From: a bacterium CG2_30_37_16
Lineage (GTDB): Bacteria; Patescibacteriota; CPR2
Length of the DNA stretch: 32,498 nucleotides
Assembly (NCBI GenBank): GCA_001872945.1
Contig: MNYC01000019.1
Span: forward strand, 1-32,498
Direction of reading: 5' to 3'
Shown in pieces: positions 1-32,498 of this stretch. The position numbers were made by a program, and so were the translations under genes. Each line of letters opens with the position of its first letter. Position 1 is the stretch's first letter. The notes beneath the pieces are model-generated. The model worked only from the letters and a program-made list of their open reading frames with translations. It did no database searches and was not told the origin of the DNA.

Positions 1-84
1 TTTTAAAAAATGATTCTTAGGAATAATACTATCATAAAGGAAGTCTCCAAAAAATGAATCGGTGGAATGTTTTTTAAAAGCCAT
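1..84 (-). CDS. Transposase, N-terminal fragment (cut by window edge)
   Basis: Reading leftwards from an ATG at position 84, 28 codons stay open to the window edge. A GGAGGG Shine-Dalgarno-like run lies 4-10 bases upstream of the ATG. The peptide begins MAFKKHSTDSFFGDFLYD and continues with IIPKNHFLK. This resembles, from memory, the opening of IS5/IS1182-type transposases, where an aromatic segment is followed by an 'IP.NH.L' motif. Only the N-terminus is visible, so neither the DDE residues nor the element ends can be checked. It could instead be a degraded copy, and the family assignment is tentative. Confidence 0.5.
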   Translation of the reverse strand, partial: MAFKKHSTDSFFGDFLYDSIIPKNHFLK

Positions 85-276
85 CTAACCCTCCAAAATT
101 AATAACTAACTTATTTATATTTTAGCTTCCTAAGGCCAAAATGTCAATCATTTTAGGGGCGTTTTCTAAGTTATTTAATGAGCCTTTTTTATGTTTTTTA
201 GACAGCTTTTTTTCAAGAAATTTTAAAAAAGTAAGGATTTTGGGGAGTTTTTCAACGGTCTCGGTTAATTAACCAG

Positions 277-305
277 TTGACAATGGAATTCTTTCATTAT
301 ATAAT
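277..305 (+). promoter_or_regulatory. Consensus sigma-70-type promoter of a candidate ncRNA
   Basis: TTGACA at 277-282 and TATAAT at 300-305 are separated by exactly 17 bp, matching the bacterial vegetative consensus at all twelve positions. Transcription should start near 312 and run rightwards. No plus-strand coding gene lies between here and the convergent gene ending at 558. This is the strongest promoter I see in the window. Confidence 0.8.
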
Positions 306-311
306 ACTACG

Positions 312-549
312 ATCCTTAAATATTTAGGGATCAAAACACCTCTTTCTTTGAGCGGCTAGCTCTTTACCAACAAAACTTATTTCTTCAAGTCAATTTGGTG
401 TGCCCCTTTTGGGCTTCTGCTCTTTTATGATTTATTTGGAAGAAACCTGGGGTGGCCTTCAGGAAAAATAAATCAGAAAATTCGCTCCGGATGATACTTT
501 TAAACTTCAAAACTTTAAACCTATCTACCCACTCCGGAGCTTTTCTTTT
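312..549 (+). ncRNA. Candidate stand-alone structured RNA of about 240 nt, unknown family
   Basis: The segment starts just after a perfect consensus promoter and ends at a hairpin with a T-rich tail. It contains no plausible plus-strand ORF with a ribosome binding site. Several helices can be drawn by eye: a near-palindrome at 311-332 (GATCC...GGATC), GAGC/GCTC at 350-362, ACCAA/TTGGT at 366-399, GCCC/GGGC at 402-414, and a long compound hairpin at 428-475. In the last, TGATTTATTT pairs with AAATAAATCA, with GAAG/CTTC and ACC/GGT inside. I see no SRP Alu/tetraloop core, no tmRNA tRNA-like end and no RNase P conserved core. A 6S-like RNA or a lineage-specific small RNA remains possible. The minus-strand 61-codon ORF over the same bases looks spurious. 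Confidence 0.5.
484..549 (+). terminator. Rho-independent terminator closing the candidate ncRNA
   Basis: GCTCCGGA (484-491) pairs with TCCGGAGC (533-540), and TTTTCTTTT follows directly. The loop is long (about 41 nt), so the stem may also be a domain of the RNA. The gene to its right is convergent and ends at 558, so the stem could also limit read-through into it. Confidence 0.6.
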
Positions 550-557
550 ACCCAATA

Positions 558-1682
558 TTAAAACCCCCAACCCCCACCGGTGAATTGAAGGGTAAAATAT
601 AGAAGAAGTGATGTAAACAGGATAAAAATAGCTGTAATGGTTATTTTATTTTTTATTTTAGACAAAATCATAAACATGGGAAAAACCATATAAGTGTATC
701 TGGCGTTACTGATTCCCCAACTATATGACGAAATAAAGAGAAGCGAGGATAAGGAATAAATACTGTAAGTTGTGGGTAAAATCCTAATACCAATTAAGGA
801 AACTATTAAGCTAAAAAAAACAAAAATGGCATTCCAGCCGTTTGTCATCATGTAATAATTATCGGAAATAGAACTCGTCTTAGAAGCTATTTCTTTTACA
901 GTGTTAAATGACTCGGAAAACGGCACAATCAAATGTTTGCCGGAATAAAAATTTTGAGCATATTCTTGCTGAAAAAACAAAGGATCGCCAAAGTAATATA
1001 AATTGATCATTAAATAAATAAAAAGACCGATGACTGGAAAAATTATTAAATTCATTTTGTTTCTCAGTTCGACTTTTTTTGAAAAAAACAGATAAAAAAT
1101 AACCGGCAATAAAACAATTCCGGATGTTCTGGTTAGAATTGCAAGACCTGCTAAAACGCTTGCCACTAAATACTTTTCTTTTCTGACATAATAAAAAAAC
1201 ATAATAACCAGCATCAAAAAAAGACCTTCGGTGTAAATTGTTCCCGTAAAATACGAAATAGGATACAAAATAAACAAAAAAGTGGCAATATATGCCCTTT
1301 TTTCGTCAAACTCTTTTTTTACCAGTTTAAATAAATAAATTGACGCTATCAAAGCACAAATTAAAGAGATTAATATTCCGGAACCGACTAAAGACAAGGG
1401 CGTTACAGAAGAAACCGCCTTAATAAGTATCGGGTAAAGCGGCGGGAAGTGGCTTAAAAATTTTTGATAATCTTCCGGATCATTAGGCGATGTATAACCA
1501 AACTCCGCTATAGTTTTATATGCCCTAGTGTCCCACCTATCCCAGATAGAAATTGCGGTTTCATCAGGATATTTTGTATAGTTAAAGTTAAATTCTGCCC
1601 AATAAAATAAAAAGGCCTTAATTAAAATAAAAACGCAAATTATAAAAATGTATTCCCGATTTTTCTTTAAGAATGGTTTCAT
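558..1682 (-). CDS. PIG-V-like GT-C membrane glycosyltransferase
   Basis: This 374-residue protein has a membrane helix from about residue 11, then a large extracytoplasmic loop with the motif WDRWDTRAYKTIAEFGY (about residues 46-62), followed by many hydrophobic segments to the C-terminus. The pattern W-D-x-W-x-x-x-x-Y-x-x-I-A-x-x-G-Y is typical of PIG-V/GT-C mannosyltransferases. These transfer a sugar from a polyprenyl-phosphate donor on the outer face of the membrane. The paired acidic residues near the first loop (PDETAISIWD) fit the GT-C catalytic site. The acceptor is unknown, and no other glycan genes are adjacent. There is no clear Shine-Dalgarno sequence: a TAAAAT hexamer (1690-1695) lies 7 nt before the ATG, so the message may be leaderless. 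The gene ends head-on against the candidate ncRNA. Confidence 0.75.
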   Translation of the reverse strand: MKPFLKKNREYIFIICVFILIKAFLFYWAEFNFNYTKYPDETAISIWDRWDTRAYKTIAEFGYTSPNDPEDYQKFLSHFPPLYPILIKAVSSVTPLSLVGSGILISLICALIASIYLFKLVKKEFDEKRAYIATFLFILYPISYFTGTIYTEGLFLMLVIMFFYYVRKEKYLVASVLAGLAILTRTSGIVLLPVIFYLFFSKKVELRNKMNLIIFPVIGLFIYLMINLYYFGDPLFFQQEYAQNFYSGKHLIVPFSESFNTVKEIASKTSSISDNYYMMTNGWNAIFVFFSLIVSLIGIRILPTTYSIYSLSSLLFISSYSWGISNARYTYMVFPMFMILSKIKNKITITAIFILFTSLLLYFTLQFTGGGWGF

Positions 1683-1710
1683 TAATTTTATTTTACACTA
1701 TTTTGTGCAG

Positions 1711-1992
1711 TCATTGCGAGGTAACTGTTTACAACCCTCGTTGTCATCCCAGACCTGATCTGGGATCCAGAAAATATGGATTCCGGATCAAATGATTGTA
1801 TTTTCTAAAGGAATGTCCGGGATGACAAATAACGGCGGGGAAATTTTGAGATCAAATTTGAGGGGTTGCAGGCAGTTACATTTCGAGGAGTAATCGACGA
1901 AGCAATCTCCTTATACTTGAAACAAGATTGCCACGTCCGGCAACTGCCGGACTCGCCTGCGACTTGCCGAGACGGGCCTGTCTCGCAATGAC
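1711..1992. repeat. Nested palindromic repeat cluster filling the 1683-2033 gap
   Basis: The outer boundaries are inverted copies of TCATTGCGAG (1711-1720) and CTCGCAATGA (1982-1991). Inside, GTAACTG...CAACCCTC (from about 1722) is mirrored by GAGGGGTTGCAGGCAGTTAC (1860-1879). Inside that sits a complete 86-bp element (1742-1827). A third motif, GAAGCAATCTCC (1900-1911), is mirrored by AAGATTGCC (1924-1932). The arrangement looks like repeat insertion into repeat. No gene is visible here. Confidence 0.65.
1742..1827. repeat. 86-bp palindromic repeat, copy 1 of family A
   Basis: It begins TGTCATCCC and ends GGGATGACA. The left half holds a small stem (CCCAGA...TCTGGG). The right half has the core GATTCCGGATCAAATGATTG, then a short AT spacer and GAATGTCCGG, so a second internal inverted repeat TTCCGGA/TCCGG is present. 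The second copy (2694-2779) has exactly the same length. A partial third copy lies at 18482-18533. Confidence 0.75.
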
Positions 1993-1998
1993 AAGGTA

Positions 1999-2026
1999 AT
2001 AAAAAAGGTCAGGCGTTTGCCTGACC
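1999..2026 (-). terminator. Rho-independent terminator of the 131-aa orphan gene
   Basis: GGTCAGGC (2007-2014) and GCCTGACC (2019-2026) form a perfect 8-bp stem with a 4-nt loop. Read on the minus strand, six T residues follow. The stem starts 8 bp beyond the stop codon of the 2034-2429 gene. Confidence 0.85.
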
Positions 2027-2033
2027 GGTAAAA

Positions 2034-2429
2034 TTAACCATTTTCCTTAACTTCTGCAACTTTTGACAACACATTTGCCAACACTTGTGCTGCTTGTTTT
2101 CTTTCATTTGCGTATTGAATTAGCATAAATTGCCCTGGTTTAGCTTTTACCATCTTTGCTTTTGAAACAAATTCTTCCAACATTTTAATGCATTCATTCT
2201 CGACACTACCCGTAAAACCATTTTCGTATTTAGGAGTTAAACCAATAGAAATATCTACGTTATGCTTAAGCGCCGATTCATCAAGCGACATGCTCTGCCG
2301 GATATCTTCCCTAAAACTCTTTTGTTTTTCTTTAGGCCATTCCATGTATTCGGATTCAACATCTACTGCATCTAAAACATCTATTTCCGGATAAATATTC
2401 ATCAGTGTGCAAGTAATATCAATCTTCAT
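2034..2429 (-). CDS. Hypothetical protein, 131 aa
   Basis: I do not recognise this protein. It has no signal peptide or membrane helix and no cysteine cluster (cysteines at about 7 and 80), and is rich in charged residues with a predicted helical C-terminal half (KQAAQVLANVLSKVAEVKENG region). An acidic N-terminal stretch runs through DVLDAVDVESEYMEWPKEKQ. The ATG follows a run of seven A residues and only a weak ACGGA ribosome site. A short upstream ORF (MKMREEQQAGRKK...) overlaps this start in another frame across the A-run, so an N-terminal extension lost by slippage is conceivable. A strong terminator directly downstream supports this being a real transcription unit. A cytoplasmic location is inferred from the lack of targeting signals. 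Confidence 0.6.
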   Translation of the reverse strand: MKIDITCTLMNIYPEIDVLDAVDVESEYMEWPKEKQKSFREDIRQSMSLDESALKHNVDISIGLTPKYENGFTGSVENECIKMLEEFVSKAKMVKAKPGQFMLIQYANERKQAAQVLANVLSKVAEVKENG

Positions 2430-2484
2430 TTTTTTTCCGTCCAGCTTGTTGTTCTTCTCTCATTTTCATTTTCCGCTTTAAATC

Positions 2485-2601
2485 TCATATAAAATATTTA
2501 TTCCCATAAATATTGTACAAAGCGGCGCCGATAGCAACTTCTTTAGTAACTTCGACAAACGGGTAGGCGCCGGAATAAGCCGCAATTTTTGTCTTCGCCA
2601 T
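2485..2601 (-). CDS. Small orphan protein, 38 aa
   Basis: The reading frame is open from further upstream, but the best start is the ATG at 2601, preceded by GGAAGGTGAT at a normal distance. That start gives a 38-residue peptide, MAKTKIAAYSGAYPF followed by VEVTKEVAIGAALYNIYGNKYFI. It is rich in Ala, Tyr and Ile, has basic residues at both ends and no cysteine, and the hydrophobic stretch is too short and broken for a confident membrane helix. The strong ribosome site is the main argument that it is translated. It could be a structural micropeptide or a small regulatory peptide; no function is assigned. Confidence 0.5.
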   Translation of the reverse strand: MAKTKIAAYSGAYPFVEVTKEVAIGAALYNIYGNKYFI

Positions 2602-2693
2602 AGTTATCACCTTCCAAATTTTATTTTTTAATGAGCAATTACCCTTAAACTTATAATATAAAATGGTATGATTTAGAAGATGAAGCACAAAGC

Positions 2694-2779
2694 TGTCATT
2701 CCCAACTTGATTGGGAATCCAGAAAAAATAGATTCCGGATCTATTGATTGTATTTATTAATTGAATGTCCGGAATGACA
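2694..2779. repeat. 86-bp palindromic repeat, copy 2 of family A
   Basis: It begins TGTCATTCCC and ends GGAATGACA, with the internal left stem CCCAA...TTGGG and the core GATTCCGGATCTATTGATTG. It is the same length as copy 1. It abuts the DUF2103-like gene: the last A of the repeat is the A of an in-frame ATG (2779-2781), so the element forms the immediate upstream region of that gene. Confidence 0.75.
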
Positions 2780-2790
2780 TGAAGGAATTA

Positions 2791-3042
2791 ATGAAGCATA
2801 GAATAAACAAAGTAAAAAGAGAACATTCGTTAATTGATGGCGCCATTAAAGCATTAAGTCCTTTAATTAATGATGAAGAAGTTACAAGCATTTTGCCCGG
2901 ACTAATTACCAAAAGCCGGACCTTCACCAAAACCGAACTAACCTTTCAATATAATACCGAGACGGGAGAAAAGTGGTTAATAAAAGGTCACGGCGCCGTG
3001 CAGGAAATTTTTGTGATCCGCCAAGAAAGGAATCGTGAATAA
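2791..3042 (+). CDS. DUF2103-like predicted metal-binding protein
   Basis: This is an 83-residue protein with the pattern KREHSLIDG near the N-terminus, then ILPGLITKS, a beta-rich middle (TELTFQYNTETGEKWLIKG) and GAVQEIFVI near the end. The order 'REHS-I-G ... I-PG-I ... G-AVQE-F-V' matches what I recall of DUF2103, a family described as putative metal-binding. I chose the ATG at 2791 because AAGGA lies 4 nt upstream. An in-frame ATG at 2779 starts inside the 86-bp repeat and is possible. The repeat appears to have landed directly upstream, so the native promoter may be lost or replaced. The only candidate metal ligands I see are the histidines (REHS and GHG). The family call is from memory. 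Confidence 0.6.
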   Translation: MKHRINKVKREHSLIDGAIKALSPLINDEEVTSILPGLITKSRTFTKTELTFQYNTETGEKWLIKGHGAVQEIFVIRQERNRE

Positions 3043-3437
3043 CGTATTAAGAATTAAGTATAAGAATGTAGAATAAGGAATAAAGCAAAGAAAACCTATA
3101 TTCTAATATTCTGTATTCCCATTCTTGGGGCTTTATACTTTATTCTTTATTCATTTTACTGGAAACGCCCTCCCTTAATCCCCTCCCATCAAGAGAGGGG
3201 GATAGCTGCAGTTTTTTTTAACTGGCCTGTCCTGTCTTCGACTCCGAAGTCGCTCACTTCATGGTGACTCAGCGGAACCATACTCGAGGAGAGCTTACCG
3301 AAGGGTTTTTTGTTTACTGATTCCTGGTTACTGTTTCCTGTCCTGAACATTTTTTTTATTCAATTGAGCACGATATATTATCACTAATGTCTCAAACAAT
3401 CTAACGCAAAACCTAACGACTGTCTAAAAAATTAGCG
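3043..3437. other. Non-coding gap with degraded repeats
   Basis: No gene is visible. The left part (3043-3160) is an AT-rich imperfect inverted repeat (AGTATAAGAATGTAGAATAAGG mirrored by TATTCCC...TTTATACTTTATTC). The middle (3168-3206) is the pyrimidine-rich sequence CCCTCCCTTAATCCCC followed by AGAGAGGGGG, a common dispersed motif. The right part (3235-3305) contains CTTCGACTCCGAAGTCG, a palindromic run. No promoter or terminator stands out. Confidence 0.5.
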
Positions 3438-4646
3438 CTAAATCTTTTTTCTTATCATAGAAAATTCGGAATATTCCTGCCCCATTTTCACCCAAACAAT
3501 ATGGTCTTTGGTCCCCGGATTTGCTATTGCTACCTGTCCGTTTTTATCAAAAATGTCTAAAATTTTGTCATGAAAAACTTCATCCGGCGTTAAAACTTCA
3601 ACGTCATCCCCCACCTTATACTGATTTCTTGTTAGCAGCTTTGCGCCCGCTTTTTCGTTCTTTTCGATGACCCCAAGAAGATTATATTTTCTTATCGATA
3701 CCCTATCCGGATAAACCTCGCCCTCTTTTGCCTTGCCCAGTAAAAACCCGGTTGTATAGCCGCGATAGTTAATTTTCTCGGTTTCTTCTAAAAGTTCCGG
3801 CAAAACTGCTTTTAACTTACCCTTTTTAATCCCCTCTATGGCATGTTTATAGGCATAAGCGATTGATGCCACGTAATATTCGCTTTTATTGCGTCCTTCC
3901 ACCTTAAAACCGGTAACTCCTGCTTCCGCAAGTTTATCTAAATGGTCAATAAGCCTTAAGTCTTTAGAATTAAAGATATAAGTCCCTTTTTCGTCCTCTT
4001 CTATCGGAAAAAACTCTCCGGGCCTTAACCTTTCCTCTATTTGACCTTTATAAAGCCAGCGGCAAGGCTGGGCACAATCACCCTGATTTGCTTCCCGGCC
4101 CGTCATTACGGCTGAAAGAAGACATCTGCCTGAATATGAAACACACATTGCTCCATGAACAAAAACCTCTAATTCAATATCCGGCACTTTATTATGAATT
4201 TCTTTTATTTCTTGGGTAGTAAGTTCACGGGCTAAAACAATGCGTTTAACGCCTAAATCCTTCCAGAATTTGACCGATTGCCAATTGGTGGTATTAGCCT
4301 GCGTTGAAAGATGAATTGGAACATCAGAATTTTCTCTAACAAAATTTATGACTCCCGGATCGGAAGCAATGATGGCGTCCGGCCCGAATGCGGCAATTTT
4401 TTTAATATCTTCCTCAATTTTCTCCAAATTGTAATTATGAGCAAATATATTGAAAGTTACGTAAAACTTTTTGCCCAAACTATGGGCTAAATCTATGGCT
4501 TCTTTTAAGGTATTAAAATCAAAATCCACCTCCGCCTTTCGAAGACTGTATTTGGCCAGACCGCCATAACAAGCATTGGCGCCATACAAATAAGCAATTT
4601 TTGCTTTATATAAATCCCCTGCCGGTAAAATTAATTCTGATTTCAT
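3438..4646 (-). CDS. U32 family peptidase-like protein (YegQ/TrhP/RlhA type)
   Basis: This 402-residue TIM-barrel-type protein begins MKSELILPAGDLYKAKIAY. It contains the U32 signature around residues 157-198: ELEVFVHGAMCVSYSGRC, then GREANQGDCAQPCRW. Four cysteines (about 168, 175, 191, 195) match those conserved in the YegQ/RlhA branch, whose characterised bacterial members act in tRNA or rRNA hydroxylation rather than proteolysis. I therefore favour an RNA-modification role over the collagenase label. The frame runs open 42 codons further upstream, but the ATG at 4646 is preferred. A clear promoter (TTGAAA, 17 bp, TATAAT) ends only 9 nt before it and would cut off the upstream codons, making the message leaderless or nearly so. 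No downstream terminator is obvious. Confidence 0.85.
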   Translation of the reverse strand: MKSELILPAGDLYKAKIAYLYGANACYGGLAKYSLRKAEVDFDFNTLKEAIDLAHSLGKKFYVTFNIFAHNYNLEKIEEDIKKIAAFGPDAIIASDPGVINFVRENSDVPIHLSTQANTTNWQSVKFWKDLGVKRIVLARELTTQEIKEIHNKVPDIELEVFVHGAMCVSYSGRCLLSAVMTGREANQGDCAQPCRWLYKGQIEERLRPGEFFPIEEDEKGTYIFNSKDLRLIDHLDKLAEAGVTGFKVEGRNKSEYYVASIAYAYKHAIEGIKKGKLKAVLPELLEETEKINYRGYTTGFLLGKAKEGEVYPDRVSIRKYNLLGVIEKNEKAGAKLLTRNQYKVGDDVEVLTPDEVFHDKILDIFDKNGQVAIANPGTKDHIVWVKMGQEYSEFSMIRKKI

Positions 4647-4655
4647 AGTCAGAAT

Positions 4656-4684
4656 ATTATAAAGGAAATTGACTATTTTTTCAA
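4656..4684 (-). promoter_or_regulatory. Promoter of the U32 gene, predicted near-leaderless
   Basis: On the minus strand, TTGAAA (4679-4684), a 17-bp spacer and TATAAT (4656-4661) are followed after 9 nt by the ATG at 4646. The start point expected at about 4649 leaves a leader of 0-4 nt. Confidence 0.7.
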
Positions 4685-5168
4685 CACTAACGCGGGTTTC
4701 CACTTTATTATTGTTCGACTCCTCAAAGAGGGTGGAGAACTTGAAGCTCCGAACTTCAGGGCTTCGTTTCACTTCGCTCGAAGAATAATTCCGAGTGATT
4801 AATGCTAGGTTTGAAATGCGTGACTAAGCAGGCTTCCCTCTTAGCTCTATCTATTTTTTCCCGCCCCCCACAGTCAAAGGAAGGAAGAAACGAACGATTT
4901 CTCAAAAAAATTCCTACCGGAGGCCGTATGGCCGTGAGGGCGATCCGGAGGAGCGGCAATTTTTTTGTGAACGAATGAGTGCTAATTCCGACACTTTGGC
5001 GAGGACAGTCGAAAGTTTTTGGTCCTTTTCCAAAAAAGGACAATAAATTTTATTTATTCTGGATTCCCGCCTCCGCGGGAATGACAGGAAAGGGGATGAC
5101 AGAAGAGATTGCCGCACTTCCTACGGTCGTTCGCCCCGACCTCCTTGTCGGGGACAATTTAAGTACAA
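4685..5168. repeat. Non-coding gap with mixed palindromic repeats
   Basis: No gene is supported; ORFs in both directions here look like repeat translations. An inverted pair AAAAAAATTCC (4902 on) and GGCAATTTTTTT (to about 4970) encloses GGCCGTATGGCC and two copies of CCGGAGG, so it could terminate transcription both ways. A dRS3-like palindrome, ATTCCCGC-CTCC-GCGGGAAT, sits at 5063-5082. At 5107-5133, GATTGCCGCACTTCCTACGG resembles the reverse complement of the 4945-4965 segment. CCCCGAC...GTCGGGG lies at 5135-5154. Confidence 0.5.
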
Positions 5169-5195
5169 AAAAAGCAGCTTGTTCGGCTGCTTTTT
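5169..5195 (-). terminator. Terminator of the foldase gene, probably bidirectional
   Basis: AGCAGC (5173-5178) pairs with GCTGCT (5186-5191), and the flanking A/T runs extend the stem. T runs follow on both strands (seven on the minus side). It lies about 55 bp beyond the foldase stop codon. Confidence 0.8.
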
Positions 5196-5248
5196 AAAAA
5201 ACTAATTATCTTTCGGACTTATCTACTCCTGTCCATCACTATCCTCCT

Positions 5249-6163
5249 TTAAAATAGATATTTTTTAATATCGGCGTTTTTCTTTTGAGCGTCTAGCCAA
5301 TCCTGAAAACTTTTGCCTTTAATTAGGATATGTCTTGCTTTAATTTCTTTATCTTTAATATCCGTTACTTGGATAATATGATAACCATACACCGTTTTTA
5401 CAATGCCGGAAATTTCATCCTTCCTTAGCGCAAATGCGGCATCTTCAAATTCTTTTACCATCTTGCCTTTGCCAAAATAACCTAAATCACCACCATTAGC
5501 CGCAGATGAATCCATGCTGTATTTTTTGGCAAGATCGCCAAATTTTGACGGATCAGCCTTAACTTCGGCTAAAATTTGTGTTGCCTTATCTTTAGCTTCT
5601 TTGTTTTGACTATCGTCGCCGGTAATTTTTTCGGCAACTTTCTGTCTTAAAGTTGTGTAATAAATCTGATTTTTGAAATCCTGAATGGACCACTTGTAGT
5701 AATTTGCCAAAACCTTTTTAAGTTCAGCCTCACCGCCATTGGCCTGCTCTAGCCTTTTGTATTCATTATTGACGTCTTCAGTGGACACTTTTATCCCGTT
5801 AGTGCCGGCAAATTGGCCGATAATGAGGTCTTCTATAAGCTGGGTTGATATTTTATCCTGCAAGTCGGAATAGGTTTTTTTGCCCTCAGTGGAATTAAAA
5901 TCTACCTTCTTGGCTTCCTTCTGGAAATTGACAATTGCATTCAATTTGTCGTTGTATTCCTTCACCGTTACCGTGTCGCCGTTCACTTTTATGGCCGGGT
6001 ATGGGACAACTTCGGTTGCAAAATCCACAACTTTGTTTTTCCAATGATATTTATAAATCCCCAAAGCCATTACTCCTACCGCTACGATCACTAAAAGTAC
6101 GGCCGCACCGACAACGATAGAGGTAATTTTTAATTTTTTTCCTTTAAAAGAAATTTTAGCCAT
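5249..6163 (-). CDS. Membrane-anchored parvulin-type peptidyl-prolyl isomerase (PrsA/SurA-like foldase)
   Basis: This 304-residue protein has a basic N-terminus and one membrane helix (about 13-36), so the bulk lies outside the membrane. A SurA_N-like helical region follows (about 60-185; VNGDTVTVKEYNDKL, QLIEDLIIGQFA). The PPIC/rotamase region (about 187-270) has the hallmark pieces FGDLAKKYSMDSSAANGGDL, GYFGKGKMVKEFEDAAFAL and TVYGYHIIQV. It should help fold exported proteins, plausibly pilins or envelope enzymes in this window. AAGGAG sits 8 nt before the ATG, so initiation is by Shine-Dalgarno, unlike many neighbours. One odd point: the first parvulin strand motif (ARHILIK) is not before the domain but at the C-terminus (about 278-284). 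Confidence 0.88.
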   Translation of the reverse strand: MAKISFKGKKLKITSIVVGAAVLLVIVAVGVMALGIYKYHWKNKVVDFATEVVPYPAIKVNGDTVTVKEYNDKLNAIVNFQKEAKKVDFNSTEGKKTYSDLQDKISTQLIEDLIIGQFAGTNGIKVSTEDVNNEYKRLEQANGGEAELKKVLANYYKWSIQDFKNQIYYTTLRQKVAEKITGDDSQNKEAKDKATQILAEVKADPSKFGDLAKKYSMDSSAANGGDLGYFGKGKMVKEFEDAAFALRKDEISGIVKTVYGYHIIQVTDIKDKEIKARHILIKGKSFQDWLDAQKKNADIKKYLF

Positions 6164-6231
6164 TTTTAATACTCCTTAAGTATCATTATTAGAATACTAT
6201 ATTTTATATTTTTTTTCAATCCACCAAAATA

Positions 6232-6756
6232 CTATTCATTATCTTTGGTTATCATGCGCACAACTTCCTCAGACGTTACTTTAGAGTTTTTTGGCCTTGC
6301 GACTAATATTAAATCCCTGGCATCTGACGGATGTTTTACGTCATATAAATCTAGTGTAAGGCCTATGCCGATAACATGCAATGTCCCATAATGGGCCATA
6401 TTGGCCGCCATGCCGATTTGTTCGTATGTAATATCTAAAATTCTGTCCAATTGAAGTTCTTTGACTTCTTTTTTGAAAATTCCACTTTGCTCGATGCAAA
6501 TAAGCCGCTTGTTAGTAACTATGTAATTTGTAAAATACCAAAGAAGCCAGCGATATAAACTCCAGCTCCAAATATAAGTGAGTACTAAGAAAGATAATAA
6601 CTGCAAAATAGTGCTTTTCAAAAAGAAAACTCCGCATAAACCAAAAATAGTACCAAAAGGCAGACCATAAAACGCCCACAGTCTTTCTGCATAAAGACTG
6701 CCTTTTAGAACTTCTACTTCTTTCTCTCCCGGCTTTAAATCCACCGATAACTGCAT
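6232..6756 (-). CDS. PH-domain (bPH_2/YdbS-like) membrane protein
   Basis: This 174-residue protein starts with a soluble segment containing LKPGEKEVEVLKGSLY. Two adjacent hydrophobic helices follow (about 32-65), then the bacterial PH signature NYIVTNKRLICIEQSGIFKKE with LDRILDITYEQIG. The family is widespread and membrane-associated; its role is not settled. I prefer the ATG at 6756 (seventh codon of the longest frame, which starts at 6774). A TAGCCA, 17 bp, TATTAT promoter ends exactly 6 nt before it, and there is no Shine-Dalgarno before either ATG. If the start is 6774, the protein gains MVYYKV. Confidence 0.72.
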   Translation of the reverse strand: MQLSVDLKPGEKEVEVLKGSLYAERLWAFYGLPFGTIFGLCGVFFLKSTILQLLSFLVLTYIWSWSLYRWLLWYFTNYIVTNKRLICIEQSGIFKKEVKELQLDRILDITYEQIGMAANMAHYGTLHVIGIGLTLDLYDVKHPSDARDLILVARPKNSKVTSEEVVRMITKDNE

Positions 6757-6762
6757 AACTTT

Positions 6763-6791
6763 ATAATAAACCATTAAAAGCCCGCTGGCTA
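6763..6791 (-). promoter_or_regulatory. Predicted leaderless promoter of the PH-domain gene
   Basis: On the minus strand, TAGCCA (6786-6791) and TATTAT (6763-6768) are 17 bp apart, with 6 nt between the -10 and the ATG at 6756. The -35 matches consensus at four of six positions. Confidence 0.5.
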
Positions 6792-6811
6792 GACAGAAAA
6801 TTACACTATGG

Positions 6812-6838
6812 GTAGCTTAAAAAAAGCTACTTTTTTTT
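6812..6838 (+). terminator. Plus-oriented terminator without an assigned gene
   Basis: GTAGCTT (6812-6818), a 5-nt A loop, AAGCTAC (6824-6830) and eight T residues form a textbook intrinsic terminator for rightward transcription. All genes around it run leftwards. On the minus strand the hairpin is followed by CCCATAG, not a T run. Confidence 0.6.
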
Positions 6839-6874
6839 AAAACCTAAACTATTGTCCTCAGACTTATTGTGGCA

Positions 6875-7486
6875 TCATATCTGTTCTAGATTCCCGCCTT
6901 CGCGGGAATGACAACTCAAAGTTAATTCATTTATAGCGTTTTTATGCATAGGTAAAGCAATTTCTTTGGTCTTTTCACTTGTAATCCGATTGTACATGTA
7001 ATCGAATTTAACCCGAACCTTATCATAGCCTAGTAATGGAAGCATGCCAATGAAATGTTCAACATTTGTCTCCAAAAAACTTATACTATCCGCGTCTTTT
7101 AAAATATCTTGCTCCTCATTACCGCCTTCCTCATGGCGAGAGACTAACATTTTGACTCTTCGGGCAACGTTTTTTTCAGCACCGTTTTTCAATAAAAAAT
7201 TCGTCAGCATATTTGATGCATCTTCCTGATGAGATTTTATCAAATCTTTATCTTGCGTTCCTTGACTGCTTTTGCTTATCGCTTGTCTTTGCTCTTCTAG
7301 ATTATAAATTTTATCGAAATCATGGGCTAAAGCTGCAATCTTAAATGATTCATCGGCATCAGGACGCAAAATTAAGACCCAATATGCCGTTCTTTTAAAA
7401 TGCGGGATAAGTTCTTTTAACGCCGAATCTTTTTCCCCCGCATCATCAATAAACGCTTCAACTTTTTTATATAGATCCATAGTCAT
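6875..7486 (-). CDS. HD-domain phosphohydrolase-like protein with a repeat-encoded C-terminal tail
   Basis: This 203-residue soluble protein carries an HD-type metal site: H29, H55-D56 in AALAHDFDK, H86 and H118 in SRHEE, with D131/D133 following. The residues appear in the order expected for a metal-dependent phosphohydrolase, but the substrate is unknown. The last residues (about 191-203, CHSREGGNLEQI) are translated from a dRS3-like palindromic repeat, so the original C-terminus has been replaced or extended. The ATG lies only 9 nt downstream of the CCA end of tRNA-Arg, so the gene is probably transcribed together with that tRNA. tRNA processing would leave an almost leaderless message. 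A second in-frame ATG two codons later is possible. Confidence 0.7.
   Translation of the reverse strand: MTMDLYKKVEAFIDDAGEKDSALKELIPHFKRTAYWVLILRPDADESFKIAALAHDFDKIYNLEEQRQAISKSSQGTQDKDLIKSHQEDASNMLTNFLLKNGAEKNVARRVKMLVSRHEEGGNEEQDILKDADSISFLETNVEHFIGMLPLLGYDKVRVKFDYMYNRITSEKTKEIALPMHKNAINELTLSCHSREGGNLEQI
6890..6912. repeat. dRS3-like palindrome inside the HD gene
   Basis: ATTCCCGC (6890-6897) and GCGGGAAT (6902-6909) are followed by GACA. Related palindromes lie at 5063-5082 and 27376-27395. The element resembles the Neisseria dRS3 pattern, ATTCCC-8 nt-GGGAAT, a known dispersed repeat. Confidence 0.75.
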
Positions 7487-7495
7487 AATTATTAT

Positions 7496-7572
7496 TGGTG
7501 CCCCCGGCAGGAATCGAACCTGCGGCCTAGGCGTTAGGAGTGCCTCGCTCTATCCTACTGAGCTACGGGGAC
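7496..7572 (-). tRNA. tRNA-Arg (anticodon CCU)
   Basis: The cloverleaf is complete. Acceptor GTCCCCG pairs with CGGGGGC, the D arm is GCTC...GAGC, the anticodon loop is CTCCTAA (anticodon CCT), the T arm is GCAGG TTCGAAT CCTGC, and CCA is genomically encoded. It reads AGG codons. The HD-domain gene follows 9 nt after CCA on the same strand. Confidence 0.95.
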
Positions 7573-7584
7573 AGGATTAAAGTT

Positions 7585-7676
7585 AATGCCAAATGTCAAA
7601 TTAAAAATGTCAAAATTTTTAAAACATTTAACCATTTGTCATTCATTTGATATTTGAAATTTGTTATTTGACATTT
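7585..7676. repeat. AT-rich inverted repeat, copy 1 of family B
   Basis: AATGCCAAATGTCAAATT at the left end is mirrored by ATTTGTTATTTGACATTT at the right, with further short AAATGTC/GACATTT pieces between. Similar blocks lie at 16062-16175 and, partly, at 13119-13150 and 18424-18478. All are intergenic. Confidence 0.6.
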
Positions 7677-7752
7677 CTAAATCGTATTTATTCTATCACA
7701 AATCCACAGAAAATTGAAGGACTAGTCTTCTCGAACTACGATTAAACATGGC

Positions 7753-8343
7753 TTAAAACATTGCCTTATGATCGGGTCTGTCCCATTCGTGAATTTCTTC
7801 AGCAGAGAACCAATGGGCAATTTCTTTTTCAGCTTCTTCTTTTGTTTCGGATGCATGAACTAAATTTTTGATTGATCTTTTTTCGACGTTGGCTGCTGCA
7901 GGTGAGTCAACGGAATAATCGCCTCTTATGGTACCAATTTCCGCTTTGTTGGGTAGAGTCGGACCCACAATTTTTCTGACCATATCTCTGGCGTGAATAC
8001 CTTCAATTACCATTGCCACCACCGGAGCTACCGTCATGTAATCTATAAGCCACTGTCTTACCTTTTTACCGGCCTCTAAGTTGTCCGTGGTTCCCATGGC
8101 TTTTTTTAAATCAATTCCCAGTTCATTAAAAACATTAAAACCTTTGTCGCCAAGCCGTTTTATCCAAACATCGTCCGTTGGATAATGAGCAGAAACATGC
8201 TCAACCGAAGGCTTTACCATTTTTAAAGCAACTACTTGAAGTCCCCGCTGTTCCATTCGTTTAATAATCTCCCCAATTAATCCTCTTTGAACTCCGTCCG
8301 GTTTTACCATTACAAAAGTTCTTTCAACTGCCGGCCTTGTCAT
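7753..8343 (-). CDS. ndk: Nucleoside diphosphate kinase, extended form
   Basis: The enzyme transfers the gamma phosphate from NTPs to NDPs through a phosphohistidine. It opens with VERTFVMVKPDGVQRGLIGE, carrying the catalytic lysine (K14). The active-site segment is GTIRGDYSVDSP...IKNLVHASET, with the phospho-accepting histidine at about 163. At 196 residues it is some 45-50 longer than the usual 140-150. The extra residues include an insertion around 74-105 (IDLKKAMGTTDNLEAGKK) and a C-terminal tail of about 15 residues ending in DRPDHKAMF. Long forms of this kind occur in some archaea and candidate phyla. Start: AAAGGAG lies 6 nt before the ATG, a strong Shine-Dalgarno. M16 peptidase lies just upstream on the same strand with a 15-bp gap, so ndk is probably the last gene of that operon. 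Confidence 0.95.
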   Translation of the reverse strand: MTRPAVERTFVMVKPDGVQRGLIGEIIKRMEQRGLQVVALKMVKPSVEHVSAHYPTDDVWIKRLGDKGFNVFNELGIDLKKAMGTTDNLEAGKKVRQWLIDYMTVAPVVAMVIEGIHARDMVRKIVGPTLPNKAEIGTIRGDYSVDSPAAANVEKRSIKNLVHASETKEEAEKEIAHWFSAEEIHEWDRPDHKAMF

Positions 8344-8358
8344 ATGTGTCTCCTTTTT

Positions 8359-9618
8359 TTATATTTCCAGTATTTTATCAAACATTTTCGAATTTGGGTA
8401 GGGTCCAATAATCGCCAGGTTCAGTCTTTCCCTTAAAAATAGATCTTTCGCAACTTGCTTTACTTCTTCAAGGCTCACTTTATCAATTTCTTTTTTGATT
8501 TCGCTTATATCTAACGTGCCGCCGGTGTAATAAAGCTGGGTAGCCATACTTAAGGCTAAATTGCTGATATCTTCCATGCTAATTGACAGGATACCTTTGT
8601 AATATTCCTTTGCTCTTTTAAGCTCGTCCTCGGTGATATTTTCAGAAACATTGTCATATTCTTTTAAAATTAACTGCAGTGCTTCCTCTACTTTCTCTTT
8701 TCTGATGCCCGCCATAGTGGTCATCTGGCCGGCATCGCTTAAATTTTCGGATTGAGTTCTGACAGCATAGGCCAGTCCCCTTTTTTCCCGAAGTTCCATA
8801 AATAACCTAGAGCTCATATTTCCACCAAGAACAATACTTAAAAGCTTTAATGCATAACGTCTTTTGTCGGTAAAATGGATACCCGGAACGCCAATTTGCA
8901 AATGAGCCTGCTGAATGTCTCTCTCTTCAAAAATTAGCCTCGGTTGATCTTGGCGCGGCAGAGGTTCCGGCTTACTTATTTTTTTACCTTCTTTAAGCTG
9001 ACTTAAATATTTTTCGCCTAAACCGTTTTCACTTTTTAGATTACCGGCAATAATTAAATATGTATTTGGCGCACTGTAATAATCATTAAAATAATTAGTA
9101 AACGTCTTGCGGTTAAACGTTTTTACCGTTTTTTCTTCTCCGGCAATCGGCAGGCCCAAGGTTGCATTGGCATAAACTAAACCGTCATAAAGATCACCGA
9201 TATGCCACGACGGATTATCCTTATACATTTTTATTTCTTCAACAATTACCCCTTTTTCCTTTTCTATTTCCGTCTCGTCAAACTTAGAATTTAAAACCAA
9301 ATCCGATAAAAGGTCAATTGACTTTGGCAAATGCTCACTGGCAGATTTTATATAATAATAAGTATTTTCCCTGTCAGTTGCCGCATTCACATAAGCTCCC
9401 AAACCGTCCGCTTCACAAGAAATTGTAAAAGCATCCGGTCTTTTTTTGGTACCCTTAAACATCATGTGCTCCGTAAAATGGGCAATACCATTGTTTTTTA
9501 AATTTTCCATTCTTGATCCGGCTTTTACAAAATAGATGACGGAAACAGTTTCTGCACCTTCAACCGGAATTAAAACCAACTGAGAGTTATTTTTTTGCTT
9601 TGTCACCTGAATTTTCAT
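8359..9618 (-). CDS. M16 family zinc metallopeptidase
   Basis: This 419-residue protein has the inverted zinc motif HFTEH (H47, E50, H51) in GIAHFTEHMMFKGT. The third ligand is a glutamate about 76 residues on, in EKGVIVEEIKMY. A second M16_C-like half (about 165-345) contains RGLAYAVRTQSEN, which is the substrate-binding R/Y region of the inactive domain. Single-chain bacterial M16B proteins (PqqL/YmxG type) have this size. There is no signal peptide, so a cytoplasmic or membrane-side role in degrading peptides is likely. The ATG overlaps the DedA stop by one base (TAATG), indicating translational coupling, and GGGGG sits just upstream. Confidence 0.9.
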   Translation of the reverse strand: MKIQVTKQKNNSQLVLIPVEGAETVSVIYFVKAGSRMENLKNNGIAHFTEHMMFKGTKKRPDAFTISCEADGLGAYVNAATDRENTYYYIKSASEHLPKSIDLLSDLVLNSKFDETEIEKEKGVIVEEIKMYKDNPSWHIGDLYDGLVYANATLGLPIAGEEKTVKTFNRKTFTNYFNDYYSAPNTYLIIAGNLKSENGLGEKYLSQLKEGKKISKPEPLPRQDQPRLIFEERDIQQAHLQIGVPGIHFTDKRRYALKLLSIVLGGNMSSRLFMELREKRGLAYAVRTQSENLSDAGQMTTMAGIRKEKVEEALQLILKEYDNVSENITEDELKRAKEYYKGILSISMEDISNLALSMATQLYYTGGTLDISEIKKEIDKVSLEEVKQVAKDLFLRERLNLAIIGPYPNSKMFDKILEI

Positions 9619-10232
9619 TAATCCCCCTTCTTCTGTTTACGCTTTATTAAAATAAAAACAAGAGCGGCAAACAATAGTACAATTACCAGCAAATCGGCCT
9701 GATGAAAATAAATTCTTAATTTTTCCCAATTGTCTCCCATCTTAACACCAAGGAATGTGAGCATTATTGTCCACGGTATAATACCAACTACTGAATATAA
9801 AAGAAACTTGCCAAATGGCATTTCGGCAAGACCCGCAGGCAAGGAAATGAAGGTTCGAATGATGGGCAAAACTCGGCCAATTAACACAATCTTATTACCG
9901 TATTTCTCAAATGCTTTATCGGCATGATGAATATGGCTCTTTCTAATAAGTACATATTTTCCGTATTTTTCTAATAAGACCCTGCCTTCGGTGGATCCAA
10001 TCCAGTAAGTAATAATGGAACCTACGGTTTGGCCAACCACCCCCCAAAAAACAACCGGCCAAAATGAAAAATTACCCTGAAATACTTGAAAACCGGCAAA
10101 AGGCATAATCAATTCCGACGGTATTGGAATACAAGCACTTTCTAAGGCCATCAAAATCATTATCCCAAAATAACCCGCACTTAAAATAAGGTTAGAAACT
10201 ATCTGGGCAATGTAGTTTAAAATTATATCCAT
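9618..10232 (-). CDS. DedA family membrane protein (SNARE-associated/VTT fold)
   Basis: This 204-residue protein has the conserved PSELIMPFAGF segment (about 38-48), the ESACIPIP motif before it, GSIITYWIGS, and the amphipathic RVLPIIRTFISLPAGLAEMPF segment (about 120-141) that typifies DedA proteins. Five hydrophobic segments are visible. Some DedA members have been shown to flip undecaprenyl phosphate back across the membrane. That fits its position here: its ATG directly follows the TAA of uppP, whose product makes undecaprenyl phosphate. I infer a coupled lipid-carrier recycling pair. It is also coupled to the M16 gene downstream. Confidence 0.9.
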   Translation of the reverse strand: MDIILNYIAQIVSNLILSAGYFGIMILMALESACIPIPSELIMPFAGFQVFQGNFSFWPVVFWGVVGQTVGSIITYWIGSTEGRVLLEKYGKYVLIRKSHIHHADKAFEKYGNKIVLIGRVLPIIRTFISLPAGLAEMPFGKFLLYSVVGIIPWTIMLTFLGVKMGDNWEKLRIYFHQADLLVIVLLFAALVFILIKRKQKKGD

Positions 10233-11030
10233 TTATACCAAAAAAATAATGATTAATAACGCTAAAAATAAACGGTAGTAAACAAAAATATTAAAATTAT
10301 GATTACTGATATACTTTAACATAAATTTGACGGCTATAAAGCCAAAAATTGCCGAACTTAAAATACCCGCTGCGTAAACTAATATTGCATTGCTTGTAAA
10401 ATCAACCCCTTTAAGCTCAAAGAGGCCGGCACCTAAAGTAACCGGAAGCGAAAGTAAAAAAGAAAATTTAGCGGCGCTTTCCCGGTCAAATTTTAAGAAA
10501 CGACCAAAACTAATAGTGGCACCGGACCGGGAAATACCGGGCATCAAAGCTAAAATTTGAGCGGCTCCAATAATTAAACTATCTTTTAAAGTAATTTTTT
10601 CGAGCGTTTTTTGTTTAATGGTAAAACGATCGGCTATAAATAATAAAGCGGAGCCAAGAAGAAGCGCACAAAGCACAACGGATGTACTGCGAAATACAGT
10701 TTCGGCCAAGTTTTGCAAAAAAACAGCCGCAATAACGGCAGGAATGGAACCCAGAACAATATACAAAGCCAGCTTTTCCTCATAATCACTGACCTTTCTT
10801 TTCTTAATTGATTTAAAGAAAGCTAAAACTAGCTTAATAATTTCTTTTCTAAAATAATAAAAAATGGCCGAAAACGTGCCTAAATGAATGACAGCGTCGA
10901 AACCAAGTCCCAAGTCTGTCCAATGAAAAAATTTGGGTGCTAAAACCAAATGCGCCGACGACGAAATTGGCAAAATTTCAGTTAAACCTTGGATTGCTCC
11001 TAATATTAAAGCTTCTAAAATTTGTATCAT
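10233..11030 (-). CDS. uppP: Undecaprenyl-diphosphatase
   Basis: UppP (BacA) dephosphorylates undecaprenyl pyrophosphate so that the carrier can be reused for peptidoglycan and other surface polymers. At 265 residues it is a normal length. Both signatures are present: GAIQGLTEILPISSSAHL (about 12-29, with the catalytic acidic residue E19 and the SSSAH run) and MPGISRSGATISFGRFL (about 161-177, with the essential arginine). About eight hydrophobic segments span the protein. The ATG lies 6 nt after the stop of the DUF2298 gene and DedA follows immediately, so all three are probably one transcript. Confidence 0.95.
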   Translation of the reverse strand: MIQILEALILGAIQGLTEILPISSSAHLVLAPKFFHWTDLGLGFDAVIHLGTFSAIFYYFRKEIIKLVLAFFKSIKKRKVSDYEEKLALYIVLGSIPAVIAAVFLQNLAETVFRSTSVVLCALLLGSALLFIADRFTIKQKTLEKITLKDSLIIGAAQILALMPGISRSGATISFGRFLKFDRESAAKFSFLLSLPVTLGAGLFELKGVDFTSNAILVYAAGILSSAIFGFIAVKFMLKYISNHNFNIFVYYRLFLALLIIIFLV

Positions 11031-11036
11031 TACCGT

Positions 11037-13097
11037 CTATTTTACCTCAATTATGCGCACATTTGAAGTATGATAAACCGTTTTGCCAATTTGGGAAAGA
11101 ATGGGATTGTCTAAGGCACTATATTGACTTTGCTCTAGCGCACCAATAAAGATATAGTCCAATTTATACTGCGCAATAATTTTTTGGGCATCTTCTGCAC
11201 TCCTGGCATTATAAAGTTTTTGCATATCACCTTGAATTTCGAAAAGGCCGTCAGACGATCCATGCCAACCCCATTCGTGACCCACCCAACCCAATGGCGT
11301 CGAGAGACCCGTAAAAGTGGAAACGCGGGAATCATCCGTATAGCTTTCTCCCGGCTTTTCGGCAATAACTTTTGCCCCCTTTACATTGTTACTAAGCCAA
11401 TTTATGGCCGCAAAGTCCTCCGGATATTTCTCTTTTAAGTAAATTGATCCGTCCAAACCGTAATTGCGGCTAAAATTATCGGCCGAAACCTTTACGGAAT
11501 TGGGCATATAATAAATTGACGCCGCAAGAAGAGTCAGTGCAATTGGTAAATATACGTATTTTTCTTTGCCAAAATGCTCCGTAACCTTGTAGGAGATATA
11601 AACAATGGAAATGCTTAAATAAAGCCATAATTGGTAATAAAGCTTAAAAATTGTATTAGCCCGCTGATATTCGATGCCGTAAATATCCTTCAAATAAAAC
11701 ATTTCGCAAAAAACAATTATAAAAAAGGACATGGCCGTTAAAAGATAATTAAACCTATCCTCCGTTGTCGCCTTTCCGTCTTCATACATAAGAATAACTA
11801 GTAAAAAGCCGAGGATAAAAACAAGCGGCAATATTTGACCTATTTTATAGGTTAAAGTCCCCACCAGCACAACTGTCAGAATCGGTAAAATAAAGTCTTT
11901 TCTATCCCTTACTTTCTTTAGAAAACTGGCGATAAGATAAAAAGACAAAATAAACATTTGCATACCAAAAAGCAGCAAGAAATTCTTTAGTTCGGTCCGC
12001 GGAGCAGTCACAATTTGAAACCCCTTGGATCCCGGATCAAAAAATAAATAAAATGGGATTATTCCGATGGCGCTTACTAAAGTTACCAAAGAACCAAATT
12101 TTACAGTCTGTTTAAATCCTTTTAAACTGAGGCCATTTTTATATAAAAGAGCTAGTCCCAAAAACAACATGTAAATTAAAAAATCCCATGAGTTAGTAAC
12201 AAACATTATGCTGTACAAAATACCCATTGGGATCCACAAATATTTAACGTTTTCCTTGATGACAAGGTACAAAAATGTTAACGTCAGCAAGGCAAAAGGA
12301 AGATTTAGGTAGTGCGCATGAAGATCTCCCAATAAAAAACTGTACAATGGAAATTCATTGATTGTCCCCGGAATTATTCTTGTTGCCTCCGCCCACCAAA
12401 CCGATGCTTCTTTTTGAACAAAAATGCCGTAAAAATAACTTAAGTTCCCCATAAAAGCCGCAACTATAATTGAAACACCCGCCCAAAAATATTTTTTGGT
12501 TAAATTGTAAACAATGCTAAAAATTCCGACTGCATAAAAAACATAATTGGTTACTACCATCAAGTTAAAAGTGACGGCCGACTTTATAAAGGTTAGTTTT
12601 GTTAAAATGGCGGTAATTAAATGTCCGAAATAATAATAATTCATAGCGTGACCGGCCAGCCAAGGATCTTGGGGTGGAAAATAATCAGTCCGAAGAAGAG
12701 CATTGACGAAGGCAAAATCCATGAACTTTTCGATGTCTTTTATGCCCGAGTGATAAAAACGATACCAGACGAACAGAGCAAAAAGTGCCAAAAATATCAG
12801 CTCATAAATAAATGCTTTTTTTATAAAATCTTTAGGCAAGACAAATTTTTGCTTATATAAGATAAATCCTGAAATTGCCGATAGTATGATAACAGATACA
12901 ATAATAACCGGCAAATCAAATTTAAATAACTTAAAGTTTACCAGAAGCCAAGTTATGTAGCTTAGCAGTCCGACTCCGATAATACGATAAAACGGATACC
13001 CATAATCGGATAATTTCCCCAAGAAATAATAGCCAATAGGAAGAGCTAAAATCCCCAACAGAAATATAGTTATATACCAAAGGATAATATCGAACAT
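11037..13097 (-). CDS. DUF2298 (YYY) multi-pass membrane protein
   Basis: This protein of about 686 residues has some fourteen hydrophobic segments followed by a soluble C-terminal domain of about 150 residues. The first 35 residues (IFLLGILALPIGYYFLGKLSDYGY) and the tyrosine-rich HAMNYYYFGHL motif with DPWLAGH are characteristic of the DUF2298/Chlor_Arch_YYY family. That family has GT-C-like topology and is suspected, not proven, to transfer sugars or lipids at the membrane. The C-terminal part contains AINWLSNNVKGAKVIAEKPG and YSALDNPIL, resembling the lumenal domains of such enzymes. The longest frame starts at 13124, but the ATG at 13097 is preferred: TTGAAA, 16 bp, TATAAT ends exactly 6 nt before it and the longer start has no ribosome site. 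It heads the uppP-DedA-M16-ndk cluster. Confidence 0.8.
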   Translation of the reverse strand: MFDIILWYITIFLLGILALPIGYYFLGKLSDYGYPFYRIIGVGLLSYITWLLVNFKLFKFDLPVIIVSVIILSAISGFILYKQKFVLPKDFIKKAFIYELIFLALFALFVWYRFYHSGIKDIEKFMDFAFVNALLRTDYFPPQDPWLAGHAMNYYYFGHLITAILTKLTFIKSAVTFNLMVVTNYVFYAVGIFSIVYNLTKKYFWAGVSIIVAAFMGNLSYFYGIFVQKEASVWWAEATRIIPGTINEFPLYSFLLGDLHAHYLNLPFALLTLTFLYLVIKENVKYLWIPMGILYSIMFVTNSWDFLIYMLFLGLALLYKNGLSLKGFKQTVKFGSLVTLVSAIGIIPFYLFFDPGSKGFQIVTAPRTELKNFLLLFGMQMFILSFYLIASFLKKVRDRKDFILPILTVVLVGTLTYKIGQILPLVFILGFLLVILMYEDGKATTEDRFNYLLTAMSFFIIVFCEMFYLKDIYGIEYQRANTIFKLYYQLWLYLSISIVYISYKVTEHFGKEKYVYLPIALTLLAASIYYMPNSVKVSADNFSRNYGLDGSIYLKEKYPEDFAAINWLSNNVKGAKVIAEKPGESYTDDSRVSTFTGLSTPLGWVGHEWGWHGSSDGLFEIQGDMQKLYNARSAEDAQKIIAQYKLDYIFIGALEQSQYSALDNPILSQIGKTVYHTSNVRIIEVK

Positions 13098-13103
13098 AGA
13101 GAA

Positions 13104-13131
13104 ATTATAACGGAAGAATACCAAATTTCAA
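13104..13131 (-). promoter_or_regulatory. Predicted leaderless promoter of the DUF2298-uppP operon
   Basis: On the minus strand, TTGAAA (13126-13131), 16 bp and TATAAT (13104-13109) are followed by 6 nt and the ATG at 13097. The -35 element lies inside an AT-rich family B repeat fragment (13119-13150), so the repeat contributes promoter sequence. Confidence 0.7.
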
Positions 13132-13386
13132 ATGACAAATGCCAAAAGTAATCATTATAATTGTTTCACTTTTGACACGATCGTTGCATTTATGAAACAT
13201 TTGGCATACACATATTATAATGTCAAAAGTCTCCGCCCAAGGCGGATCAGCCTTTGTCTGAAAAGCTCAAAATGATTCATCCTTCACAGTGCTACGAAGA
13301 ACGGATATATTATAAATCAAAAAAATATTTAATTATATATTTCAAATTTTGAATCATTGGTTGCTATCAAATATTCTTTAACTTAA

Positions 13387-13937
13387 CTAAAACTTATTCC
13401 AATACTCCACCGGCATAGAACCCTTTTGTTCATTTGCGGGTAATAACCAACCAGAGGTGCTCTGAATAAACATTTGATATGGTGTGCTGCTATCTTGGTC
13501 GCTACTTAAAACCAAGGTGTAACCAAGTCCGTTTTTTGGATCCTTGGGAAAACCGCCCATTAAATATCCGTCAGATAAGATTTGGCAGAACCCTTAATTA
13601 TTGCATCATGCTTATTTGTTATAGCGAGATTTGCGATAAATGTATCCTCGTTGAGCACCAGCCCATATTCACTGTCTTTAATCCCATTAGTGCATGATCC
13701 TGGATCATCGTCTAGACAAGAACATTTGGGTACATAACATTGTATTGTCCCACCATCAATTTTAAATAGTTTTAAAGCTTTTGTAATTGCATCAAAATCA
13801 GCAAATCTTTTCGCATTTCTAGCATCAGCCATTGAAGTCGTAATTCTTATAATAATTAAAGCGGCTAAAATTCCAATAATCGCAATAACCACAATTAGCT
13901 CAATTAACGTAAAACCTTTTTTGTTTTTTTGATTCAT
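13387..13937 (-). pseudogene. Type IV pilin/pseudopilin gene with a frameshift
   Basis: The first part (13560-13937) encodes 125 residues with a class III prepilin start, KKG/FTLIELIVVIAIIGIL, with cleavage after G8 and glutamate at +5, then an acidic cysteine-containing region (CYVPKCSCLDDDPGSC). It stops at a TAA right after SYLTDI. In the next frame the pilin continues without a break: MGGFPKDPKNGLGYTLVL, then a serine-rich stretch, GWLLPANEQKGSMPVEYW and NKF, with the stop at 13387-13389. 'PKDPKNGxGY' is a common C-terminal motif of such pilins. One missing T near 13560-13566 (GATATTTAATGG instead of GATATTTTAATGG) restores a protein of about 183 residues. This could be a real null mutation, a slippage-prone tract with rescue, or an assembly error. 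No Shine-Dalgarno is seen. Confidence 0.8.
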
Positions 13938-14215
13938 AAAGTAACAATTTTTTTGTATACATTAATCTTAATATTTTCAATATAAAGCCCTTTCTAGAAA
14001 ATTCTCAATTATCAATTTTTCAATTTTCATTGAATTTTCAGGTTCTAATTTTCAATTATTTATATTTTAAAAATTGAATCATTGTTGATTGATTGGGGAT
14101 TGGAAATTGAAATTTGAAAATTAGTTAAGGTAATTTGAGCCTAGACATTAAACCGATGAGATTGCCACGCCTTATGGGCTCGCAATGACGGCCATCCATT
14201 AACCTACTCACTCAT
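13938..14215. repeat. AT-rich inverted repeat plus a REP-like end
   Basis: No gene is visible. AATTATCAATTTTTCAATTTTC (from 14008) is mirrored by GAAATTGAAATTTGAAAATTAG (from about 14104). At 14159-14190, GAGATTGCCACGCC...CTCGCAATGACGG is a copy of the TCATTGCGAG motif seen at 1711 and 1982. The right end lies directly before the lepA stop codon. Confidence 0.5.
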
Positions 14216-16006
14216 TTATTTTTTAAGCATCGTGAAAAAGGCTTCTTGGGGGATATCTACCCGGCCCATTTTTTTCATTCTTTTCTTACCGGCTTTTTGT
14301 TTTTCCAGTAGCTTTCTTTTCCGGCTATAGTCACCGCCATAAAGTTTAGCAGTTACATCTTTTCGGAGGGCCGGAATGGATTCTCTGGCTATAATTTTTG
14401 AGCCAATTGCCGCTTGAAGGCTAATCTCGAACATTTGTTTTGGAATAACTTTACGCAAGTTTTCTAACACCGGGCGCCCAATATAACCCGCCTTTTGTCT
14501 TGGGATTATAACTGATAGCGGATCCACAATGTCACCGGCAATCAAAATATCAAGCTTCACCAAATCCCCGGGTTTATTACCGATAAAATCATAATTATAT
14601 GAGGCGTATCCGGAAGTCACTCTCTTTAAATTGTCATAAAATTCGGTGATAATTTCGGCTAGAGGAATTTCATAAGTAATGACTACGGTTGTTTCTTCAA
14701 GATATTTCATATCCTTGTAAAGACCCCTTGAGTCCGTACAAAGCTCCATAACCGCTCCCAAATATGACGACGGTGTAATAATTTCTAAAGATACATAAGG
14801 CTCGGCAATTTCTGCGATTACCGCCGGATCCGGCAACTCTGACGGATTATTTATACTTAAAACCTCGCTATTATTTTGTAAAACTTCATAAGATACGCTG
14901 GGAGTGGTTACCAAAAGATCAAGATCATATTCCCTCTCCAACCGCTCTCTGATAATATCAAGATGAAGAAGACCCAAAAACCCGCAACGGTAACCGAGAC
15001 CAAGTGCCGGTGAATTTTCCGGCTCAAAAGTGAGAGAGGCATCATTTAGTTGAAGTTTCTCTAAGGCGTCCCGAAGTTCCGAAGGTTCTCCATCAACCAT
15101 AAAGATAGATGCAAAAACATAAGGCTTGATATATTTAAACCCCGGCAACGGCATTATTTCTTCATTGTTTATTGTTTCTTGCTTATTGTTTTTTGTTTTT
15201 ATTATTGTGTCACCAACTTTAGCATCCCGTACGGATTTTAACCCCGTCACAATGTAGCCAATCTCCCCCTCTCCCAAACTTTCGGTGGGTACATATTGGG
15301 GTCTAAAATAACCCACTTCCAAAGCCTCAATTTCTTTATTAGTCGCCATAAATTTAATTTTGTCGCCTTTTTTTATCTGACCATCCTTGACCCGAACATA
15401 GGCGATAACACCCTTATAGGAATTAAAGACTGAATCAAAAATAAGAGCCCGCATTCTCGTACTATTCTTAAATTCCGGAGCCGGAATTCTTTTGCAAATA
15501 GCCTCTAAAAGCTCCTCGACGCCCGCGCCGTCTTTTCCCGAAGCTAAAATTATATCCTCTTTTTTAACCCCAATAACATTTATCATTTCCTCGGTTACTT
15601 TTTCAATCTCCGCCGAAGGTAGATCGATTTTGTTTATCACCGGGATAATTACCAGATTTTGATCCTGTGCTAACCGAAGATTGGTTAAAGTTTGAGCCTG
15701 AATTCCTTGAGTGGCATCAACCAACAAAACCGCGCCTTCCACGGCGGCAAGAGAACGTGAAACCTCATAAGTAAAATCAACATGTCCCGGAGTATCGATT
15801 AAGTTCAGCTGATAATTATTATAGCTCATCCTCACCGGCTGCAATTTAATAGTAATACCTCTTTCGCGTTCTAAATCCATCTGATCTAAAAGCTGCTCCT
15901 TCATCTCTCTTTTGGACACAGTTCCGGTAAATTCCAAAAGACGATCGGCCAATGTCGATTTACCGTGGTCAATATGAGCTATGATACAAAAGTTACGGAT
16001 ATTCAT
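14216..16006 (-). CDS. lepA: Elongation factor 4 (LepA), ribosomal back-translocase GTPase
   Basis: This 596-residue protein has normal length for the family. The G motifs are AHIDHGKS (10-17), DTPGHVDF (71-78) and NKID (125-128). Domain II, the EF-G-like domains and the LepA-specific C-terminal domain ending KRMKKMGRVDIPQEAFF are all present. It acts on the ribosome, where it is linked to back-translocation and to efficient initiation or assembly. An insertion of about 9 residues (KTKNNKQETINN, around 270-281) lies in a domain II loop and is encoded by TATTGTTT-type low-complexity DNA. The start is fixed by an extended -10 (TGTTATAAT) ending 6 nt before the ATG with no ribosome site, so the message is predicted to be leaderless. 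It is a single-gene unit, with gaps on both sides. Confidence 0.97.
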   Translation of the reverse strand: MNIRNFCIIAHIDHGKSTLADRLLEFTGTVSKREMKEQLLDQMDLERERGITIKLQPVRMSYNNYQLNLIDTPGHVDFTYEVSRSLAAVEGAVLLVDATQGIQAQTLTNLRLAQDQNLVIIPVINKIDLPSAEIEKVTEEMINVIGVKKEDIILASGKDGAGVEELLEAICKRIPAPEFKNSTRMRALIFDSVFNSYKGVIAYVRVKDGQIKKGDKIKFMATNKEIEALEVGYFRPQYVPTESLGEGEIGYIVTGLKSVRDAKVGDTIIKTKNNKQETINNEEIMPLPGFKYIKPYVFASIFMVDGEPSELRDALEKLQLNDASLTFEPENSPALGLGYRCGFLGLLHLDIIRERLEREYDLDLLVTTPSVSYEVLQNNSEVLSINNPSELPDPAVIAEIAEPYVSLEIITPSSYLGAVMELCTDSRGLYKDMKYLEETTVVITYEIPLAEIITEFYDNLKRVTSGYASYNYDFIGNKPGDLVKLDILIAGDIVDPLSVIIPRQKAGYIGRPVLENLRKVIPKQMFEISLQAAIGSKIIARESIPALRKDVTAKLYGGDYSRKRKLLEKQKAGKKRMKKMGRVDIPQEAFFTMLKK

Positions 16007-16012
16007 CTTGGA

Positions 16013-16041
16013 ATTATAACAAATTTAATGGTGTTTGAGAA
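16013..16041 (-). promoter_or_regulatory. Predicted leaderless promoter of lepA
   Basis: On the minus strand, TTCTCA (16036-16041), 17 bp and TATAAT (16013-16018) precede the ATG by 6 nt. TG one base upstream of the hexamer makes it an extended -10. Confidence 0.65.
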
Positions 16042-16061
16042 GTGTTGATGAAGGAGTAATA

Positions 16062-16175
16062 AATGCCAAATGTCCAATTACAAATTACAAATGAATGACA
16101 AATGATTAAATGTCAAAAATTAGGATTTTAGTCATTAGGGCTTGATTTGATATTTGGATTTTGTCATTTGACATT
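16062..16175. repeat. AT-rich inverted repeat, copy 2 of family B
   Basis: AATGCCAAATGTCCAATTAC at the left is mirrored by TTTTGTCATTTGACATT at the right. The middle has AAATGATTAAATGTC and GATTTGATATTTGG. It occupies most of the lepA-murJ gap and resembles 7585-7676 closely in its ends. Confidence 0.6.
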
Positions 16176-16184
16176 AAATTTATC

Positions 16185-17828
16185 CTAACTCTTGGCCAAA
16201 ACTCTTTTAATTTTAGACAGAATGTCTCTGGATTCCCTAATATTCATAAGAAGAGTAAGGACAAAATAAATTATGATAGAAATGGCAATTGACAAAATTG
16301 TCTGCGGGAATAAGCCTTTGGCAATCTTCCCGCCCGAAGCCTGAACTAACGGGTCAAATAAATAAAGTAAATAATGAGCCGCTATTCCCATAATGCTTGC
16401 CGCAAAAATCACTTTAATAAAATCAACTACAATTTCTCTGCTATAGAGATTTCCAACTTTTTTGTGCAAATAATATAAAGATAAAAGTAAATTGACGTAT
16501 CCGGCCAAGACAAATGCCAAAGCAACCCCGCCAATACCAAGTTTTCCTTCATGGCCGGTAATTGGCATATAAACGTACGGCAAAGTGACGCTGCCGATGG
16601 CGTTAACAATCATGGAAATAATTGCAATTTTTAGCGGTGTTTTTGTATCCTGAAAAACATAAAAAGTCCTAGTTAAGAGCGGAAGTAAGCCTTGGGCAAC
16701 TAAACCTAAAGCAAATGCCCCCAGAACATAAGCGGTGGGTCCGGTACTTTGCCAAGTAAAATTACCAATCCCAAATATCAAACGGACAATTTGCGCCCGA
16801 AGCACAATAAGGCCAATTGATGCCGGCACCATAAAATATAAAATTCTTCTAAAACTTAGGGAAAACGCTGACCTAAAATCCTCATATCGTTTTTGGGCAA
16901 TCGACTCGGACAAAAATGGGAAAACAGCCGTGGCAATAGCTACGCCGAAAACAATAGTGGGCAGACCCTGAATGCTGTTTGCATAATTTAAAATGGCAAT
17001 TCCTCCGGCAAAATAAGAAGCCATTATGGTGTCAACAAGCAAATTAATTTGGGTGATTCCAATAGTAATGCTTCGCGGCACCATCAGTTTTACAATTTTT
17101 CTTATTCCGGCATCTTTAAAATCAAAAACTCTCTGAAATCTAAAACCGGTATCCCTAACGGCGGGTAATTGAATTAAAGCATGCAAGCTGGCCCCTATAA
17201 TAACACCAATCGCAAGTCCATAAACGGGAATGGCCATATGTTCTGCTAAAAAGACGGCTGACAAAATGATGGTGATATTGTAAATAAGCGGGGCCACGGA
17301 ATAGGCCACGAACTTTTTAAAGGAATTTAATATTCCGGAAAAAACCGCAGAGATGCACATAAATATCGGCGACAAAAGTAAAATTCGAGTGGTGTTTACG
17401 GTAATATCCATCATATTAACACCCGACACAATTTTTCCTTTAAATCCCGGCACCAAAAGCGGAACCAAAAAAGGAGCAAAAACAGCAATTAAGATGGCGG
17501 CGACAATTGACGTTATCAGCATTAAATTTAAAAAAGAATTCGCCAGTTTCCAGGCCGCCTCTCTTTTTTCTTCAACCAGCCTCTCAATAAAAATAGGAAT
17601 AAAAGCCGCGGACAAAGCGCCGTAAATTAGAATATTAAAAATAAGATCGGGCAACCTAAAGCTTGCCGTATAAATTTCGGCGAAATGATTAGTGCCAAAC
17701 ATGGCCGCAATAATTCTTTCACGGTATAAACCCAAAATGTTGGAAAGCAGAGACGTTAAACCTAAAATAATGGCCGCCGAACCGATCGTCAGTTTCTTTT
17801 TGGATATCTCATACAAGTATTTTTTCAC
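16185..17828 (-). CDS. murJ: Lipid II flippase MurJ (MviN)
   Basis: This protein of about 547 residues has fourteen hydrophobic segments and the family signature near the N-terminus: LTSLLSNILGLYRERIIAAMFG, then FAEIYTASFRLPDLIFNILIYGALSAAF. PRSITIGITQINLLVDTIMAS and YANSIQGLPTIVFGVAIATAVFPFLS follow in the usual order. MurJ flips lipid II to the outer face for peptidoglycan synthesis, the step upstream of UppP-dependent carrier recycling. There is no ATG: the frame can start at TTG (17831) or GTG (17828). I chose GTG because an extended -10 (TGTTAAAAT) ends exactly 6 nt before it, matching the leaderless pattern of lepA and others. The divergent gene at 17927 shares the intergenic region. 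Confidence 0.93.
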   Translation of the reverse strand: MKKYLYEISKKKLTIGSAAIILGLTSLLSNILGLYRERIIAAMFGTNHFAEIYTASFRLPDLIFNILIYGALSAAFIPIFIERLVEEKREAAWKLANSFLNLMLITSIVAAILIAVFAPFLVPLLVPGFKGKIVSGVNMMDITVNTTRILLLSPIFMCISAVFSGILNSFKKFVAYSVAPLIYNITIILSAVFLAEHMAIPVYGLAIGVIIGASLHALIQLPAVRDTGFRFQRVFDFKDAGIRKIVKLMVPRSITIGITQINLLVDTIMASYFAGGIAILNYANSIQGLPTIVFGVAIATAVFPFLSESIAQKRYEDFRSAFSLSFRRILYFMVPASIGLIVLRAQIVRLIFGIGNFTWQSTGPTAYVLGAFALGLVAQGLLPLLTRTFYVFQDTKTPLKIAIISMIVNAIGSVTLPYVYMPITGHEGKLGIGGVALAFVLAGYVNLLLSLYYLHKKVGNLYSREIVVDFIKVIFAASIMGIAAHYLLYLFDPLVQASGGKIAKGLFPQTILSIAISIIIYFVLTLLMNIRESRDILSKIKRVLAKS

Positions 17829-17834
17829 CAACCC

Positions 17835-17863
17835 ATTTTAACATTTTTTGCAGTTGGTTTGAA
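17835..17863 (-). promoter_or_regulatory. Predicted leaderless promoter of murJ
   Basis: On the minus strand, TTCAAA (17858-17863), 17 bp and TAAAAT (17835-17840, with TG one base upstream) lie 6 nt before the GTG at 17828. Confidence 0.5.
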
Positions 17864-17881
17864 GTAGGAAAAATAATTTTG

Positions 17882-17890
17882 TGTTATAAT
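17882..17890 (+). promoter_or_regulatory. Extended -10 promoter of the 17927 orphan gene
   Basis: TGTTATAAT gives an extended -10. No good -35 is seen at 17 bp. The predicted start near 17897 leaves a leader of about 30 nt containing AAAGGAG, unlike the leaderless murJ promoter on the other strand. Confidence 0.6.
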
Positions 17891-17926
17891 GGCGAAAGCA
17901 CATTACCAACCAAAGGAGTGATTAAG

Positions 17927-18361
17927 TTGTTTGGAAAATTATTGGAAGCCAAAGTAATTTATATAAAGAAACGTCACCTTCATCAAATGCATGACCTGTT
18001 TGGTTCCAACAAATATGGATATTCTACCTTAGGCTCAGATTGTATATGGATAAAGGATCAAAACATCATAAATAATCTAAGTAGCGTTTTTAAAGAAAAG
18101 GAACTCTTTGAAGACATTGGTCCAATCGAAGAAGAAGGTGGAAATTTCGGACATGTCTATACTTGCTATAACATCAACGTAATTTCTGAAGACATGAAAA
18201 ATATTATTTTTATCATGCATGTCAGAGAAAATTATGCCAATGTTCTAAGCGGAGAAAATTGGAACAACATTCGCGGATACAAATATACCGGCGATATAAA
18301 ACTTCAAGATCAAATTGAAGCAATATGCAAAAACCTGCCAAAAGACTATAAAATTTACTAA
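17927..18361 (+). CDS. Hypothetical soluble protein, 144 aa
   Basis: I do not recognise this family. The start is TTG at 17927, set by AAGGAG 8 nt upstream; the frame is open earlier but overlaps the promoter. The protein starts with the basic segment LFGKLLEAKVIYIKKRHLHQMHD and continues with alternating beta-like stretches (GHVYTCYNINVISEDM, NIIFIMHVRENYANVL), ending in a helical region with KLQDQIEAICKNLPKDYKIY. It has no membrane helix or signal peptide, and three cysteines without a metal-site pattern. It is a single-gene unit with its own promoter and terminator, transcribed away from murJ. Confidence 0.65.
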   Translation: MFGKLLEAKVIYIKKRHLHQMHDLFGSNKYGYSTLGSDCIWIKDQNIINNLSSVFKEKELFEDIGPIEEEGGNFGHVYTCYNINVISEDMKNIIFIMHVRENYANVLSGENWNNIRGYKYTGDIKLQDQIEAICKNLPKDYKIY

Positions 18362-18379
18362 GGGAGAATATAAAAACAT

Positions 18380-18407
18380 AGCGGAGTAATAACCTCCGCT
18401 TTTTTTA
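18380..18407 (+). terminator. Terminator of the 17927 orphan gene
   Basis: AGCGGAG (18380-18386), a 7-nt loop and CTCCGCT (18394-18400) are followed by seven T residues and more T-rich sequence. The stem starts 18 bp after the stop codon. Confidence 0.9.
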
Positions 18408-18481
18408 TTTTTTTTGTTTATTTAGAAATTAGGATTTAGGATTTCATTTGATATTTTTAATTCGACATTTGACATTAATTC

Positions 18482-18533
18482 ATAGATTCCGGATCAAATG
18501 ATTGTATTTTTTAAATGAATGTCCGGAAAGACA
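18482..18533. repeat. Partial copy of the 86-bp repeat (family A, copy 3)
   Basis: It carries ATAGATTCCGGATCAAATG, ATTGTATTTT and GAATGTCCGGAAAGACA, which is the right 50 bp of copies 1 and 2. The left dRS3-like arm is missing; in its place (18424-18478) is a family B AT-rich fragment ending CATTTGACATTAA. It lies about 55 bp before pilN. Confidence 0.7.
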
Positions 18534-18589
18534 AGGGGAAGACTTGTATTATTTTCCAAAAAAAGTAAACTATTATAAGAGGGTAAAAA

Positions 18590-19126
18590 ATGGGAATCAA
18601 CCTTCTTCCAAACCAGGAAGTTGTAACCGAAAACAAAAATACAAATTTCTTAGCAATTATGATTGTTTTGTCAACATGCTTAATTGTTTTAGGTATTTTT
18701 GGAACAAGATATTTAATAAATAGTCTTAAGATTAAGAAACTCAATTCCAATATCGCTTCAGCAGATCAAAACATCTCCGATCTTCAAGTATATATAGACA
18801 GCTATGATACTTATAAGAGTAATGACATTACTAAAGCTTTACAAAGCCGGAAGCTTATTTCGCCTATTTTGGATGCAGCTGAAAAGAAATCTCCAAGTTA
18901 CATAAAAATAACGAAAATAGAAATCATCAAAGATGGTGCTTTAGTTCTTAATGGTGAAGCAAAAAACGATAACAACCAAGGGTTCACCAATATGACTAAA
19001 TTTATAAATTTATTGGAATCCGAAGCCGGAATGAGTGTTTCGAAAATTAATAACCCACGTGCTACAGACCAAACGATTATTTTTAGCGTCGAACTAAAGG
19101 GCACACCGAAAGAGATAAAAAAATAA
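18590..19126 (+). CDS. pilN: Type IV pilus inner-membrane assembly protein PilN
   Basis: This 178-residue protein starts with MGINLLPNQEV, matching the conserved INLLP segment through which PilN binds PilM in the cytoplasm. One membrane helix follows (about 19-44), then a coiled-coil-like region (KIKKLNSNIASADQNISDLQ) and a small ferredoxin-like periplasmic-type domain (KITKIEIIKDGALVLNGEA). PilN pairs with PilO to form the alignment subcomplex. GAGGG lies about 6 nt before the ATG. It is the first gene of an eight-gene plus-strand pilus operon, and its stop overlaps the pilO start (TAATG). pilM is not next to it, so the PilM, PilB and PilT components must be elsewhere. Confidence 0.85.
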   Translation: MGINLLPNQEVVTENKNTNFLAIMIVLSTCLIVLGIFGTRYLINSLKIKKLNSNIASADQNISDLQVYIDSYDTYKSNDITKALQSRKLISPILDAAEKKSPSYIKITKIEIIKDGALVLNGEAKNDNNQGFTNMTKFINLLESEAGMSVSKINNPRATDQTIIFSVELKGTPKEIKK

Positions 19127-19689
19127 TGCTATTAGAACAAGGTCAACGACCAAAAAAAATAAGAAAACCAATCGGCATACCGGCCTTCATTTTTTGCTTA
19201 GTGCTAATTGCGTCATTATGTTACTTTATAAACACAAAGATTAAAGGACAAAACCAGACTATCAACAACAACATTAAAACACTAGCAGAAAAAAAGGAAA
19301 CAACCGAAGAATTTGAAAATCTAAAACAAATCTGGCCAACATTACCCAAAGACATCGATATATTGAAAAAAACAAATGATAATCTTGCTCTTAAAAAAGC
19401 AGATCAAAAACAAATAATTGCCGAGATTGAAAGGACAGCAGTCGAAGCCAAACTTATTTTAAAAGAAATTAAAATTGATATAACCAAAGGTAAGGTTTAC
19501 CAATCAACGCTTACCGGAAAATACGAAGATATTAAAACATTTATCAAAAAAGCCGAAAATAATAATCTTGTATTAACTATGAACATTTTTAGAATTGAAC
19601 CAAAAAAGGACGAAAACCATGCACATCTAGAAGACGAGATGGACATGAATTTTTATCTTGAAATTAGCGCTTTTGGAGACAAAAAATGA
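19126..19689 (+). CDS. pilO: Type IV pilus assembly protein PilO
   Basis: This 187-residue protein has a basic cytoplasmic tail, one membrane helix (about 18-36), a coiled coil (INNNIKTLAEKKETTEEFEN) and a C-terminal domain of the PilO type with alternating strands (LILKEIKIDITKGKVYQSTL, EDIKTFIKKAENNNLVLTMN). Its position directly after pilN, with a 1-nt overlap, and a matching topology support the call more than sequence signatures do. It forms the PilN-PilO heterodimer that links the motor to the pilus platform. Confidence 0.8.
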   Translation: MLLEQGQRPKKIRKPIGIPAFIFCLVLIASLCYFINTKIKGQNQTINNNIKTLAEKKETTEEFENLKQIWPTLPKDIDILKKTNDNLALKKADQKQIIAEIERTAVEAKLILKEIKIDITKGKVYQSTLTGKYEDIKTFIKKAENNNLVLTMNIFRIEPKKDENHAHLEDEMDMNFYLEISAFGDKK

Positions 19690-19970
19690 ATACCAATCGA
19701 AATATTATAGAAATGATTATTTTAAGCATAGTAGCAATAACTTGTTCTTGTCTTTTTGTCCTTATTCAATTTTTTGCAGACAGCAAAAAAGAAAAGGATT
19801 TAAGACAAGGGCAGGAAATAACAGAGAAAGAAAAAATTTTTATTCAAGGTCTGCAGAGAATAGAATTGGGCGGCAACCGAAAAGTATTGGAAGATTTAAG
19901 TAAAATGGAAGATTTTTACGTCTCCTTAGAGGAAACGAATAAAGGCAAAACTAATCCGTTTAAATACTAG
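19686..19970 (+). CDS. Small membrane protein with a PilP-like C-terminal motif
   Basis: This 94-residue protein has an N-terminal membrane helix (about 7-31, ending near CSCLFVLIQFF) and a charged, mostly helical tail that ends in KGKTNPFKY. PilP proteins of Gram-negative bacteria carry a G-R-x-x/N-P-F motif after a disordered linker. The position after pilN and pilO and this ending suggest a miniature PilP equivalent lacking the beta-domain that binds the outer-membrane secretin. That would suit a cell without a classical outer membrane. The ATG overlaps pilO by 4 nt (ATGA). The link to PilP is inference from order and one short motif. Confidence 0.55.
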   Translation: MNTNRNIIEMIILSIVAITCSCLFVLIQFFADSKKEKDLRQGQEITEKEKIFIQGLQRIELGGNRKVLEDLSKMEDFYVSLEETNKGKTNPFKY

Positions 19971-19977
19971 GACTAAA

Positions 19978-21186
19978 ATGCCAACTTATGACATTCAAGC
20001 TAAAAATAATCAAGGAAAAATTATTTCCGGTAAGATTCTTGCATCCTCCGAGGAAGAGGCTTACCGAAAAATGGTTAAATCCGGCCTAATACCGAAATCT
20101 ATTATTGAAATTCCGGAAGCTTTTGATATAAAAAAATTTTTAAATCAATATTCCAGAATAAGTCTTAAGGCTCTTATGTTTTTTTCCAAGCAGCTTTCAT
20201 CAATGGTTGGTGCCGGTCTTCCGATAGCAAGATGCTTGGAAACTCTTGCTGAAGAAGAAGAAAATGAGAATTTTGCAAGGATAATAAAAGCTGTTTCAGC
20301 AGAAATACAGAGCGGCATCGCTTTTAATGAAGCTTTAAGCAAATATCCCAAGGTTTTTCCAAAAATATACATTAAGGGCGTAAAAGCCGGTGAAGCGGCC
20401 GGCGAGCTTGATAAAATTCTGGGGAAACTTTCTACTCAATTAGAAAATGATTACGAAACAATCTCCAGAATTAGAAGTGCTATGATGTATCCCATTTTTG
20501 TGTTGGTAATCCTTGTTGCGGTTGGCGTTGCTTTGCTTACTTGGGTTATTCCACAAATAAAAGGAATTTTTGTTGATACCGGAATGGTTCTTCCCCTTCC
20601 TACACGGCTATTAATCGGCTTGAGCGATGCTATAATCCACTACGGCTTAATAATGCTAGGCGGTTTAGTTGGAGCTCTTTTTGGTTTCAAATATTATATT
20701 AATACGGAACAAGGTAGATTTTTATGGGACAGTTTTAAGTTAAAAATCCCTGTTTTAGGAAAATTATTTCAAAAAGTATATATGGATAGGTTTACCGGCA
20801 CCCTCGGAACTCTCCTTGCGGCAGGATTACCGATATTAGAAGCAATCGAGATTACCGGCGAAGCAATAGGCAACAAAAAATACCAGTCATTTTTAATGAA
20901 TGCTAGGGAAGTGGTTAAAGATGGCACGCCGCTTTCAGTTCCGGTTAAGGAAAGTAAGTTATTTCCACGAATGGTTTCACAAATGCTAGTTGTGGGCGAA
21001 GAAACCGGCAAAACCGATGAATCTCTCGATGAATTAGAGAAATTTTATCACCGAGAAGTAGAAATAATAGTAAAAAGCATTTCTTCTTTAATTGAGCCTG
21101 TCTTAATCCTTATAATCGGCTTAGCCGTATCCGCTTTAATTGCTTCCATCATTTGGCCAATATATAATTTAACCAATTCGTTATAG
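19978..21186 (+). CDS. pilC: Type IV pilus platform protein PilC (GspF family)
   Basis: This 402-residue polytopic protein is of standard length. It has an N-terminal segment TYDIQAKNNQGKIISGKILA, then two GspF domains. The first has LMFFSKQLSSMVGAGLPIARCLETL (about 64-88) and the second MDRFTGTLGTLLAAGLPILEAIEIT (about 267-291), each followed by conserved EAA-type helices and a long hydrophobic helix (about 165-190, 210-235 and 370-395). It forms the inner-membrane platform turned by the PilB/PilT motors. It lies 7 nt after the upstream gene and 2 nt before the next. Confidence 0.95.
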   Translation: MPTYDIQAKNNQGKIISGKILASSEEEAYRKMVKSGLIPKSIIEIPEAFDIKKFLNQYSRISLKALMFFSKQLSSMVGAGLPIARCLETLAEEEENENFARIIKAVSAEIQSGIAFNEALSKYPKVFPKIYIKGVKAGEAAGELDKILGKLSTQLENDYETISRIRSAMMYPIFVLVILVAVGVALLTWVIPQIKGIFVDTGMVLPLPTRLLIGLSDAIIHYGLIMLGGLVGALFGFKYYINTEQGRFLWDSFKLKIPVLGKLFQKVYMDRFTGTLGTLLAAGLPILEAIEITGEAIGNKKYQSFLMNAREVVKDGTPLSVPVKESKLFPRMVSQMLVVGEETGKTDESLDELEKFYHREVEIIVKSISSLIEPVLILIIGLAVSALIASIIWPIYNLTNSL

Positions 21187-21188
21187 AT

Positions 21189-21782
21189 ATGAATAAGATA
21201 TATTTCTTTTCAAACCGGCAAAAAGGCATGTCCTTAATTGAAATGATCGCGGTTATAGCTATTATTGGGATTTTATCAAGCGTTTCAGTAGTCGGCTATA
21301 AAAGTTTAAGTAAAAGAAATAGGATAACTATTGCAACGGAAGAGATAAGATCTGCACTTATCGAAACCCAAAATCTTGCCATGGCTCCAAATAATCCCGC
21401 AAATTCAAAAAGTTACGGAGCCTATTTTAAGAAATCATCTGATGACTATTACATTTTTAAAGACACTAATAACAACAGAAACTACGATTCCGGAGAAGAA
21501 ATTAAAAAAAACACGCTAAAAAACTATAGAGTCAAAATAGATAAAATTTCCGGGAACGGGGAAAGTAATGAAGTATCGGTCATTTTTAATATACCAAAAG
21601 AAAACAACTACGAAATTTATAATAAAGATATTTTTTTCAATCCTATCGGTACCGCAAACGGTAAGGGCAGTGTAGCTGCCGGCAAAGAAGGAAACGGTTC
21701 AATTGAAATATTATCGGAAGATGGATCCCAAACCAAAACCGTAACTATCAATTGTTATTCAGGGTTAATAAGCACAAAGTAA
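21189..21782 (+). CDS. Minor prepilin, GspH/FimU-like
   Basis: This 197-residue protein has a prepilin peptidase site, RQKG/MSLIEM, with cleavage after G13 and glutamate at +5, then the hydrophobic helix IAVIAIIGILSSVSVVGYKSL. The segment ATEEIRSALIETQNLAMAP is typical of GspH/FimT/FimU pseudopilins. The C-terminal domain is Asn- and Lys-rich beta-type (SYGAYFKKSSDDYYIF, DSGEEIKKNTLKNYRVKI). It is the first of four consecutive minor prepilin genes in the same order as fimU-pilV-pilW-pilX of pseudomonads, so it probably belongs to the pilus-priming tip complex. Translation is likely coupled to pilC. Confidence 0.8.
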   Translation: MNKIYFFSNRQKGMSLIEMIAVIAIIGILSSVSVVGYKSLSKRNRITIATEEIRSALIETQNLAMAPNNPANSKSYGAYFKKSSDDYYIFKDTNNNRNYDSGEEIKKNTLKNYRVKIDKISGNGESNEVSVIFNIPKENNYEIYNKDIFFNPIGTANGKGSVAAGKEGNGSIEILSEDGSQTKTVTINCYSGLISTK

Positions 21783-21786
21783 AATA

Positions 21787-22302
21787 ATGAAATATAAAAT
21801 TCGAAAAATAAATAGCAGCGGTTTCGGCCTTTTAGAAGTTATAGTTGCCTTAGGAATTATTATTACTGTTGAGGTGTCAATATTAAGCTTAAGTGCCTCC
21901 AGCATTAAGCTGGGAACTTTAAGCCGCCAAAGGACTCAGGCCACGGAAATTGCCAGACAAGGACTGGAAGTTGTTAGGAATATCAGAGATTCCAATTGGG
22001 CTTCTGGTGTCTTATGGAATAATTCTTTCACTACAGATGATTGGTATAAAATAAAATTTAACGATGTTAGCGCGACTAACAAATACTGGGAATTAATCAA
22101 GGTCGTTTCCCCTACTCCTAGGGAAGAAACAATAACAATTGATGGGGTTAACTTTACAAGGGAAATCGAAATAAAGAATAAGACGGCAAAGTTTGATGAC
22201 ACCACAGATATCGATTATGCTGACGTTAAGGTAATAATAAAATGGGGAAATACAAATACCAAAAAAATCGAAATAACCGAGTATTTAACTAATTGGAAAT
22301 AA
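21787..22302 (+). CDS. Minor prepilin, PilV-like
   Basis: This 171-residue protein is processed after G12 (NSSG/FGLLEVIVALGII, glutamate at +5). It has the PilV-type region TEIARQGLEVVRNIRDSNW (about 55-73), a beta-rich domain with ITIDGVNFTREIEIKN, and ends ADVKVIIKWGNTNTKKIEIT, as PilV/GspI-type proteins do. It lies 4 nt after the FimU-like gene, and 2 nt separate its stop from the ATG of the VWA pilin, so the tip-complex genes are tightly linked. Confidence 0.8.
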   Translation: MKYKIRKINSSGFGLLEVIVALGIIITVEVSILSLSASSIKLGTLSRQRTQATEIARQGLEVVRNIRDSNWASGVLWNNSFTTDDWYKIKFNDVSATNKYWELIKVVSPTPREETITIDGVNFTREIEIKNKTAKFDDTTDIDYADVKVIIKWGNTNTKKIEITEYLTNWK

Positions 22303-22304
22303 AA

Positions 22305-23783
22305 ATGTTAAAAAAACACAAAACTTTTACAATAAATAATTACGGATTTACATTAGTAGAGATGGTTGTATCTGTTTCAATTTTTGCAACAGTTGTCCTA
22401 ATTGCTTGTACCACTTTCATTAAAGTCTTACACGCCCAACAAAAGACTAATGCCCAAAGAAAAGTAATTCAGGAAGGACGATATTTGCTAGATTCAATTG
22501 CCAGAGAAATAAATTTATCCCAAGGATCAGGAACAGATAAACCGTGGGTACTTAGAAAAGATGATGGTACGATAAGCATTGATGGTACCGGGAGTCAATT
22601 AGATATTATATCAGCGACACCGGATTATAGTAACCCAACAGGATCAACCAAAAATAGCAATAAAACTTATAAGCTTTCAAGTAATGGGACAAACAATACG
22701 ATCGAATTCTCTGAAAACAACAATAATACGGTCGCCTCAACCGAAAGAAGCTATTTAGATATTGTTCTTATTTTTGATCTTTCTAGAAGCATGACTTATG
22801 GCGATGCTTCAGGTACTACCACCAGATACGAAGCCGCTAAAGAAGCCGCTAAAAATTTTCTCGACACTTTGGACCCGGTTTATGACCGATCTTCTTTAGT
22901 AACTTTTGCCGGCAATGGTACTTATAATTTTACTAAAGTCAGGTCACAATTAACCGATACCATTGGTACTACACGCCAGAAAGTTAATGATATAAAATCA
23001 GATCGGGAGTTTTTTTCGGGCCCTCATTATGCCAATGTTGGTTGGAACGGATGCGAAACATTATATCCTTGCATTTTTGGCAGCACTCCCATCGAACATG
23101 GACTTAGTTTAGCCAATAGTCTGCTCCAAGACTCTAATGTACCTCCAAGATTAGATGCCAGCGGAAACATTGTTTTAGATAATGACGGAAATCCGGTCAC
23201 AACAAAGAGAATAGAAATTTTACTTACCGATGGTTCGGCTAACCGATTAGAAAATGGCACTTGGTGCGATAGAAACGATCCTCCATATGGCGCTGATGGA
23301 ACAACAGTGGTAAACAAATGCAAGGCTTATGCAATTATGCATGCTAATGAAGGCAGAACAAATTTTGATTTAAAAATGTTTACAATACGTTTTGGATCCA
23401 CCGCTGTCGGGGGATCCGACGAGCAAACCTTACGCCAAATTGCAGGATCAAGTGACCTAACAACTCCTGTCAATCCCGGAGACTGCCTAAATAATTACTG
23501 TAATGCTCCAGGAGCAGACGACCTTGAAAATGTGTATCAAAACATCGAAAATGTTATTAAAAATTATACCGATACCCCAATAATTTCAACCCCAAATTCG
23601 AATATTACATCAGATACCGTCAATATTGGAAGCCTCAAATTTACTGAAGGCGCTAATTCTGGCGTCCCATTCCTAAATATCTCCATAACACTAATAGTTG
23701 ATAATGGAGGAAGTAAAAAATCAAAAATTACCTTGGAAACTACCGTTACCTCAAGGGCTTATGAACAATTCTTACATTTATAA
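22305..23783 (+). CDS. PilW-like minor pilin with an inserted von Willebrand A domain (candidate pilus tip adhesin)
   Basis: Numbering is from the ATG at 22305 (492 aa); an upstream in-frame TTG at 22293 overlaps pilV and is less likely. The prepilin site is NNYG/FTLVEM (cleavage after G14, glutamate at +5), then a hydrophobic helix and RKVIQEGRYLLDSIAREIN, a PilW/PilJ-type segment. After a short beta region (GSQLDIISATP...TIEFSENNNN) comes a full VWA domain (about 148-425). Its metal site is complete: D158, S160, S162 (DLSRS), T261 (STPIEHG) and D309 (LLTDGSAN). Six cysteines in the domain (about 250, 256, 321, 339, 394, 399) could form disulfides. The pilin fold then resumes: SDTVNIGSLKF, PFLNISITLIV and KITLETTVTSR. 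So the VWA appears inserted within the pilin, not appended. VWA domains bind host or matrix ligands in known pilus tip proteins. The ligand here is unknown. Confidence 0.88.
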   Translation: MLKKHKTFTINNYGFTLVEMVVSVSIFATVVLIACTTFIKVLHAQQKTNAQRKVIQEGRYLLDSIAREINLSQGSGTDKPWVLRKDDGTISIDGTGSQLDIISATPDYSNPTGSTKNSNKTYKLSSNGTNNTIEFSENNNNTVASTERSYLDIVLIFDLSRSMTYGDASGTTTRYEAAKEAAKNFLDTLDPVYDRSSLVTFAGNGTYNFTKVRSQLTDTIGTTRQKVNDIKSDREFFSGPHYANVGWNGCETLYPCIFGSTPIEHGLSLANSLLQDSNVPPRLDASGNIVLDNDGNPVTTKRIEILLTDGSANRLENGTWCDRNDPPYGADGTTVVNKCKAYAIMHANEGRTNFDLKMFTIRFGSTAVGGSDEQTLRQIAGSSDLTTPVNPGDCLNNYCNAPGADDLENVYQNIENVIKNYTDTPIISTPNSNITSDTVNIGSLKFTEGANSGVPFLNISITLIVDNGGSKKSKITLETTVTSRAYEQFLHL

Positions 23784-23795
23784 TCAGAGGTCAAA

Positions 23796-24191
23796 ATGAA
23801 AAAAATAAAATCACAACTAAATAACGGCTCGGCATTACTCATAGTTATAATTATTGTAATGACGGTTAGCGTGGCAGCACCCAGCATGAGTACAATGATA
23901 CTTGCCGAATACAGGATGTCTAGAGCCTCAAGAGATTCCTTACAGGCATACTATGGTGCCGAATCGGCAACTGAAGTTGGACTGGCCCTAGCAAAGCTCG
24001 GCGCAATTGGAGCGCTACCATCGCCGGAAATCCAATTTCATGGCAGTGGAGAAATAAGCGGAATGACTACTAAATTTCAAGTAAGTTCCGGCCCGAGTAG
24101 CACAATTATAAGGGTAACGGGTAAATCCACTGTTAATAGTAGCAAAACAGAAAGAACGCTGGAGTTTGAAAGGGACACAACGGCATTCTGA
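23796..24191 (+). CDS. Minor prepilin, PilX/GspK-like
   Basis: This 131-residue protein starts with KKIKSQLNNG/SALLIVIII, a prepilin-like leader that lacks glutamate at +5, as is usual for PilX/GspK-type subunits placed at the pilus tip. RMSRASRDSLQAYYGAESAT is the typical following segment, where processed helices end. The C-terminal domain is short (FHGSGEISGMTTKFQVSSG, IRVTGKSTVNSSKTER). AGAGGT precedes the ATG. It is the last gene of the pilus operon; its stop lies 1 bp from the ftsH stop on the other strand, with no terminator visible between them. Confidence 0.75.
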   Translation: MKKIKSQLNNGSALLIVIIIVMTVSVAAPSMSTMILAEYRMSRASRDSLQAYYGAESATEVGLALAKLGAIGALPSPEIQFHGSGEISGMTTKFQVSSGPSSTIIRVTGKSTVNSSKTERTLEFERDTTAF

Positions 24192-24192
24192 T

Positions 24193-26085
24193 TTACTTTG
24201 CTTCTGCTTTTTTCTTCCCCATGACCTGTTCGAATTCTTCGGCTGATAGGGTTTCTTTTTCTAGAAGTTCTTTAGTCACTTTATTTAGAGTTTCACGATT
24301 TTCACTTACCACATGTTCGGCCTTTTTTAATCCTTGTGCAATAATATCAGAAACTTCCTGATCTATTGCATTGGCCGTAGCTTCAGAATAATCTTTGGTG
24401 TGCTCGCCAAGTTCGCGTCCTAGGAAAACCAAATCTTCTTTGTGACCAAAAACCCTGGTGCCCATCTTTTCGCTCATTCCATATTCCACCACCATTTTTC
24501 TGGCTAGTTTTGTTGCTTGACGAAGATCATTTTCGGCACCGGTTGTTACATTGTCTTTGCCGTAAATAATTCGTTCGGCAACACGACCGCCAAGCATCAT
24601 GGCAATTTCATCCTCAAATTCAGCCTTGGTATGAAGATACTTGTCTTCTTCCGGAATACTCCATGTATAACCTCCGGCGGAACCTCTGGAAATAACAGAA
24701 ACTTTGTGAACTTTATCGGTATGCGGGAGAAGATGGCCCACAATGGCATGACCGGATTCGTGATAAGCCGTAATTTCTTTTTCCTTTTCAGATAAAATAT
24801 GGGATTTTCGCTCGGGGCCTAGAAGGACTTTTTCTACCGCCTCGGTCATCTCAGCCTGATGAATAATCTTTTTATTGCTTCTGCCGGCAAGAATAGCTGC
24901 TTCATTTATGAGGTTTGCAAGATCTGCTCCGCAAAAACCCGGTGTATGCTTAGCAATTTCTGCTAAATTGACGTCATCTGCCAAAGGTTTGCCTTGTGAA
25001 TGAACCTTTAAAATTTCTTCCCGGCTCTTTAAATCCGGTGCATCTAAAACAACTCTTCTGTCGAACCTGCCCGGCCTAAGCAAAGCTGGATCCAACACGT
25101 CCGGCCTATTTGTTGCCGCCATTAAAATGACGTTTGTATCTTGTTCAAAACCGTCCATTTCTACTAATATTTGATTTAAGGTTTGCTCGCGCTCATCGTG
25201 AGATCCGCCAAGTCCGGCACCTCTTTGTCGTCCTACAGCGTCAATTTCATCTATAAAGATAATGCAAGGCGCATTCTTTTTAGCCCTAGCAAACAGGTCT
25301 CGCACTCTTGATGCGCCGACGCCAACAAACATTTCCACGAATTCGGAACCGGAAATTGAGAAAAACGGCACTCCCGCTTCACCGGCAACAGCACGGGCAA
25401 GTAAAGTTTTGCCGGTTCCCGGAAGGCCAATAAGCAGAACGCCTTTGGGAATTTTGGCTCCAAGATCCGTAAATTTCTTCGGGTTTTTTAGAAAATCAAC
25501 TATCTCGGTCAGTTCCTGTTTTGCTTCCTGAACACCGGCAACATCGGCGAAAGTGACTTTCTTTTTGTCCGGTCCAAAAAGTCTGGCCCGGCTTTTCCCA
25601 AACATCATAGCCTGGTTATTAGAACCTTGGGCCTGCCTTAACATGGTATAAAGGAAATATCCGATTAGTAAAATTGGAATCACCGTGATGGCAATATTTA
25701 TCCAAAGTCCGGTATTTGCACTGGGCGTTACTTTAAAATTATCGATTTTAGCCGGATCAACATTGTAGTCTTTTAAGATAGTAGTAAAAGACTGATCCGG
25801 ACTGGTAAATGATTTCTGCTTCTTGCCGTCTTTTAACTCTATGGCTAAATTTCCGCTTTGTTCGTCAATTGACTTAACCTGTCCATCTTTAATTTCCTGA
25901 ACCAATTTTGATACAGGAACTTCCTCAACTTTTTGATTGTCACCCAAGTAGGTATAAATTGCGGCAACGATAAATAGGCAGATTAAGAAATATATAAACG
26001 CCCGCGAAGACTTGGAGTTCGGAACCGGCTTTTGAGGCATTTTAGGCATCTTAGGTACTTTAGGTATATTTGGTATTTTTGGCAT
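24193..26085 (-). CDS. ftsH: ATP-dependent zinc metalloprotease FtsH
   Basis: FtsH is a membrane-bound AAA+ protease that degrades damaged membrane proteins and regulatory proteins. This 630-residue copy has two membrane helices (about 29-46 and 127-147) flanking a small external domain. The Walker A motif is GLPGTGKT (220-227; the usual second residue is P, here L), Walker B is IIFIDEID, the second region of homology is RPGRFDRRV, the zinc site is HESGH (442-446), and the third ligand is about D520. The N-terminus is unusual: residues 1-20 are an array of PK(I/M/V)P units encoded by 9-bp tandem repeats. AAAGGAG lies 6 nt before the ATG, and a promoter lies at 26124-26152. It converges on the pilus operon. 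Confidence 0.97.
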
Positions 26086-26123
26086 TTAATTCTCCTTTCT
26101 AAAAATAGAAGTTTATCATATTA

Positions 26124-26152
26124 ATTATATATAATCAACGCACAAAAGTTAA
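26124..26152 (-). promoter_or_regulatory. Promoter of ftsH
   Basis: On the minus strand, TTAACT (26147-26152), 17 bp and TATAAT (26124-26129) give a start near 26117 and a leader of about 30 nt with a strong Shine-Dalgarno. It lies just inside the gap after the AbiEii-type gene (stop at 26157). Confidence 0.55.
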
Positions 26153-26156
26153 ACAA

Positions 26157-26768
26157 TTAACTTAAACTAAATTCAGTTAACTTTTCTTTTATTTTCTCGT
26201 CTTCCACTGCAAACTCGGGCATAAAAATCACTTCTTCTGAATGGTCAATATCTTCATGATAGGCAAGTTGAACCCGAAAATTTTTCTCATTAAACTCATT
26301 GCCATAAATTTGTTTTCCTTTTTTAGAAATCTGGGAAACGGAAAAGTGAGTACTTAAAATAAAATACAAATCTACGTAATCTTTCCATTTTGCTCTACGG
26401 CCAAGAGCGTAAGCTTTCATTGCTGCCAAAGTTAAAAGATCAGGCATTTTTATAGAACTATCAACTTTTACGGAAAAATGGATTGGGAAAGGATAATATA
26501 AAAATGTTAATCGAACACCATTAATAATAAGTTCATATTGGTCTTTTTCGTCTCTTATAACTTGGTTGATTTGGCCTTTCCCCGCAAGGATATTTCTAAT
26601 CTTTTCATTCTCAAAAGGTTTGTTAGAAAACAAATCAAAGTCTATTGATTGTCTATGACCAATCTGAAGTGCAATTGCCGTACCGCCAACCAGACCAAAA
26701 TCCTTTGAAAATACGGCAATGAGTGGCAAAAGGCTTTCTTGACTACTTGTAAGTATTTCCTTATGCAT
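26157..26768 (-). CDS. AbiEii/AbiGii-type nucleotidyltransferase (candidate toxin)
   Basis: This 203-residue protein has the nucleotidyltransferase signature FGLVGGTAIALQIGHRQS followed by IDFDLFS. G28-G29-T30 and the metal-binding pair D43/D45 are intact. Downstream, TLAAMKAYALGRRAKWKDY with YVDLY (K118, K127/K129, D130, D133) matches the conserved lysine-aspartate region of the AbiEii family. AbiEii proteins are toxins of type IV toxin-antitoxin and abortive infection systems; related toxins of the MenT type add nucleotides to tRNA. The upstream 85-aa gene overlaps it by 8 nt (ATGCATAA), so translation is coupled. It may also be a housekeeping or degraded nucleotidyltransferase. Confidence 0.8.
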   Translation of the reverse strand: MHKEILTSSQESLLPLIAVFSKDFGLVGGTAIALQIGHRQSIDFDLFSNKPFENEKIRNILAGKGQINQVIRDEKDQYELIINGVRLTFLYYPFPIHFSVKVDSSIKMPDLLTLAAMKAYALGRRAKWKDYVDLYFILSTHFSVSQISKKGKQIYGNEFNEKNFRVQLAYHEDIDHSEEVIFMPEFAVEDEKIKEKLTEFSLS

Positions 26769-27018
26769 GTTGCTTGAAAAAGAGTTTAAAATAATGTTTT
26801 ATCTTCGGGTCAAAATTATTTCTCTGAGACTCAATTTTTTTAAAAAATATCTGGGCTACTTTTGGGCAGCCAAGAATTTTAATCAGTTCCTGCACATCCT
26901 CGTAGTCACCATATTCCAAAATTCCCTCGACGATAGCTTCATTTGAAAGATGACTATAATTTTTGGTTGACCAAAAAAGATAGGGCCTTTTGGATGCAAA
27001 ATTTTGTAACGTTGTCAT
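26761..27018 (-). CDS. Small partner protein of the AbiEii-type gene, DUF6922-like (candidate antitoxin)
   Basis: This 85-residue soluble protein contains RPYLFWSTKNYSHLSNEAIV, then EGILEYGDYEDVQELIKILG and KVAQIFFKKIESQRN. The order 'LFW...(aromatic)...I-E-LEYGD-EDV--L----G---V' is what I remember of DUF6922-type proteins, which often precede AbiEii-like genes. It lacks the winged-helix AbiEi domain of the classic antitoxin. A leaderless promoter (TGCTATAAT, 6 nt, ATG) drives the pair. Its small size, its position first in the operon and the overlap with the toxin gene suggest the antitoxin role, which is inference. Confidence 0.65.
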   Translation of the reverse strand: MTTLQNFASKRPYLFWSTKNYSHLSNEAIVEGILEYGDYEDVQELIKILGCPKVAQIFFKKIESQRNNFDPKIKHYFKLFFKQHA

Positions 27019-27024
27019 ATCTAT

Positions 27025-27033
27025 ATTATAGCA
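27025..27033 (-). promoter_or_regulatory. Leaderless extended -10 promoter of the toxin-antitoxin-like pair
   Basis: TGCTATAAT on the minus strand ends 6 nt before the ATG at 27018. No good -35 is visible at 17 bp. Confidence 0.65.
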
Positions 27034-27171
27034 AATTTTACTGGGTAATAAAATGGGAATTACTATATGTTTCTATGATAGCAGAGGCGATCCGCCTACT
27101 CCGGCTATCACCGGATTCGGACGGGTAAAGATTTTACGAGCGGGTTCTGTGCCGCACCCCTTTCAAGAAAT

Positions 27172-27199
27172 AAAAAAATCCATGAGCTATTAGCTATGG
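27172..27199 (-). terminator. Terminator of tRNA-Met
   Basis: On the minus strand, CCATAGCT and AGCTCATGG form an imperfect stem (one bulge) followed by seven T residues. It lies about 30 nt beyond the tRNA 3' end. The sequence between tRNA and stem is related to that after tRNA-fMet. Confidence 0.65.
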
Positions 27200-27228
27200 G
27201 CTACCCGTGAAAATCTTTGATTTTCCTT

Positions 27229-27305
27229 TGGTAGCAGGGGCGGGATTTGAACCCGCGACCCCAGGCTTATGAGTCCTGTGCTCTGACCAGCTGAGCTACC
27301 CTGCC
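27229..27305 (-). tRNA. tRNA-Met, elongator type (anticodon CAU)
   Basis: Acceptor GGCAGGG pairs with CCCTGCT (with a G-U end pair), the D arm is GCTC...GAGC, the anticodon loop is CTCATAA, the T arm is GCGGG TTCAAAT CCCGC, and CCA is encoded. The GAGCAC...GGGGTC context resembles elongator Met. A lysidine-modified tRNA-Ile2, which also has CAU, cannot be excluded without a comparison. Confidence 0.9.
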
Positions 27306-27624
27306 GCGTCGGAATGTTCTCCGAGATTCCTCCTCTTTCATTAAAAATCTTTTCAGATTTTTAATGAGTTTTGTCATTCCCGCGAAAGCGGGAATCCATT
27401 CTTTTGCCTCTAACCATAGGCTTTCTGGATTTCGGATCGGGCCTGTCTCGCTTTGCTCATCAAGGCGGGCATGGAATAACTTGTAAAGAACGAGCACAGC
27501 CCTTACTTAAAATCTAAAATTAAGAAATTGATTCGAAATTCTTAATTCAAAATTTTTCATTTATCTCAACCATTTTAACAAAAAAAACGTATCTTTTCAA
27601 TTGTTTTGGTATAATTCCTTACTT
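27306..27624. repeat. Non-coding gap with hairpins and a dRS3-like repeat
   Basis: No gene is visible. A perfect stem, CATTAAAAATCT / AGATTTTTAATG (27339-27366, loop TTTC), lies upstream of tRNA-Met. A dRS3-like palindrome, ATTCCCGC-GAAA-GCGGGAAT (27376-27395), follows directly. At 27494-27560 an AT-rich inverted repeat (AAAATCTAAAATTAAGAAATT / AATTCTTAATTCAAAATTTT) fills the rest. TATAAT with TG one base upstream (27607-27615, plus strand) has no gene behind it. Confidence 0.5.
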
Positions 27625-27653
27625 AAAAAGCCTACCCATGTTTGGCAGGCTTT
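27625..27653 (-). terminator. Terminator of the M23 peptidase gene
   Basis: AAAGCCTACC (27627-27636) pairs with GGCAGGCTTT (27644-27653) with one mismatch. On the minus strand a TTTTTAA tail follows the stem. It ends 7 bp from the stop codon of the gene. Confidence 0.7.
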
Positions 27654-27659
27654 AGTTTT

Positions 27660-28442
27660 CTACTCCAAGGCTTTTTGGAAAATATCTGTTACATTAGTCA
27701 AAAAGTTCATTGTTTGTGTAGGTATTTTTTCAGTTTTTTCAGCAGCTTTTGTGAAGAAATTAAATATGTCGAAAACCGGTTTATACTGACTGGGCACCAG
27801 CCCAATCTCTTCTAGTCCAGTTCCCCTATGAGAGTTTATATATCCCGCCGAAGGATCTTCGTCTGTTGTCGCATCTGAAGGATCATAATAGTTCTTTTTT
27901 ATATCGTCTATGGTTCTGGGCCAATAGTCTGCGGCAAGCCTTACTTTTCGAATTTCTAAATGCAAATGAGGAGCATAGCGGTTACCCGCCCCTTTGCCTA
28001 TCGTGCCAATTTGCGTTTTCTTATAAATTTCCTGCCCTTTTTCTACGGAAATGATGTTTAGATGCGCATACATTGACCAGCACATAGTGCCGTCTAAATT
28101 CGTATGTTCAATTTGAACTATATTGCCCCACACCGGATACCAACCGGCATCAATCACTGTGCCTGAAGCAACAGCATAAACGGGATCATTAAAATCATCG
28201 CCCGGACTTCGGTTCCAGTCCTCACCCGGATGTCCGGGCCAAACGCCTCCGTATTTTAGATATTCCTTACTTAATCTGTCACCGGCATTAATAACATAAA
28301 CCCTTGCTCCGGCCGGTTGTCCGCTATGCCCTAACGGATAAACATAGCCATCAGCGTATAATACTGCCCAAGCATTTTCCACGAAACTTCCCATAAATAT
28401 CACCGTCAAAATAATCAAAACTAAAAGACACCGATTCCGCAC
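27660..28442 (-). CDS. Secreted M23 family metallopeptidase (peptidoglycan endopeptidase type)
   Basis: This 260-residue protein has a signal peptide (basic start, hydrophobic core, AWA cleavage site near residue 26). The LytM/M23 zinc site is intact: H71 and D75 in GHPGEDW, H127 in YAHL, and H159/H161 in PHLHLEIR. YAVASGTVIDAGW and GNIVQIEHTN are the usual surrounding strands. A C-terminal region of about 80 residues (GLEEIGLVPSQYKPVFDIFN onwards) has no domain I know and may form amphipathic helices. It should cut peptide cross-links in peptidoglycan, its own or a neighbour's. The start is GTG at 28442 behind GGGGGGTGG, a strong ribosome site. It is a single-gene unit. Confidence 0.9.
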   Translation of the reverse strand: MRNRCLLVLIILTVIFMGSFVENAWAVLYADGYVYPLGHSGQPAGARVYVINAGDRLSKEYLKYGGVWPGHPGEDWNRSPGDDFNDPVYAVASGTVIDAGWYPVWGNIVQIEHTNLDGTMCWSMYAHLNIISVEKGQEIYKKTQIGTIGKGAGNRYAPHLHLEIRKVRLAADYWPRTIDDIKKNYYDPSDATTDEDPSAGYINSHRGTGLEEIGLVPSQYKPVFDIFNFFTKAAEKTEKIPTQTMNFLTNVTDIFQKALE

Positions 28443-28622
28443 TCAAACCACCCCCCTGAATAATTTTTTTTATCGGTCATCTATTATATAGTTCATTTAT
28501 TCAAAACTAACTACGGCTAATTCGAATAAACTAATTGTTCTTTTTTCTAAATTTCAAAAAACTGTCCGCAACCCTCTAAAATTAATGTTATCAAAAAAAC
28601 ACTATCTTAAGCAATAATATTT

Positions 28623-28844
28623 TTATTGGTTTTGGTCTTGGGTATTTTGTTGATTGTTAACTTTGTCTTTCAAATCATTTGCTTTGTCGATGGCATCCTG
28701 TCCGGTGTTTATAGTCTTATCTATCTGATCAATTTCTTTACCGGCAATGTATCCCCTTAAAGACACATAAGCGATAATTAAAATAGCAAAAATAACAACG
28801 ACAACAATTATGCCAACCAACCCTTTTTGGTTATTTTTATTCAT
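28623..28844 (-). CDS. Small single-pass membrane protein with a charged tail, 73 aa
   Basis: The N-terminus (NKNNQKG/LVGIIVVVVIFAI) has the basic-Gly-hydrophobic look of a prepilin but lacks the glutamate at +5 and the FTL motif. One helix spans about residues 9-28. The rest is a soluble, probably helical stretch rich in Asp, Lys and Asn (EIDQIDKTINTGQDAIDKAN), ending in a Gln/Asn tail. I do not recognise it. It could be a minor pilin-like or anchor protein. An extended -10 (TGTTATAAT) ends 6 nt before the ATG and there is no ribosome site, so it is predicted to be leaderless. Confidence 0.65.
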   Translation of the reverse strand: MNKNNQKGLVGIIVVVVIFAILIIAYVSLRGYIAGKEIDQIDKTINTGQDAIDKANDLKDKVNNQQNTQDQNQ

Positions 28845-28850
28845 AGATTT

Positions 28851-28859
28851 ATTATAACA
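28851..28859 (-). promoter_or_regulatory. Leaderless extended -10 promoter of the 73-aa gene
   Basis: TGTTATAAT on the minus strand, 6 nt before the ATG at 28844. Confidence 0.6.
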
Positions 28860-28916
28860 GATTAGCAGGAATCAGCTAATTATGATTTGAGAGAAATATA
28901 TTTGTCAAATTTCACT

Positions 28917-28955
28917 AAACAAAAATAGCCAAAAACTATAAGCTAAAGGCTATTT
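28917..28955 (-). terminator. Terminator of tRNA-fMet
   Basis: AAATAGCC (28923-28930) pairs perfectly with GGCTATTT (28948-28955), and TTTTTGT follows on the minus strand. The stretch AAAATCTTTGATTTT between stem and tRNA also occurs after tRNA-Met (27210-27224), pointing to a shared origin of the two 3' flanks. Confidence 0.75.
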
Positions 28956-28975
28956 GTAAAAATCTTTGATTTTTC

Positions 28976-29050
28976 TGGTAGCGGGGGCAGGACTCGAACC
29001 TGCGACCTTCGGGTTATGAGCCCGACGAGCTGCCACTGCTCCACCCCGCG
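28976..29050 (-). tRNA. Initiator tRNA-fMet (anticodon CAU)
   Basis: The acceptor CGCGGGG faces CCCCGCT, so position 1 is unpaired (C against U), the anticodon stem has three consecutive G-C pairs (TCGGG CTCATAA CCCGA), and CCA is encoded. The unpaired first position and the GGG/CCC stem are the initiator hallmarks. Most bacterial initiators have C1-A72, so U72 is a small variation. The TGA stop of the GIY-YIG remnant ends directly at the tRNA 5' base. Confidence 0.93.
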
Positions 29051-29281
29051 TCAATAATTATCTTTTCGATAGCCAAATGTTGGTTCTTTATATTTCAGTT
29101 GCCAATCATATGCTCTTGCAGCTGTTTTTGAAAAAAAGGAATTACTTGAATTGTGCTGATCTATTCTTACCGTAACATCATGAGTATATCCAACATAATA
29201 CTTGTCTAACATTTTACTATAAATGATGTAAATGTAATAAATTATTCCCTCCAAGCTGCTCCCGACTTGTCGGGACTCCAC
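29051..29281 (-). pseudogene. GIY-YIG endonuclease remnant next to tRNA-fMet
   Basis: The 76-codon frame contains YYIYIIYSKMLDKYYVGYTH, then VRIDQHNSSNSFFSKTAARAY and WQLKYKE, which is the N-terminal two-thirds of a UvrC/YhbQ-like GIY-YIG domain. The usual C-terminal part with the conserved glutamate-lysine helix (K-E-A...RE--IK-WK) is missing. It ends PTFGYRKDNY and a TGA that touches the tRNA 5' end. The GTG at the upstream end lies inside a duplicated tRNA-fMet 5' fragment; a TTG a few codons later is another option. I read this as a truncated mobile-type or repair-type gene inserted beside the tRNA, probably non-functional. Confidence 0.6.
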
Positions 29282-29298
29282 CCCGCGTCATCAATAAT
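29276..29298 (-). repeat. Duplicated 5' fragment of tRNA-fMet
   Basis: CGCGGGGTGGAG, preceded by ATTATTGATGA, repeats the tRNA 5' end and its upstream bases (29039-29060: ATTATTGA then CGCGGGGTGGAG) in direct orientation about 235 bp away. Next to it a palindrome TCCCGACAAGTCGGGA interrupts what looks like more tRNA-like sequence (GGAGCAGCTTGG). Confidence 0.65.
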
Positions 29299-29314
29299 AT
29301 ATTATATACCTTTT

Positions 29315-29698
29315 TTATTTTTTTTCAAGTCTATTTGTTAGAAAAAGCCACCATTTTTCCGGGTTGGATTTTTCCTTTGTTTCTGCTCCCGCAACTTCGG
29401 CCGGCTTGTTATCCGGAGTGATGACAATTACGGTTTCGCCCGGTTTTTGCTTATTTAATTTTTCTCTGGCTACTTTTTCTTTATATTCGTCAGTCTTAAA
29501 ATATTCGATATCGGTTTTTAGCTTTTGATTTTTTTTATCCATTTCTTCAACCTGTTTTTCTAAAGTCGCTAGGTCCCGATCGAATTTATAATTTGTGTAC
29601 ATCTTTTGGCCAACTAAAAAAGCCTCATAAAACATAATGATGATAGCGGCGATAAGCCACAATGGCATTTTTTTTCTAAGCCCGATCGTATTTGACAT
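29315..29698 (-). CDS. Septum formation initiator family protein (FtsB/DivIC-like)
   Basis: This 127-residue protein has one membrane helix (about 12-30), a coiled coil (DLATLEKQVEEMDKKNQKLK, about 40-65) and the family ending EYKEKVAREKLNKQKPGETV. FtsB/DivIC proteins bridge FtsL and FtsQ/DivIB in the divisome. A C-terminal tail of about 30 residues beyond the usual end includes NPEKWWLFLTNRLEKK, with an aromatic, possibly membrane-touching motif. An extended -10 (TGCTATAAT) ends 6 nt before the ATG and there is no Shine-Dalgarno, so it is another predicted leaderless gene. It is divergent from the orphan at 29803. Confidence 0.85.
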   Translation of the reverse strand: MSNTIGLRKKMPLWLIAAIIIMFYEAFLVGQKMYTNYKFDRDLATLEKQVEEMDKKNQKLKTDIEYFKTDEYKEKVAREKLNKQKPGETVIVITPDNKPAEVAGAETKEKSNPEKWWLFLTNRLEKK

Positions 29699-29704
29699 AA
29701 ATTT

Positions 29705-29713
29705 ATTATAGCA
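29705..29713 (-). promoter_or_regulatory. Leaderless extended -10 promoter of the FtsB-like gene
   Basis: TGCTATAAT on the minus strand, 6 nt before the ATG at 29698. Confidence 0.65.
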
Positions 29714-29802
29714 GAATTCAAAAAATATTTACTTTTTTAGTTTTTTCTTGTTATATTAACCACAAGCAGTTTGATCCTTAACAAAACAGGGGGTGGAAAA
29801 AT

Positions 29803-30525
29803 TTGGCCGACATATCATATGGCTATGTAGCGGATTGTGACGAAAACCAGCACCATCATGGACTTAAAGAAAGTGATCGCGAGACCCAGCTAGAAAAAGA
29901 CAGGGCTGATGAAAATGCCATAATTAAAAAAATTATAGTAATAGTTGATAATGAACCAGTGATATATCTTGAAATACCTGAACCAATAACATTATATAGA
30001 ATTCATCGCAGTCTTGTTTTAATAGTGTGCGGGGAAAGACATTTAAATTACCATCATTTTTTCGATAATGAAAATAAGTGTATAAAAAAGAAAACCTGTA
30101 TTGGACATTGTAAATATTCGAAAATATGTTGGGCTTGGGAAATTAAACCTTACATTAGGAAAATGCGAAAAGAAGGTAAAGAAATTAAACTCAAAAAGCC
30201 GATTCTGGCCAATCCAATTCCGCACCTATGGGAGCTAGACCACCTTGATATTGACGCTATCAAGGCGCTATTACTTGAGACGGGGAAAAAGTTTAAGAAA
30301 CACGATATAAAAATTGGCCCAATCCATCCGATAATCCGGCCACGAGAGCTTAAAAGCAACCCTGTTATACCACAATATCTAGTTCTAGAAACTTATGTAA
30401 AAAGCATCAATAAATCTGATGTTGTGATAATGACCGATTCTATAGAAATAGATGTCCACGAATTTCTTGGCATACCCCCCAAAAAAGAAAAGACCAAGAG
30501 AGGAAGACGCGCAAGAAATAACTAA
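29803..30525 (+). CDS. Hypothetical cysteine-cluster protein, 240 aa
   Basis: I do not recognise the family. The start is TTG behind GGGGGTGG at a normal distance. The N-terminus is acidic with a triple histidine (NQHHHG). The middle has beta-like segments (IVIVDNEPVIYLEIPEPITL) and a histidine pair (YHHFF) directly before a compact cysteine cluster with spacing C-x5-C-x3-C-x5-C (KCIKKKTCIGHCKYSKICW, about residues 92-110). That could bind zinc or an iron-sulfur cluster. The second half is basic and ends in KKEKTKRGRRARNN, a tail suited to nucleic-acid binding. No membrane helix is present. TATATT with TG upstream near 29751-29756 may be its -10. It has its own terminator. Confidence 0.65.
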   Translation: MADISYGYVADCDENQHHHGLKESDRETQLEKDRADENAIIKKIIVIVDNEPVIYLEIPEPITLYRIHRSLVLIVCGERHLNYHHFFDNENKCIKKKTCIGHCKYSKICWAWEIKPYIRKMRKEGKEIKLKKPILANPIPHLWELDHLDIDAIKALLLETGKKFKKHDIKIGPIHPIIRPRELKSNPVIPQYLVLETYVKSINKSDVVIMTDSIEIDVHEFLGIPPKKEKTKRGRRARNN

Positions 30526-30534
30526 TATTTGCCA

Positions 30535-30570
30535 AGAGTGAATTGCAAATTGCACTTCACTCTTTTTTTA
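30535..30570 (+). terminator. Terminator of the cysteine-cluster gene
   Basis: AGAGTGAA (30535-30542) pairs with TTCACTCT (30556-30563), with TTGC/GCAA-type pairing inside, followed by seven T residues. Confidence 0.85.
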
Positions 30571-30590
30571 TGCCCATATTACATTTTAAA

Positions 30591-30622
30591 TAAAAAAGCC
30601 GGCATTTTTTATTTGCCGGCTT
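30591..30622 (-). terminator. Terminator of the 187-aa membrane protein gene
   Basis: AGCCGGCA (30597-30604) pairs with TGCCGGCT (30614-30621), and a run of T follows on the minus strand. It sits 5 bp from the stop codon at 30627, so the stem may start within the ribosome footprint. Confidence 0.85.
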
Positions 30623-30626
30623 CTAT

Positions 30627-31190
30627 TTATTGAGTTGCATTAGTTTTCGGATATTGCCTTAACAATTTATAATATTCAGGCAGCATATCTTCCGGCGCCG
30701 GATATGCCCAAAACCATTGCAGGGAATGGAAACGATAATATCTTTTATGCATAATCGGATCCGAAAACATAAAGATGTTATCATACCAACTGTAATCATC
30801 GCTCCGTCTAAAATAATAACCATTTTGTCCTTCTCTTACAAACACCGGATCAGCGATGTAATAAATGAAATAATAGGAACCATCCCGGCACTTCATTTGA
30901 AAACTACAGCTTCTGGTAAGCGCATTTCCGAATTCGTCTCTTATTGGCAAGCCATTCTCATCTTTATTAAGCCTTAAATCGGTTCCAATCAATTTGTAAT
31001 CCTGCAGTTCTTTTTTAACAAAAGGTATTGGTCCCAGCATTTCTCGATTATGAAAATAGGGTTTAAAATAAATGACGCAAGCAAGAGCAACTATGATGAC
31101 AAAGGGCAGAATTAACTTTTTTGTATCAAATTTTTTTAATTTATAATTGGATAGCTCCCGACTTTCGGCAGTGTTTTCACCGTCTTTCAT
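30627..31190 (-). CDS. Hypothetical single-pass membrane protein, 187 aa
   Basis: The start is the ATG at 31190, behind AAGGAGGGG with an 8-nt gap; the frame is open 20 codons further but without support. The cytoplasmic tail (about 1-26) is charged, one helix follows (about 27-43, LILPFVIIVALACVIYF), and the remainder is external. Notable parts are RSCSFQMKCRDGSYYFIYYI, a tyrosine-rich stretch (GYYFRRSDDYSWYDN) and an aromatic C-terminus (HSLQWFWAYPAPEDM). Two cysteines eight residues apart or less may pair. The segment 'C-x-DG-x-x-x-F-Y-x-I' is vaguely echoed in the next gene (RCNDGAVKIFYFI), so the two may be distant paralogues. No function is assigned. Confidence 0.65.
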   Translation of the reverse strand: MKDGENTAESRELSNYKLKKFDTKKLILPFVIIVALACVIYFKPYFHNREMLGPIPFVKKELQDYKLIGTDLRLNKDENGLPIRDEFGNALTRSCSFQMKCRDGSYYFIYYIADPVFVREGQNGYYFRRSDDYSWYDNIFMFSDPIMHKRYYRFHSLQWFWAYPAPEDMLPEYYKLLRQYPKTNATQ

Positions 31191-31292
31191 CACCAACCCC
31201 TCCTTTTTTAAGGTTCCAACCAAACATATTTGACTAAATACTACCACCATGAATTGTATTTAACAATCGATTGATAAAACCAGCAAAAGATA

Positions 31293-31321
31293 TAAAAAAA
31301 GCCGCTTTTTAAATAAGCGGC
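31293..31321 (-). terminator. Terminator of the 101-aa gene
   Basis: GCCGCTT (31301-31307) pairs with AAGCGGC (31315-31321). Seven T residues follow on the minus strand. It lies 15 bp beyond the stop codon. Confidence 0.85.
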
Positions 31322-31335
31322 GAAAATCATTATTT

Positions 31336-31641
31336 TTACTTGTTATTATTCTTTTTCGGATCAATATAATTTCCATTTTTTTTTATGCGCTGATAATGGC
31401 CGATTACCTTTCCTTCCTCTTTTGCTGCTTTTAAGGGATCATCAAGCATAAAGAAAGCTCCCTTGTATCCGTCAATAAAATAAAATATTTTTACCGCCCC
31501 ATCATTACATCTTGCTTCTGCATATTCGGTGTCACGGAAATAATTTCTCTCAATTATATTCTGTTTCCCTAGAGTTTTTTCGACAATATCCATTCTTTTT
31601 ATGGTTGTGTAGTAGTTTCGGACAAATGTCTTTGTTGCCAC
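31336..31641 (-). CDS. Hypothetical protein, 101 aa, probably with a damaged 5' end
   Basis: The open frame begins at a GTG with no ribosome site. A strong site (AAAAAAGGAGTGAGGGG, about 31702-31717) lies 60 bp further up and points to a TTG at 31700 in another frame (LKLMNI...). Between them, a third frame encodes IFTLLMVMILTAGCGNKD, which looks like a lipoprotein signal peptide with its cysteine. Two single-base shifts would join the three pieces into one secreted lipoprotein of about 120 residues. The visible body contains RNYFRDTEYAEARCNDGAVK, IFYFIDGYKGAFF and a basic tail. Terminator and upstream -10 (TGCTAGAAT) are intact. Either the gene is a young pseudogene, or the sequence has errors, or translation starts at the GTG. 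Confidence 0.5.
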   Translation of the reverse strand: MATKTFVRNYYTTIKRMDIVEKTLGKQNIIERNYFRDTEYAEARCNDGAVKIFYFIDGYKGAFFMLDDPLKAAKEEGKVIGHYQRIKKNGNYIDPKKNNNK

Positions 31642-31759
31642 ACCCAGCCGTTAAGATCATAACCATCAACAGAGTAAAAATCGATATTCATTAACTTCAA
31701 TCCCCTCACTCCTTTTTTAAAGTTCGGACTTAAACTGTGCGTTTATTCTAGCACAAGAT

Positions 31760-32263
31760 ATAAAAATTGCCACATGAAGGTGATTTTGGTTAAATGCTCC
31801 GGACTCATGAAATTGTTTACTGTCTTCTGGATCCAATTTCTGTTTTTAAACTTGGCTTGCCAGTTGAAGCTTTAGCGAAAACTGGTCGCAATTACTGAAC
31901 GAAGCTCGAACCTTTTTCGAGCGAAAATCGCTCGAATGATTTGAAACCCCGCCCCAGCGTTTCCGCCCGCCGAAACTCGGCGAGCAAAGCAAAATAATTT
32001 TCTTTTCAATTCTTTAATTTTTCGCGTGACCCTTTTTCTTTTAAAAGGATTTGAAAATTGTTTCGCTTTGATGTCTTGATACCAAGACTGCGGAAACGCT
32101 TCCCACCCCACTGCGCCTACGGCGCGGAGCAGGCGGGCAAAAATTCCTTCCCCCCAACCCCATTCCTTTTCGCCCGCCTGATTGGACGGCCAGAATTTTT
32201 TGCGGGCGGACGGCAGGACCTCAAATTGGGTGGCGGGTGGGGTTAGATTCCAAAGTAATTCTA
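31760..32263. repeat. Non-coding, hairpin-rich region with higher GC than its surroundings
   Basis: No gene is supported; the two ORFs here look like repeat translations. Stems visible by eye are TCGAGCGA-AAA-TCGCTCGA (31917-31935), an overlapping alternative GCTCGAA/TTCGAGC (31904-31922), CGCCGA-AAC-TCGGCG (31968-31982), GCGCC-TAC-GGCGC (32113-32125) and CGCCCGC/GCGGGCG (32171-32208). GGATCC-type and CCCCACC runs fill the rest. I see no promoter or clear terminator. Confidence 0.5.
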
Positions 32264-32498
32264 TTACCCCCCTTTTTTTGATATAGCTTGATCAATAGTT
32301 ATTTCCGCCATGTTCATTACATATCCTCGTAAACGATCCAAACTGTCAACCACAATTATCTCTTCAAAAGATTTTACAGCTTTATCTACAGAAAGGATAC
32401 TTTCAATTTCCGGATTCTTATTTAAAATTTTATGAGCTAAAATTTTATCTAATTTTTTTACCATTTCCTCAGAATATTCCAAAAGAGGCAGAACCTTC
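32264..32498 (-). CDS. C-terminal part of a hypothetical protein (cut by window edge)
   Basis: The frame is open to the window edge (KVLPLLEYSEEMVKKLDKIL at the visible start), so the beginning is probably outside; a TTG at 32482 is the first start-like codon inside. The visible 77 or so residues are charged and mostly helical (PEIESILSVDKAVKSFEEII, then VDSLDRLRGYVMNMAEITID) and end SKKGG. There is no membrane segment or cysteine. I do not recognise it. The stop is followed by a pyrimidine-poor stretch without a clear terminator. Confidence 0.5.
   Translation of the reverse strand, partial: KVLPLLEYSEEMVKKLDKILAHKILNKNPEIESILSVDKAVKSFEEIIVVDSLDRLRGYVMNMAEITIDQAISKKGG

Follow-up and report, generated by a model that had tools for sequence, protein, structure and literature searches.

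Does a stretch of about 240 nucleotides that lies between a consensus promoter and a stem with a T-rich tail encode an RNA in its own right, and what would such an RNA do in the cell? This question is raised by positions 277-549 of the window, which is the entire 32,498-base contig of a CPR2 genome of 0.9 Mb (98% complete), and which a sequence-only reading had singled out as the site of a stand-alone structured RNA, possibly lineage-specific. The sister genome used for comparison, candidate division CPR2 bacterium GW2011_GWC2_39_10 (record LBVV01000018.1, hereafter G001), is the sole further member of the genus, while the collection for class CPR2 as a whole comprises 16 genomes (G000-G015). 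The exact transcription unit is kept in G001 and absent from the 378 other genomes of the phylum sample, and we are confident that a real RNA gene, structured and stand-alone, lies here (Table 1), whose product is most likely a lineage-specific small RNA (sRNA) acting in trans.

Table 1. Features of the RNA locus and of its immediate surroundings (positions in the window).
Feature	Position	Strand	Remarks
Multi-copy insertion sequence (IS) end, 5' part of a transposase-like gene reading leftward	1..262	-	Outside the RNA; minus-strand frame MAFKKHSTDSFFGDFLYDSIIPKNHFLK
Promoter TTGACA-17-TATAAT, sigma70-type, 12/12	277..305	+	Consensus match; spacer conserved too
Structured non-coding RNA, ~240 nt	311..549	+	Fold z -3.8; 88% identity with the G001 copy (z -3.4)
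5' hairpin H1, 9 bp	311..332	+	At the inferred 5' end; a single loop base differs in G001
C/U-rich linker CACCUCUUUCUUUG, candidate pairing seed	337..350	+	Identical in both genomes
Hairpin domain H2, inner hairpin 365-400	350..422	+	Predicted fold
Compound hairpin H3: 10-bp outer stem, asymmetric internal loop, 7-bp apical stem, UGGC loop	428..475	+	
Terminator: 8-bp GC-rich stem, A/U-rich interior, then TTTTCTTTT	484..549	+	Conserved in G001
Convergent PMT_2-type glycosyltransferase gene	558..1682	-	Neighbour also in G001; outside the RNA

Both genomes of the genus carry one copy of the unit. Between them, identity reaches 0.95 in the promoter region (271-311) and 0.88 over the RNA, and is 0.46 and 0.48 in the two 60-base flanks, so that the conserved block starts just 5' of the -35 box (at ACCAGTTGACA) and stops just 3' of the terminator T-run (at TTTTCTTTTACC). 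For the same pair of genomes, RNase P RNA is 0.89 identical, genes are about 0.85 identical and the convergent PMT_2 gene is at 0.85, so that its rate of evolution matches that of RNase P RNA and is that of a functional RNA. The sequence-only reading had seen no open reading frame on this strand; the plus strand of the unit has none above 43 amino acids, and indels of 2, 1, 1 and 9 nt between the two copies rule out a reading frame conserved across the unit.

So far, the range of this RNA gene is one CPR2 genus. A covariance model of its 143-nt core matched 2 of 380 phylum genomes, which are the two members of the genus; blastn searches in the order and class found no copy in any class genome besides G001; and the exact core motif, searched in 85,000 species genomes, was found in the G001 record only. 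Following hrcA synteny through the other class genomes turned up no additional copy, and weak matches near a tRNA in G002 (E 0.01) were rejected as chance.

The promoter is indeed a twelve-of-twelve match to the consensus, from which transcription would start near positions 311-313. Genome-wide, we counted nine such perfect sites with spacers of 16-18 nt for about 1.7 expected by chance, indicating that the consensus promoter is used in this organism and also that the site described here is not unique. Further perfect promoters that are conserved lie at L095 6847 (+) with L163 3575 (-) and at L125 842 (-) with L173 7610 (+); some of these other sites precede sequence without an obvious gene start, where further RNA genes are possible.

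The RNA also folds clearly better than its shuffled versions: its predicted energy is -61.7 kcal/mol, compared with a mean of -45.5 kcal/mol (sd 4.25) for shuffled sequences, none of 200 being as good, and shuffles are beaten in both homologues. The terminal stem with its T-rich tail is present too: the stem at 484-540 is particularly strong (z -6.5) and is directly followed on its 3' side by TTTTCTTTT; a simple terminator scan missed it because the interior of the stem exceeds 8 nt. This terminator probably serves both of the convergent units, acting in either direction. The proposed 48-nt compound hairpin, H3, stood with one correction: it folds when taken alone (-12.9 kcal/mol, z -2.3) and is the best conserved element of the RNA (47 of 48 bases identical in G001), but, judged by energy alone, the best fold predicted for the window copy has a competing long-range helix (343-466).

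Energy thus leaves the window copy with two rival folds, and comparison with G001 distinguishes between them. The long-range, rod-like fold has 6 of its 38 pairs broken in G001 and was rejected as not conserved, whereas the local fold made of H1, H2, H3 and the terminator has 3 broken pairs out of 65, all at helix ends. Among the other pairs of the local fold, 57 are identical, 2 are kept despite a one-sided change and 3 involve gaps. In H2, two exchanges between G-U and Watson-Crick pairs preserve pairing in G001, where the two outermost pairs and one pair at an inner end no longer form. Substitutions are also rarer in paired than in unpaired columns (5/127 versus 11/98; Fisher p 0.04). The local fold is therefore a well-supported model, short of proof because these two sequences show no double compensatory change among the 65 pairs.

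Considering that the sequence just upstream of the promoter belongs to a mobile element, we asked whether the locus could be a decaying or chance region, either an IS end or the remnant leader of a lost gene. The IS stretch at 1-262 has two other near-identical (99%) near-whole copies and one partial copy, which all stop at the base corresponding to position 262, and these three copies sit at contig ends (G000 contigs C30, C37 and C50). Such a multi-copy element breaks the assembly; its transposase, which starts with MAFKKHSTDSFFGDFLYDSIIPKNHFLK, is reminiscent of the IS1182 type, and an 11/12 promoter at 119-147 (-) reads into the transposase gene. Insertion took place 14 bases before the -35 box, without damage to the promoter. 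Since the IS ends at 262 and since the G001 copy, beside hrcA, does not have this IS next to it, the RNA is no part of this element, which excludes the IS end that the sequence-only reading had itself considered. Regions homologous to the unit and devoid of conserved stems or promoter, also considered there, were not what G001 showed, as its copy keeps both. With conservation ending exactly at the promoter and at the terminator, decay or chance is very improbable. The surroundings in G001 are those of a normal intergenic region, where the RNA gene and a CIRCE-controlled hrcA-grpE operon, followed by dnaK, point away from each other; a link with the heat-shock response was rejected, since in the window's genome hrcA is found on a separate contig and has another neighbour.

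The two genomes share the downstream side and differ upstream by rearrangement, and the persistence of the PMT_2 neighbour may suggest that the RNA is a cis-antisense regulator of this convergent gene, acting through 3' ends that overlap or through one terminator used by both genes. In the window, the T-run ends 8 nt from the PMT_2 stop codon. In G001, however, about 160 nt separate the terminator from the stop codon, conservation resides in the promoter and the internal hairpins rather than in the zone of overlap, and linkage and function are inseparable with two genomes, making this regulator improbable. As had been noted from the sequence, the adjoining gene is convergent; no gene follows that the RNA could regulate in cis, and such a role is therefore unlikely in general. 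Another reading would have the locus encode a small mRNA, since a 14-codon frame within H3 (MIYLEETWGGLQEK) is common to both genomes and carries a single substitution, which is synonymous (TTG to TTA). One substitution is nevertheless weak evidence, the ATG has no ribosome-binding site upstream, other frames are disrupted by indels, and this ATG and the stop codon are placed within or next to the two arms of a perfect 10-bp stem, which accounts for the conservation; we thus hold a coding function to be very improbable.

Does the RNA then belong to a known family? The Rfam scan, which took in the whole genome and included the covariance search suggested by the earlier reading, gave no family match for the segment; at low threshold, one Listeria sRNA and models of eukaryotic snoRNAs and miRNAs came up, all far below cut-off and attributed to chance. 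RNase P RNA and tmRNA were located elsewhere in the genome as single copies, in agreement with the statement that no core of tmRNA, SRP RNA or RNase P RNA is visible at the locus. The same genome also has group I introns at L092 4117-4380 (-) and L108 896-1160 (-), one of them within a 23S rRNA gene, and two c-di-GMP-II riboswitches, at L125 4217-4303 (+) and L109 6288-6374 (+), in what is a reduced CPR genome. As for SRP RNA, neither a model match nor an Ffh-binding motif was found in the segment, and no SRP RNA was found in the 16 class genomes. This identity was excluded, as neither Ffh nor FtsY nor any SRP RNA seems to exist in CPR2 genomes. Searches for SRP54-family GTPases (Ffh or FtsY) gave none at a convincing score in the 16 class genomes, with 14 of 14 controls positive, and motif scans of both members of the genus agreed that SRP54-type GTPases are missing. 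The SRP system, held to be nearly universal, thus appears absent throughout class CPR2, which would be unusual, and the silence of the SRP RNA model appears to be explained by loss. Our search of a literature library for SRP proteins in Patescibacteria found no report of this absence.

The suggestion of a 6S-type RNA was not supported, since there is no Rfam 6S match and since the 5' and 3' ends lie in separate local hairpins in both homologues. The 6S model (RF00013) matched neither the window nor any of the 16 class genomes, and this silence is weak evidence, as nothing was found in 8 of 14 control genomes either. A broader possibility is that the RNA binds a protein or the polymerase through H2 and H3 rather than pairing with other RNAs, as a 6S counterpart, a scaffold or a decoy. 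The near-invariance of H3 and the size of the RNA fit this idea, and with no 6S RNA detectable in the class a 6S-like role could be vacant, even if the missed controls make that absence say little. Yet the RNA has no closing stem, both ends being in local hairpins, its conserved fold includes neither a rod nor a central bubble, and it is restricted to one genus, so we consider such a structural role unlikely. More specifically, it is quite improbable that the RNA is an abundant housekeeping-type regulator of this CPR2 lineage, for example an unrelated replacement of 6S RNA binding RNA polymerase or the ribosome; if true, this would be a regulator in bacteria that dropped the SRP system and have no recognisable 6S RNA.

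Coming back to the preferred reading, an sRNA acting in trans, the linker between H1 and H2 is the sole long, mostly unpaired and fully conserved stretch of the RNA. In the predicted fold of the window copy, its 5' half is open (0.9 or more) and its 3' half is unpaired at about 0.3-0.5, while accessibility in G001 is about 0.8 through most of 337-350. The linker resembles the anti-Shine-Dalgarno tail of 16S rRNA (CACCUCCUUUCU); mimicry of this tail was rejected, since the resemblance is no better than chance (218 of 2000 shuffles). The best predicted conserved duplex joins the linker to the ribosome-binding site of a family-2 (GT2) glycosyltransferase mRNA (-18.4 kcal/mol, both genomes). The number of strong conserved duplexes was reached by 1 of 60 plain shuffles but by 17 of 80 shuffles that keep CACCUC, and the best duplex energy was matched by 9 of 80 seeds retaining CACCUC with the rest shuffled; the predicted targets are thus not better than matched controls. 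A crude motif scan found no Hfq, and a KhpA-type KH protein is present in G001.

On this basis, we propose that the RNA would be transcribed constitutively from its sigma70-type promoter, that transcription would stop at the terminal hairpin and that H1 and the terminator stem would keep the RNA stable. The linker would then most likely pair with purine-rich ribosome-binding sites of some mRNAs and lower their translation; H2 and H3 would form a scaffold or bind a protein, for which the KhpA-type KH protein is a possible candidate. Taken as a whole, a trans-acting base-pairing sRNA with an anti-Shine-Dalgarno-like linker is a tentative proposal, to which we give slightly less than an even chance; action in trans is plausible, and pairing is our favoured guess rather than a result.

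Hardly any small RNAs of the candidate phyla radiation have been described, and a search of a literature library found no paper on small RNAs of CPR2. That a genome of 0.9 Mb keeps a conserved RNA with such a strong promoter suggests that dedicated RNA genes persist even in reduced CPR bacteria, and the RNA described here offers a concrete probe for metatranscriptomes.

How does this RNA compare with known systems? Like bacterial SRP RNA (RF00169), it is a stand-alone structured RNA, but it has neither match nor motif, and the partners Ffh and FtsY are apparently absent from the class. Like 6S RNA, it is stand-alone, intergenic and of about the right length, but it lacks the model match, the closing stem and the central bubble. 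Base-pairing sRNAs with a C-rich anti-Shine-Dalgarno seed are a known bacterial type, of which RsaE is an example. With RsaE-type sRNAs, it shares an own promoter, an intrinsic terminator, stable hairpins and a C/U-rich linker with predicted complementarity to ribosome-binding sites; it differs in that no sequence homology was found and in that its candidate seed is not fully accessible in one of the two folds predicted. By sequence it is a new RNA family, though on present evidence one of a familiar kind.
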